A stretch of DNA of 51,409 nucleotides. Origin: Flavobacteriaceae bacterium. GTDB lineage: Bacteria; Bacteroidota; Bacteroidia; Flavobacteriales; Flavobacteriaceae. The DNA is taken from the NCBI GenBank assembly GCA_002702895.1, contig PACX01000024.1, forward strand, positions 56,536 through 107,944, read 5' to 3'. The notes under the pieces are model-generated. The model was not told the DNA's origin. It was given only the letters and a program-made list of their open reading frames with translations, and searched no databases. This document shows positions 1 through 51,409 of the stretch, piece by piece (position 1 is the stretch's first letter; every line of letters starts with the position of its first letter). Position numbers and translations under genes: made by a program.

Positions 1-1094
1 TCACCTAGTTGAATAATTCTTTCTGTTACTTTTTTTAAATTATCATTATTTAAGGTTAATCCTAATTCTTGCAAATTTTTTTTAATATTAGCTTTACCAG
101 ATGTTTTTCCAAGTGCATATTTTCTTTTTCTACCAAATCTTTCGGGAAGCAAGTCATTGCAATACAAATTCTTCTTATTATCTCCATCTGCATGAATTCC
201 AGCAGTCTGAGTAAATACATTTTCTCCAACGATTGGCTTATTTGCAGGAATTCTAAATCCGGTAAAAGTGGATACTAGTTTGCTTACTTTGAATAAAGAC
301 TTTTCATTTAAATTAATTTCAATATCTGGAAGAAAATCTTTTATTACGGCTGCTACACTTGCCATTGGGGCATTTCCAGCCCTTTCACCCATGCCATTTA
401 TAGTTAGATGTAAACCATGACAACCCGCTTTTAAACTTTCAATTACATTAGAAACGCTAAGGTCATAATCATTATGAGCATGGAAGTCAAAATGAGTTTG
501 TGGATATTTCTTAATAATTTCTGAGACAAATAAAAATGTTTCTGAAGGAGTTAAAACGCCTAAAGTGTCAGGCAATAGAATTCTATTAATAGGTTGTTTT
601 GTCAAAAAATCAAGAAATTCAAAAACATATTCCTTTGAATTTTTCATTCCATTACTCCAATCTTCTAAATATACATTTGTACTTATACCTTCTTTTTTAG
701 CAGATAAAATGGAATCATGTATTTCATTAAAATGTTTTTCAGGAGTTTTCCTGATTTGATATTTTAAATGATTTAATGATCCTTTTGTAAGAAGGTTTTG
801 GACTTTTGCTCCAGTTTTTAATAACCAATCAATAGAAATTCCTTTGTCTAAGAATGTTAAGATTTCAATTTTATTCAAATAACCATTTGATTTGGCCCAA
901 TTAGTAATATTTTCAACTGCATTAAATTCCCCTTTTGATACTCTAGCAGAAGCAACTTCAACTCTATCAATTTTTAATTCTTCAATTAATAATTTAGAAA
1001 TTGTTAATTTTTCAGATGCTGAAAAGGACATTCCAGATGTTTGTTCACCATCTCTAAGGGTTGTATCCATTATTTCAACTGTCCTTTTTTTCAT
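1..1094 (-). CDS. 2-isopropylmalate/citramalate synthase family protein (second LeuA paralogue), 3' end cut by window edge
   Basis: A DRE-TIM metallolyase that would condense acetyl-CoA with a 2-oxo acid. About 364 codons are visible; the C-terminus lies beyond the left edge. The start ATG is at 1092-1094 and gives [20 protein letters not shown], with the family motif DTTLRDGEQ. Further inside are HAHNDYDLSVSN and NGMGERAGNAP (metal and acyl-CoA site motifs) and QTAGIHADG. The start lies only 3 bases beyond the leuD stop, so it is the last visible gene of the leuA-leuC-leuD run. It differs clearly from the first LeuA in the same operon. Flavobacteria commonly carry such a second copy, annotated as having the LeuA regulatory domain; that domain would lie outside this window, so I cannot confirm it. 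It could equally be a citramalate synthase. Family call is firm, substrate is not. Confidence 0.88.
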   Translation of the reverse strand, partial: MKKRTVEIMDTTLRDGEQTSGMSFSASEKLTISKLLIEELKIDRVEVASARVSKGEFNAVENITNWAKSNGYLNKIEILTFLDKGISIDWLLKTGAKVQNLLTKGSLNHLKYQIRKTPEKHFNEIHDSILSAKKEGISTNVYLEDWSNGMKNSKEYVFEFLDFLTKQPINRILLPDTLGVLTPSETFLFVSEIIKKYPQTHFDFHAHNDYDLSVSNVIESLKAGCHGLHLTINGMGERAGNAPMASVAAVIKDFLPDIEINLNEKSLFKVSKLVSTFTGFRIPANKPIVGENVFTQTAGIHADGDNKKNLYCNDLLPERFGRKRKYALGKTSGKANIKKNLQELGLTLNNDNLKKVTERIIQLG

Positions 1095-1097
1095 ACT

Positions 1098-1694
1098 TTA
1101 TAAAGGTCTGTTCTTAGCAAATTTTTCTATTGAGCTTTTTATGTTCATTAAATAATCAATATCGTCATAACCATTTAACATATTCTCTTTTTTATATTCA
1201 TTTATTTCAAAGGACTCAAAGACCTGTCTATCTATTATGCCTATAACTTGTTTTCTAAGATCTACTTTTATTTTGGTTTTAGGTTTTTTATAAATTTCAT
1301 TGAAAATAATTTCTAAAAACTTAGGAGAAACTTGAACAGGGAGAACACCAATGTTTAAACAGTTGTTTCTGAAGATATCAGCAAAAAAACTTGAAACAAC
1401 ACATCTAAATCCGTAGTCATAAATAGCCCAAGCAGCATGTTCTCTGGATGAACCTGATCCAAAATTTTTTCCTCCAACCAATATTTTACCACTATATGTG
1501 TTGTTATTTAATACAAAATTTTTTTTAGGTTTATTTTTTGAGTCAAATCTCCAATCTCTAAATAAATTGTTTCCAAAACCAATTCTTTCAGTTGCCTTTA
1601 GAAATCTAGCTGGAATAATTTGATCAGTGTCAATGTTTTCAATCGGTAAAGGAACAGCAGAACTATTTAGTAAATTAAATCTATCGTAAGCCAT
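1098..1694 (-). CDS. leuD: 3-isopropylmalate dehydratase small subunit LeuD
   Basis: Swivelling small subunit of isopropylmalate isomerase, which works with LeuC to convert 2- to 3-isopropylmalate in leucine synthesis; cytoplasmic. The 198-residue length is normal for bacterial LeuD (about 200). The N-terminal [12 protein letters not shown] and the [18 protein letters not shown] stretch (about residues 74-92) are the substrate-loop and active-site signatures of the family. It begins 4 bases downstream of the leuC stop and is followed after 3 bases by the second LeuA-like gene, so all are almost surely co-transcribed. No abnormal residues were noticed. Confidence 0.97.
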
Positions 1695-1698
1695 AAGA

Positions 1699-3093
1699 TT
1701 AGTATAATGTTCTAGGATCAGTTACGGTACCAGTAATAGCGGCCGCAGCAGCTACAAGAGGACTAGCTAATAGTGTTCTGGACCCAGGACCTTGTCTACC
1801 TTCAAAATTTCTATTTGATGTGCTTACAGCATATTTTCCAGCTGGTATTTTATCATCATTCATTGCAAGACATGCGGAGCATCCAGGTTCTCTTAATTCA
1901 AATCCCGCATCTTCGAGAGTAGCTAATAGACCTTCATCTTTTATAGCCTGTTCTACTTTATGAGATCCAGGCACTAACCAAGCAGTTACATTGGGTGCTT
2001 TCTTTTTGCCTTTAATAATTTCAGTAAATGCCCTAAAATCTTCAATTCTACCATTTGTACAGCTTCCTAAAAATACAAAATCAATTTTTTTACCTAACAT
2101 ACTTTCACCCTCATTAAAATTCATATATTCTAGAGCTTTATGATATGTTTTAGTTCCACTATTTTGATTTATTGTTTTAGGTATTCCATTAGTTATACTC
2201 ATCCCCATTCCAGGGTTAGTACCATAAGTTATCATTGGTTCAATCTTGTTTCCATCAAAATTAATTTCTTTATCAAAAATTGCATTTTTATCACTTTTAA
2301 GTGTTAGCCAATATTTCATTGTTTTTTTCCAATTTTCACCCTTTGGACTAAACTCTCTGTTTTTTAAATAATCAAATGTTTTTTTATCTGGAGCTATCAT
2401 TCCTCCTCTTGCACCCATTTCAATACTTAAATTACAAACTGTCATTCTTCCTTCCATGCTCATTTCTGTAAAAACATTTCCAGAATATTCAACAAAATAA
2501 CCTGTTGCACCTGATGTACTCAGTTTTGAGATGATAAAAAGAGCAACATCTTTTGGAGTTACCCCTTTATTTAATTTACCATCGATATTTATTCTCATTT
2601 TTTTTGGTTTAGGTTGCATTATACATTGGGTAGAGAGAACCATTTCGACTTCAGATGTTCCAATCCCAAAAGCAATTGCACCAAATGCACCATGTGTTGA
2701 GGTATGAGAATCACCACAAACAATTGTTGCTCCTGGTTGTGTAATACCGTATTCGGGACCAATAACATGAACAATTCCATTTTTTTTATGTCCTAAACCC
2801 CAGTATGAAATTCCATGTAATTTAGAATTTTCTTCCAGTGCTTTTAATTGATTGGCAGATAATGGATCTTTAATTGGGAGATGTTGATTTTTTGTTGGTG
2901 TGTTATGATCAGCAGTTGCAAATGTTTTTTCAGGAAATAAAACTTTAGCTTTTCTATTTTTTAGTCCTAAAAAAGCTACTGGACTAGTTACCTCATGAAC
3001 CATATGACGATCAATAAATAAGACATCTGGTCCATTATTAATATTATGAACCACGTGGGAATCCCAAACCTTATCAAATAATGTTTTGTTCAT
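1699..3093 (-). CDS. leuC: 3-isopropylmalate dehydratase large subunit LeuC
   Basis: Aconitase-family large subunit that carries the [4Fe-4S] cluster of isopropylmalate isomerase, the second step of leucine synthesis. At 464 residues it has full family length. The three cluster cysteines are visible: one in [10 protein letters not shown] (about residue 345) and two in GCSACLAM (residues 405 and 408). [15 protein letters not shown] and [18 protein letters not shown] are further aconitase signatures. It starts 3 bases after the leuA stop and ends 4 bases before leuD, so it is mid-operon. The ATG start gives [15 protein letters not shown], the usual LeuC N-terminus. Confidence 0.98.
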
Positions 3094-3096
3094 GAT

Positions 3097-4269
3097 TTAT
3101 AAACTAATGATGGATTTTAAATTAGAATTTTTAATAATGATGGGTATATCATTATCTTTCACTTCTTTTTTTTGATCTGCAAATTTTAAAAATTCAGAAT
3201 AGACAATATCTAATTCATTTTTAGTCAATTCAAAACCTATATTTTTAGCTCTGTAAGCTAGCGCTGCTCTTCCACTTCTTGCAGTTAAAACTATTGCAGA
3301 CTCATTTACCCCTACATCTAAAGGGTCAATAATCTCATAGGTTTCTCTTTTTTTAATTACTCCATCTTGGTGAATTCCAGAACTATGAGCAAAAGCATTA
3401 GCTCCTACAATTGCTTTATTAGGCTGAACTGGCATTGCCATACTTTCTGAAACTAATTTACTTGTATCATATAATAGTTTAGAGTTAATATTTGTATCTA
3501 GATTTAGTTGATCATGCTGTCTCATTATCATAACTACTTCTTCAAGTGATGTGTTACCAGCTCTTTCACCAATACCGTTTATAGTACATTCAATTTGTCT
3601 AGCACCATTTAATGCACCAAAAATAGAATTAGCCGTAGCAAGACCTAAATCGTTGTGGCAATGACATGAGAGTGTAGCTTTATCAATATTTTTCACATTT
3701 TCTTTAAGAAATTTAATTTTTTCACCGTATTCATTTGGAAGACAATAGCCTGTAGTATCAGGAATATTAAGAACCGTAGCTCCAGCTTCAATCATTTTTT
3801 CACAAACTCTGGCTAGAAATTCATTATCTGTTCTTCCAGCATCCTCAGCATAAAATTCTACATCATCAACAAACTTTTTTGCATATTTTACTGCTTCAAA
3901 GCCTTTTTCAATAATTTTTTCTCTTGTGGAATTGAATTTATATTTTATATGGGAATCAGATGTGCCAATTCCAGTGTGAATTCTTGGATTGACTGCTTTT
4001 TTTAAAGATTCTGCTGCAATTTCAATATCTTTTTTAACTGCTCTAGTTAAACCACATACAGAAGCATTCTTAACAATTTTTGAAATTTCAACAACAGAAT
4101 TAAAGTCACCTGGACTAGAAATAGGAAAACCAGCCTCAATTATATCTACACCTAAATTATCAAGTCTTTCTGCAATAACAAGCTTCTTCTCTGTATTTAA
4201 CTTACATCCTGGAACTTGTTCTCCATCTCTTAAAGTTGTATCGAATATTTGAACAATTTCTTTACTCAT
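3097..4269 (-). CDS. leuA: 2-isopropylmalate synthase LeuA, short form without regulatory domain
   Basis: Condenses acetyl-CoA with 2-oxoisovalerate, the committed step to leucine. Motifs: [16 protein letters not shown] at the N-terminus, [15 protein letters not shown] (metal-binding HxH), [16 protein letters not shown] and [11 protein letters not shown]. At 390 residues it ends soon after the catalytic and linker part; the approximately 510-residue enterobacterial enzyme continues with a C-terminal dimer domain that senses leucine, which is missing here. This short form is usual in Flavobacteriia as far as I recall. Feedback control may therefore sit in the second LeuA-like protein downstream (1-1094) or be absent. 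It heads leuACD; 69 AT-rich bases separate it from the upstream pseudouridine synthase gene, so a promoter could lie there, but I see no clear TAnnTTTG element. Confidence 0.96.
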
Positions 4270-4338
4270 TTATATAATATCTTTTATAAAAAATATTTCA
4301 ATAGTAAAAGTAATAAAATCAGGTAAATAAATCTATTT

Positions 4339-5016
4339 TTAGTTGTAGTTAAGACATAAGTCCCAAATATTATTTTTTGGGGGATTGGCTGTAATTTCTA
4401 TATTTTTTTTTGTAACAGGATGTATGAAACTTATTTTTCTTGAATGCAAATGAATACTTCCGTCCTTATTAGACCTTGGATATCCATACTTTAAATCACC
4501 TTTGATCGGATAACCAATATTAGATAATTGTGTTCTTATTTGATGATGTCTTCCAGTTTCTAAATTTATACTTAAAAGACAGTATTTTTCTAACTCTAAT
4601 ATTTTTTTATACTTTAAAATTGCTTTTTTTGACTTTTTATTTGAACTATTAGTTACATAAGATTTGTTTTGTTTTTTATTTTTAATAAGATAGTTTATTA
4701 GCTTATCAGAACTTTTGTTTCTCATAGATTTAACAATAGCCCAATATGTTTTTTTTATTTCATTTTTTTTAAATAATTCATTTATTCTTGAAAGAGCCTT
4801 TGAGGTTTTAGTAAAAATGATAACTCCACTAGTTGGTCTGTCTAATCTGTGTGTTATTCCTAGGAATACATTTCCTTTTTTATTATACTTTTTCTTTATA
4901 TATGATTTTATTTTATCTCCTAAGGTTAGATCTTCAGTAATATCACCTTGACTTAAATCACCAGTTGCTTTATTAACAATGATTAGATGGTTATCTTCAA
5001 ATAAAATTTCTAGCAC
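4339..5016 (-). CDS. RluA/RluD-family RNA pseudouridine synthase, no S4 domain
   Basis: Isomerises uridine to pseudouridine in rRNA or tRNA. The catalytic motif THRLDRPTSGVIIF puts the nucleophilic aspartate at residue 59; a second family motif, ETGRHHQIRTQLSNIGYPI, lies in the C-terminal half. The protein starts directly with the catalytic fold (MLEILFEDNHLIIVNKATGD) and, at 225 residues, has no N-terminal S4 RNA-binding domain, as in TruC/RluA-like members. Its target RNA cannot be read from sequence. It starts 5 bases after the panB stop, so it is coupled to panB although the two functions are unrelated; leuA follows after 69 bases. Confidence 0.92.
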   Translation of the reverse strand: MLEILFEDNHLIIVNKATGDLSQGDITEDLTLGDKIKSYIKKKYNKKGNVFLGITHRLDRPTSGVIIFTKTSKALSRINELFKKNEIKKTYWAIVKSMRNKSSDKLINYLIKNKKQNKSYVTNSSNKKSKKAILKYKKILELEKYCLLSINLETGRHHQIRTQLSNIGYPIKGDLKYGYPRSNKDGSIHLHSRKISFIHPVTKKNIEITANPPKNNIWDLCLNYN

Positions 5017-5021
5017 TACAG

Positions 5022-5834
5022 TTAATATTGTTCATTTTCATTTGGAAAATTTAAGTTTTTTACATCTTTTATATAACTTTTAATTGCTTTAGACATTATT
5101 TCATTTAAATCAACATACCTTCTTAAAAATCTTGGATTGAATTCTGTGCTTAGTCCAACTAAATCATGGGTTACTAATACTTGACCATTTACATGACTTC
5201 CCGCTCCAATACCTATAACAGGAATATTTATTGCATTTGTAACTTTTTTAGAAACTTTAGCTGGAATTTTTTCTAAAACTACTCCAAAGCATCCTAATTC
5301 ATCCAAAAGTTTTGCGTCTTCTATTAATCTTTTGGCTTCTTTATTTTCTTTGGCTCTAACAGTATAAGTTCCAAATTTATAAATTGATTGAGGTGTCAAT
5401 CCTAGATGTCCCATTACAGGAATACCTGCATTTAATATTTTAATTATAGAATCTTTAATTTCAGATCCACCTTCCATTTTTACAGCATGTGCCCCAGACT
5501 CTTTCATAATTCTAATAGCAGATCTTAATGCTTCATTAGGATCAGATTGATAACTTCCAAAAGGTAAGTCAACTACTACTAAGGCTCTTTTTACTCCTCT
5601 TACAACAGAGGACGCATGATATATCATTTGATCTAAAGTTATAGGCAAAGTTGTTTCATGTCCTGCCATCACATTTGATGCTGAATCCCCAACTAAAATT
5701 ATATCAATTCCTGAGGAATCAATAATTTTTGCCATAGAATAGTCGTAACAAGTTAACATAGATATTTTATCACCATCTTGTTTCATTTCTAATAACGAAT
5801 GTGTTGTTACTCTTTTGTATTTCCTATTAGACAT
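5022..5834 (-). CDS. panB: 3-methyl-2-oxobutanoate hydroxymethyltransferase PanB
   Basis: Adds a hydroxymethyl group from methylene-tetrahydrofolate to 2-oxoisovalerate, the first step of pantothenate (CoA) synthesis. The 270-residue length fits the family. Motifs: [34 protein letters not shown] (metal-binding aspartate region), [18 protein letters not shown] and [18 protein letters not shown]. It is the first gene of the minus-strand run panB-rluA-type-leuACD and is divergent from dnaK, with 133 bases between the start codons. PanB and LeuA compete for the same 2-oxo acid, which may explain why they share a run. No panC is in view. Confidence 0.97.
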
Positions 5835-5894
5835 AATAAAATTTTTGTAAATGTAATTAAAACATTATTTCTATAATTGATTTAAATTAATAAC

Positions 5895-5924
5895 TGCCAC
5901 TATGTCAGCAATAACATAATGGCA
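5895..5924. promoter_or_regulatory. Inverted repeat upstream of dnaK, possible heat-shock operator
   Basis: The arms TGCCACTATG (5895-5904) and CATAATGGCA (5915-5924) match as an inverted repeat with one mismatch and a 10-base spacer. It lies 43 bases before the dnaK start and about 60 bases before the panB start on the other strand. No TAnnTTTG housekeeping element is visible before dnaK, so a dedicated regulator or sigma factor is possible. Position and symmetry are observed; the operator role is inferred. Confidence 0.4.
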
Positions 5925-5967
5925 TAATCATTGAAATAAATAATATGTTAATGTTAAAATTATAAAA

Positions 5968-7881
5968 ATGAGTAAAATAATTGGAATTGATTTAGGAACT
6001 ACAAATTCTTGTGTTTCTGTTATGGAAGGAAATGAACCAGTAGTTATACCAAATGGTGAAGGAAAAAGAACAACACCATCTGTTATAGCTTTTGTTGAAG
6101 GTGGAGAAATAAAGGTAGGTGATCCTGCCAAAAGACAAGCAGTTACCAATCCTACAAAAACAATTGCTTCAATTAAGAGATTTATGGGTAGTAAGTACAG
6201 CGAATCTAAAAAAGACGCTGAAAGATCTGCATATAAAGTAGTTAAGGGAGATAACGATACAGCAAGGGTTGATATTGATGGAAGATTATATACGCCGCAA
6301 GAATTATCTGCTATGACCCTCCAAAAGATGAAGAAAACAGCAGAAGATTATTTAGGAAATTCAGTTACAGAAGCAGTAATTACTGTACCAGCATATTTTA
6401 ATGATTCTCAAAGACAAGCGACTAAGGAAGCTGGAGAAATTGCTGGATTAAAAGTTCAAAGAATTATTAATGAACCAACTGCAGCAGCGTTAGCTTACGG
6501 TTTAGATAAATCAGGAAAAGATCAAAAAATTGCAGTTTTTGATTTAGGAGGAGGAACATTTGATATTTCTATCCTTGAACTTGGAGATGGAGTTTTTGAA
6601 GTTCTTTCAACAAATGGAGATACTAGATTAGGTGGTGATGATTTTGATGAAGAAATTATTCAATTTTTAGCAGATGAATTCAAAAAGCAAGAAGATATTG
6701 ATCTTAGAAAAGATCCTATGGCATTGCAGAGATTGAAAGAGGCTGCTGAAAAAGCTAAAATTGAACTTTCTTCATCTGCACAAACAGAAATTAATTTACC
6801 ATATATTTCTGCAACTTCATCCGGTCCAAAACACTTGGTTAAAACTCTAACCAAATCCAAGTTTGAGCAGTTAACTACAGAATTGGTCAAAAGATCTATG
6901 GAACCTGTTAAAAAAGCTTTAAATGATGCCGGATTAAGTGTTAAAGATATAAATGAAGTAATTTTGGTTGGAGGTTCAACTAGAATACCAGTAATTCAAG
7001 AAAAAGTAGAGAAATTTTTTGGCAAAAAACCATCAAAAGGTGTCAACCCTGATGAAGTTGTTGCAATTGGAGCAGCTATCCAAGGTGGAGTACTAACCGG
7101 AGATGTAAAAGATGTTCTATTATTAGATGTTACACCATTGTCTTTAGGTATTGAAACAATGGGAAGTGTTATGACTAAGTTAATAGAATCTAATACTACA
7201 ATCCCAACTAAAAAATCACAAGTTTTTTCAACTGCTGCTGATAATCAGCCATCTGTTGAAATTCATGTTCTGCAGGGTGAAAGACCTATGGCTAAAGATA
7301 ATAAGACTATTGGAAGGTTTCACCTTGATGGTATACCACCATCTCCTAGAGGCGTTCCTCAAATTGAAGTTACTTTTGATATTGATGCAAACGGAATGAT
7401 TCATGTTACTGCTGCTGATAAAGCTACTGGTAAAACTCAAGATATTAGAATTGAAGCTTCATCTGGCTTAACTGAGGAAGAAATTGAAAAAATGAAAAAA
7501 GAAGCAGAAGCAAATGCAGAATCTGATAAAAAAGTAAAAGAAGAAGTTGATACTTTAAATAGTGCAGATGCAATGATTTTTCAAACAGAAAGTCAATTAA
7601 AGGAATATGGAGATAAACTTTCCAAGGATAAGAAAAAAGTAATAGAAGAATCCTTAGAAACATTAAAAAAAGCACATGAATCTAAAGATATAGATAGTAT
7701 AAAAACTGCTCTTGAGGGAATTAATGAAGCTTGGAAAAATGCATCAGAGGAATTATATAAGGCTCAGGCTGAATCTGCTCAAAGTGCTTCTGGCCCACCA
7801 CCAGAAGGAGATGCTAAGGCTAATAAAGGAAAAGATTCATCTGATGATGTTCAAGATGTTGATTTTGAAGAAGTTAAATAA
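5968..7881 (+). CDS. dnaK: Molecular chaperone DnaK (Hsp70)
   Basis: ATP-driven cytoplasmic chaperone that binds exposed hydrophobic segments with DnaJ and GrpE. At 637 residues it has standard length. The N-terminal ATPase domain starts with [18 protein letters not shown] and contains [26 protein letters not shown] and [13 protein letters not shown]. The substrate-binding domain follows from about residue 390 ([16 protein letters not shown]) and the helical lid after about 505. The tail is charged and ends in DVDFEEVK, the EEVD-like bacterial ending. It is monocistronic in appearance: a strong hairpin terminator follows, and the gene lies behind an inverted repeat. dnaJ and grpE are not in the window, so they are unlinked here. 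Confidence 0.99.
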
Positions 7882-7901
7882 TTTATACTTTTCCTAATTA
7901 T

Positions 7902-7936
7902 AAAAAACGTATCAAAATTTTTGATGCGTTTTTTTT
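7902..7936 (+). terminator. Rho-independent terminator of dnaK
   Basis: AAAAAACGTATCAAAA pairs with TTTTTGATGCGTTTTTT (one G-T pair), forming a long stem closed by a short A/T loop, with a T-run on its 3' side. It begins 20 bases after the dnaK stop and separates dnaK from the thioesterase gene. Confidence 0.85.
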
Positions 7937-7954
7937 GTTTTATACTTTTAGCAA

Positions 7955-8371
7955 ATGAATAAAGAAAAATTATTGAAAAAGATAAATTCTATTAATAAAA
8001 ACTCCTTAGAAGAAACTTTAGAAATTGAATTTGTAGATATTGGTAATGATTTTTTAATTGCAAAGATGCCTGTTACTTCTAAGGTGCATCAGCCTGATGG
8101 TGTTTTACATGGAGGAGCAACAGCAGCTCTTGCTGAATCAGTAGGTAGTGCCGCTTCATATTTTTCTATTGATAGAGAAAAACAAATAGTTAGAGGAATA
8201 GTTATCTCTGCAAATCATTTAAAAGGGATTTCAGAAGGTTTTGTTTATGCTAAAGCCACACCTATTCATAAAGGGAGAACTACTCAACTTTGGGAAATTA
8301 AAGTTACTGATGATTATGAGAATTTAATTTCTCATTGTAAGCTTTCAATTATGATTTTAAATAAAAGATAA
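7955..8371 (+). CDS. Hotdog-fold acyl-CoA thioesterase, PaaI/MenI-like
   Basis: Likely hydrolyses an acyl-CoA or aryl-CoA thioester in the cytoplasm. The 138-residue length and the helix motif HQPDGVLHGGATAALAESVG (about residues 46-65) are those of the PaaI/YdiI/EntH group, in which the glutamate after the HGG turn is the catalytic base. The core ends with GRTTQLWEIKVTDDYENLIS, the typical last strands. A role as 1,4-dihydroxy-2-naphthoyl-CoA thioesterase (menaquinone synthesis) is plausible for this phylum, but no men genes are nearby. It is followed after 16 bases by the CPBP gene. The start lies a few bases after TATACTTTTA, a weak match to the flavobacterial -7 element, so the leader would be very short. 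Confidence 0.88.
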   Translation: MNKEKLLKKINSINKNSLEETLEIEFVDIGNDFLIAKMPVTSKVHQPDGVLHGGATAALAESVGSAASYFSIDREKQIVRGIVISANHLKGISEGFVYAKATPIHKGRTTQLWEIKVTDDYENLISHCKLSIMILNKR

Positions 8372-8387
8372 ATAAGATTAAGAATCC

Positions 8388-9299
8388 ATGTATATAGAAA
8401 ATGTATTAAAAGTTAAAAATGATTGGTGGAGGTATATCATTGGGTGTTTTGTAATTTTTATTGCTACTCAAATTGGTGTTATTCCATTTATAATTGCTAT
8501 TATTTCTAAAGTTGGGGTTGATGGTTCTTCTCAAATAGACCAGTTTACAATGATGACTGTTTTAGAGAATAGTAATTTAACTTTGTTTTATGGCTTACTG
8601 GTATATGTTTTTGGATTTTTAGGTTTGCTTCTAATTTTAAAGTTTATACATAATCAAACATTATTATCTTTAACTAGCTCTAGAAAAAAAATAGATTTAT
8701 CTAAAGTAGGAACTTCCTTTTTAATTGCCTCTTCAATTATTTTAATATCTACTTTTACTAGTTATTTAATATCCCCTGAAGATTACTTATATAATTTTAA
8801 ACTAAAGCCTTTTTTGGTTTTAGTTATGATTTCAATTTTATTAATTCCAATTCAAACATCATGGGAAGAATATATTTTTAGAGGATATTTAATGCAGGGT
8901 ATTGGAGCAATTGTTAAAAATAAATGGATACCATTATTAATAACTTCTTTATTATTTGGTCTATTACATTTTTGGAACCCTGAAATAGATAAATTAGGCT
9001 CATTTTTATTAATATATTATGTTTCAACAGGATTATTTTTAGGAATAATCACTTTAATGGATAATGGATTAGAACTTGCTATAGGATTTCATGCAGGTAA
9101 TAATATTTTAATTGCACTTTTAGTTACAGCTGATTGGAGTGTTTTTCAAACAAATTCTATTTTAAAAAATATAGGTGAACCAGATTTAAACTATATGTTG
9201 GTTCCATTTTTCATTATTTATCCTCTTATAATTATATATTTTTCTAAAAAATATAATTGGACTGATTGGAAAGAAAATTTATGTGGAAGAATTACATAA
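8388..9299 (+). CDS. CPBP-family intramembrane glutamic protease
   Basis: A 303-residue polytopic membrane protein with the Abi/CPBP (Rce1-like) motif series: WEEYIFRGYL at about residues 159-168 (EExxxR), GLLHFWNP near 191-198 (the FxxxH equivalent) and GFHAGNN near 233-239 (HxxxN-type). Roughly eight hydrophobic segments can be read. The family cleaves substrates inside the membrane or handles peptide maturation and immunity; which applies here is not visible. It lies 16 bases after the thioesterase gene on the same strand. The last segment (FFIIYPLIIIYFSKKYNW) is followed by a short basic tail. Confidence 0.88.
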   Translation: MYIENVLKVKNDWWRYIIGCFVIFIATQIGVIPFIIAIISKVGVDGSSQIDQFTMMTVLENSNLTLFYGLLVYVFGFLGLLLILKFIHNQTLLSLTSSRKKIDLSKVGTSFLIASSIILISTFTSYLISPEDYLYNFKLKPFLVLVMISILLIPIQTSWEEYIFRGYLMQGIGAIVKNKWIPLLITSLLFGLLHFWNPEIDKLGSFLLIYYVSTGLFLGIITLMDNGLELAIGFHAGNNILIALLVTADWSVFQTNSILKNIGEPDLNYMLVPFFIIYPLIIIYFSKKYNWTDWKENLCGRIT

Positions 9300-9368
9300 C
9301 TTTATAATTATTTTAACATAATTAATATATAATTATTTACAATTTGCATTTAATTAAACTTTATAAAT

Positions 9369-9548
9369 ATGGCATTAAATAAAAACGGAATTTTTGCATG
9401 GGCTTCATTTATTTTGACTATACTTGGTATTACACTTGTATTATTAGGCGTACTAAAATATCAAGACATGGCAATTGGTTTTTCAGTTGTTGGAGTAGGA
9501 TTTATTTCAATAGGTTGGGCCTTTAATGCGCTGAAGGGAAGAGTCTAG
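9369..9548 (+). CDS. Small membrane protein, CAL67264-like (59 aa)
   Basis: A 59-residue frame starting MALNKNGIFAWASFIL, with two hydrophobic helices (about residues 8-28 and 34-50) separated by a KYQD turn, and ending AFNALKGRV. I recognise the pattern from the flavobacterial CAL67264 family of mini membrane proteins, whose members share the aromatic-rich first helix and the NALKGRV tail. Function unknown. It starts 69 bases after the CPBP gene and its stop codon directly abuts the fumC stop on the other strand, with no base between them. Its short length makes it easy to miss in annotation. Confidence 0.8.
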   Translation: MALNKNGIFAWASFILTILGITLVLLGVLKYQDMAIGFSVVGVGFISIGWAFNALKGRV

Positions 9549-10943
9549 TTAATTATCCCCTATCATTTTTTTTACATCTACCCATTTATCAAATTCTTCA
9601 GAAGATGCATAACCTAGATTTATAGCTTCTTCCCTTAAGGTAGTACCATTTTTATGAGCTTGGTTTGCTATTTCTGCTGCTTTATAATATCCTATTTTAT
9701 TGTTTAATGCAGTAACTAACATTAAAGAATTATTAACAAGTTCTTTAATTCTTTTTTTATTTGCTTTTATTCCTTTTACACAGTTATTGTTAAAGCTATT
9801 AACAGAATCACAAAGAAGTGTAGAGGATTCTAAAAGGTTAGCAGCCATTAATGGCTTATAAACATTTAATTCGTAATGACCCTGCATTCCTCCAATAGTC
9901 ACTGAAACGTCATTACCAATTATCTGAGCACATACCATTGATAAGGCTTCACATTGAGTTGGGTTAACTTTTCCAGGCATAATAGAACTTCCAGGTTCAT
10001 TTGTAGGTATTGATATTTCTCCAATACCTGATCTAGGGCCAGAAGCCATCATTCTAATGTCATTCGCAATTTTGTTTAATGAATTAGCAATTAATTTTAA
10101 AGCACCATGTGTATTTACAAGAGCATCATGTGCAGCAATTGATTCAAATTTATTTTTAGCTGAAACAAAATTTAATCCTGTAAATTTTGATATAAAATCT
10201 GAAGACATTTGAGAATAACCTTCTGGAGAATTTATACCAGTCCCAACTGCAGTAGCCCCTATTGCGAGCTCAGATAAGTGATTTAATGAATTTTTTAAAG
10301 AACCTAAACCATGTTTTATTTGTGATTGGTAACCTGAAAACTCTTGTCCTAAGGTGACAGGTGTTGCATCCATCAAGTGGGTCCTGCCTATTTTAATAAT
10401 ATCATCAAATTCTTTTGATTTTTTTAAAAGAGTTTTTTCAAATTTTTCAAGAGATGGAATGGTATTTTCTACTAATTTTTTATATATAGCAATATGCATT
10501 GCCGTTGGGAATGTATCATTGGAGGATTGGGACATATTAACATCATCATTTGGTGACAATGTATTTTCAGATTCTCCCAATTTTTTGCCTTCCAAAATAT
10601 GAGCTCTATTGGAAATAACCTCATTAACATTCATATTAGTTTGTGTTCCTGAACCTGTTTGCCATATTACAAGTGGAAACTGATCATCATGCATGCCGTC
10701 TAATATCTCATCACAAACATTACTGATAAGATTTCTTTTATTTTTATTTAATATACCTAATTTGTGATTGGTAAATGCCGCAGCTTTTTTTAGAAATGCA
10801 AAACCATAAATGATTTCAATAGGCATAGAACTGGGTTTACCAATTTTAAAATTATTTATTGATCTTTGGGTTTGAGCTCCCCATAAACAATTAATTCGTA
10901 CTTCAACTTTTCCAATGGTATCTTTTTCTATTCTATATGACAT
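9549..10943 (-). CDS. fumC: Class II fumarate hydratase FumC
   Basis: Iron-free fumarase that interconverts fumarate and L-malate in the TCA cycle. The 464 residues match the family. [38 protein letters not shown] and the signature [16 protein letters not shown] (about residues 316-331, flexible catalytic loop with the serine) are all present, which separates it from argininosuccinate lyase and aspartase relatives. It stands alone on the minus strand, convergent with the 59-residue membrane protein and divergent from the 52-residue one. A CAAATTTA at 10961-10968 reads TAAATTTG on its strand, 17 bases before the start, a fair -7 element. Confidence 0.97.
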
Positions 10944-10960
10944 CTCAAATAATTATAATA

Positions 10961-10968
10961 CAAATTTA
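10961..10968 (-). promoter_or_regulatory. Putative -7 element of fumC
   Basis: Reads TAAATTTG on the minus strand, matching the Bacteroidota consensus TAnnTTTG, 17 bases from the fumC ATG. I see no clear TTTG at the -33 position, and such octamers arise by chance in AT-rich DNA. Confidence 0.35.
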
Positions 10969-11037
10969 CTACAATTGCTTTAATAATATATTTCATTAAT
11001 TGTTGATAAAAAAATTTTAAGCCAAGATTTCTTTAAT

Positions 11038-11045
11038 TATATTTG
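11038..11045 (+). promoter_or_regulatory. Putative -7 element of the 52-residue membrane protein gene
   Basis: TATATTTG fits the Bacteroidota TAnnTTTG consensus and ends 16 bases before the ATG at 11062. No good -33 TTTG is seen. It supports the small downstream frame as a real gene. Confidence 0.35.
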
Positions 11046-11061
11046 TGGATTATAATTTTTT

Positions 11062-11220
11062 ATGGAATTCGATCAATATTTAGGCTTTATTTTATTTTTA
11101 TCAGTACTAACAATGGGATTTTGGTTAATGATTTTATTATTAACATTTATAATTCCTTATTGGGTAACTGGAGCTTTTATTGAAAGAATGAAGGAACTAA
11201 GGAAAAAAATAAAAAAATAG
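11062..11220 (+). CDS. Small hypothetical membrane protein (52 aa)
   Basis: A 52-residue frame: MEFDQYLGFILFLSVLTMGF, then one long hydrophobic span that could form one or two helices (about residues 8-38), and a very basic tail (ERMKELRKKIKK). The charge pattern suggests a cytoplasmic C-terminus. A TATATTTG element precedes it, and its stop is one base short of the stop of the outer-membrane receptor gene on the other strand, the same tight convergent packing as elsewhere in the window. I do not recognise the family. It could be a spurious frame, but the promoter and the packing favour a gene. Confidence 0.55.
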   Translation: MEFDQYLGFILFLSVLTMGFWLMILLLTFIIPYWVTGAFIERMKELRKKIKK

Positions 11221-11221
11221 T

Positions 11222-13654
11222 TTATCCTCCAAAACCTTCACCTTCATAATCCTGATAACTTGGTCTGTTATTTGTTTGACTTTTTTTCTGGTTAAATCTA
11301 TATATAAGACTAAAACTAAAGCTTCTTCCACCTCTCCAACTTGATTCAGTATAGTTTTCATAGGATTCATTAAATGTTTCCAATCTCCAATTTTGAGTTT
11401 CAAAAATATCATCGATTTTAAAAGTCAAAGTCATTTTATCCCCAAAAACATCTTTACTAAAAGCTGTATTTGTACTAATACTGGCCTTTCTTGTGGAAAT
11501 AGCATTTTTTTGAGGTCCTCTATAACTTAATCTTGTTTGCCAATCAAAGGATGAAAATAGTTTTAAATAATTATTTAATCTACCTGACCATATTAGGTTT
11601 TTGGAGTCATAAACTATTCCATTATAAATTCCGATTATTTCTGATTGATAAAAATTTACATTCCCGCCAATTCTCCAATTTTTTGAATGAGAATAATTGG
11701 TGTTAAATTCAATTCCTATTTCTTTTTGAGTAGATAAATTTACAGGTGATCTTCTAATTACTGGAACAAGTATGTCATTAACAAGAACTGAAGTTCCTGT
11801 AGCTTCATTTATGAAAGTAAATATTTCATCTGATTTTTTATAATAAATAGATCCACTTAATGTAGTTTTTTTTAATCTCTTTAAATACCCTAAATCAATT
11901 CCATTTGAATAGGTAGGGTTTAAGTAGGGGTTTCCTTGAAAAAAACTAGTTTCACTTGTTCTTGATGGAAAAGGATTAATAAAATAGGATCTTGGTCTAC
12001 TTATTCTTCTGTTATATCCTAAAGTAATAGTTTCATTTTCTTTTAATTCATAAGCTAAATTTAATGTTGGAAACAGATCATTATATTTCTTTATATCAGT
12101 ACTATTGGTTTCTTGTTGCCTAACAATTGTTTTAGATTCTTCAATCCTTAACCCTAATAAATATGAAAATTTATTTTTTTTATTTCCATATTGAGTATAA
12201 AAAGCATTAATCTTTTCATTATAATAAAGATTATTACTTAGATTAGAATTTTTTATAAATTGACCATCTAAACTTTCATCTTCTACTAAGTAATCTGTGA
12301 TTTGAAATTGATTACTTTTTCTATATCCCATTTCAAATTGTCCATCTTCTCCAATTGGCAAAACATAATCAATTTTGTAGAGTTCACTTTCTTGATTTTC
12401 ATCAGTTAGTACCTTTTCACCTAAATATTTAATAAAATTAGGAATAGATTGTGTGTTTGAAATAATTCCACTTTCAAATTCATTAGATTTTTCTTTTTGA
12501 TAATCCATTGTTAGACTACCCTTATTTTTGAACTCATGAGTAAAATTCAAAGAAAATTCTTTTGTATCATCGGATTCTTTTTCATTTTCAATTCTTTTTG
12601 ATAATTTTTTTTCCCCTTGAAAATTTTGATTGATATTATTAATAGTTATATCCTCATCATCACTTTCTCTTGTCAGATAAGAAAGAACTAAACTTGTTTT
12701 ATCAGAGAAGAAGTATTCAATTCCTGTATTTTGATAAAAAGAATTTCTCTCACTATTTCTGCTACTATTTTCATTTAAAAAATTATTAATTAAACCTCCA
12801 GTATAGTATTCTGTTTCACTAATAGAAGGGTTTTCATAGCTTCTTAAGCTATAACCAGTATTTGTAAAAAGATTAATTTTTTTGGTTCTGTAATTAACAT
12901 TTCCAGAAATACCATATGATTTAGGATCTCCTAAATTGGAAGAAATTGATCCATTTAAACCTGCTAATTTATTTTTTCTTAAAATTATATTAATTATTCC
13001 AGCAGTTCCTTCTGCATTATACCTTGCTGATGGTGATGTAATAATTTCAACTTTTTCAACACTTTCTGATGGAAATTGTTTTAGTGCATCATTACTACTA
13101 ATACCTACTAATCCTGAAGGTTTACCATTAATTAATATTCTAACACTTTGATTACCTCTAAGTGAAACATTTCCGTTAATATCTACAGCTACAGATGGAA
13201 GGTTGTCAAGCACATCACTAACGCTGCTTCCTCTAAGTGTTAAATCTTTGCCTATATTATATACTGTTTTATCTAATTTTATTTCTACTTGTGTTTTTTC
13301 TGCTATTACTTCAACTTCGTCTAAAATATTTTCATCAATCGACATAAATAAAGTACCTAGATCTTTTGATTTAAAGAGAGCAATATTTTTTATATTTTTT
13401 TCTTTAAATGAAATATATTCCAATTTTAAATCATAGTTTCCTCTCAAAATTTCTAAATTGAATTTACCATCTGAATCAGTTATTCCACCATATATAACAA
13501 TACTGTCACTAGCTTTAAAAACTGATATTGTAGCATATTCTAGGGGGGTATTAGATTCATTATCTAAAATTGTTCCAGAAAGATAGATCAGATTTTCTTG
13601 AGCATTTAAATTATAGGAAATAATTGTAGTAATTAAAAAAAAAAATTTTTTCAT
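11222..13654 (-). CDS. Outer-membrane beta-barrel receptor, TonB-dependent-receptor-like with carboxypeptidase-regulatory-like domain
   Basis: An 810-residue outer-membrane protein. It has a signal peptide ending near NLNAQ (about residue 18), a CarboxypepD_reg-like beta-sandwich (about 27-105, LSGTILDNESNTPLEYATI), a plug-like region (about 130-225, with SVSDVLDNLPSV, VSLRGNQSVRILINGKPSG and SARYNAEGTAGIINI) and a long C-terminal barrel with alternating aromatic strands. This is the architecture of the OMP_b-brl_3 group of TonB-dependent-like receptors. The C-terminus is Gly/acidic (EDYEGEGFGG-like), common in that group. Ligand unknown; no SusD partner adjoins, so it is not a classic glycan uptake pair. 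It begins 11 bases after the arsC-like gene and may be read through from the prfB operon. Confidence 0.9.
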   Translation of the reverse strand: MKKFFFLITTIISYNLNAQENLIYLSGTILDNESNTPLEYATISVFKASDSIVIYGGITDSDGKFNLEILRGNYDLKLEYISFKEKNIKNIALFKSKDLGTLFMSIDENILDEVEVIAEKTQVEIKLDKTVYNIGKDLTLRGSSVSDVLDNLPSVAVDINGNVSLRGNQSVRILINGKPSGLVGISSNDALKQFPSESVEKVEIITSPSARYNAEGTAGIINIILRKNKLAGLNGSISSNLGDPKSYGISGNVNYRTKKINLFTNTGYSLRSYENPSISETEYYTGGLINNFLNENSSRNSERNSFYQNTGIEYFFSDKTSLVLSYLTRESDDEDITINNINQNFQGEKKLSKRIENEKESDDTKEFSLNFTHEFKNKGSLTMDYQKEKSNEFESGIISNTQSIPNFIKYLGEKVLTDENQESELYKIDYVLPIGEDGQFEMGYRKSNQFQITDYLVEDESLDGQFIKNSNLSNNLYYNEKINAFYTQYGNKKNKFSYLLGLRIEESKTIVRQQETNSTDIKKYNDLFPTLNLAYELKENETITLGYNRRISRPRSYFINPFPSRTSETSFFQGNPYLNPTYSNGIDLGYLKRLKKTTLSGSIYYKKSDEIFTFINEATGTSVLVNDILVPVIRRSPVNLSTQKEIGIEFNTNYSHSKNWRIGGNVNFYQSEIIGIYNGIVYDSKNLIWSGRLNNYLKLFSSFDWQTRLSYRGPQKNAISTRKASISTNTAFSKDVFGDKMTLTFKIDDIFETQNWRLETFNESYENYTESSWRGGRSFSFSLIYRFNQKKSQTNNRPSYQDYEGEGFGG

Positions 13655-13665
13655 TGAAATTTTTA

Positions 13666-14013
13666 CTAAAGTATTTTTAAGGAATTTTCAGGGGGATTTG
13701 CAATTATACTTTTATTTTTAGAAATAAAGATTGGTCTTTGCATTATTTTTGGATGTTCAAATATAGCTTGAATTACCTGATTTTTTGATAAAAGTTTATT
13801 TTTAAACATTTCTTTCCATATTTTTTCTTGTTTTCTTACAAAGTCAATAGGATTTAACTCAGAGTTGTCAATAATTTCTTCAATTTGGTTTTTATTTAAA
13901 CGATTTAATAAATATAAAACAGTTTCAAACTCAATTTTTTTAGACTTTAAAAATTGTAATCCTTCTCTTGATTTTCTACAGCGAGGATTGTGCAATAATT
14001 TATATTTCAACAC
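13666..14013 (-). CDS. ArsC/Spx-family thioredoxin-fold protein
   Basis: A 115-residue thioredoxin-fold protein with HNPRCRKSREGL at residues 8-19. The CxxS centre (Cys12, Ser15) and the RPIFIS region (about residue 93) are those of the ArsC/YffB/Spx family. Members are glutaredoxin-dependent arsenate reductases or proteins of unknown redox role; without other ars genes here I would not claim arsenate reduction. Its start overlaps the end of the HAD gene by 14 bases, which implies translational coupling, and the outer-membrane receptor gene follows after 11 bases. Confidence 0.85.
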   Translation of the reverse strand: MLKYKLLHNPRCRKSREGLQFLKSKKIEFETVLYLLNRLNKNQIEEIIDNSELNPIDFVRKQEKIWKEMFKNKLLSKNQVIQAIFEHPKIMQRPIFISKNKSIIANPPENSLKIL

Positions 14014-14611
14014 CTAATTTTTTTAAATTTCTTATTAAACCAACATGATCATCAAATTTAATGCCAGAAATTCCACATTTTTCTGCACCCTTTACATTAC
14101 TTAATCGATCATCAATAAAAATACACTTCTCTGGATTTAATTTATATTTATTAAGTGTATACAGATAAATTTCGGGAAAAGGTTTTAACATTTTAATTTC
14201 ACCTGAAACAACTATTCCATTAAATAATTTTAAAAAACTAAATCTTTCTAAAGCGACAGGAAAAGTTTCTGCACTCCAATTGGTGAGTGCTATTAGATTA
14301 TAATTATTTTTATATAATGTATTTAAAATTTCGACAGATTTAGAAATTTCTCCTCTCAGCATTTCTTCCCACCTTCCATAATACATTTTAATTTGTTTTT
14401 CATATTTAGGGTAAAGTTTTATCCTTTCTTTAGTAGCATCTTTAATAAGTTTTCCTCCGTCTTGTTGTTCATTCCATTTATTAGTACAAATGTTGTTAAA
14501 AAACCATTTCATTTTTTTTCTATCACCATTAAATTCTTTTAAGAAAACATATTCTGGATTCCAATCAACTAGCACTCCCCCCAAATCAAAAATAATTGTT
14601 TCAATTTTCAT
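14000..14611 (-). CDS. HAD-superfamily phosphatase (subfamily IA, YihX-like)
   Basis: A 203-residue HAD hydrolase. Motif I is IIFDLGGVLVDWNPEY (residues 6-21, nucleophile Asp9; the usual second Asp is replaced by Gly as in YihX and the epoxide-hydrolase N-terminal phosphatase). Motif II is LTNWS (about 116), the lysine lies in EIKMLKPFPEIY (about 145), and the acidic pair is in CIFIDDRLSNVKGAEKCG (about 167-184). The substrate is probably a small phosphomonoester such as a sugar phosphate. It starts 1 base after the prfB stop and overlaps the ArsC-like gene, so it is part of the prfB operon. Confidence 0.88.
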   Translation of the reverse strand: MKIETIIFDLGGVLVDWNPEYVFLKEFNGDRKKMKWFFNNICTNKWNEQQDGGKLIKDATKERIKLYPKYEKQIKMYYGRWEEMLRGEISKSVEILNTLYKNNYNLIALTNWSAETFPVALERFSFLKLFNGIVVSGEIKMLKPFPEIYLYTLNKYKLNPEKCIFIDDRLSNVKGAEKCGISGIKFDDHVGLIRNLKKLGVEI

Positions 14612-14612
14612 A

Positions 14613-15693
14613 TTAATTAGCCATTAAAAAAGCTTTTAAAAATGGATTTAACCCTCCGTTTAAAACACCATCAATATTATTAGTTTCATGTCCAGTTCTA
14701 ACATCTTTTATTAATTTATAAGGGTGAAGAACATAGTTTCTTATCTGTGAGCCCCACTCAATTTTCATTTTGCTAGCTTCAATTTTTTCTCTTTCTCTCA
14801 TTTTTTCTTTTAATTCAATTTCATAAAGCTGAGATTTAAGAAGTTGAAGAGCCTTTTCTTTATTTTCTAGTTGAGACCTTGTTTCAGAATTTTCAATAAC
14901 TATACCTGAGGGTGCATGTCTTAGTCTCACAGCAGTTTCAATCTTATTAACACTTTGACCTCCAGCTCCACTGGATCTCATAGTTTCCCAAGAAATTTCA
15001 GAAGGATTTATATTAATTTCAATTGAATCATCTACTAGAGGATAAACATAAACCGATGCAAAAGACGTATGTCTTTTAGCATTACTATCAAATGGAGAAA
15101 TTCTTACAAGTCTATGAACTCCATTTTCTCCTTTTAACCAACCAAATCCATGATTTCCATCAATTTCTAATGTGACAGATTTTATTCCAGCTACATCTCC
15201 TTGTTGTAAATCTAATTCTTTTATTTTATAATCATTTTTCTCGGCCCACATAACATACATCCTCATTAGCATATTTGCCCAATCACAACTTTCTGTTCCA
15301 CCAGCTCCAGCAGTTATTTGTATTACTGCACTCATTTCATCACCCTCATTTGATAACATATTTTTAAATTCAACAGATTCTATATGATTATTACATTTTT
15401 TAAAGTGAGAATTTAATTCAGATTCTGAAATTTCATTTGATTTAAAATATTCATACAATACTTCTAAATCTTCACATAATGAATTAGCTTTTTCATAATC
15501 TTTTACCCATTGTTTTAAAGATTGAAGCTCTTTCATTATTTTTTGAGCCTTCTTAGAATCATTCCAGAACTCTGGATCAAATGTAACTTCCTCTTTATTA
15601 GAAATTTCAATTTTTTTTGAGTCTATGTCAAAGATAGCTCCTTAACGCTTTAGTACGCCCAAGGAGATTTTTAATTTGTTCTGTTGTTATCAT
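14613..15693 (-). CDS. prfB: Peptide chain release factor 2, expressed through a programmed +1 frameshift
   Basis: RF2 reads UGA and UAA stop codons. The coding sequence is in two frames. ATG at 15691-15693 opens 21 codons (MITTEQIKNLLGRTKALRSYL) that end in an in-frame TGA at 15628-15630. The site reads AAGGAGCTATCTTTGAC: a Shine-Dalgarno-like AGGAG, the CTT slip codon (15631-15633), then TGA C. A +1 slip resumes at GAC (15627-15629) with DIDSKKIEISNKEEVTFDPEF and continues to 14613, 359 residues in all, against 365 in Escherichia coli. The SPF stop-codon recognition tripeptide (RISPFDSN) and the GGQ hydrolysis motif (SSGAGGQSVNK) are present. It leads the HAD and ArsC-like genes. Confidence 0.96.
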
Positions 15694-15709
15694 TATATTA
15701 AATAATGAA

Positions 15710-15717
15710 CAAAAATA
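15710..15717 (-). promoter_or_regulatory. Putative -7 element of prfB
   Basis: Reads TATTTTTG on the minus strand (TAnnTTTG consensus), 16 bases before the true prfB start at 15693. Its position supports that upstream start rather than a start inside the second frame. No obvious -33 match. Confidence 0.35.
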
Positions 15718-15768
15718 CATTTTAAATTAATTAATTTTTATATTTAATTCAGAATTAAAATTATTTGA

Positions 15769-18168
15769 ATGTTTAAAAATTTTTTGAATTTTTTCGTTTT
15801 CTTTTTCTTTCTATTTATTCATGGACAAGAATCAAAACAAAATAAAATAAATTACCAGGGTTTTTTTAATTTTTCGTATGAAGAAAAATTTGATAAGATT
15901 TTTTTGGAAGTAGATAAATTAAATTACGATTTTTTATATATTAATTCTTTGGCTACTGGAATAGGCTCAAATGATATAGGTTTAGATCGTGGTCAATTAG
16001 GAAAGGAAAGAATAGTAAGATTCAAAAAATATGGAAATAAATTACTTTTAGTTCAACCAAATCAATCTTATAGAGCCAATTCAAAAAATGATTCTGAAAT
16101 AAGTACAGTTAAACAAGCTTTTGCTTTTTCGGTCATATATGGTTTTGAAATTATAGAATCAAAATCAGGAACTCATAAAATCGACTTTACTCCATTCTTA
16201 ATGCATGATAGGCACGGAGTTCAAACCAGATTAAAAAACCTTAATCAAGGTGAATATAAATTAGATTTAACTAAAAGTGCTTTAGAATTAAATAGAACTA
16301 AGGCATTTCCTCATAATATTGAGTTTGAAGCATTATTAACCTTTGCTGGAGAATCTAAAGGAAAATTAATTTCAAGTGTATCTCCTGATCCGTCTATTAT
16401 TAGTGTTATACAACACCATTCTTTTATAAAACTTCCTGATAGTAATTATAAACCTAGAAAGTTTGATCCAAGAAGTGGAGCTATTATGACTTCTTTTATG
16501 GATTATGCCAGCCCGGTTCAAGATCAAATAATGCAAAGAATGATTATTAGACACCGTTTAGAAAAGAAAAATCCAAATTTAGAATATAGTGACCCAGTTA
16601 AACCAATAATATATTATTTAGATTCAGGAACACCAGAACCAATGAAATCAGCATTGATTGAAGGTGCAAGTTGGTGGAATGAAGCTTTTGAAGAGATAGG
16701 ATTTAAAAATGCTTTTCAAGTAAAAGTATTGCCACCAGATGTTGACCCAATGGATTGTAGATACAATGTTATACAATGGGTCCATAGGTCTACTAGGGGT
16801 TGGAGCTATGGAGCCAATGTTTCTGATCCCAGAACAGGAGAAATTATTAAAGGACATGTTAGTTTAGGAAGTTTAAGAATAAGACAAGATTTTTTGATAG
16901 CTCAAGCTTTAATTAATAAACCATATGAAAAAGATGATAATTACAAACCTATGTTAGAAATGGCATTATCGAGAATTAAACAATTAAGTGCTCATGAGAT
17001 TGGACATACTTTAGGTTTTACACATAATTTTGCATCTAGTGCAAATAAAAGAGCTTCTGTGATGGATTATCCTCATCCATTAATAAAATTAGATGAAGAT
17101 AAAATTGTTTTATCAGATGCTTATTCAGAGGGAATAGGAGAGTGGGATAAGGTTAGTGTTGCATACAGTTATTCTCAATTTGATAAAAAAAATGAAAATG
17201 ATGAATTAAATAATATTTTAAAAAAAGCAAATCAAAAAGGACTAAGATTTATTACTGATAAGGATGCTAGAGCACAGGATGGCTCACATCATTATGCACA
17301 CTTATGGGATAATGGAGAGGATATAATAGAAGGATTAAATGATATTTTTAAAATAAGAGAAAATGCTATATTAAACTTTTCTGAATTTAATATAAAAAGT
17401 GGTGAACCGTATTCTGTTTTAGAAGATTTGTTTGTTCCACTATATTTCATGCATCGATATCAAACTGAAGCTGTAGTAAAGTTAATAGGGGGTATGGATT
17501 ATAACTATGCAACTAGAGGAGACAAACAGATGATTGTAGAAGATCTTGATTTTGAAATTCAGAATACAGCTTTAGTTTCTGTCTTTCAATCTTTGGAAGC
17601 TAAAAATTTAATAATACCAAGACGCATTTTAAAATTATTTCCGCCTAGAGCATATGGATTTCCAAGAACTAGGGAATCATTTAAAGGCAAAACTGGAATT
17701 TCTTTTGATCCATTCAGCGCTGCATCCACCGCTAGTGAAATGACTATCTCATTATTGTTAAATACAAAAAGATTAAACAGAATCAAAATTCAAAATTCTA
17801 TTGATAGTTCGAAGATGAGTTTGAGGTATCTTTTGAGTGGATTAATATCAAATTCCTTTAAAAAAACGTATGAAGACCCTTATTTAAGTGAAGTTCAACA
17901 TTTAATTAATACAAATATTTTAATTTATTTATTAAATATTACAGAAGATGAGGAAGCATTTATGCAGGTTAAACACGAGGCTATAATGGCTGTGAAATAT
18001 TTAAAAAGATTAATTACAAAATCAAAAAAAATACATGCTTATTATGATCAATATTCTTATATAATTGAGGATTTTAAAAAGAGACCAGATTTGTATAAAA
18101 AACAAAGATCATCTAAAATACCTGATGGTTCTCCCATTGGAAGTGAATCATATAATTATAATTTTTAA
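15769..18168 (+). CDS. Secreted zinc metalloprotease, DUF5117/DUF5118 type
   Basis: A 799-residue exported protein. A very hydrophobic signal peptide ends at about residue 20 (FIHGQ). The zinc site HEIGHTLGFTHNFASS begins at His409 and has the extended HExxHxxxxxH form of metzincin-like proteases; MDYPHP about 25 residues later could provide the Met-turn. The DUF5117 part precedes it (about 90-290, with FTPFLMHDRHGVQTRL), and SVSPDPSIISVIQHHSFIKLP is typical of this family. Function is known only as putative peptidase; members are common in marine Bacteroidota and presumably degrade protein in the periplasm or outside the cell. Divergent from prfB with 75 bases between starts, and followed after 5 bases by the threonine aldolase gene. 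Confidence 0.9.
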   Translation: MFKNFLNFFVFFFFLFIHGQESKQNKINYQGFFNFSYEEKFDKIFLEVDKLNYDFLYINSLATGIGSNDIGLDRGQLGKERIVRFKKYGNKLLLVQPNQSYRANSKNDSEISTVKQAFAFSVIYGFEIIESKSGTHKIDFTPFLMHDRHGVQTRLKNLNQGEYKLDLTKSALELNRTKAFPHNIEFEALLTFAGESKGKLISSVSPDPSIISVIQHHSFIKLPDSNYKPRKFDPRSGAIMTSFMDYASPVQDQIMQRMIIRHRLEKKNPNLEYSDPVKPIIYYLDSGTPEPMKSALIEGASWWNEAFEEIGFKNAFQVKVLPPDVDPMDCRYNVIQWVHRSTRGWSYGANVSDPRTGEIIKGHVSLGSLRIRQDFLIAQALINKPYEKDDNYKPMLEMALSRIKQLSAHEIGHTLGFTHNFASSANKRASVMDYPHPLIKLDEDKIVLSDAYSEGIGEWDKVSVAYSYSQFDKKNENDELNNILKKANQKGLRFITDKDARAQDGSHHYAHLWDNGEDIIEGLNDIFKIRENAILNFSEFNIKSGEPYSVLEDLFVPLYFMHRYQTEAVVKLIGGMDYNYATRGDKQMIVEDLDFEIQNTALVSVFQSLEAKNLIIPRRILKLFPPRAYGFPRTRESFKGKTGISFDPFSAASTASEMTISLLLNTKRLNRIKIQNSIDSSKMSLRYLLSGLISNSFKKTYEDPYLSEVQHLINTNILIYLLNITEDEEAFMQVKHEAIMAVKYLKRLITKSKKIHAYYDQYSYIIEDFKKRPDLYKKQRSSKIPDGSPIGSESYNYNF

Positions 18169-18173
18169 ATTAT

Positions 18174-19199
18174 ATGGAAATAAATTTAATAAGTGATACG
18201 GTTACAAAACCTTCCTCAGAAATGCTTAATTCAATGGTTGATGCAAAAGTGGGTGATGATGTTTTTAAAGAGGACCCAACTGTAAATGAACTTGAAGATA
18301 AAATTGCAAAGATGTTTGGAATGGATTCTGCTCTGTTCTTTCCATCAGGAACAATGACCAATCAAACGGCCATAAAGTTACATACAAACCCTGGAGATCA
18401 ATTGATATGTGATAAATATGCCCATGTTTATAACTATGAGGGAGGAGGGGTCAGCTTTAATAGTGGAGTTTCCTGTAAGTTGATTGATGGAAATAGAGGA
18501 ATGTTTAATAATAAACAATTAATTAATGCTATTAATCCACCAGATTTTTATCATAGCCCTAAAACATCACTGGTTTGTGTTGAAAATACAACAAACAAAG
18601 GTGGAGGTGCATGTTGGAATATTGAAGAATTAAAATTAATAAGAAAAACATGTATAGAAAACAATTTATCTTACCATTTAGATGGTGCTAGAATTTGGAA
18701 TGCAATGATTAAAATGAATCAAAGTCCAAAAGATTATGGCTCATTATTTGATTCAATTTCGGTATGTTTAAGTAAAGGTCTTGGATGTCCTTCTGGATCT
18801 GTTTTAATTGGATCTGAAGATTTGATTGATAAAGCTTTAAGAATTAGAAAAGTTTTAGGTGGTGGAATGAGGCAAGTTGGTTATTTAGCAGCTTGTGGAA
18901 TTTATGCCTTAGAAAACAATTTTTTAAGACTTTCAAAAGATCATGAAAGAGCATCAGAAATAGCAAAAATACTTAATAAACTTTCATTTATTAAAAAAGT
19001 AGAACCAGTTGAAACTAATATTGTAATTTTTGAAATTGAATCAAGAATAAACTCTGAATTATTTTTAAATAAATTAAATAAAAAGGGTGTAAAAATTATT
19101 TCAATGGGTGATAACAAATTAAGGATAGTTACACATCTTGATTATACGGAAATAATGCATCAAGTTTTTTTAAAAATTTTAAATGAATTGAAATTTTAA
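18174..19199 (+). CDS. ltaE: Low-specificity L-threonine aldolase
   Basis: PLP enzyme that splits threonine (or allo-threonine) into glycine and acetaldehyde. The 341 residues and the motifs LISDTVTKPSSEML (N-terminus), FFPSGTMTNQTA, YEGGGVSFNSGV, SYHLDGARIWNA and VCLSKGLGCPSGS (PLP lysine, about residue 200) identify the family. It starts 5 bases after the DUF5117 protease stop, so it is probably co-transcribed; amino acids released by proteolysis would be a logical substrate pool, but this is inference. The ATG gives MEINLISDTVTKPS, the typical start. Confidence 0.92.
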   Translation: MEINLISDTVTKPSSEMLNSMVDAKVGDDVFKEDPTVNELEDKIAKMFGMDSALFFPSGTMTNQTAIKLHTNPGDQLICDKYAHVYNYEGGGVSFNSGVSCKLIDGNRGMFNNKQLINAINPPDFYHSPKTSLVCVENTTNKGGGACWNIEELKLIRKTCIENNLSYHLDGARIWNAMIKMNQSPKDYGSLFDSISVCLSKGLGCPSGSVLIGSEDLIDKALRIRKVLGGGMRQVGYLAACGIYALENNFLRLSKDHERASEIAKILNKLSFIKKVEPVETNIVIFEIESRINSELFLNKLNKKGVKIISMGDNKLRIVTHLDYTEIMHQVFLKILNELKF

Positions 19200-19268
19200 T
19201 TATTAAAAAACTAAATAATAATAAGATTTTTAAAATTAGTCTCAATTTGAAATTGGTATTAAAGGATT

Positions 19269-21341
19269 ATGGCAAAATTATCAAAAAACTCAATTTCTCC
19301 TCCAGTAGCTAAAAAAATCCCTACTTATCATAAAAAATTTGATTCAGTCAGATTAGATAATTATTACTGGTTAAATGATAGAAAAAATCTTGATGTTATA
19401 AATTATTTAGAAAAAGAAAATAAGTATTATGAAACTCTTACAAATAATACTAAGGATTTTCAAAATCAAATTTTTAAAGAAATCAAAGAAAAAATTAAAG
19501 AGGATGATGAATCTGTACCTTTTTTTTTAAATGGTTATTGGTATATAACAAAATTTAAAAAAAAAAATGATTACCCAATTTATTTGAGAAAAAAAACCTT
19601 TTTAATTGCTAAGGAAGAAATACTATTTGATTGTAATAAACTTGCAAAAGGTCATGACTATTTTAATCTCTCAAATTTTAAAATAAGTCCAAATAATAAA
19701 TATGCTGCATTTAGTATCGATACAATTTCTAGAAGATTATATACCATTAAAATAAAAAATTTAGAAACAGGAGAAATTTTAAGTGAATCTATTAAGAATT
19801 CCTCTGGAAGTTTTGCTTGGGCAAATGATAATTCTACTCTGTTCTATGTAATTAGAGATTCTAAGACCTTAAGAAGCCATAAAATTTATAAGCATTCTTT
19901 AATTTCAAATTCAAAAAAAGATAAATTAGTTTTTCATGAAAAAGATAAAACTTTTTCTACTAGTGTTTCCAGATCAAAATCAAACAAATATTTAATAATA
20001 TCATCTTACAGTACCCTAACCTCAGAGTTTCAATTTTTAGATGCTGATCTTCCAAATCAGAATTTTAAGCTCTTTAATAAAAGAAAAAGAGGTTTAGAGT
20101 ATAGTATAAGTCACTTTGCAAAAGATTTTTTTATAATAACAAATAGAGATAATTGTAAGAATTATAAATTAATGAAAACATCTATTTATAATACTGATTA
20201 TAAAAATTGGAAGACTGTTATTGAACACCGAGAAGAAGTCTTGCTTGAAGGAATAGATGTTTTTAAAAATTATTTGGTAGTTAGTGAAAGGTCAAATGGT
20301 TTAAATAAAATAAATATTAAGAAATGGGATGATTCAGAAAATTATTATATAAATTTTAAATCGGAAACCTATACCTTATTTACCACAAGTAATGTTGATT
20401 TTAATACAAATATCCTGCGATATGGATTTAGTTCTTTCAATCAACCATTGATGGTTATTGACTTTAATATGAAAACCAGGAAAAAAATAATTAGAAAGGA
20501 ACAGGAGGTTTTAGATAAAAACTTCAAAAAAGAGAATTATATTTCTAAAAGAATTTGGGCAAAAGCTGAAGATGGTACTCAAATTCCAACATCAATTATT
20601 TATAAAAGAGGAATTAAAAAAAATGGAAAAAATCCTCTTTTATTATATGGATATGGATCATATGGAAATACAATAGATCCATATTTTTCTATTAGTCGTT
20701 TAAGTTTATTAGATAGGGGTTTTATTTTTGCAATCGCTCATGTAAGAGGAAGTGAGTATATGGGCAGAAAATGGTATGAAAATGGAAAACTTTTGAATAA
20801 AATGAATACATTTTTGGACTTTATTTCTTGTTCAAAAAATTTAATTAATCAAGGATACACCAGCCCTAAACATAGTTATGCCTATGGGGGATCAGCTGGC
20901 GGGCTTTTATTAGGATCAGTTATTAATTTATCACCTGAGTTATATAATGGAATTATTTGTGCAGTTCCATTTGTAGATTTGATAACTACAATGTTAGATG
21001 AAACAATACCATTAACAACTGGAGAATATGATGAATGGGGAAATCCTAATGAAAAAAAATATTATGATTATATGTTATCATATTCACCTTATGATAATGT
21101 AAAAAAAATAAAATATCCTAACCTATTGGTTACAACAGGTCTTCATGATTCTCAAGTTCAATATTGGGAACCTGCTAAATGGGTCGCCAAGTTGAGAGAA
21201 TTTAAAAGAGGAAATAACAAATTATTTTTAAACACGAATATGGATACCGGACATGGAGGAGCTTCCGGAAGATTTCAGGCAATTAAAGAATTAGCAAAAG
21301 AATATGTTTTTTTATTTGATCTTGAAAAAATTTATAAATAG
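19269..21341 (+). CDS. Oligopeptidase B, S9A serine peptidase
   Basis: A prolyl-oligopeptidase-family enzyme that cuts short peptides after basic residues. The 690 residues comprise a beta-propeller (about 80-420) and a C-terminal alpha/beta-hydrolase domain. The catalytic serine is in AYGGSAGGLLLG (about residue 541), the aspartate in TGLHDSQVQYWEPAKW (about 626) and the histidine in MDTGHGGASGR (about 661). The length and YGSYGNTIDPYFS match oligopeptidase B rather than prolyl oligopeptidase. No signal peptide, so cytoplasmic or periplasm-free. Separated by 69 bases from the aldolase gene. With the upstream protease and aldolase it forms a proteolysis-themed stretch. Confidence 0.92.
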   Translation: MAKLSKNSISPPVAKKIPTYHKKFDSVRLDNYYWLNDRKNLDVINYLEKENKYYETLTNNTKDFQNQIFKEIKEKIKEDDESVPFFLNGYWYITKFKKKNDYPIYLRKKTFLIAKEEILFDCNKLAKGHDYFNLSNFKISPNNKYAAFSIDTISRRLYTIKIKNLETGEILSESIKNSSGSFAWANDNSTLFYVIRDSKTLRSHKIYKHSLISNSKKDKLVFHEKDKTFSTSVSRSKSNKYLIISSYSTLTSEFQFLDADLPNQNFKLFNKRKRGLEYSISHFAKDFFIITNRDNCKNYKLMKTSIYNTDYKNWKTVIEHREEVLLEGIDVFKNYLVVSERSNGLNKINIKKWDDSENYYINFKSETYTLFTTSNVDFNTNILRYGFSSFNQPLMVIDFNMKTRKKIIRKEQEVLDKNFKKENYISKRIWAKAEDGTQIPTSIIYKRGIKKNGKNPLLLYGYGSYGNTIDPYFSISRLSLLDRGFIFAIAHVRGSEYMGRKWYENGKLLNKMNTFLDFISCSKNLINQGYTSPKHSYAYGGSAGGLLLGSVINLSPELYNGIICAVPFVDLITTMLDETIPLTTGEYDEWGNPNEKKYYDYMLSYSPYDNVKKIKYPNLLVTTGLHDSQVQYWEPAKWVAKLREFKRGNNKLFLNTNMDTGHGGASGRFQAIKELAKEYVFLFDLEKIYK

Positions 21342-21406
21342 ATATAAAATTTGGTGTTCACAGCTTTTTTTAAGTAATTTGCCTACTTTAAAAGATTATA
21401 CTTTAA

Positions 21407-22447
21407 ATGAATAAAAAAGTAAAAGCTTATAAAAGTGCTTTAGATTTAATAGGAAAAACACCCCTGATTAAACTAAGTAAAATTTTAAAAAATATTCCAG
21501 GAAATTTTTATGCAAAAGTAGAGGCTCTAAATCCTGGTCATTCTAATAAAGATAGAATAGCTCTTCATATTATAGAATCTGCTGAAAAAAAAGGTCTTTT
21601 AAAGCCCGGAAGTACAATAATCGAAACTACATCAGGAAATACTGGATTTAGTTTAGCAATGGTTAGTGTGATTAAAGGATATAACTGCATTCTAGCAGTT
21701 TCTTCAAAATCATCTCGTGATAAAATTAATATGTTAAAAGCTTTGGGAGCCAAAGTTTATGTTTGTCCCGCTCATGTTAGTGCTGATGATAGTAGATCAT
21801 ATTATCAGGTTGCCAAAAGACTTCATGAGGAAATAAAAGGTTCTTTTTATATTAATCAATATTTTAATAAGTTAAATATTGAAGCTCATTATAAAACTAC
21901 AGGTCCTGAAATTTGGAATCAAACAAATGGTACAATTACTCATTTAATTGCCAGTAGTGGAACAGGTGGAACTATTTCAGGAATAGGAAAGTTTTTAAAA
22001 GAAAAGAATTCTAAAATTAAAATTATTGGAGTTGATGCATATGGTTCGGTATTAAAAAAATATCATGAAACCAATGAATTTGATGAAGATGAAATTTACC
22101 CTTATAGAATTGAAGGTTTAGGAAAGAATTTAATTCCAACAGCAACTGATTTTGATGTTATTGATTTATTTGAAAAAGTTAATGATGAGGAAAGTGCACA
22201 TTCATCTAGAGAGATTGCCCTGAAAGAAGGTCTTTTTGTTGGATATACATCTGGTGCAACTATGCAAGCAGTTAAACAGTTAGCAAAACAAAAAATTTTT
22301 AATAGGAATAGTAATGTTGTTATGATTTTTTGTGATCATGGCTCTAGATACATGAGTAAAATATATTCTGATAAGTGGATGTATGATCAAGGTTTTTATG
22401 ATTCTGAAAAATCTGAATTAGAAAAACCTATTGAATACATAAAATAA
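21407..22447 (+). CDS. Cysteine synthase/cystathionine beta-synthase-family PLP enzyme (candidate cysteate synthase)
   Basis: A 346-residue fold-type II PLP enzyme. NPGHSNKDR holds the Schiff-base lysine (about residue 48), [11 protein letters not shown] (about 70-80) is the substrate loop and [10 protein letters not shown] (about 182-191) binds the PLP phosphate. The C-terminus [18 protein letters not shown] resembles cystathionine beta-synthase rather than CysK. There is no CBS domain. The next gene, 36 bases on, is an alpha-oxoamine synthase. In flavobacteria I recall this pair as frequently adjacent; since the oxoamine synthase type includes cysteate-fatty acyltransferases, this enzyme could supply cysteate from (phospho)serine and sulfite. 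A plain cysteine synthase or beta-synthase remains possible. Family is sure, reaction is inferred. Confidence 0.9.
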
Positions 22448-22483
22448 GCTTATTTTTATTCTCTCAATATTTTACATTTTTAA

Positions 22484-23728
22484 ATGAAAGATTTATTTGA
22501 TAAAATAATCACAAATAAAGGACCTTTGGGAAAATATGCCAAAATTGCTGAAGGCTATTTTGCTTTTCCAAAATTAGAAGGACCCATAGGAAATAGAATG
22601 ATTTTTAATGGAAAAGAGGTAATAACTTGGAGTGTGAATGATTATTTGGGCCTTGCCAATCTCCCTGAAATTAGAGAAGCTGATTTAGAAGCAGCAAAAA
22701 AATATGGTTCTGCATATCCAATGGGAGCAAGATTAATGTCGGGTCATACTGAATTTCACGAAAAATTAGAAAATGAACTTGCAAAATTTGTTGATAAAGA
22801 AAAAGCATATGTATTAAATTTTGGATACCAAGGAATATTATCAACAATTGACTCATTAGTTTCAAAAAATGATGTTATTGTATATGATATTGATTCTCAC
22901 GCATGTATTGTTGATGGAGTTAGATTACATATTGGAAAAAGATTTACATTTCAACATAATGATATAGATAGTTTATGTCTAAATCTAGAAAGAGCAACTA
23001 AAATCGTTAAAAAAACAGGAGGAGGAATTTTAGTTATTTCTGAAGGTGTTTTTGGAATGAGAGGAGAGCAAGGAAAAATAAAAGAAATTGCATCACTCAA
23101 AAATAAATATAAGTTTAGATTGCTCGTAGATGATGCTCATGGATTTGGAACTTTAGGAGTTAATGGAGCAGGTGTTGGTGAAGAACAATCTGTTCAAGAT
23201 CAAATTGATGTATATTTTGCAACATTTGCAAAATCCATGGCAAGTACTGGTGCATTTATCGCAGGTGATGCATTAATAATAGATTTTCTTAAATATAATA
23301 TGAGATCTCAAGTATTTGCCAAATCATTACAACTTCAATTAGTTATAGGTGTTTTAAAAAGATTAGAGTTGTTAAAAAATAGACCAGAAATTAGATCAAA
23401 ATTATGGTCTAATGTGAAAGCATTACAAAATGGATTAAGAGATCAAGATTTTGATTTAGGAACAACTCAAAGTTGTGTTACACCAGTTTTTTTAAAAGGT
23501 GATATACATGAAGCTTTTGTGATGGTTAGAGAATTAAGAGAAAAATATTTTATTTTTTGTTCTATTGTTGTTTATCCTGTAATCCCCAAGGGTTTGATCT
23601 TATTAAGATTAATCCCTACAGCTTCTCACAATATCAATGATATAAATGAAACTCTTTCAGCTTTTTCAAAAATAGGATCTAAACTTTATGATGGAACATA
23701 CTCTAAAATTGCAAATAGTATAAAGTAA
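22484..23728 (+). CDS. Alpha-oxoamine synthase (serine palmitoyltransferase-like; candidate cysteate-fatty acyltransferase)
   Basis: A 414-residue fold-type I PLP enzyme that would condense an amino acid with an acyl thioester, releasing CO2. Seen: YLGLANLPEIREAD, GSAYPMGARLMSGHTEFHEKLE, VDDAHGFGTLGVNGAGVGEE and the PLP lysine in TFAKSMASTGAFIAGD (about residue 249). The family includes 2-amino-3-oxobutyrate CoA ligase, BioF, serine palmitoyltransferase and the Flavobacterium johnsoniae cysteate-fatty acyltransferase (Fjoh_2419, needed for capnine and efficient gliding, as I recall). No bio or threonine dehydrogenase genes adjoin, which argues against BioF or KBL. The neighbour is a cysteine-synthase-like enzyme, which favours sulfonolipid synthesis; sphingolipid synthesis from serine is the main alternative. 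Confidence 0.88.
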   Translation: MKDLFDKIITNKGPLGKYAKIAEGYFAFPKLEGPIGNRMIFNGKEVITWSVNDYLGLANLPEIREADLEAAKKYGSAYPMGARLMSGHTEFHEKLENELAKFVDKEKAYVLNFGYQGILSTIDSLVSKNDVIVYDIDSHACIVDGVRLHIGKRFTFQHNDIDSLCLNLERATKIVKKTGGGILVISEGVFGMRGEQGKIKEIASLKNKYKFRLLVDDAHGFGTLGVNGAGVGEEQSVQDQIDVYFATFAKSMASTGAFIAGDALIIDFLKYNMRSQVFAKSLQLQLVIGVLKRLELLKNRPEIRSKLWSNVKALQNGLRDQDFDLGTTQSCVTPVFLKGDIHEAFVMVRELREKYFIFCSIVVYPVIPKGLILLRLIPTASHNINDINETLSAFSKIGSKLYDGTYSKIANSIK

Positions 23729-23810
23729 TTTTTGAGTCTTTTTTATCTAATTATAAACTCTTAAAAGTTAATAGGGAAAAAAACACTAATTTTACATATA
23801 AATCAGCGGG

Positions 23811-24350
23811 ATGACTCCAAAAAAAATACTGAACGCTAATGAAATATCTATAATACTTCATCGTCTTTCCTTTCAGTTAATTGAAGACCATAACGATTTT
23901 TCAGAAACAGTATTAATTGCTATTCAACCAAGAGGAGTTCTTTTGGCTGAAAGAATACTTAGACTATTAAGTAAAGAATCTTGTCAAGTTCAATTAGGTC
24001 TATTAGATATAACTTTTTATAGAGACGATTTTAGAAGAAGTGAGAAGGTTCTAACAGCAAATAAAACTAAACTAGACTTTTCGATTGAAAATAAAACTGT
24101 GGTATTAATAGATGATGTCCTTTACACAGGTAGAAGTATTAGATCAGCTTTAGATGCTATTCAATCCTATGGAAGACCCAAGGCTGTACAATTATTGAAT
24201 TTAATTGACAGAAGATTTTCAAGAGAATTGCCAATTCAACCAGATTATTGTGGTATTCAAGTAGATTCAAGATTAAACCAAAAGGTAAAGGTTAAGTGGA
24301 AGGAACGTGATGAAGAAGATTCTGTTTATTTATTTAAAAATAAAGAATGA
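23811..24350 (+). CDS. pyrR: PyrR: bifunctional pyrimidine regulator / uracil phosphoribosyltransferase
   Basis: A 179-residue phosphoribosyltransferase with the PRPP loop VVLIDDVLYTGRSIRSALDA (about 101-120) and the PyrR N-terminus (ILNANEISIILHRLSFQLIED). In Bacillus PyrR binds pyr mRNA and causes attenuation when UMP is high, and it also makes UMP from uracil. Here it overlaps pyrB by 4 bases (ATGA), so they are coupled. In the 82 bases upstream I do not see an obvious antiterminator/terminator pair, so RNA-based control is not demonstrated and the enzyme role may dominate. Confidence 0.95.
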   Translation: MTPKKILNANEISIILHRLSFQLIEDHNDFSETVLIAIQPRGVLLAERILRLLSKESCQVQLGLLDITFYRDDFRRSEKVLTANKTKLDFSIENKTVVLIDDVLYTGRSIRSALDAIQSYGRPKAVQLLNLIDRRFSRELPIQPDYCGIQVDSRLNQKVKVKWKERDEEDSVYLFKNKE

Positions 24351-25273
24351 GTACTTTAACCATTAATCATTTATTGGGAATAAAATATTTAAATTCAAAG
24401 GATTTAAAATTAATTTTTGAAACAACCGATCATTTTAAGGAAGTAATTAATAGAAAAATTAAAAAAGTACCCTCTCTAAGGGACGTAACAATAGCAAATT
24501 TATTTTTTGAAAATAGTACTAGAACAAAAATTTCATTTGAATTAGCCCAAAAAAGACTTTCAGCAGATGTTGTTAATTTTTCTTCTTCAGTTTCTTCTGT
24601 TTCCAAGGGTGAAACATTAATTGATACGGTAAATAATATATTATCTATGAAGGTTGATATGGTGGTAATTAGACACCCAAGTCCTGGAGCTAGCGTTTTT
24701 TTAGCAAATAATGTAGATTCATGTATTATTAATGCTGGTGATGGAACTCATGAACATCCAACTCAAGCCTTATTAGATGCATATTCAGTTAAAGAAAAAA
24801 TAGGAGATTTAAAGAATAAAAAAATACTAATAGTTGGGGATATTCTACATTCAAGAGTTGCTCTTTCAAGTATTTATGCATATCAAAAATTGGGTGCTTA
24901 TGTAACAGTTTGTGGTCCAAAATCATTAATACCAAAATATATTGAATCTTTAGATGTAAAAGTAGAAACTGATTTGTTAAATGGGTTAAAATGGTGTGAT
25001 GCTGTAAATATGTTAAGAATTCAAAATGAAAGAATGTCCGACAGTTACTTTCCTTCTGTGCGTGAATATGTTCAACAATTTGGTTTAAACAAAAAGATTT
25101 TAGATTCTCTAAACAAGGAAATTATAATTATGCATCCAGGGCCCATAAATAGAGGTGTTGAAATCACTAGTGAAGTTGCAGATTCTGATCAAGCTATTAT
25201 TCTTGATCAAGTGGAAAATGGGGTAGCTATAAGAATGGCAGTAATGTATTTGTTAGCTTCAAAGCTTTATTAA
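24347..25273 (+). CDS. pyrB: Aspartate carbamoyltransferase catalytic subunit PyrB
   Basis: Joins carbamoyl phosphate and aspartate, the first committed step of pyrimidine synthesis. The 308-residue length matches the catalytic chain. Motifs: FFENSTRTKISFELAQKR (carbamoyl-phosphate STRT), GDGTHEHPTQALLDAYS (HPTQ), VGDILHSRVALSS and MHPGPINRGVEI (PxPxNRG region). No pyrI regulatory chain follows, so it is probably unregulated by that subunit. Its ATG overlaps the pyrR stop; the small unknown gene starts 2 bases after its stop. Confidence 0.97.
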   Translation: MSTLTINHLLGIKYLNSKDLKLIFETTDHFKEVINRKIKKVPSLRDVTIANLFFENSTRTKISFELAQKRLSADVVNFSSSVSSVSKGETLIDTVNNILSMKVDMVVIRHPSPGASVFLANNVDSCIINAGDGTHEHPTQALLDAYSVKEKIGDLKNKKILIVGDILHSRVALSSIYAYQKLGAYVTVCGPKSLIPKYIESLDVKVETDLLNGLKWCDAVNMLRIQNERMSDSYFPSVREYVQQFGLNKKILDSLNKEIIIMHPGPINRGVEITSEVADSDQAIILDQVENGVAIRMAVMYLLASKLY

Positions 25274-25275
25274 CA

Positions 25276-25587
25276 ATGAAAATTAATATTATAAAAAACT
25301 CTATTTTATTTATAATAGAAAAAAAAGACACCCCTGTTTTAATTAAAGCTGAAATAAATAAACAAAATTATAATAATTCTAATAAGATAATTGATTTAAG
25401 TAATGTAATTCCTGATCAATTCTTAATTATTTTAAATGCTTTCAAAAATCAAAATAACAAATCTTTAGTTATTGTTGCTGAAAAAATTGACCATGATATT
25501 TATAATTTGAATCTAGTTCCTACTTTACAAGAAGCTATAGATTTTATTGATTTAGAAGAAATGGAACGTGATATAAATTCATTATGA
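25276..25587 (+). CDS. Small conserved protein preceding ribonuclease Z (103 aa)
   Basis: A 103-residue protein of unknown function. It has a short N-terminal beta-rich part (MKINIIKNSILFIIEKKDTP), the strand KIIDLSNV and the ending NLVPTLQEAIDFIDLEEMERDI, which I recognise as the conserved tail of small flavobacterial proteins encoded just before rnz and sometimes mislabelled ribonuclease Z. The DLS-strand plus helix pattern is reminiscent of a STAS or anti-sigma-antagonist fold, a loose similarity only. The stop overlaps the rnz start by 4 bases, so expression is coupled, and a partnership with RNase Z is conceivable. Confidence 0.75.
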   Translation: MKINIIKNSILFIIEKKDTPVLIKAEINKQNYNNSNKIIDLSNVIPDQFLIILNAFKNQNNKSLVIVAEKIDHDIYNLNLVPTLQEAIDFIDLEEMERDINSL

Positions 25588-26489
25588 AATTAACTATATT
25601 AGGATGTTACTCTGCTTCTCCAAGTAAAAATTCTTTTCCATCTGCACAATTACTAGAAATTGCTGGAAAGAATTTTTTAATTGATTGTGGAGAAGGAACA
25701 CAAATCCAATTAAAAAGATATGGAGTTAAATTAAATTTAATTGAACATATTTTTATTTCACATTTACATGGTGATCATTTTTTTGGTTTACCTGGTTTGA
25801 TTTCTACTTTTCGATTATTAGGAAGAACAAAACCACTTAATATATATGGTCCTAAAGGAATTAAAGAAGCCATTATACTCATTCTAAAATTAGGTGATTC
25901 ATGGACTAATTATGAATTAAAATTTAATGAATTAGATGAGAAAAAATCAATTAAATTATTAGAAAATAATAAACTTTCAGTTTATACAATTCCACTAAAT
26001 CATAGAATATATACTAATGGATTTTTGTTTAGGGAGAAAAAAAATGAAAGAAAGTTACTTGTTGATGTTGCATTGAAATTAAAAATTGATAAGATACAAT
26101 TTAATGGCATTAAGATGGGTAAAGATGGAGTTTTGTCAAATGGCAATATAATTGAAAATAGTAAACTTACAGAACCTAAACCAAATGATATTATTTATGC
26201 ATATTGTAGTGACACTTCTTATTATCCTAAAATAATAGATTTTATCAAAGAATGTGATATTCTATATCATGAATCAACATTCTTAGACAAACATATTGAA
26301 TTAGCGAATACGACTAAGCATTCTACAGCTAAACAGGCTGCTGAGATTGCTAGATTAGCCAATGTAAAAAAACTCATTCTAGGACATTTTTCATCTAGAT
26401 ATAATAATTTAAATGATTTTAAATCTCAAGCTCAAGAAATATTTAATAATGTTGAATTAGCATCTGATGGAAAAGTTTTTAATTTTTAA
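25584..26489 (+). CDS. rnz: Ribonuclease Z (tRNA 3'-processing endonuclease)
   Basis: Metallo-beta-lactamase-fold endonuclease that trims 3' trailers of tRNA precursors lacking an encoded CCA. Present are the signature FISHLHGDHFFGLPGLIS (HxHxDH zinc site, about residues 59-76), IDCGEGTQIQLKRY, AYCSDTSYYP and LILGHFSSRY (late histidine). The 301 residues fit the short RNase Z form. Both tRNA genes in this window lack an encoded CCA, which agrees with a need for this enzyme. Coupled to the small protein upstream; pdxH starts 32 bases later. Confidence 0.95.
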   Translation: MKLTILGCYSASPSKNSFPSAQLLEIAGKNFLIDCGEGTQIQLKRYGVKLNLIEHIFISHLHGDHFFGLPGLISTFRLLGRTKPLNIYGPKGIKEAIILILKLGDSWTNYELKFNELDEKKSIKLLENNKLSVYTIPLNHRIYTNGFLFREKKNERKLLVDVALKLKIDKIQFNGIKMGKDGVLSNGNIIENSKLTEPKPNDIIYAYCSDTSYYPKIIDFIKECDILYHESTFLDKHIELANTTKHSTAKQAAEIARLANVKKLILGHFSSRYNNLNDFKSQAQEIFNNVELASDGKVFNF

Positions 26490-26521
26490 ATAATAATTAT
26501 ATTTATTCTATATTATATTTT

Positions 26522-27163
26522 ATGAATAAAGATTTAGGTGATTATAGAAAGTCTTATCTAAAGGGAATTTTAATTGAAAAAGATCTTCCTGTAAATCCAA
26601 TTAAATTATTTTCAGATTGGTTTAATAATGTTGATTCAAATGGTAATGAAATTGAACCAAATGCCATGTCACTTTCTACAATCGATGATACCAATGGATT
26701 TCCATTAACTCGTGTTGTTTTATTAAAAAAATATTCAGATAATGGTTTTATATTTTTTACAAATTATAATAGTAGAAAAGGAAAGTCAATTTCTGGCAAC
26801 CCAAATGTATGTTTATCCTTTTTTTGGGCAAGTCTAGAGCAGCAAGTTATTATAAATGGGAAAGCTATTAAAATTAATGAAAAAGAATCTGAAGACTATT
26901 TTAATAGTCGACCAATCGGTAGTAAATTAGGTGCAATAATTTCAAATCAAAGTGAAACTATCCCATCAAGAAAATTTTTAGATAATAAATTAATTAAAAA
27001 TAATCTGAAAAAAGAATTATTAAAAAGACCCAAAAATTGGGGAGGATACAATGTAGAACCATATTCTATTGAGTTTTGGCAAGGTAGAGATAACAGATTA
27101 CATGATAGAATATTATATGAGAAAAAAAATAATTTATGGACTCATAAAAGATTATCTCCTTGA
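26522..27163 (+). CDS. pdxH: Pyridoxamine/pyridoxine 5'-phosphate oxidase
   Basis: FMN enzyme that makes pyridoxal 5'-phosphate, the cofactor of several enzymes in this window (threonine aldolase, the two lipid-related PLP enzymes). The 213-residue length is standard. The motifs DYRKSYLKGILIEKDLPVNP, TRVVLLKKYSDNGFIFFTNY, GSKLGAIISNQSE, WGGYNVEPYSIEFWQGRDNRLHDR (in parts) and the C-terminal LSP end are those of the family. Its stop codon overlaps the TTG start of the phosphatase gene. Confidence 0.97.
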   Translation: MNKDLGDYRKSYLKGILIEKDLPVNPIKLFSDWFNNVDSNGNEIEPNAMSLSTIDDTNGFPLTRVVLLKKYSDNGFIFFTNYNSRKGKSISGNPNVCLSFFWASLEQQVIINGKAIKINEKESEDYFNSRPIGSKLGAIISNQSETIPSRKFLDNKLIKNNLKKELLKRPKNWGGYNVEPYSIEFWQGRDNRLHDRILYEKKNNLWTHKRLSP

Positions 27164-27630
27164 AAAAATTAGTTCTTGTTCGTCATGCAAAATCATCATG
27201 GAAATATAATGTTTCTGATTTAGAAAGACCCTTATCTAAAAGAGGAAAGAACGATGCAAATCTAATGTCTAAATTATTAAATGATTTATCTATTAATATT
27301 GATTGTGTTTTTTCTAGTATTTCAACAAGAACAAAAGAAACTGCAAAAATTTTTTTAAATAATAAAAATAAATCTATCATTGAATCTCCAGATTTATATG
27401 ATTTTTCTGGTCAAAAAGTTGATTTATTTATAAAAAAAATGGATAACAAATTAAATACAGTTATGATTTTTTCTCATAATAATTCATGTTCTAATTTAAT
27501 TTTTAAATATGCAAATATTAATCAACATGTTCCAACTTGTGGAATTTTAATTTTTGATTTTGATGTATCTTTATGGTCTGATATTGAATTAGGTAGTTGT
27601 AATTATTATTTCCCTAAAGATTTTAGATGA
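27160..27630 (+). CDS. SixA-type histidine phosphatase
   Basis: A 156-residue branch-2-like small histidine phosphatase. The N-terminal KKLVLVRHAKSSWKY carries the RHG-type phosphate site (here RHA), and MIFSHNNSCSNLI provides the second histidine. SixA enzymes remove phosphate from histidine-phosphorylated proteins; whether that holds here is unknown. The start is TTG at 27160, overlapping the pdxH stop as TTGA. The stop overlaps the ppk1 start by 4 bases, so it is coupled to polyphosphate kinase, which itself works through a phosphohistidine. Confidence 0.88.
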   Translation: MKKLVLVRHAKSSWKYNVSDLERPLSKRGKNDANLMSKLLNDLSINIDCVFSSISTRTKETAKIFLNNKNKSIIESPDLYDFSGQKVDLFIKKMDNKLNTVMIFSHNNSCSNLIFKYANINQHVPTCGILIFDFDVSLWSDIELGSCNYYFPKDFR

Positions 27631-29696
27631 AGACTTCACAAAATAAATTTGTTAATAGAGAAATAAGTTGGCTTCAATTTAACCAAAGAGTTTTACAGGA
27701 GGCTAGTGATCCTAACGTACCCTTAATTGAAAGAATTAGATTTTTGGGTATTTTTTCGAACAATCTAGATGAGTTTTATAGAGTTCGCTACGCTACTGTA
27801 AAAAGAATTGCAATTAGTAATCAATCTGGAAAAAAAATATTTAAGGAGATAACAGCAAAAAATCTTTTGAGTGAAATTACTAAGAATGCCATTGAACTTC
27901 AGGAGACTAGTTTTAAAATTTTAAGTGAAATTATTAATTTATTAAAATCTGAAAAGATATTTTTTGTTAATGAAAAATCAATGAAGAAATATCAAAAAAA
28001 ATTTGTATCAAATTTTTTTAATGATATTGTTAGTCCTTCTTTAGGTATAATTATTTTAGATAAAATTAAAAAACTTCCAAAGCTTAAAGATAATTTTTCA
28101 TTCTTACTTGTTAGAATGAAACTTGCTGATGGATTAATTCAACATGCTATCATCCATTTTCCTAATAATCTTAAAAGATTTATTGAATTACCATCTGAAG
28201 ATAAAAATACATATGTTATGATAATAGATGATTTAATTCGTTATTATTTGAATAGTATTTTTAAAGTTTTTAAACCAAAGTCAGTTCAAGCAAATATGAT
28301 TAAAATAAGTAGAGATGCAGAACTTGATTTTGACGATGATATTTCTAAAAGTTATTTAGAAAAAATATCTGAAAGTCTTAAAGATAGATCCTCAGGCCAT
28401 CCTGTTCGTTTTGTTTATGATTCCAACGTTCCAAAGGAAACTTTAGATTTTTTGATTAAGAAAATGAATATTGATATTGAAACGGATAGTATAATTCCTG
28501 GAGGAAAATATCATAATAGAAGAGATTACATGACTTTTCCTACTCTAAATCATAATAAATTGGTTTATAGTGCTTTAAAACCACTCAAAATAAAAGGTTT
28601 TAATTTAAAAAAAGGAATTTTTAAAAAATTATCTAAGAGAGATTTTTTAATTCACACACCATTTCATAAATTTTTGTACATAATAAATTTTTTACTTGAA
28701 GCTTCAATTGATCCTAAAGTTAAAAGTATTTATATAACAATTTATAGGCTTTCAAAGCTATCCAAAGTTGCAAGTGCATTAATAAATGCCGCAAGAAATG
28801 GTAAAAAGGTTATTGTTCAAATTGAGCTTCAAGCAAGGTTTGATGAATCGGCAAATATTAAATATGCCCAAGAGATGCAATTACATGGAATTAAATTAAT
28901 TTATGGTTCTCCAAATTTAAAGGTTCATAGTAAAATTTGTTTAGTTGAAAGAAAGGAAGGTAAAATTTTTCAGAATTACGGCTTTATTAGTACAGGAAAC
29001 TTTAATGAATCTACAGCTAAAATATACACAGATATGACTTTGTTTACATCTGATAATATGATTTTGAAAGAAGTAAAATTAGTTTTTAATTTTTTCACTG
29101 CAAATTACAAAAGATTTAACTTTCAAAACCTAATAGTATCTCCTTTAAATACTGAAAATAGATTTAAAAATTTAATTAATAATGAAATAAAAAATTCAAA
29201 ATTAGGAAAACCAGCTTTTATAAAAATCAAGATCAATAATATTACTAGTCATAGTATGATTAAATATTTATATAAGGCCAGTAACGCAGGTGTTAAAATT
29301 CAAATGATTGTAAGAGGAATTTGTTGTCTTATTCCTGACAGAATAAATATGAGTAAAAACATTGAGGTTATAAGTATTATTGATCGATTTTTAGAACATA
29401 CTAGGTTTATGATCTTTTGTAATAATAATGATAATAAAGTTTTTATTTCATCAGCTGACTGGATGACTAGAAATTTAGAAAATAGAGTTGAAGTCACATG
29501 CCCTATTTTCAATGATGAAATTAAAAATGAAATATTAGATTTATTTAAAATTTATTGGGATGATAATATAAAGTCTAGGTTTATAAATGATTCTGAAATT
29601 AATAGCTATAAAAGAAATAAAAAACAAAAATTAAGATCTCAAGAAGAAGTTTATAAATATTATAAAGAAAAAATTGAAGGGGTTCAAGGAAATTAA
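27627..29696 (+). CDS. ppk1: Polyphosphate kinase 1
   Basis: Makes polyphosphate from ATP reversibly. The 689 residues span the N-terminal helical domain (FVNREISWLQFNQRVLQEA), a head domain and two phospholipase-D-like C-terminal domains. The autophosphorylated histidine is in LKVHSKICLVER (about residue 434, matching His435 in Escherichia coli), followed by YGFISTGNFNESTAKIYTD; the second conserved histidine is in RFLEHTRFMIF. Overlaps the SixA gene by 4 bases and ppx by 23 bases, a tightly coupled set that can both make and degrade polyphosphate. Confidence 0.97.
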   Translation: MKTSQNKFVNREISWLQFNQRVLQEASDPNVPLIERIRFLGIFSNNLDEFYRVRYATVKRIAISNQSGKKIFKEITAKNLLSEITKNAIELQETSFKILSEIINLLKSEKIFFVNEKSMKKYQKKFVSNFFNDIVSPSLGIIILDKIKKLPKLKDNFSFLLVRMKLADGLIQHAIIHFPNNLKRFIELPSEDKNTYVMIIDDLIRYYLNSIFKVFKPKSVQANMIKISRDAELDFDDDISKSYLEKISESLKDRSSGHPVRFVYDSNVPKETLDFLIKKMNIDIETDSIIPGGKYHNRRDYMTFPTLNHNKLVYSALKPLKIKGFNLKKGIFKKLSKRDFLIHTPFHKFLYIINFLLEASIDPKVKSIYITIYRLSKLSKVASALINAARNGKKVIVQIELQARFDESANIKYAQEMQLHGIKLIYGSPNLKVHSKICLVERKEGKIFQNYGFISTGNFNESTAKIYTDMTLFTSDNMILKEVKLVFNFFTANYKRFNFQNLIVSPLNTENRFKNLINNEIKNSKLGKPAFIKIKINNITSHSMIKYLYKASNAGVKIQMIVRGICCLIPDRINMSKNIEVISIIDRFLEHTRFMIFCNNNDNKVFISSADWMTRNLENRVEVTCPIFNDEIKNEILDLFKIYWDDNIKSRFINDSEINSYKRNKKQKLRSQEEVYKYYKEKIEGVQGN

Positions 29697-30570
29697 GAAA
29701 TATGCAACTATAGATGTTGGATCTAATGCTGTAAGATTATTAATATCAAATATTTTTATTAGTGATGAGAATTCTGTAGAGTCAACCAAAAACTCTTTAG
29801 TTAGAGTTCCAATAAGATTAGGGCAAGATGCTTTTACTAATGGAATTATTTTAGATCAGAACATTTCAAGATTAGTTGACACTATGAATTCATTTAAATT
29901 GTTAATGAAAACTCATAAAGTAGAAAAATATCTTGCTTATGCTACATCTGCGCTTAGAAGTTCCTCGAATGGAAATGATGTTGTTAAAGAAATATTATTA
30001 AAAACAGGAGTTTTAATAAAAATAATTGATGGAAAAAAAGAAGCAAGGTTGATTACAGAAAATAAAATTTTTAAAGATAAATATAAAACCTATTGTTTTA
30101 TTGATGTTGGTGGAGGAAGTACAGAATTAACTATTTTAAAAAACTCCAGAATTTTAAAATCAAAATCTTTTGAGATAGGTGGGGTCAGATTAATAAATAA
30201 TTTAGTATCAGAAAAAACATGGAAATTTTTTGAAAAATGGATAAATGAAAATCTATTAAAAATAAAAAATGTATCTGTAATTGGTTTTGGCGGAAATATT
30301 AATAAGATATTTAAAATTTCAGGAAATAAAATTGGCAAACCCTTATCAATAAGAAAGCTAAATTCAACTATTTTTAAATTGGAGAAAATGTCATATAAAG
30401 ATAAATCCTTAATTTTAAAATTAAATCCTGACAGAGTTGATGTTATTGTCCCAGCGGGAAAAATATATAAATTCTTACTTGATATATTAAATATACATGA
30501 AATTGATGTTCCAAAAGTTGGCTTAGCTGATGGAATGGTTTCAGAACTTTTAAAAAAATTAAAGTCCTAA
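29674..30570 (+). CDS. ppx: Exopolyphosphatase, Ppx/GppA family, short form
   Basis: ASKHA-fold phosphatase that removes terminal phosphate from polyphosphate (or from pppGpp). ATIDVGSNAVRLLI (phosphate 1 loop) and CFIDVGGGSTELTIL (phosphate 2) are clear. At 298 residues it has only the catalytic Ppx/GppA domains and lacks the C-terminal HD-like domain of the approximately 510-residue enterobacterial enzyme; this short form is common in Bacteroidota. The start is TTG at 29674, inside ppk1 (23-base overlap). Its 3' end overlaps that of dnaX on the other strand by 12 bases. Confidence 0.93.
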   Translation: MKGFKEIKKYATIDVGSNAVRLLISNIFISDENSVESTKNSLVRVPIRLGQDAFTNGIILDQNISRLVDTMNSFKLLMKTHKVEKYLAYATSALRSSSNGNDVVKEILLKTGVLIKIIDGKKEARLITENKIFKDKYKTYCFIDVGGGSTELTILKNSRILKSKSFEIGGVRLINNLVSEKTWKFFEKWINENLLKIKNVSVIGFGGNINKIFKISGNKIGKPLSIRKLNSTIFKLEKMSYKDKSLILKLNPDRVDVIVPAGKIYKFLLDILNIHEIDVPKVGLADGMVSELLKKLKS

Positions 30571-32277
30571 TTTAAATTCTTTTCGCATTTTTTCTATAGT
30601 AGGATTTATTTCCTTAAGTTTTTCAAATTTTTCTGTTTGAGAGTAAATAAATTCTTTTTCTTTCTGTTTATTTACATGTAATATTATTTCAATAAGATTA
30701 TTATTTAATTTTTCCTTTAAAAAATTAAGAAGATTAACTTTATTTTTTTCTAGTTCTATTTTATTAATATTATTTGATAGAGTAAAATGTATTTCCTGTT
30801 TATTTTTTAATATTGGTTCATCAATTTGTAATATACTAGCAAGGTTCTTTTCTCCTTTTTCTATTAACATTGAATAATACTTAACCCACATTTTTTTTAA
30901 TTCTTCATTTGAAAATTCATCATCCTGATATTTTGAGTTAATTAATTCTTTTTCCTTTTCTTTAAATTTCTTAATACTTTTTTTAATTCTTAGACTTGAT
31001 ATAGATAATCCAGAAATTACTTTGTCTTTATTAATTTCAGTAGTGTGATATTCTTTTTCTTTTAGTTCTTCTTCTTCTTCTTCTTCTTCTTCTTCTTCTT
31101 CTTGTTCTTTTATTTTATTTTGGGATACTTTTTCTTTAATAACTTTGGTTTCTTCTCTAATTAAATTTTTATCATTTTTTAAAGAAGAACTAGGAATAAT
31201 TGCTATTTTTTTTTTTATTTCAATTTGAGAAATTGAACAAAGTTTCATTAAACATATTTCAACCAACAATCGTTGATTTTTGCTAGTTTTATATTTATAA
31301 CTACAATCTTCAGCTAAGTCTATTGCATTTAATATAAATTCTAAATCTTTGATTTTAGATTGTTCAATGTATTTTTTTGAAATTGAATTATCTTGCTCTA
31401 TTAAAACGTGAGTTTGTTCATTTTTAGATACGATTAAATCTCGTAGATGAGATGTGAATCCATTGATAAAATGTTGAGGATCAAAACCTTTTTCAATCAC
31501 TGAATTTAATAACAAGAGCATTTTAGTAATATCATTATTAATTATATGTTCAAAAGCTTTAAAATAAATTTCAAAATCTAGAACATTTAAATTTTCATAG
31601 GCTTGCTTCTTTGTGATATTACCCTCAGTATAATTTACTAGTCTGTCAAAAATTGATAATGCATCTCTTAATGCCCCATCACTTTTTTTTGCAATTAAAA
31701 AAATAGCCTCTTCTTCATATTTAATTTTTTCAGATTTTGCTATTTTTTTTAGGAAATACTGAATGTCTGTATTACCAATTTTCTTAAAATCATAAATTTG
31801 ACATCGAGATAAAATTGTTGGAATTACTTTATGTTTTTCAGTTGTAGCTAAAATAAATATAGCATAGGTTGGAGGTTCTTCTAATGTTTTTAAAAAAGCA
31901 TTAAATGCTTGTCCTGATAACATATGAACTTCATCAATTATATATACTTTATATTTTCCAGTTTGAGGAGGAATCCTTACTTGATCAATCAAATTTCTAA
32001 TATCATCTACACCATTATTTGAAGCAGCATCTAATTCAAAAATATTGTAAGAAAATTCATCAAAATTATTTTCATTTTTATTGGAATTTATTTTTTTTGC
32101 TAATATCCTAGCACAGGTAGTTTTTCCAACTCCTCTAGGACCGCAAAATAATAAAGCTTGAGGCAATTGATTTTGTTTAATAGCATTTTCTAGTGTTTTT
32201 GTTATGGAATCTTGACCAATAACATCATCAAATGTATTGGGTCTATATTTTAATGCTGAAACAACAAAATCATTCAT
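30559..32277 (-). CDS. dnaX: DNA polymerase III subunit gamma/tau, with a poly-glutamate linker
   Basis: Clamp-loader ATPase of the replicase. GPRGVGKTTCARILAKK (Walker A, about residues 45-61), YIIDEVHMLSGQAFNAFLKTLEEPP (Walker B, in parts) and TILSRCQIYDF (SRC arginine finger) are clear. The zinc module of the Escherichia coli protein is missing: no cysteine cluster lies between the Walker A helix and FELDAASNNGVDDI, which I believe is usual in this phylum. Between the AAA+ core and the C-terminal tau-like part is a run of 12 glutamates encoded by 12 perfect GAA codons. At 572 residues it is a single full-length product; no dnaX frameshift signal was recognised. Confidence 0.96.
   Translation of the reverse strand: MNDFVVSALKYRPNTFDDVIGQDSITKTLENAIKQNQLPQALLFCGPRGVGKTTCARILAKKINSNKNENNFDEFSYNIFELDAASNNGVDDIRNLIDQVRIPPQTGKYKVYIIDEVHMLSGQAFNAFLKTLEEPPTYAIFILATTEKHKVIPTILSRCQIYDFKKIGNTDIQYFLKKIAKSEKIKYEEEAIFLIAKKSDGALRDALSIFDRLVNYTEGNITKKQAYENLNVLDFEIYFKAFEHIINNDITKMLLLLNSVIEKGFDPQHFINGFTSHLRDLIVSKNEQTHVLIEQDNSISKKYIEQSKIKDLEFILNAIDLAEDCSYKYKTSKNQRLLVEICLMKLCSISQIEIKKKIAIIPSSSLKNDKNLIREETKVIKEKVSQNKIKEQEEEEEEEEEEEELKEKEYHTTEINKDKVISGLSISSLRIKKSIKKFKEKEKELINSKYQDDEFSNEELKKMWVKYYSMLIEKGEKNLASILQIDEPILKNKQEIHFTLSNNINKIELEKNKVNLLNFLKEKLNNNLIEIILHVNKQKEKEFIYSQTEKFEKLKEINPTIEKMRKEFKLGL
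31066..31101 (-). repeat. Trinucleotide microsatellite (GAA)12 inside dnaX
   Basis: Twelve perfect TTC units on the plus strand (GAA on the coding strand) encode a poly-glutamate run in the linker of DnaX. Copy changes would be in frame and alter only linker length. No other long microsatellite was noticed in the window. Confidence 0.9.
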
Positions 32278-32281
32278 TTAA

Positions 32282-32289
32282 CAAATATA
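32282..32289 (-). promoter_or_regulatory. Putative -7 element of dnaX, implying a leaderless mRNA
   Basis: Reads TATATTTG on the minus strand, ending only 4 bases before the dnaX ATG (32275-32277). If transcription starts 5 bases after the G, as the rnpB promoter in this window suggests, it would start at the A of the ATG. No -33 TTTG is evident. Confidence 0.35.
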
Positions 32290-32359
32290 TAAATTGACCA
32301 TATTAATATATTGATATAATTAATTAAATAAAACTTTTTATCAACACTAATTTTTACCA

Positions 32360-32367
32360 TACTTTTG
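32360..32367 (+). promoter_or_regulatory. -7 promoter element of rnpB
   Basis: TACTTTTG matches TAnnTTTG exactly and ends 4 bases before the first paired base of the RNase P RNA (32372). TTTA at 32337-32340, 19 bases upstream, is a three-of-four match to the -33 TTTG. Confidence 0.6.
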
Positions 32368-32371
32368 TTGT

Positions 32372-32655
32372 GCAGGCCACCTTATCGCTTTTGTTTTTCA
32401 AAAGAGGAAAGTCCGGACACCATAGAGCATTATAGCGGGTAACACCCGTCACTATGAAAATAGAGGACAAGTGCAACAGAAAGAATGTACAGTTAGGCTG
32501 TAGTGAAATCAGGTAAACTCTATAAGGTGAAACGCCACGTAAACCAACTTTTGAGAATTGCTCGTTCGATGTTGGAGGGTGGGCGGTTTGAACAAAATAG
32601 TAATATTTTGTCTAGATAAATGATAAGGCACGACAGAATCCGGCTTATGGCCTGC
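32372..32655 (+). ncRNA. rnpB: RNase P RNA (M1 RNA), bacterial type A
   Basis: Catalytic RNA that matures tRNA 5' ends. Helix P1 is formed by GCAGGCCA (32372-32379) and TGGCCTGC (32648-32655). The universal GAGGAAAGTCCGGAC block (P4 5' half, about 32404-32418) and ACAGAATCCGGCTTA (P4 3' half, about 32633-32647) are present, as is the internal AGGGTGGG/GAAACGCC region. About 284 bases, typical for Bacteroidota. A T-run follows P1 directly, and that run overlaps the stop codon of the convergent wbqC gene. Confidence 0.95.
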
Positions 32656-32658
32656 TTT

Positions 32659-33264
32659 TTATTTTAAATAACTTATACTATTGGGTCCTTGGTTGAATAT
32701 GAGATCTAATATGCTTAAGTTATTTTTAAATCCATATTTTTCTGAAAAAACCTGAATATATTCTTTGCCTATAAATTTATCTTCAAAGTTTTTTTCTGCC
32801 ATATCTCTTAAATCAATGTTATTACTATATTTTTCCTTAAAACTTTTTGTAAAATTTAATTTAGTTTCAATATCTAACCATTGATAAACTAGTTTAGTAC
32901 ATTCAATATTAAAAACAGAGAGTTTATTATAATTTTTGAAGTATAAATTTTTTAATCCATCTTCATAAAATTCAAAAAAAGGTGAAGATTTATATGCTGA
33001 TTGAATAGATTTCCAATGGTCTTTTTGCCATTTAAAATCATTTTCAATAAATGCATTTTCTAAAGTAAAATAATTGTTAGAATGTTTGACAGGAATGCTT
33101 AGACTTAATTTTTTATTTGGTCCATATATGTATGTTCTATTCCTCAAGGTTTGTTTATTAAAATTTAAATTTAATTCCCATAGAATATTTCCACTAATTA
33201 TTTCTTTCCAATGTGAGATAGGAGCAAAATAACATGGTGTCATGATTTTGAAAGTTTTCTTCAA
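32659..33264 (-). CDS. WbqC-like family protein
   Basis: A 201-residue protein of the WbqC family (found in O-antigen gene sets, biochemical role unknown). The recognisable parts are CYFAPISHWKEIISGN, NKQTLRNRTYIYGPNKKLSL, SIPVKHSN and WQKDHWKSIQSAYKSSPFFE. No signal peptide. It follows lepB by 3 bases and is the last gene of the parA-parB-DUF5683-dapB-lepB-wbqC run, whose order is conserved in Flavobacteriaceae as far as I recall. Its stop codon lies in the T-run after rnpB. Confidence 0.85.
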   Translation of the reverse strand: MKKTFKIMTPCYFAPISHWKEIISGNILWELNLNFNKQTLRNRTYIYGPNKKLSLSIPVKHSNNYFTLENAFIENDFKWQKDHWKSIQSAYKSSPFFEFYEDGLKNLYFKNYNKLSVFNIECTKLVYQWLDIETKLNFTKSFKEKYSNNIDLRDMAEKNFEDKFIGKEYIQVFSEKYGFKNNLSILDLIFNQGPNSISYLK

Positions 33265-33267
33265 AAT

Positions 33268-34968
33268 CTATCCTATTTTAGATTTTTTTCTTTTTCTAAA
33301 TTCAGATAAACCTAATATTATTAAAATAACGATCAAAAAGTGCCATCTGTATGATTTGGGTTCTCCATCTAAATTTACGGTTGTAAAAACTCTATTCCAT
33401 CTGATTTTCCAGTTTTTAAAGCCATCATTTATTCCATCAATACTCATCCAAATAAATACTGGCTTTCCTACAATATGATCTTCAGGAACAAATCCCCAAA
33501 CTCTACTGTCCTCAGATCGATAACGATTATCACCCATCATCCAGAAGTAATCTTGTTTAAATATGTATTGATCTGTAACTATATTATTAATTTTAATAAC
33601 ATTATTTTTCAGTGTCAACGTATTTTTTTCATAGTCTCTAATAAGTTTTTTATATAAAGGAAGATTAGTTTCACTTAACTTAACTTTTGATCCTTTTTTA
33701 GGAATAATTATTGGTCCAAAATTATCCTCATTCCAGTTATACTTTATATCGTTAGGAAAAAAAGATGTATTATAAGATTTATAGGATTTAAAATTTCTAT
33801 TAAGGCTATCAATTATTTTATTGTTTCTTAAAATTTCTGCTTCTCTTTCAGTTAAAAGTAAATTCATTTTGAAGTCTGTAATTTCAGTTAAAAGAATTCT
33901 GCCTTTCGATCTTACATCATAAGGTATTCCTTTTGAGCTTGTTACAACTACAAAGTTATTGGGATTATTATCAATTATTCCTCTTATGTAGGGTTGTATT
34001 AATTTATATTTATTTTGTGTAATCTCAGAAATTTTAAATTTTCTTTGAATATCTATACCTAGTTTAGCAAGTTTTGAAGTGGAGACTCCCTTGGAATTAA
34101 ATGCAGAAAATGAGTAAATAGGTTTTGCTCGATATGGCATTTTACTTCTTTTGCCATTAATATGAATTATTCCATTTATTATTTCAAGAGTATCAGAGGG
34201 AATAGCTACGCACCGCTTAACATAATTTGATTTTTTATCAATAGGCTTTTTAACCCCCTTTTCCTTGACAAAGAATTTTCTAACAGTATCGGCTGGCCAA
34301 CTAAAAGTGACAATTTCATTTCTTTTAACTTTTTCAAATCCAGGTAACCTTAAGTATGGTATTTGAGGTTTGTTTAGATAAGATCTAATTCCAGTTCCTA
34401 CTATAGTATCATGAACCATTGGAAATGAAACTGCAGTTTGTGGAACTCTTGCTCCATAATGAAACTTACTTACAAATAAAAAATCTCCAACTAAAAGAGT
34501 CTTTTCAAGTGAACCTGTTGGAATTATGTAAGGTTGAATAAAATAAGTATGAACTATAGTTGCAAGTATTACAGCAAAAATGATTGAGCTTACCCATTCA
34601 CCTAAGCTAGTTTTAGGGTTTAAATCTCTGTCAATTTTATAATTTATTTTAGATGAATAATTTATATGGTAAATAAATAGACCTAATGATATTATAACTA
34701 TCAGAGTATCAATTGATGAATTTTTCCCAAAACTTCTACATGTCTCAACCCAAATTACAGGAACAATTAAAAGATTTATTATTGGAATGAAAAGAAGAAT
34801 AACCCACCACCAGGGTCGATTAATAATTTTCATTAAAATTATCGCATTGTAAATAGGAATAAAAGCATTAATTTTTTTAAACCCAGCAGATTTATATAAT
34901 TTCCAAGTTCCAAATCCATGAATTATTTGAATAATTAAAAAAAATACAAACCATTGAAATAATGTCAT
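33268..34968 (-). CDS. lepB: Signal peptidase I with N-terminal DUF5684 membrane domain
   Basis: Removes signal peptides from exported proteins. The 566 residues are long, as usual for the phylum. Residues 1-110 form a DUF5684-type membrane domain (FGTWKLYKSAGFKKINAFIP). The S26 domain follows: the nucleophile is in IIPTGSLEKTLLVGDFLFVS (Ser in PTGS rather than PSGS, about residue 173), the lysine in YVKRCVAIPSDTLEI (about 248), and the late box MGDNRYRSEDSRVWGFVPEDH near 490. A large insertion (about 290-460) lies between the lysine box and the late box. A final hydrophobic helix and a basic tail end the protein. It starts 2 bases after the dapB stop. Confidence 0.95.
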   Translation of the reverse strand: MTLFQWFVFFLIIQIIHGFGTWKLYKSAGFKKINAFIPIYNAIILMKIINRPWWWVILLFIPIINLLIVPVIWVETCRSFGKNSSIDTLIVIISLGLFIYHINYSSKINYKIDRDLNPKTSLGEWVSSIIFAVILATIVHTYFIQPYIIPTGSLEKTLLVGDFLFVSKFHYGARVPQTAVSFPMVHDTIVGTGIRSYLNKPQIPYLRLPGFEKVKRNEIVTFSWPADTVRKFFVKEKGVKKPIDKKSNYVKRCVAIPSDTLEIINGIIHINGKRSKMPYRAKPIYSFSAFNSKGVSTSKLAKLGIDIQRKFKISEITQNKYKLIQPYIRGIIDNNPNNFVVVTSSKGIPYDVRSKGRILLTEITDFKMNLLLTEREAEILRNNKIIDSLNRNFKSYKSYNTSFFPNDIKYNWNEDNFGPIIIPKKGSKVKLSETNLPLYKKLIRDYEKNTLTLKNNVIKINNIVTDQYIFKQDYFWMMGDNRYRSEDSRVWGFVPEDHIVGKPVFIWMSIDGINDGFKNWKIRWNRVFTTVNLDGEPKSYRWHFLIVILIILGLSEFRKRKKSKIG

Positions 34969-34970
34969 AT

Positions 34971-35684
34971 TTAAAATTTAAATTTTGTATCGTTTATAAC
35001 ATCTTTCATTTCAAATATTCCTTTTTTATTAATTATCCATTCGGCAGAAATAATAGCACCCAAAGCAAATCCTTTTCTATTTTTTGCAGTATGTATAATT
35101 TCTATTGAATCAATGGTTGAAGAATAATTTACTTTATGAACACCATGAATTTCATTTATTCTATTAGATTTAATTGAAATTACTTTGTCTTTTTCTTCAT
35201 TCAAAGTCCAACCATCGTATTTGCCACTTTTAATAATTCCTTCTGCTAAAGAAATAGCGGTACCACTTGGATTATCTATTTTTTTAATATGGTGAGTTTC
35301 TTCAATATTTAATTTATATTCATCATGTTCTTTCATGATATTTGCTAGTTTTTTATTTAAGTCAAAAAATAAATTTACCCCTAAGCTAAAGTTAGATGAG
35401 TATAAAAAACTAGTTTTTAATTTTTTAGATAACTCTTTAATTCTTTTAAAATCTGAAAGCCATCCTGTAGTTCCGCTAATTACAGGGACTAAACTATTTA
35501 ATCCTAACTCTATATTTTTAACTGCAGAATCTGGTGTGCTAAAGTTAATTGCTACATCAGCACCTTTTATATTTTTAATATCGGAATCCTTATCTATTTT
35601 AAAAATTATACAGTGACCTCTTTCCTTAGAAATTTTTTCAATTTCTTTTCCCATTTTACCATAACCAAGAAGTGCTATTTTCAT
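34971..35684 (-). CDS. dapB: 4-hydroxy-tetrahydrodipicolinate reductase
   Basis: NAD(P)H-dependent enzyme of the lysine and meso-diaminopimelate pathway that feeds peptidoglycan. The 237 residues agree with the family. KIALLGYGKMGKEIEKI is the Rossmann loop, VAINFSTPDSAVKN and ISGTTGW follow, and the substrate-binding HHIKKIDNPSGTAISLAEGI holds the catalytic histidine and lysine. It lies between lepB (2 bases) and the DUF5683 gene (2 bases). Confidence 0.96.
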   Translation of the reverse strand: MKIALLGYGKMGKEIEKISKERGHCIIFKIDKDSDIKNIKGADVAINFSTPDSAVKNIELGLNSLVPVISGTTGWLSDFKRIKELSKKLKTSFLYSSNFSLGVNLFFDLNKKLANIMKEHDEYKLNIEETHHIKKIDNPSGTAISLAEGIIKSGKYDGWTLNEEKDKVISIKSNRINEIHGVHKVNYSSTIDSIEIIHTAKNRKGFALGAIISAEWIINKKGIFEMKDVINDTKFKF

Positions 35685-35686
35685 TT

Positions 35687-36214
35687 TTAAAAATTCAAAT
35701 TTAATGATAATCCTATAGATTCATAGTTTGTAGCTATTCCTTTATCTATATATGGTTTTAGTGTTAGACTCTCATTTACATTATACTGTTTTAAATGAGC
35801 GTCTATATTGGCGTCTAGTATATTTAAAATATAGAAACCTACTATAAAAACCATTGATAAATCTCTATTTTTTTTATGAAATTCTGCTCCGTCCAAAAGC
35901 CGATTATCATCTAAAATTAAATTTTGAAACTCGTCGTTATTATAACCTGCTTTTCTGCTTTTATATGCATTTCTATAATTCCAAAATTTTTTTTGATTAA
36001 AATTATAAGAGTAAATTGAAGTGCCAATTGCAGCGTAAACAATAGGAATTTTCCAATACTTTTTATTGAATGCTTGTCCAGCTCCAGGAAATACTGCAGA
36101 GTAAAAGGCTGCTTTGGATGGACTTAATGGATCTAATTCATCAAATGATGGTTCTTGGGAAAAAGATATTGTTGTAAATAATATTATAACAATGAACAGT
36201 TTATTTCTTTCCAT
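35687..36214 (-). CDS. DUF5683 domain protein, exported
   Basis: A 175-residue protein with a signal peptide (VIILFTTISFSQ) and the DUF5683 pattern LSPSKAAFYSAVFPGAGQAFNKKYWKIPIVYAAIG, in which PGAGQ and the following hydrophobic stretch are typical. Two further hydrophobic segments suggest a membrane-bound or periplasmic protein. Function unknown. Its position between parB and dapB is the usual one in Flavobacteriia. The 5' end overlaps the 3' end of parB by 14 bases. Confidence 0.85.
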   Translation of the reverse strand: MERNKLFIVIILFTTISFSQEPSFDELDPLSPSKAAFYSAVFPGAGQAFNKKYWKIPIVYAAIGTSIYSYNFNQKKFWNYRNAYKSRKAGYNNDEFQNLILDDNRLLDGAEFHKKNRDLSMVFIVGFYILNILDANIDAHLKQYNVNESLTLKPYIDKGIATNYESIGLSLNLNF

Positions 36215-37097
36215 TTAACTTCTTATTTAACTTTTTGAAATCTTCAATATTATTAAATGGAATTATTATAAAACCTTTTTCCTTTCCGTTTAACTTAATT
36301 TTAACTTCTGAATTATACATTTTTTTTAATTTATTTAATTCTGAACTATAAGGTTTTATTAGTTGATGTTTTTTTATAAATGATTTTTTTGATTTTTTAA
36401 AATTACTAGCTATTCTTTCTGTTTCTCTTACTGAAATAGATTTTGTTAAAATTTTTTCATAAAGTTTTAATTGATCTTCTTTTTTTTCAATTGTTACTAA
36501 TGTTCTACCATGTCCCATTGATATAAACCCATCTCTTATCCCAGTTTGAATTATTGGATCTAAGTTTAATAATCTTAAATAATTCGATATTGTGGATCTT
36601 TTTTTACCCACCCTTGAACTCATTTGTTCTTGGGTTAACATTACTTCATCTATTAAACGTTTATAGCACAATGCAATTTCAATAGGATCTAGATTTTCTC
36701 TTTGTATATTTTCAACTAAAGCCATTTCTAATGACTGTTGATCGTTTGCTATTCTAATAAATGCGGGAATTGATTTTAATTTTAAAAAAGATACAGCTCT
36801 AAATCGTCTTTCTCCTGAAATAATTTCAAATGCTTTGAATCCAGTTTTTCTAACTGTAATGGGTTGAATTATTCCAAGTTCTTTAATCGATTGAGCTAAC
36901 TCTAATATTTTTTCATTTTCAAAATTAGTTCTTGGTTGGAAAGGGTTTAAATTAATTTGGGCAATAGGTAACTCTATTATATTACCTACAATTTTATCTG
37001 CATTTTTATCTTCAATAGACCTAATGTCATCTGAGGGATTTTCAAGTAAAGCAGATAGACCTCTACCTAAGGGTTGTTTATTGTACGCTTTTGCCAT
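36201..37097 (-). CDS. parB: Chromosome-partitioning protein ParB
   Basis: A DNA- and CTP-binding protein that loads at parS sites and spreads. The 298 residues contain the N-terminal LGRGLSALLE, the ParB/Srx domain with ISGERRFRAVSFL (about residues 92-104, CTP-binding arginine motif), ENIQRENLDPIEIA and the helix-turn-helix region (MLTQEQMSSRVGKKRSTISNYLRL in parts, about 150-175). The basic C-terminal domain follows. It starts 0 bases after parA. A degenerate parS-like sequence lies at 38414-38429 upstream. Confidence 0.96.
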   Translation of the reverse strand: MAKAYNKQPLGRGLSALLENPSDDIRSIEDKNADKIVGNIIELPIAQINLNPFQPRTNFENEKILELAQSIKELGIIQPITVRKTGFKAFEIISGERRFRAVSFLKLKSIPAFIRIANDQQSLEMALVENIQRENLDPIEIALCYKRLIDEVMLTQEQMSSRVGKKRSTISNYLRLLNLDPIIQTGIRDGFISMGHGRTLVTIEKKEDQLKLYEKILTKSISVRETERIASNFKKSKKSFIKKHQLIKPYSSELNKLKKMYNSEVKIKLNGKEKGFIIIPFNNIEDFKKLNKKLNGKK

Positions 37098-37862
37098 TTA
37101 AAAATTATTATTTATTAATTCTTGAGCTAATTTTATATAGTTTTTTGCTCCCTTACTTGTTGCATCATAGTCTATTATATTTTTTCCATGGCTTGGAGCT
37201 TCACCTAACTTTACATTTCTTTGTATAATTGTTTTGAATACCATATCATGAAAATGTTTTCTCACTTCGTCTACAACTTGATTTGATAGTCTTAGCCTCG
37301 TATCATACATAGTTAATAGAAGACCTTCAATTTTTAAATCTTTGTTGTGTATTTTCTGAATACTTTTAATAGTATTAAGTAATTTGCCTAATCCCTCAAG
37401 AGCAAAGTATTCACATTGAATTGGAATAATAACCGAATTGGAGGCTGTTAAAGCATTTAATGTAATTAATCCTAATGAAGGGGCACAATCAATTATCAAA
37501 TATTCATATAGATCTTTAACATCTTTTAGTGCTTGACTTAACATAAATTCTCTACTAGGATGATTTACTAATTCTAATTCTATTGCTACTAAATCAATAT
37601 TTGAAGGGATTATATCAAGATTTGGAGTTTCTGATTTTATAATAATTTCACTTGCTTTAGCAGAATGTTCTAATAGATCATAAGAAGACTTTTTAATTTT
37701 ATTTAAATCTATTCCAATTCCTGAAGTTGCATTTGCTTGAGGATCAAGATCAATTAGTAGAACCTTTTTTTCTAAAATACCTAAACATGCAGCAAGGTTT
37801 AATGAAGTGGTAGTTTTACCAACTCCTCCTTTTTGATTTGATACGGCAATTATCTTTCCCAT
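37098..37862 (-). CDS. parA: Chromosome-partitioning ATPase ParA (Soj)
   Basis: Walker-type ATPase that moves ParB-parS complexes. AVSNQKGGVGKTTTSLNLAACLG (deviant Walker A, residues 6-28 in parts), LLIDLDPQANATSGIG and LIIDCAPSLGLITLNA are diagnostic; the 254 residues match chromosomal Soj. It precedes parB directly. 72 bases separate it from divIC upstream on the same strand, in which I see no clear promoter. Confidence 0.97.
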   Translation of the reverse strand: MGKIIAVSNQKGGVGKTTTSLNLAACLGILEKKVLLIDLDPQANATSGIGIDLNKIKKSSYDLLEHSAKASEIIIKSETPNLDIIPSNIDLVAIELELVNHPSREFMLSQALKDVKDLYEYLIIDCAPSLGLITLNALTASNSVIIPIQCEYFALEGLGKLLNTIKSIQKIHNKDLKIEGLLLTMYDTRLRLSNQVVDEVRKHFHDMVFKTIIQRNVKLGEAPSHGKNIIDYDATSKGAKNYIKLAQELINNNF

Positions 37863-37934
37863 TGAATCGAATAATCGAAATAAAAATACAATATTTTGAT
37901 ATGTGTTAATTAGTAGTGTAAGTCTTTTTGTTAA

Positions 37935-38258
37935 CTAGTTTTTAAGACTGTCTTGGAATTCAATTATATAGATTTCTTCATTTTCTTTTTTCATGAAAAA
38001 TTTTTCTCTAGCAAATGCTTCATAGTTATCAAGATCATTTAAATCTTCTATTAATTTTTTATCATTAATTATTTCAATTTCTAATAATCTTTTTTGTTCT
38101 TTTAAATCATTGATTTCTTTATTTAGTTCTCTATGAAATAGATAAGAGTTAGTATCCATGAATAACATCCAAAATAAAAATAATAGAGAGATTAATATAT
38201 AAATATTAGTTATAAATTTAAAATATTTGTTGGAAATAAATTTTTTCATGTAATTCAA
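37935..38258 (-). CDS. Septum-formation initiator, FtsB/DivIC-like
   Basis: A 107-residue bitopic membrane protein: short basic N-terminus, one helix (about residues 16-33, FITNIYILISLLFLFWML), then a coiled coil (about 45-72, ELNKEINDLKEQKRLLEIEI) and the FAREKFFMKKENEEIYIIEF motif found in DivIC/FtsB proteins. It would act at the division septum with FtsL and FtsQ. It overlaps the end of udk by 4 bases. Confidence 0.85.
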   Translation of the reverse strand: MNYMKKFISNKYFKFITNIYILISLLFLFWMLFMDTNSYLFHRELNKEINDLKEQKRLLEIEIINDKKLIEDLNDLDNYEAFAREKFFMKKENEEIYIIEFQDSLKN

Positions 38259-38857
38259 AATATTATTTTCTCTGAAATTAAATTTATAACTTTTTTAATT
38301 GAAATAGTTTTTGATTTTATAATTAAATCAGCATATTTTTTTGATGGATCAATATATTTTTCATGCATTGGCTTACACATGCTGAAAAACCTTTTTTCAA
38401 CTTCTTCTTGAGATCTTCCACGTGAAATAATATCTCTTTTTATTCTTCTTTTTAGTCTTGTTTTTTCATCTACGTCAAGATAAATTCCAAAATCAATAAG
38501 TTCAATTATTTTGTCGTTGCAAAATATATGTAATCCATCTAAAATTATTATTTTTTTTGGAAAAATAATTTTATTTTTTTTTAATCTTTTATGACTTGTA
38601 TAAGAATAAATAGGCTCTTTTATTTTAGTGTTATTTTTTAATGTTTTTAAATTTTTAATTAACAGTTTGAAATCAATCGAATTAGGATGATCATAATTAA
38701 TTTTTGATCTCTTAATTAAATTTAAATTGGAATTATTTTTGTAATATGAATCAGATATGATTTTAATAACACCTAATTTATTAAAATGTTTTTCCAAACT
38801 TTGTGCAAAAGTGCTTTTTCCAGATCCAGTTCCTCCACATATTCCTATAACAAACAT
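38255..38857 (-). CDS. udk: Uridine kinase
   Basis: Phosphorylates uridine and cytidine in pyrimidine salvage. The P-loop IGICGGTGSGKSTFAQSL (residues 4-21) and NYDHPNSIDFKLL, the nucleoside-binding part of the family, identify it; ILDGLHIFC is the DG motif and RRIKRDIISRGRS the lid region. At 200 residues it has normal length. It starts 2 bases after the cytochrome c gene and overlaps divIC. Its coding sequence contains the CACGTG-centred parS-like site. Confidence 0.92.
   Translation of the reverse strand: MFVIGICGGTGSGKSTFAQSLEKHFNKLGVIKIISDSYYKNNSNLNLIKRSKINYDHPNSIDFKLLIKNLKTLKNNTKIKEPIYSYTSHKRLKKNKIIFPKKIIILDGLHIFCNDKIIELIDFGIYLDVDEKTRLKRRIKRDIISRGRSQEEVEKRFFSMCKPMHEKYIDPSKKYADLIIKSKTISIKKVINLISEKIIF
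38414..38429. promoter_or_regulatory. Degenerate parS-like site
   Basis: TCTTCCACGTGAAATA agrees with the widely conserved parS consensus TGTTTCACGTGAAACA at 13 of 16 positions, including the CACGTG centre. It lies inside udk, about 550 bases upstream of parA. A CACGTG occurs only one other time that I noticed (about 3051-3056), roughly what base composition predicts, so this may be chance. Confidence 0.3.
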
Positions 38858-38859
38858 TT

Positions 38860-39255
38860 TTATTCTTTTAAATTTTTTACATAATCCTCTTTGATCATTT
38901 TATCATATTTATTTCCCCAGCTATTTAGAATATAATTCATCACATCTGCTATTTCATCATCATAGAGACCCATCCTTTCCATTTTAGTATCATACTTAAC
39001 TCCATTTACAACAATTACACCATCAATTCCTCCAAATTTTATCGCCCTAATGCTTTCCTCCATATTTTTAAAAAGATAATCTGATTTAGCTAGGGGAGGA
39101 AAAATACCTTTTTGGCCTTTTCCATCATGCATATGACAAATTATACAAAAATCATCGTATATAGATTTGCCATTATTAATAGAAATTTCTAAACTATCAT
39201 TTTGTGAATAAATAATTATTGGAAAAATTATTAAAATAAATTTTAATGACTTCAC
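38860..39255 (-). CDS. Periplasmic c-type cytochrome, monohaem
   Basis: A 131-residue protein with a signal peptide (ILIIFPIIIYSQ) and one haem site, DDFCIICHMHDGKGQKG (CxxCH, about residues 35-51); MERMGLYDDEIADVMNYIL near the C-terminus supplies the likely distal methionine. It overlaps the sugar dehydrogenase gene by 4 bases (the dehydrogenase lies upstream), which suggests that it accepts electrons from that enzyme in the periplasm. The partnership is inferred from the coupling only. Confidence 0.88.
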   Translation of the reverse strand: MKSLKFILIIFPIIIYSQNDSLEISINNGKSIYDDFCIICHMHDGKGQKGIFPPLAKSDYLFKNMEESIRAIKFGGIDGVIVVNGVKYDTKMERMGLYDDEIADVMNYILNSWGNKYDKMIKEDYVKNLKE

Positions 39256-40397
39256 TCTTTAGGAATAATTTTATAAATACCTTTATTTTCAATTGAAACA
39301 TAAATATATCCGTCAGGCCCTTGTTTAACATCTCTTGGTCTTCCTAAATCTTCAGCTATTTTGGATCTAGAAATAACTTTATTGTCTTTTAAACCGATTC
39401 TTTCAATGTATTGAAAGACTAAGGCACCAGCAAGTAAACTTCCTTTCCACTTTGGATAAATATTACTTGAAATATATTCAAATGAACTTGGCGCAATTGA
39501 TGGTAACCAATAATATAAAGGTTGTTCCATTCCAGGAAGACTTTTATTTTTTGTTATAGTAGTAAGACTATAGTTAACTCCATAAGTAATTTTAGGCCAA
39601 CCATAGTTTTTTCCTTTTTCTATAATATTTATTTCATCTCCTCCTCTAGGGCCATGTTCATTTGTCCATATTTTACCTGTTATTGGATGTTTAAACATTC
39701 CTTGAGGATTTCTATGCCCATAGGAGTAAATAGCTTTTTTTGTATCAGGATTATTAAAAAAAGGATTGTCTTCAGGAATTGTTCCATCATCATATATTCT
39801 GTAGATTTTACCACCGTCAAGATTTAGGTTTTGAGGATTTACATCTCTATTTCCTCTATCTCCAATTGAAAAATAGAGATAATTATTATCGTCAAATTCT
39901 AACCTTCCTCCAAAATGTTGCCCTTTTCTTGAATTGGGAGACCCTTTGTATAATACTTCTAAGTCTATTAAAGAATCTTCAATAAGTTTTGCTCTAGCAA
40001 TAGTAGTATTACCACCTTTTTCTACTTTATCTTCTGAAGCATAAGAAAAATATACCAATTTATTTTCTTTAAAATTAGGATGAAAAGCAATGTCCATTAA
40101 TCCACCTTGGCCTCTTAAATATATTTCTGGAACTCCTTTTATTTGTGTTTTTATTCCATCTTTATAATGAAAAATAGAACCAGATTTTACAGAAGCTAGA
40201 ATAGAGTTGTCTTCAAAAAACTCAATAGCCCATATAATATTTTCATCTTCAAATACTAATTCCATTTCATAGTTTGTTTCTTCAGTTAATATTGAATCTT
40301 CTCCTTCCTTATCTAAAGGTTTTAAGATCTGTGTATAAGAAAAATTTGAAAGCATTATTGAAAGAATAATACTTAAATAAAAAAAATTGTTCATCAT
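39252..40397 (-). CDS. PQQ-dependent aldose sugar dehydrogenase (YliI/Asd-like)
   Basis: A 381-residue periplasmic six-bladed beta-propeller. A signal peptide (SIILSIMLSNFSYTQ) is followed by GGLMDIAFHPNFKENKLVY, GQHFGGRLEFDDNNYLYFSIGDRG, GHRNPQGMFKHPITG, NEHGPRGGDEINIIEKG and the C-terminal PRDVKQGPDGYIYVS, the glucose/sorbosone dehydrogenase pattern. The HGPRGGDE loop supplies PQQ- and calcium-site residues. No PQQ synthesis genes lie in the window, so the cofactor would be made elsewhere or scavenged. Coupled to the cytochrome c gene. Confidence 0.9.
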   Translation of the reverse strand: MMNNFFYLSIILSIMLSNFSYTQILKPLDKEGEDSILTEETNYEMELVFEDENIIWAIEFFEDNSILASVKSGSIFHYKDGIKTQIKGVPEIYLRGQGGLMDIAFHPNFKENKLVYFSYASEDKVEKGGNTTIARAKLIEDSLIDLEVLYKGSPNSRKGQHFGGRLEFDDNNYLYFSIGDRGNRDVNPQNLNLDGGKIYRIYDDGTIPEDNPFFNNPDTKKAIYSYGHRNPQGMFKHPITGKIWTNEHGPRGGDEINIIEKGKNYGWPKITYGVNYSLTTITKNKSLPGMEQPLYYWLPSIAPSSFEYISSNIYPKWKGSLLAGALVFQYIERIGLKDNKVISRSKIAEDLGRPRDVKQGPDGYIYVSIENKGIYKIIPKE

Positions 40398-40414
40398 TAT
40401 ATATGTTTAAAAAA

Positions 40415-41275
40415 TTAATTATTGCTTTCAGCCAAAATTTGTAATAAATCTAAAAATAAATTGATAATATCTAAATATATGTTTACAGCAATTTTTACTG
40501 CAGAGGACCAAGAATCATCTCCAATATTCATTCTTTGCTCTAATAAATTAAAATCATATAACAGATAACCAGTAAAAATAATTACACCAATATAGGATTT
40601 AATTAATGATAAAAATCTAGATTTAAAAATAAATATATTTAAAAATCCCATTATAATTAAAATAGTTAATGCTATAAAAAGATATCCACCTAAAATACTA
40701 AAATCAAATGTTGAATTAAAAACAAGAAATGAGGTAGATAAAATAGCAATAGTTGTTCCTAACATTGCTTGAAATACTAGATTTTGCCATTCTTGGTCAT
40801 AAGTATCTTTCTTTAATTTATAGCTTGATTCAAAATCTTTAGAAATGGATTTATATTTATCTGAGTTTATATCAAATAATTCATTTGGACTACTTTTCTT
40901 ATAATACATGGTTTTTTTTTCGTCCTCAGCTCCCCAAAATTTGTTCCATAAAGATGACTTTTTTGTAATAACAGTTTTTGATCTTATCCCTTTTCTTCTA
41001 AAATATTTCATACTTTTAAAACGATATCCTAAAGTGGAAATAGTAGGACCAATACTCCAACCAATAAAGGCAGAAAAAACTGCGACTAAAATAATATTTG
41101 TAGGGAAGCTATCACTTAAAAAAATAATTAAAAAAAGAATTATAAAACTTCCAGCAATATTTATAATAGCTTCTTCAACTGTTTCATAAGCTTTATTTAT
41201 TCTAGAAAATATTGTTGTAATAATGAGCATTCCTCCAACTAAAAGAAATGTTTTAGCAAAAAGCAAATCGAACAT
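40415..41275 (-). CDS. Bax-inhibitor-1/YccA-like membrane protein with a soluble insert
   Basis: A 286-residue polytopic protein with about seven hydrophobic segments. The C-terminal half fits Bax-inhibitor-1: FTGYLLYDFNLLEQRM (family usually YD near TM6-7) and AVNIYLDIINLFLDLLQIL, the highly conserved end helix. Between TM3 and TM4 (about residues 84-160) lies a hydrophilic, lysine-rich insert absent from compact YccA proteins (about 220-240 residues). Bacterial members are implicated in calcium leak or protease modulation; no function is established here. It is the first gene of the run to udk/parA, 17 bases before the sugar dehydrogenase. Confidence 0.75.
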   Translation of the reverse strand: MFDLLFAKTFLLVGGMLIITTIFSRINKAYETVEEAIINIAGSFIILFLIIFLSDSFPTNIILVAVFSAFIGWSIGPTISTLGYRFKSMKYFRRKGIRSKTVITKKSSLWNKFWGAEDEKKTMYYKKSSPNELFDINSDKYKSISKDFESSYKLKKDTYDQEWQNLVFQAMLGTTIAILSTSFLVFNSTFDFSILGGYLFIALTILIIMGFLNIFIFKSRFLSLIKSYIGVIIFTGYLLYDFNLLEQRMNIGDDSWSSAVKIAVNIYLDIINLFLDLLQILAESNN

Positions 41276-41314
41276 TATAAATGATTTTAATTAATCTCTA
41301 AGATAGAGAAATTG

Positions 41315-41388
41315 TCGGGATGACAGGATTTGAACCTGCGACCCCACGGCCCCCAGCCGTGTGCGCTACCGAACTGCGCTACATCCCG
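41315..41388 (-). tRNA. tRNA-Pro, anticodon GGG
   Basis: Cloverleaf on the minus strand: acceptor CGGGATG/CATCCCG, D stem GCGC/GCGC, anticodon stem CACGG/CCGTG with loop CTGGGGG (anticodon GGG), T arm GCAGG-TTCAAAT-CCTGT, discriminator A. The 3' CCA is not encoded. Its 5' end lies 5 bases after the stop of the lipoprotein gene, so it may be processed from that transcript. Confidence 0.95.
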
Positions 41389-41393
41389 AAAAT

Positions 41394-42233
41394 TTATCTT
41401 TTATAAGTTCCATCTGGTAAAACAGTTGGAAAATTATAAAGTGGATCTGTTAGAAGTGAATAAATCGCTGTATCAGTTGATTGAACTAATGATTTTGTAT
41501 TCAAATCCCATTCTTGCGATATTTCATTTAATCTTTTTTTTTGAGCACCTAAGATTGAAGTCATCCCCCAATAAATATATTCTGTAGCCATACATCCGTA
41601 ATCACATGTTTGATCGTCATATGTGTACCAAGCAACACTTGGATAAGGATTAGGAACGGAAGGAAAATACCCTCCTCTTGCAATATCCATAGCATTAGTT
41701 AAAGAAGTACCTGCTTTTTCTCCAAAAGTTAAGGGATACGCATTAGCATATCCTATATGAGTAATCACATGCCAAATTTCTTCAAGAGATGCATCAAATT
41801 GTCCTGTATGACCATTTTTATGCCACTCAGGTATAGTTTCATCTGCTCCTAAATCTTGTGCATTAAGTTGTATCTGAGATTCTTTTTTCCACATAAATAA
41901 AGCTGCTTTATATGCTCTTAAAGTTGATAAAAGTGGAGTATTATCTACAACTCCATCTTCATCATTATCTAAATATTGTGCCATAATATTAGCAGCATGT
42001 AATAATTTTGAGTCTTCAACATCAGAATATGCATAAATGGATATTCCAAAAACCTCTACTTTTCTGTTTGTTGCTGTAAAACCAGGATCTGCATGAGCAA
42101 CAATAATGAAGTTAGGATCATTTCCAGGATTAATTGGTTCAGAATTTTTAACGTTATCACTTTCTCCACATGATATATAACCAAAAAAGATAAAGGTTAT
42201 AAATAATAATATCTTTTTAGTAGGGCTTTTCAT
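41394..42233 (-). CDS. Lipoprotein of unknown function with an HxxxH motif and a calcium-loop-like stretch
   Basis: A 279-residue lipoprotein: signal sequence ending in GYISC (Cys22), then a linker to about residue 40. It has two features worth noting: LDNDEDGVVDN (about 88-98), which looks like an EF-hand or dockerin-type calcium loop, and SLEEIWHVITHIGYANAYP (about 149-167), with His155 and His159 in an HxxxH arrangement preceded by Glu151-Glu152, resembling a metal site but not a proper HExxH. CDYGCMATEYIYWGM follows, with a CxxxC pair. I recall related uncharacterised proteins in marine bacteria and some eukaryotes. No known domain name can be given. Located between tRNA-Pro(GGG) and the divergent sulfatase. 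Confidence 0.85.
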   Translation of the reverse strand: MKSPTKKILLFITFIFFGYISCGESDNVKNSEPINPGNDPNFIIVAHADPGFTATNRKVEVFGISIYAYSDVEDSKLLHAANIMAQYLDNDEDGVVDNTPLLSTLRAYKAALFMWKKESQIQLNAQDLGADETIPEWHKNGHTGQFDASLEEIWHVITHIGYANAYPLTFGEKAGTSLTNAMDIARGGYFPSVPNPYPSVAWYTYDDQTCDYGCMATEYIYWGMTSILGAQKKRLNEISQEWDLNTKSLVQSTDTAIYSLLTDPLYNFPTVLPDGTYKR

Positions 42234-42333
42234 GATAATTATTTTTAATTAACAATATAGAAATTTATTATAAAAATATTTTAATAGAAATAAGACAAAC
42301 TTTAACTTTAGAACAACTTTTAAAAATAATGAA

Positions 42334-44091
42334 ATGAATTTCAAAACTTTTATTTATTTCTTTCTTCTAATACAGTTATTTGGATGTAAGTATAGCAATA
42401 ATGACAACCCTAACATTTTAATTTTTTTAACTGATGATCAGGGATGGGGTGATTTAAGTATAAATGGTAATCCAAACTTGAGTACTCCAAATATTGATGA
42501 AATTGCTAAAAACGGAGCAAGATTTGAAAGATTTTATGTAAGTCCAGTCTGTTCTCCAACTAGAGCAGAGTTATTAACTGGAAAGTTTTTTCTTAGATCT
42601 GGAGTTAAAGGAGTTACCAAAGGTTATGAGAGAATGAATGTAGATCATAAATTAATTTCTGATTTTTTTAAAGAAAAAAAATATAGAACTGGACTTTTTG
42701 GAAAATGGCATAATGGATCCCAGCCTCCTTATCATCCAAACTCAAGAGGATTTGAAGAATTTTATGGGTTTACTGCTGGTCATTGGGGAAACTATTTTAA
42801 CCCAATATTAGAAAAAAATGGTAAAATTATTAATGGGAAAGGATATATATCAGATGATATTACCAACAATGCCATTTCATTTATAAAAAAATCAGAAGAA
42901 CCTTTTTTTACATTTGTTTCATATAATACTCCCCATTCACCAATGCAGGTTCCTGAATCTTATGTTTCTAATAAAAAAATAATTAAACAGGGTAGGTATG
43001 CTGAAAAAGAAAATATTAGAAAAACTGAAGCAGCACTTGGAATGGTTGAAAATTTGGATTATAATGTTGGAAAAGTAATAGATTCATTAAAAAAATATGA
43101 TTTATATAAAAACACTATCATCATTTTCTTTAGCGATAATGGCCCAAATGGAAATAGATGGAATAACGATTTAAAAGAAAAGAAGGGTAGTACAAATGAA
43201 GGAGGAGTTAGAGTTCCATTTTTTATTCAATGGCCATCAAAAATTAAAAAAGGAATAAAAATAAATCAGATTACAAGTGTAATGGATATTTTCCCAACAT
43301 TAGTTGAATTAACTAATAATTCTTCTAATATAGAATTTGATGGAAAAAGTTTTAATCAATATTTAGAGGATCCATATTTAAAGGATAATGATAGGAAAAT
43401 ATTTTCATATTGGAGAAATAAAATAAGTGTAAGGAACAATAATTTTATTTTAGATAATAATGATGATTTGTTTAATTTAAATAATGATCATAAACAAGAA
43501 TTTCGAGTAAATGAAAATTTTATTAATGATTATAAAGAATTAAAAAAAGCTAAAGAGCAATGGAAAGATTCATTAGTTGTCCCTTATAATAAATTAATTA
43601 GCAAAAGAAGATTTACAATAAATTACACTGATTTAATTGATACCCATCTTCCAGCTAGAGATGCTGAAATCACAGGAATTTTAAAAAGATCATCTATACA
43701 TGCAAACTGTTCTTTCATTGAAAATTGGAAAAATGAAAATGACTATATATATTGGGATTTAGATGTTTTAAACTCTGGAAAAGCTAATATTGATTTATAT
43801 TATACCCTTCCAGAAAATAGCAAAGGAACTGAAATTGCAATTGAATATGAAAATCAAATAATATATAAAACGATAGATGATTTTTATGATCCGAAATTAA
43901 TAGGAATGGAAAAGGACTTTGTAAAAAGAACAGAGTCATATACAAAAGAATTTAAAAGAATTAATATCGGGGATTTGTATTTTAAAAAAGGATTATCAAC
44001 ATTAAAAATCAAAACAACAAAAAAAATTGGAGAAAAATCAATTGATTTTAGATTACTAATATTAAAAAAATATAATGAAAAGAGTTCTTGA
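42334..44091 (+). CDS. Type I sulfatase, lipoprotein, with C-terminal accessory domain
   Basis: A 585-residue arylsulfatase-fold enzyme on a lipoprotein signal (LIQLFGCKYS, Cys18). The metal-binding DDQGWGDL and the signature VCSPTRAELLTG with Cys73 (to be converted to formylglycine) are clear, as are GLFGKWHNGSQPPYHPNSRG and FFSDNGPNG. From about residue 430 onward there is a separate beta-rich domain (WKNENDYIYWDLDVLNSGKA) of the type seen in many Bacteroidota/Planctomycetota sulfatases, perhaps a carbohydrate-binding domain. The natural substrate (algal sulfated glycan) is inferred from the GH10 and BNR-4 neighbours. Overlaps the GDPD gene by 17 bases. No sulfatase-maturing enzyme in the window. 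Confidence 0.93.
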   Translation: MNFKTFIYFFLLIQLFGCKYSNNDNPNILIFLTDDQGWGDLSINGNPNLSTPNIDEIAKNGARFERFYVSPVCSPTRAELLTGKFFLRSGVKGVTKGYERMNVDHKLISDFFKEKKYRTGLFGKWHNGSQPPYHPNSRGFEEFYGFTAGHWGNYFNPILEKNGKIINGKGYISDDITNNAISFIKKSEEPFFTFVSYNTPHSPMQVPESYVSNKKIIKQGRYAEKENIRKTEAALGMVENLDYNVGKVIDSLKKYDLYKNTIIIFFSDNGPNGNRWNNDLKEKKGSTNEGGVRVPFFIQWPSKIKKGIKINQITSVMDIFPTLVELTNNSSNIEFDGKSFNQYLEDPYLKDNDRKIFSYWRNKISVRNNNFILDNNDDLFNLNNDHKQEFRVNENFINDYKELKKAKEQWKDSLVVPYNKLISKRRFTINYTDLIDTHLPARDAEITGILKRSSIHANCSFIENWKNENDYIYWDLDVLNSGKANIDLYYTLPENSKGTEIAIEYENQIIYKTIDDFYDPKLIGMEKDFVKRTESYTKEFKRINIGDLYFKKGLSTLKIKTTKKIGEKSIDFRLLILKKYNEKSS

Positions 44092-44827
44092 AATAATCTC
44101 AATACTGTCTCTTGTTTGTTGTTCTTTTCAAAATAAAGATCCACTTATTATTGGTCATAGAGGAGCAATGGGACATGTAATAGAAAATACAATTCCATCA
44201 ATTAAAAAAGCAATTGAATTAGGAGTTGATGGAATAGAAATTGATGTTTTTAAGTGTAAATCAGGAGAAATTGTAGTTTTTCATGATAAAAAGCTAGATA
44301 GATTAACAAACTCATTGGGCTATATTGAAGACCTTTCTTATGATTCAATTATGAATATAAAAGTCAAGGGAAAATATAAAATACCTGAGCTATTAGAAGT
44401 TATTGATATTTTACCAAATGAGATATTTCTTAATGTTGAATTAAAAGGTAAGGATACTGCAAAAAAGGTTAACCAAATTATAACTGAATTTATTGATAAT
44501 ACAGACTCTAAATTAGATAGATTTATTATATCAAGTTTTGACTGGAACGAATTAAGCGTTATGAGATCTATAAATAAAGATATTCCTATTGCAGTTTTAA
44601 CTGATAAGAGTATCGTAAAAGCAATTGAAGAGGCTATAAAATTAAAAGCTATTGCAATTAATCCTAGTCAAAAGCTGTTAAACTTTGAAATTGTAAAAAA
44701 AATTAAATCTTATGGGTTAAAAGTTTTTCCTTACACTGTTAATAATCCAATTGAGATAAAAAAAATTAAAAAATTTAATATTGATGGAATAATAACTGAT
44801 TTTCCTGAAAGAATTAATATTAATTAA
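44075..44827 (+). CDS. Glycerophosphodiester phosphodiesterase, lipoprotein
   Basis: A 250-residue TIM-barrel enzyme that splits glycerophosphodiesters to glycerol-3-phosphate and an alcohol. LIIGHRGAMGHVIENTIPS (His of the HRG motif), DGIEIDVFKCKSGEIVVFHD (ExD metal site and HD histidine) and the final GIITDFPERI are diagnostic. The N-terminus (ISILSLVCCSFQNKD) looks like a lipobox, so it is probably anchored in the periplasm or on the surface. It starts inside the sulfatase gene (17-base overlap) and would recover phosphate and glycerol from phospholipid head groups. Confidence 0.93.
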   Translation: MKRVLEIISILSLVCCSFQNKDPLIIGHRGAMGHVIENTIPSIKKAIELGVDGIEIDVFKCKSGEIVVFHDKKLDRLTNSLGYIEDLSYDSIMNIKVKGKYKIPELLEVIDILPNEIFLNVELKGKDTAKKVNQIITEFIDNTDSKLDRFIISSFDWNELSVMRSINKDIPIAVLTDKSIVKAIEEAIKLKAIAINPSQKLLNFEIVKKIKSYGLKVFPYTVNNPIEIKKIKKFNIDGIITDFPERININ

Positions 44828-44863
44828 AATTATTTATTTACATATTTTTTTTAAATTCAAATT

Positions 44864-44871
44864 ATATTTGT
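44864..44871 (+). promoter_or_regulatory. Putative -7 element of the xylanase gene
   Basis: TATATTTG fits TAnnTTTG and ends 13 bases before the ATG at 44885. It suggests that the xylanase has its own promoter separate from sulfatase-GDPD. The -33 region has only TTTA-like sequence. Confidence 0.4.
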
Positions 44872-44884
44872 TTAAAATATAAAA

Positions 44885-46018
44885 ATGAAAAAGATATTTA
44901 TAGTATTTATTCTCTTTATATCCTGTTCAGGCAGTAATAATGAAGAGGAGGTTAGTATAGAGAATCCACAACAAAATGTTGAGAGTTTTAAAAAGATTAT
45001 CTCAGATAATTATAACAAAGATTCTTTTAAATTTGGAGCTACATTAAATTTTTTTCAGCTCAATTCAGATACTGAAAAACTTTTTTTAAAAGAGTTTACA
45101 TATACAACTGCTGAAAATTCTTTTAAACAAACTATAGTTCATCCTGAACCAGATATATGGAATTGGGATAGAGTTGATGCTTTTATAAATTTTGCTAATA
45201 CTAATAATGTTGAAATGAGAGTCCATGGTCCCATTGGTCCTCAATCGTCAACCTGGGCAAAGGAAGATTTTAGGACGAAAGAAGAACTTACAAAAAACTA
45301 TGAGGAATTTCTAACAGAACTATGTAAGAAAATTAATAATGAAAAAAATATCAAATGGATGGATGTTGTTAATGAAACAATTGGATCTAATGGGGAATGG
45401 ACAGATAAAAAAGATGGAACTAATAAGTGGGAAAATCCATGGACCCAGATAGGAAAAAACAATGATGGTATTCCGCTATACATAATAAGATCATTTGAAA
45501 TTGCTGATCAGTTTGCTCCTAATATAAGCTTAGTTTTTAATCAGCATGCTGGTATGCAACCTGAGATGTGGGATAAAGTTAAAGAGACTATACTTTATTT
45601 AAAAAATAAAGGTATAAGGATAGATGGGTTGGGATGGCAGGCTCATTTAAGAGATAATGTTGTTTTATCATTAAATAAAGAAAAGTTAGATTATTTATTG
45701 TCACTAATTGATTGGGCACATCAAAATAATTTGGATTTTCATATTACAGAAATTGATTATAGGTTAGTAGGAACTAATCCTACTAGTTCTCAATACAATA
45801 GACAAGCTCACGGATACACCAATATTCTAAAAATTTTAATATCAAAAAGAAATAATGGTGTTGTCACCTATAATACATGGGGAGTTTATGATAAAAATGA
45901 TATCTCATCTCATGAATTTAAATATATTTATGATTCAAATTTAAATCCAAAGAAAGCAGTTGATGAATTGAAAAAAGCTTTGAAAAGTAAAAGTATAATT
46001 CCAAAATATTTAGATTAA
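44885..46018 (+). CDS. GH10 endo-1,4-beta-xylanase, lipoprotein
   Basis: A 377-residue glycoside hydrolase family 10 enzyme with a lipoprotein signal (VFILFISCSGSN, Cys15). The acid/base glutamate is in MDVVNETIG (Glu164) and the nucleophile in FHITEIDYR (Glu289), both in the standard GH10 context; NFEMRVHGPIGPQ-like and GLGWQAHLRDN match family blocks. It cleaves internal beta-1,4-xylosidic bonds; a marine source such as red-algal or mixed-linkage xylan is possible. No carbohydrate-binding module is seen. Surface anchoring is inferred from the lipobox. Convergent with the BNR-4 gene, with 27 bases between the stops. Confidence 0.92.
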   Translation: MKKIFIVFILFISCSGSNNEEEVSIENPQQNVESFKKIISDNYNKDSFKFGATLNFFQLNSDTEKLFLKEFTYTTAENSFKQTIVHPEPDIWNWDRVDAFINFANTNNVEMRVHGPIGPQSSTWAKEDFRTKEELTKNYEEFLTELCKKINNEKNIKWMDVVNETIGSNGEWTDKKDGTNKWENPWTQIGKNNDGIPLYIIRSFEIADQFAPNISLVFNQHAGMQPEMWDKVKETILYLKNKGIRIDGLGWQAHLRDNVVLSLNKEKLDYLLSLIDWAHQNNLDFHITEIDYRLVGTNPTSSQYNRQAHGYTNILKILISKRNNGVVTYNTWGVYDKNDISSHEFKYIYDSNLNPKKAVDELKKALKSKSIIPKYLD

Positions 46019-46060
46019 ATTATATATAAAATAGTTTATTTAAAATTAATAATCTAAATA
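46007..46060. terminator. Inverted repeat between convergent xylanase and BNR-4 genes
   Basis: TATTTAGATTA (46007-46017) and TAATCTAAATA (46050-46060) are perfect 11-base inverted copies with a 32-base AT-rich spacer. Each arm encodes the C-terminal YLD(Y) end of one gene. It may be a bidirectional terminator or merely reflect similar coding ends; the arms have few G/C pairs. Confidence 0.35.
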
Positions 46061-47488
46061 AAGAAAACCAGAACTTTGTTTTTCAGGATCACTGTTCCAT
46101 CCATAAAAGATAAAAGCATCTTTCATTTTATTTCCCTTTTTATCTTTAATAAACTGGATATTGTTAAATTTCCAGTCTGAGTCAGTATTTTTAGGAGTTA
46201 TTTTTTTATAAAATTCCCAATTCATACCATCGTTAGATACCCACTCCTCAATTTGACCCCCACCATGTTTATCCATGTAACCACCATTTAATTCATTAAT
46301 TTTTGTCCAATTATTCAAATTATTTTCTCTTAAAAATTTTTTAGCATCATCATATGGTGTTTTTAATACTTTATCTCCAGTAATAAGATAAGCATGGTAT
46401 TTGTCATTTTTAATTATTATATCAGCATTATTCCATTGATGATTTGAACTTCTAATAGAAGATTTAATCCATTTTTCATTCAAATAATGAACAAAATAAT
46501 ATTGAAATTCATTAAGATTTTTTTCAGTGAGAACATGAAGAAAAGCAGGGTTCCCGTTTTTGTCTTCAATAATTTCTGGTGGAATTCCTGAACCCCTTCC
46601 CTTTGTATTCCATATAATACAGTTTTGGTTAGCAGTATATAGATCAATTGGAAGTTTCATGGGTTCACCTGAAAAATTATATGCTTTTCCACTTTCCAAG
46701 TCAATTTTTAAATAATATAGATTGTACTTGTAATCATTTGTGACAATTGTATTGTAACGTTCGTTGAAGTATCTACCCGGATTATTTTGTTTATTATCAT
46801 CATAAGATATAAATGCTATATGCATAAATTTTTTATCATTACTTAAAGTATAAGAATGATATGAAGACCATTCAAACATTCCTTTACTGTCTAAATCAGT
46901 CGTGGGTGAAACACTTGATATCCAAACCTTTGTATTGTAATTTTTTAAAGCATATTTCCAATTACTGGTATGTCCCCCATTTCTAAAATAGATTATATCT
47001 CCAAAGGCAGATGTTGAAAATGAAGGGTAAGAAACTTTGGTTTCCAAAAAAGGAATTTTTTCCCAATCATCTAAAGATTTACCTATTGAAAGTTTTTTTT
47101 TTGAAATTAAATGAATGCCTGGAGAATTATGAGCACCATAAAAAACATGTAAATTCATTTTTTTATCTGCCCAAATAATTGGACAATCATGGTGATCTGA
47201 TGAAGCACTTCCTAAGCTAAAGGAATCCCCAAAAGTTTTGGTTTTTAAATTAAAATTAGTGATAATCGGCATTGTTCTTGGCTTTTCATCTTTATTAATG
47301 CTATTTCCATTATAAACCAAATAAATTTCATTTCCCTCTTTTAAAGCCTGAGGTCTCTGTCTTCTATCGTATAACATTTTTAAATTTCCACCTTCTCCAA
47401 ATGAATAAATAGCGTATTTGTTATTTTGTTGTTGAGAATATAATTGACTTGTAATTAAAATTAAGGTAGCAAGCAATTTATTTTTCAT
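46046..47488 (-). CDS. Secreted BNR-4-type beta-propeller protein, possible glycan-active enzyme
   Basis: A 480-residue protein with a signal peptide (LLATLILITSQLYSQQ). It resembles the BNR_4 family: SSDHHDCPIIWADKKMNLHVFYGAHNSP is a typical blade with conserved histidines, and several Asp-box-like blade turns follow (e.g. DDWEKIPFLE, WNNADIIIKNDKYHAYLITG). Some BNR_4 proteins are oligosaccharide lyases (ulvan group) or glycosidases; the catalytic residues cannot be assigned from sequence alone here. The sulfatase and xylanase nearby favour a polysaccharide role. Reads leftward, ending against the xylanase gene; tRNA-Pro(TGG) lies upstream of its start. Confidence 0.75.
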   Translation of the reverse strand: MKNKLLATLILITSQLYSQQQNNKYAIYSFGEGGNLKMLYDRRQRPQALKEGNEIYLVYNGNSINKDEKPRTMPIITNFNLKTKTFGDSFSLGSASSDHHDCPIIWADKKMNLHVFYGAHNSPGIHLISKKKLSIGKSLDDWEKIPFLETKVSYPSFSTSAFGDIIYFRNGGHTSNWKYALKNYNTKVWISSVSPTTDLDSKGMFEWSSYHSYTLSNDKKFMHIAFISYDDNKQNNPGRYFNERYNTIVTNDYKYNLYYLKIDLESGKAYNFSGEPMKLPIDLYTANQNCIIWNTKGRGSGIPPEIIEDKNGNPAFLHVLTEKNLNEFQYYFVHYLNEKWIKSSIRSSNHQWNNADIIIKNDKYHAYLITGDKVLKTPYDDAKKFLRENNLNNWTKINELNGGYMDKHGGGQIEEWVSNDGMNWEFYKKITPKNTDSDWKFNNIQFIKDKKGNKMKDAFIFYGWNSDPEKQSSGFLYLDY

Positions 47489-47561
47489 AAAAAAATATTG
47501 ATTGAAGAGAATCTAAATTTAATCTTTTTTTAATGATTATAGATTCTAATAGCATAGTTAA

Positions 47562-47606
47562 TAAAAAATTCCAATCAATTAAAAATCAACTAATTGGAAT
47601 TTTTTA
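47562..47606 (-). terminator. Intrinsic terminator of tRNA-Pro(TGG)
   Basis: TAAAAAATTCCAAT (47562-47575) and ATTGGAATTTTTTA (47593-47606) form a perfect 14-base-pair stem with a 17-base loop, ending in a T-run on the minus strand. It lies 3 bases beyond the tRNA discriminator base. Confidence 0.75.
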
Positions 47607-47609
47607 GTG

Positions 47610-47684
47610 TCGGGGTGGCAAGATTCGAACTTGCGACCTCCGCGTCCCAAACGCGGCGCGATAACCGGGCTACGCTACACCCCG
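47610..47684 (-). tRNA. tRNA-Pro, anticodon TGG
   Basis: Minus-strand cloverleaf: acceptor CGGGGTG/CACCCCG, anticodon stem CCGCG/CGCGG with loop TTTGGGA (anticodon TGG), T arm GCAAG-TTCGAAT-CTTGC, discriminator A, CCA not encoded. A near-ideal promoter precedes it and a hairpin terminator follows, so it is an independent unit. Confidence 0.96.
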
Positions 47685-47695
47685 AAAAGAGCGAG

Positions 47696-47726
47696 CAAAT
47701 ATAGGATAATTTAAAAAATCATCAAA
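47696..47726 (-). promoter_or_regulatory. Promoter of tRNA-Pro(TGG)
   Basis: On the minus strand TTTG (47723-47726), 19 bases, TATATTTG (47696-47703): this is the full Bacteroidota -33/-7 arrangement (TTTG, about 19 bases, TAnnTTTG). It ends 11 bases before the tRNA 5' end. It is the best promoter match seen in the window. Confidence 0.7.
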
Positions 47727-47806
47727 TAATAATTGATGATAACTTTTTATACTTTTTTGAAAAGCAAATGGTCAAATATTTTAAATTTATATTTTTAAAT
47801 ATTAAA

Positions 47807-48748
47807 ATGTCCTTAGAAAGAATAAAAACATTAATTATAGGTTCTGGTCCAGCAGGTTATACTGCAGCTATATATGCTTCAAGAGCAGACTTAAAGCCTG
47901 TTGTTTACACTGGAATGGAACCTGGCGGACAATTAACAACAACAACTGAAGTAGATAATTTTCCTGGATACCCAGATGGTGTAGATGGTCCAACTATGAT
48001 GGTTGAGTTACAAAAACAAGCTGAAAGATTTGGAACAGATGTGAGAATAGGTATGGTAACTGAAGTTAAATTGAATAGTGAACTAGGAGGAATTCATAAA
48101 GTAAAAGTTGATAATGGTAAAGAAATTGAAGCTGATACTATTATAATTTCAACTGGTGCAACTGCAAAATATTTAGGAATCCCATCAGAAGAAAGATTAA
48201 AAGGTGGAGGAGTTTCTGCATGTGCAGTTTGTGATGGTTTCTTTTACAAGGGACAAGATGTTGCTATTGTAGGAGGAGGAGATACAGCTGCTGAAGAAGC
48301 AACATATTTATCTAATATTTGTTCAAAGGTGACTATGGTTGTTAGAAAGGGTCAGATGAGAGCTTCCAAAGCAATGCAACATAGAGTAAATTCTAGAAAA
48401 AATATAGATGTTAAGTATTTTTCTGAAATTCAAGAAGTTCTAGGCGATAATGTAGTGGAAGGTGTAAGAATAATTAATAATCAAACTTCTAAAACAGAAG
48501 ATATAAAAGTTACTGGATTTTTTGTTGCAATTGGACATAAGCCTAATACGGATATTTTTAAAGGTCAATTAGAAATGGATGATGCTGGATATATTATTAC
48601 AGATGGAAAAACTACTCAAACAAATTATCCGGGTGTTTTTGCATCTGGAGATGTTCAAGATAAAGAATATAGACAAGCCGTAACTGCCGCTGGGACTGGA
48701 TGTATGGCTGCTTTGGATGCTGAACGCTATTTAGCATCTATCGAATAA
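47807..48748 (+). CDS. trxB: Thioredoxin-disulfide reductase TrxB
   Basis: NADPH-flavoprotein that keeps thioredoxin reduced. IIGSGPAGYTAAIYASRA (FAD loop), the redox pair in ACAVCDGFF (Cys139 and Cys142), VAIVGGGDTAAEEATYLS (NADPH loop) and FASGDVQDKEYRQAVTAAG give a full 313-residue enzyme. An in-frame ATG at 47768 would add MVKYFKFIFLNIK; I prefer 47807 (MSLERIKTL) because it matches the family N-terminus and the extra residues look like non-coding AT-rich DNA. It lies divergent from tRNA-Pro(TGG) and precedes the DUF4442 gene; OxyR, encoded 1.7 kb away on the other strand, may govern it. Confidence 0.97.
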   Translation: MSLERIKTLIIGSGPAGYTAAIYASRADLKPVVYTGMEPGGQLTTTTEVDNFPGYPDGVDGPTMMVELQKQAERFGTDVRIGMVTEVKLNSELGGIHKVKVDNGKEIEADTIIISTGATAKYLGIPSEERLKGGGVSACAVCDGFFYKGQDVAIVGGGDTAAEEATYLSNICSKVTMVVRKGQMRASKAMQHRVNSRKNIDVKYFSEIQEVLGDNVVEGVRIINNQTSKTEDIKVTGFFVAIGHKPNTDIFKGQLEMDDAGYIITDGKTTQTNYPGVFASGDVQDKEYRQAVTAAGTGCMAALDAERYLASIE

Positions 48749-48777
48749 TAAATTATATCATCTTTATAAAATTTTAA

Positions 48778-49248
48778 ATGAGTAAACTAGATTTAATTAT
48801 GAAAAATACTTTCTCTTTTTTCGTTCTTCCATTAGCTTATATTTCTGGAATCCGAGTTCAATCTATCGAGGATAATAAATGTGTAGTTCGTGTAAAACAT
48901 CGCTGGATAAATCAGAACCCCTTTAAATCTTTATATTGGGCCGTTCAAGGAATGGCAGCAGAAATGCCAGGTGGGTTAATCTTACAAAATAAAATTAAAA
49001 AAAGTGGTCATAGTATAGCTATGTTATTGATTGGATCTACATCAAAATTTACTAAAAAAGCAACTGGTAAAATTCTATTTATTTATGATCAAGGGAAAGA
49101 TTTAGATCAATTAATTAATGATGCATTAGATACTAAACTTCCTCAAAAAATTAGCATTAATACGAAAGGAATTGATGAAAAAGGTGATATAGTTTCAGAA
49201 TTTTCATTTGAATGGAGCATTAAATTAAGATTAAATAAAAAATCTTAA
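48778..49248 (+). CDS. DUF4442 hotdog-fold protein (putative thioesterase-like)
   Basis: A 156-residue protein with the DUF4442 pattern: an N-terminal helix with SFFVLPLAYISGIRV, CVVRVKHRWINQNPFKSLYWAVQGMAAEMPGG (hydrophobic central helix region, in parts) and SKFTKKATGKILF. The family is of the acyl-CoA-thioesterase hotdog superfamily, but without an obvious catalytic acid. Function unknown. It begins 29 bases after trxB, probably in the same transcript. Confidence 0.8.
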   Translation: MSKLDLIMKNTFSFFVLPLAYISGIRVQSIEDNKCVVRVKHRWINQNPFKSLYWAVQGMAAEMPGGLILQNKIKKSGHSIAMLLIGSTSKFTKKATGKILFIYDQGKDLDQLINDALDTKLPQKISINTKGIDEKGDIVSEFSFEWSIKLRLNKKS

Positions 49249-49309
49249 CATTTCTTAAACATTTTCAAGCGTTTATTTTTTTTAAATTTATTATAACTAA
49301 TCAATTATT

Positions 49310-49492
49310 GTGTCTAGATCAGTATATAAGTATACTATTGAGGTATTGAAAAAAGTGAGTTTTAATCCTAAACTTTTTAAAAAGGAATTACAAAAGGCTT
49401 CTTTAAGATTATTGCCTTACGAATATTATGAACTAATTATTTGGGTAAAAGAGTATACTGTAAATAAGCCAGCCCTACAAGGAATTATATAA
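49310..49492 (+). CDS. Small conserved flavobacterial protein (60 aa, GTG start)
   Basis: A 60-residue protein, MSRSVYKYTIEVLKKVSFNP at its start and LLPYEYYELIIWVKEY in the middle. I recognise the KVSFNPxLFxxEL...LLPYE pattern from short hypothetical proteins in many Flavobacteriaceae. It is mostly helical with no membrane segment. The start codon is GTG at 49310. It ends 4 bases before the stop of oxyR on the other strand. Function unknown; the adjacency to oxyR could be conserved, but I cannot check. Confidence 0.75.
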   Translation: MSRSVYKYTIEVLKKVSFNPKLFKKELQKASLRLLPYEYYELIIWVKEYTVNKPALQGII

Positions 49493-49496
49493 TTTT

Positions 49497-50450
49497 CTAC
49501 ATTCTTCTTGCTTCTCTGTTTTTTAAAGGACTTATAATATTTACATCAGCAAAATTAATTTTTATCTTTGTGAGATCATGTATTAGAGATTTAATTTCAT
49601 TTATGATATGAATTTTAACTTCACTTTTATGATATACTAAACTTACCTCTCTAGATGGCTTTGGATCTTTGAATTTATGAAGCATTTTTCTTTGACTATC
49701 ATTTAAGTTTAAAGTATGAAGAAAAGGTAAAAATGTTATTCCCAATCCCCGATCAGCTAAATTAATTAATGATTCAAAATTCCCAGTTTTTAATTCAAAC
49801 TTTCCCCTGTATTCATGACAATCAAAACATAGATTTTCTATACTGTTTCTAAAACAATTACCATCTTTTAATAAAAGCAAATCATTTGAATACAAATCTT
49901 TAGGAACAATTTCTTTTTTACCAAAATGTTTATTGTGTTTTGGAAGATATGCCACAAAAGGTTCATAATAAATCGGTTTTTCTATTAATTCATCATCTTC
50001 AAGTGGAGTTGCAGCAATAATTAGGTCTAAATGTTTATTTTTTAATTTTGAAATTAGTTCAGTTGTTGGAAATTCAAAAAAAGAAACTTTTAATAATGGA
50101 AATTTATCTACTAATTCATTAAGAAAAATTGGAAGTAGTGTAGACATAATTGTAGGAACTATACCAATTTTAAAATTGCCTCCAATAATTCCTCTATCCT
50201 GGTCTACAACATCTTTTATTTTCTCTGATTCGCTTACTATTTTTTTACATTGATGGATTATTTTTTTTCCAATTTCAGTTAATTGTATTGGTTTTTTTGT
50301 TCTATCAAAAATTATAATATCTAATTCACTTTCGAGCTTTTGAATTTGCATACTCAATGTTGGCTGTGTAACAAAACATTTTTCAGCAGCAACTGTAAAA
50401 TTTAAATATTGGGAAACTGCTATTGCATATTTTAATTGTACTATTGTCAT
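49497..50450 (-). CDS. oxyR: Hydrogen-peroxide-sensing LysR-type regulator OxyR
   Basis: A 317-residue LysR-type regulator. The N-terminal helix-turn-helix is MTIVQLKYAIAVSQYLNFTVAA with FVTQPTLSMQIQKLE. The regulatory domain carries the peroxide-sensing cysteines: NCFRNSIENLC places them at residues 199 and 208, the same numbers as in Escherichia coli OxyR; a further Cys211 (FDCHEY) lies close by. GLGITFLP is also typical. It should induce catalase and peroxiredoxin-type genes, none of which are in view; trxB nearby is a plausible target. A palindrome lies just before the start. Confidence 0.93.
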   Translation of the reverse strand: MTIVQLKYAIAVSQYLNFTVAAEKCFVTQPTLSMQIQKLESELDIIIFDRTKKPIQLTEIGKKIIHQCKKIVSESEKIKDVVDQDRGIIGGNFKIGIVPTIMSTLLPIFLNELVDKFPLLKVSFFEFPTTELISKLKNKHLDLIIAATPLEDDELIEKPIYYEPFVAYLPKHNKHFGKKEIVPKDLYSNDLLLLKDGNCFRNSIENLCFDCHEYRGKFELKTGNFESLINLADRGLGITFLPFLHTLNLNDSQRKMLHKFKDPKPSREVSLVYHKSEVKIHIINEIKSLIHDLTKIKINFADVNIISPLKNREARRM

Positions 50451-50458
50451 GATAGATA

Positions 50459-50474
50459 ATATCTTTTAAGATAT
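50459..50474. promoter_or_regulatory. Palindrome before oxyR, possible autoregulatory site
   Basis: ATATCTT TT AAGATAT is a perfect 7-base inverted repeat with a 2-base centre, 8 bases upstream of the oxyR ATG. An ATAG lies directly beside it (about 50453-50456), as in OxyR half-sites, but the standard 7-base-spaced ATAG/CTAT series is not clearly met. AT-rich palindromes of this size can arise by chance. Confidence 0.3.
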
Positions 50475-50501
50475 AAAAAATAATAGAATTTGCCAATATA
50501 C

Positions 50502-51179
50502 TTAATTGATTATTACTGTTTTAAACCTTACATTATCCAATGGCCACTCTCTTTTATCAGTTTCAAGATTAGAAATTATATCTACTACATTCATTCCTTT
50601 TATTACTTTTCCAAACGCTGTATAGTTACCATCTAAATGATATGCTCCATCTTTTTTTTGAACTATAAAAAACTCATATGGGGAAGCAAGTTTATGTGGA
50701 TTTTCAATTTCACTGCTAGGCATTGAAACAATTCCTCTATGATGTTTATATCCCTTTTTAGTATCTGGAGGTAAAAGATATCTTCCAATTGCTCTTCTTT
50801 TTTTAGATGTACTTAAATTATCAGAATTCCCACCTTGTATAATAAAGTCTTTTACAACTCTATGAAAATATTCTCCTTCAAAATAATTTTTTTTGGTTAA
50901 AAAAATGAAATTCGCTCTGTGATATGGCGTGTTTTCAAACAACTCTATATCAATATTTCCATAATCAGTTATTATTCTTACAAGATTTTCTTGATTATTT
51001 TTTTCATAATTATAAAAAAATGGGATTACATTTTCATCATTTAACAGAAAAACTTTCTTTTTTTCAATAGGTTTTATTTTAATTTCTTTTTTTAAGACTA
51101 TTTTTTTTGTCGGCTTATTATTACTAATATCTTTACAAGAGATAAAGCTTAATAAACCAATAATAATCAAAATCTTCAT
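50502..51179 (-). CDS. Cyclophilin-type peptidyl-prolyl isomerase, lipoprotein
   Basis: A 225-residue protein. From the ATG at 51177-51179 it gives the lipoprotein signal MKILIIIGLLSFISCKDIS (Cys15). An ATG 9 bases further upstream (MHLMKI) is possible but less natural. The cyclophilin domain starts around residue 65 (VRIITDYGNIDIELFENTPYHRANF), with the catalytic YFHRVVKDFIIQGG and PYEFFIVQKKDGAYHLDGNYTAFGKV (in parts). It would assist folding of exported or surface proteins in the periplasm. The gene ends 51 bases before oxyR. Divergent start from the NUDIX gene, with 3 bases between the two ATGs. Confidence 0.93.
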   Translation of the reverse strand: MKILIIIGLLSFISCKDISNNKPTKKIVLKKEIKIKPIEKKKVFLLNDENVIPFFYNYEKNNQENLVRIITDYGNIDIELFENTPYHRANFIFLTKKNYFEGEYFHRVVKDFIIQGGNSDNLSTSKKRRAIGRYLLPPDTKKGYKHHRGIVSMPSSEIENPHKLASPYEFFIVQKKDGAYHLDGNYTAFGKVIKGMNVVDIISNLETDKREWPLDNVRFKTVIIN

Positions 51180-51182
51180 TAG

Positions 51183-51409
51183 ATGCATTTTTCAGATTTT
51201 AAAAAAGTTTTGTCAAAAATAAATGATTTTGATCTTCCTGGAAATAAATCTCTTTTAAAATTAGCTCCACCATCAAGATTAAAAGAAATTAAGGAAGGAT
51301 TTATTCCAAAAAATCCTAAACTTGCAGCTGTTTTAGTTTTATTTTATGGTGATATAAATAATGATACAAGAATGACACTTATTTTAAGAAATACTTATAA
51401 TGGTGTACA
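51183..51409 (+). CDS. NUDIX hydrolase, CoA pyrophosphatase-like, 3' end cut by window edge
   Basis: 75 codons are visible. MHFSDFKKVLSKINDFDLPG, then KLAPPSRLKEIKEGF and NPKLAAVLVLFYGDI (first strand of the NUDIX fold), LILRNTYNGV. This is the N-terminus of the flavobacterial CoA pyrophosphatase-type NUDIX proteins that split CoA or acyl-CoA. The GX5EX7REUXEEXGU box lies beyond the edge, so the assignment rests on the leading region. Starts at 51183, 3 bases from the cyclophilin start on the other strand, in the palindrome ATGCAT. Confidence 0.75.
   Translation, partial: MHFSDFKKVLSKINDFDLPGNKSLLKLAPPSRLKEIKEGFIPKNPKLAAVLVLFYGDINNDTRMTLILRNTYNGV

What the first reader, a model, noticed from the sequence alone, without database searches (positions are those of the whole stretch)
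41394..42233. Uncharacterised lipoprotein with HVITH and DNDEDG motifs next to tRNA-Pro
Seen: a lipobox, a calcium-loop-like LDNDEDGVVDN, SLEEIWHVITHIG with His155/His159, and CDYGC. The histidine spacing resembles an HExxH metal site whose glutamate is valine, with two glutamates just before. Inference: a metal-dependent secreted enzyme of an undescribed type or a degenerate metallopeptidase.
Basis: partly seen in the sequence, partly recalled or inferred. Interest (0 to 1): 0.5.

Follow-up and report, generated by a model that had tools for sequence, protein, structure and literature searches.

The report
Lipoprotein with altered zinc-peptidase motif
The gene encodes a lipid-anchored protein from a widespread, unnamed branch of metallopeptidase-like proteins in which the first histidine of the classic zinc motif HExxH is a glutamate (EExxH), which raises the testable question of which metal it holds and whether it still cuts peptides.

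Summary
It matches no Pfam, NCBIfam or PHROGs family, yet 158 relatives were found, mostly in Bacteroidota. Among 22 sequences down to about 20% identity ten columns are invariant, including Glu132, Asp147, Glu151-Glu152-x-x-His155 and Glu218. Paralogues lacking Glu152 and His155 (two origins on a quick tree) also lack Glu132, Tyr205 and Glu218. Profile searching led to an HExxH family, weakly similar to M34/ATLF peptidases, whose HExxH falls on EExxH and whose conserved Glu falls on Glu218 (hhalign 98.1%, E 6.9e-14). Best reading: a lipid-anchored zincin-like metallopeptidase with a Glu/His/Glu metal site. Metal, activity and substrate are untested. The gene is cargo of a variable site between two tRNA-Pro genes.

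The parts
41394..42233 (-). EExxH lipoprotein gene, 279 aa
42168..42233 (-). signal peptide and lipobox Cys22 (residues 1-22)
   Evidence: C22 in 81 of 86; processing inferred
41943..41969 (-). Asp-rich, calcium-type loop (residues 89-97); conserved in the subfamily, mostly not in the wider family
   Evidence: D89, N90, E92, D97 in 86 of 86; calcium binding inferred
41838..41858 (-). strand and following residues 126-132 with Gln126 and Glu132; possible substrate (edge) strand
   Evidence: strand 126-129 in the model; Q126, L128, E132 invariant in 22 of 22
41769..41783 (-). Glu151-Glu152-Ile-Trp-His155, the EExxH motif on helix 149-165
41757..41759 (-).
   Evidence: 58 of 86, 66 of 131
41619..41621 (-). 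Tyr205, candidate catalytic tyrosine of the subfamily
   Evidence: 87 of 87, Asn in all three motif-less paralogues; role inferred
41592..41606 (-). CDYGC (210-214), possible disulfide; absent from the wider family
41580..41582 (-). Glu218, candidate third metal ligand on helix 212-228
41314..41388 (-). tRNA-Pro (ggg), one edge of the variable site
47609..47684 (-). tRNA-Pro (tgg), other edge of the variable site

Best explanation
A lipid-anchored, zincin-like metallopeptidase of an undescribed branch in which HExxH reads EExxH. Proposed mechanism: one divalent metal is held by Glu151 and His155, one turn apart on the active helix, and by Glu218 from a later helix; Glu152 activates the water; residues 126-132 line the substrate cleft; Tyr205 steadies the transition state. 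Shown: the gene, the family, the invariance of these residues, their joint loss in some paralogues, and the alignment with an HExxH family. Inferred: metal binding, catalysis, and that the substrate is a peptide. A carboxylate-rich site may prefer a metal other than zinc.
For: E132, E151, E152, H155, Y205, E218 in 87 of 87 sequences. Ten invariant columns in 22 wide-family sequences include Q126, E132, D147, E151, E152, H155, G161, E218. Three paralogues without E152/H155 also changed 126, 129, 132, 205, 218; two origins on a quick tree; P 0.009 without the defining positions. HExxH family A5: H/E/H on E151/E152/H155, Gly on Gly161, Glu176 on Glu218 (hhalign 98.1%, E 6.9e-14, 204 columns). A5 matches Pfam ATLF (13 of 19, best 1e-6) and, weakly, PPEP-2 (E 0.0079). 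The full-length model finds PPEPs first (Z 8.6). Three of four M9 rows fit this frame.
Against: 46 of 50 fragment rows (M1) put His159, not His155, on the second zinc histidine, the fourth M9 row fits neither frame. All Z are within or below the 7-8.6 that unrelated models reach. The window subfamily alone against A5 gives only 21%, E 0.001. E151 is kept in all three motif-less paralogues, unexpected if it only holds metal. No distances were measured and nothing shows metal or activity. The Tyr of A5 lies 7 residues before its Glu, Tyr205 lies 13 before Glu218.
Confidence: 0.6

Rival explanations
1. The whole EExxH branch is non-catalytic: the change at position 1 ended catalysis and the protein serves as a peptide- or metal-binding lipoprotein.
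For: Published surveys find position 1 often replaced in inactive zincins (passages of PMC3650047). Motif-less paralogues are kept, one of them as the only copy found in its genome (G087), so the fold is useful without the site.
Against: E132, E152, H155, Y205 and E218 are unvaried in 87 of 87; a dead site would be expected to drift, as it did in the three paralogues.
Confidence: 0.2
2. A metal-dependent enzyme of the same fold that acts on something other than peptide bonds, for example an ester or amide of a glycan or lipid.
For: The window neighbours are a sulfatase, GDPD, GH10 and BNR_4 gene; an HExxH relative is fused to a GH97 alpha-galactosidase.
Against: The HExxH relatives look like M34-type peptidases; neighbours in other genomes include an S41 peptidase.
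Confidence: 0.15
3. One reading: a degenerate HExxH at 155-159 with Val in place of Glu.
For: 46 of 50 fragment rows, all family M1, align His159 with the second zinc histidine (LTA4H anchored by the title [E296Q], other M1 numbers recalled).
Against: His159 varies (58 of 86; 66 of 131) and is Asp in the 400-640 aa paralogues; the HExxH relatives align on 151-155 with Gly161 in step.
Confidence: 0.05

Closest known systems
   Same: Profile alignment over 204 columns; second and fifth motif positions, Gly161, Glu132 and Glu218 equivalents kept.
   Different: His at position 1 in 19 of 19 (two long candidates without HExxH had been left out).
Pro-Pro endopeptidases and other M34/ATLF-type gluzincins
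   Same: First in the fold search (6fpc, Z 8.6); order motif, Tyr, Glu; linked through A5.
   Different: They have HExxH and a Tyr 7 before the third ligand (PPEP-3, passages of PMC12828418). No direct sequence match to the window protein.
M1 aminopeptidases and M9 collagenases
   Same: Next in the fold searches.
   Different: HExxH; the two families imply different helix frames here.
ZIP8/ZIP14 metal transporters
   Same: EEXXH where other ZIPs have HEXXH, tied to manganese transport (passage of PMC10457451).
   Different: Membrane transporters; an analogy on metal choice only.

Membership tests
M34/PPEP-type gluzincin | HExxH motif | tested here: not met
   Position 1 is Glu in 86 of 86 and 22 of 22.
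M34/PPEP-type gluzincin | catalytic Glu and second zinc His of the motif | tested here: met
   E152 and H155 in 87 of 87, the three motif-less paralogues set apart.
M34/PPEP-type gluzincin | third ligand Glu on a later helix | tested here: met
   E218 in 87 of 87, aligned with Glu176 of A5; its binding of metal is not shown.
M34/PPEP-type gluzincin | catalytic Tyr 7 residues before the third ligand | tested here: not met
   Met in A5 (Tyr169/Glu176); in the window protein Tyr205 lies 13 before Glu218.
M34/PPEP-type gluzincin | zincin fold | tested here: inconclusive
   PPEPs first, Z 8.6, 148 aligned, rmsd 4.2, near the 7-8 that unrelated models reach; no Foldseek match at E 0.001.
M34/PPEP-type gluzincin | zinc-dependent proteolysis | not testable with these tools
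   needs purified protein
Degenerate HExxH peptidase in frame 155-159 | His159 conserved | tested here: not met
   58 of 86
Bacterial lipoprotein | signal peptide with lipobox cysteine | tested here: met
   C22 in 81 of 86; surface exposure not tested

The most novel reading that the evidence does not exclude
A large branch of active zincin-like enzymes that holds its metal with Glu/His/Glu instead of His/His/Glu, probably a metal other than zinc, and cuts peptides at the surface of environmental bacteria.
Probability: 0.4. Interest if true: 0.7.

Novelty: new variant of a known kind. Interest (0 to 1): 0.5.

Why it matters
HExxH is the usual signature by which zinc peptidases are found. A branch in which position 1 is Glu escapes that search and Pfam: of 80 members scanned no family was matched by more than 5, the best single match having E 0.00096. 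The branch carries its own controls, HExxH relatives and paralogues that lost the site, so it makes testable which metal such a site holds and whether it can catalyse.

Tried and rejected
Searches that led nowhere: Pfam, NCBIfam and PHROGs with the window protein (one NCBIfam match at E 0.18, far under its cut-off); PDB sequences with the protein, with A1 and with A4 (chance matches or none); phages and plasmids by tblastn (none); the first scan of viral contigs (none; the alignment found two). The viral fold library gave nothing at E 0.001, nor did Foldseek against the PDB for either model.

Considered and left: a ferritin-like di-iron ExxH site; no such protein is in the rows shown, which does not exclude it. 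My own frame test with the truncated fragment came out split, so I did not use it to decide. G690 (E 0.001) is a response-regulator type protein by its sequence (my reading) and taken as chance.

Literature (listings only unless passages are named): 'eexxh' inside any word is held by 4 papers, three on metal transporters and one on protein design by title; 'EEXXH motif' by none; 'EExxH' with 'metalloprotease' by one, on zinc transporters. This covers that open-licence library only.

Rows dropped: duplicate loci L001, L006, L007 and two fragments before the counts; A1 used 80 of 84 candidates (three loci and one fragment left out); A5 used 19 of 21 long candidates, the two left out lacking HExxH; the tree is the quick one, the careful search did not finish. 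Of 72 loci named, the genomes of 49 were searched.

Full report
What is there. The window protein has no Pfam or PHROGs match and one NCBIfam match at E 0.18.

Relatives. A scan of genome contigs gave 172 stretches, 158 of them relatives, the best 80 kept. By record title five are Gemmatimonadota MAGs, two gammaproteobacteria (Oceanospirillum, Endozoicomonas), one a MAG labelled Euryarchaeota that groups with Crocinitomicaceae on the quick tree and may be misbinned; the other 72 are named as Bacteroidota groups, many of marine genera (recalled). The family is patchy: 5 of 60 relatives, own genome included, and 2 of 395 genomes of the phylum, own included, the other being a motif-less paralogue. 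None in phages or plasmids; two contigs of the viral collection hold one.

Which residues matter. In 86 near-full-length sequences E151 is in 86, E152, H155 and E218 in 84, H159 in 58. The two exceptions (L041 from 3971, L079 from 7886) lie one gene away from a normal copy. With four more relatives, one of them a third such paralogue (L089, the only match in its genome), 90 sequences were aligned: 87 have E132, E151, E152, H155, Y205 and E218 without exception. Among 83 columns conserved in at least 95% of these, the three paralogues all changed at 126, 129, 132, 152, 155, 205 and 218, and all kept H79, D89, N90, E92, D97, D147, E151, R186, C210 and C214. L041 changed at nine columns in all: 126, 128, 129, 132, 152, 155, 203, 205, 218. 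The quick tree needs two origins. Without the two defining positions, the overlap of the two lineages is 5 (7 and 20 changes among 81 columns), P 0.009. That E151 is kept in all three does not fit simply; in two of them position 155 is Lys, which could pair with it (inference).

A wider family. Eight of the 80 loci also hold a paralogue of 402-640 aa; of two scanned, one has a T9SS tail and a sub-threshold RTX match, the other no Pfam match. Profile comparison joins it to the window family (hhalign 95.4%, E 1.9e-8, 217 columns), and its profile also hits members of the window family in whole genomes (best E 3.4e-10). Over 22 sequences of the wider family ten columns are invariant: L88, Q126, L128, E132, D147, E151, E152, H155, G161, E218. 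H79, D89, N90, E92, the cysteines and Tyr205 are not among them. In 131 unique rows of everything collected (fragments, three HExxH rows and motif-less paralogues included) position 151 is Glu in 120, His in 1, gap in 10; position 159 is His in 66.

The frame. Two frames were possible: E151-E152-x-x-H155 or H155-V-x-x-H159. I cut the protein inside the helix (residues 44-159; pLDDT 97.3) and used the last aligned residue as a ruler. 46 of the 50 rows shown are of family M1 and put His159 at or within one residue of the second zinc histidine (for LTA4H residue 299, with Glu296 from the title of 3b7s; other M1 numbers are recalled). Of four M9 rows, three (7wss, 7esi, 9l5o) put E151/E152/H155 on His/Glu/His if no gap lies in the helix (numbers from passages of PMC9304777 and PMC8799719), and 2y50 fits neither. 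Z is at most 6.0 and rmsd 3.6 to 4.9 A, so this test is split. The sequence test is clearer. The wider-family profile found matches at E 0.01 in 14 of 395 genomes of the class, own included. One, in G294 (E 5.5e-4), lies behind a GH97 alpha-galactosidase and reads HEFAHLIHTVGI where the paralogues read EEILHLMHDTGI. Searches with that domain (matches in 9 of 295 and 13 of 101 genomes, G294 in both) gave 28 stretches, 24 with HExxH. Nineteen of the 21 long ones form A5 (the other two lack HExxH); in A5 HExxH, Tyr169 and Glu176 are invariant. A4 against A5: 98.1%, E 6.9e-14, 204 columns, with H/E/H on E151/E152/H155, Gly on Gly161, Glu176 on Glu218 and a Glu of an EEN stretch on Glu132. The paralogues alone give 94.0%, E 1.3e-7; the window subfamily alone only 21%, E 0.001, in the same frame.

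Link to known enzymes. 13 of 19 A5 members match Pfam ATLF (M34), best 1e-6, the first one under the curated cut-off (24.8 against 27.4 bits); 13 of 19 match M90, best 0.00036. In the PDB the A5 profile finds lethal factor (E 0.0018), PPEP-2 (0.0079) and PPEP-3 (0.1), the last two not significant or nearly so. Tyr-x6-Glu in A5 equals Tyr190 and Glu197 of PPEP-3, whose paper also describes an edge strand over the active helix (passages of PMC12828418). The full-length model (pLDDT 92.7) finds PPEPs first (6fpc, Z 8.6, 148 aligned, rmsd 4.2); by title the rows shown there are metallopeptidases, lethal factor included, or a putative metal-dependent hydrolase.

Mechanism. I propose a metal held by E151, H155 and E218, with E152 as base, Tyr205 and residues 126-132 completing the cleft. 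The first His of HExxH is known to be replaced by Glu about twice as often as in proteins at large, often in family M2, and the second by Lys (passages of PMC3650047); here Glu is the rule of a branch that keeps the rest. In ZIP8/14 an EEXXH site is tied to manganese (passage of PMC10457451), a reason to test metals other than zinc. Metal, activity and substrate are not shown.

Surroundings. In relatives 55 of 73 upstream and 57 of 78 downstream neighbours run in the same direction; directly upstream are an AraC-type regulator with membrane helices by my reading (14) or a LytTR response regulator (5), directly downstream a lipoprotein that I read as ClpP-like (12; no Pfam match), an S41 peptidase (5) or an intradiol dioxygenase (5). 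In the window the gene sits with a sulfatase, GDPD, GH10 and BNR_4 gene between two tRNA-Pro genes with 6,220 bases between them. In five of the seven congeners that carry the BI-1 gene this site varies: in G019 the two tRNAs are 68 bases apart; G005 has two other ORFs between them; G016 has only a sulfatase (74% identical) between its tgg tRNA and BI-1; in G011 and G006 only the tgg tRNA was found, with no ORF of 150 aa or more before BI-1. The EExxH gene itself was found in no other of the 22 genomes of the genus (many are incomplete), apart from a distant relative in G017.

Noticed in passing
window 41314-47684: Variable cargo site between tRNA-Pro (ggg) and tRNA-Pro (tgg): nearly empty, sulfatase only, other ORFs, or the window's five genes in congeners.
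   Followed up: partly
L173 1-1818; L180-L205: HExxH domain, weakly M34/ATLF-like, behind a GH97 alpha-galactosidase (one scanned with Pfam) and in shorter proteins, in tandem in some.
   Followed up: partly
L217 (G017), ORF of 275 aa on the minus strand; L047 from 6932: A further branch reads EHLLH at the motif: Glu and His at positions 1 and 5 kept, His in place of the catalytic Glu.
   Followed up: no
L091, 5001-5348: Viral-collection contig with the EExxH domain at the end of an open frame of at least 1782 aa that runs off the contig; the rest of the ORF was not searched.
   Followed up: no
L015 6274-6879, L020 2891-3559 and 15 other loci: Lipoprotein of about 200 aa with an SGAVD stretch, ClpP-like by my reading, without Pfam match (one scanned), in 17 of 80 loci.
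   Followed up: no
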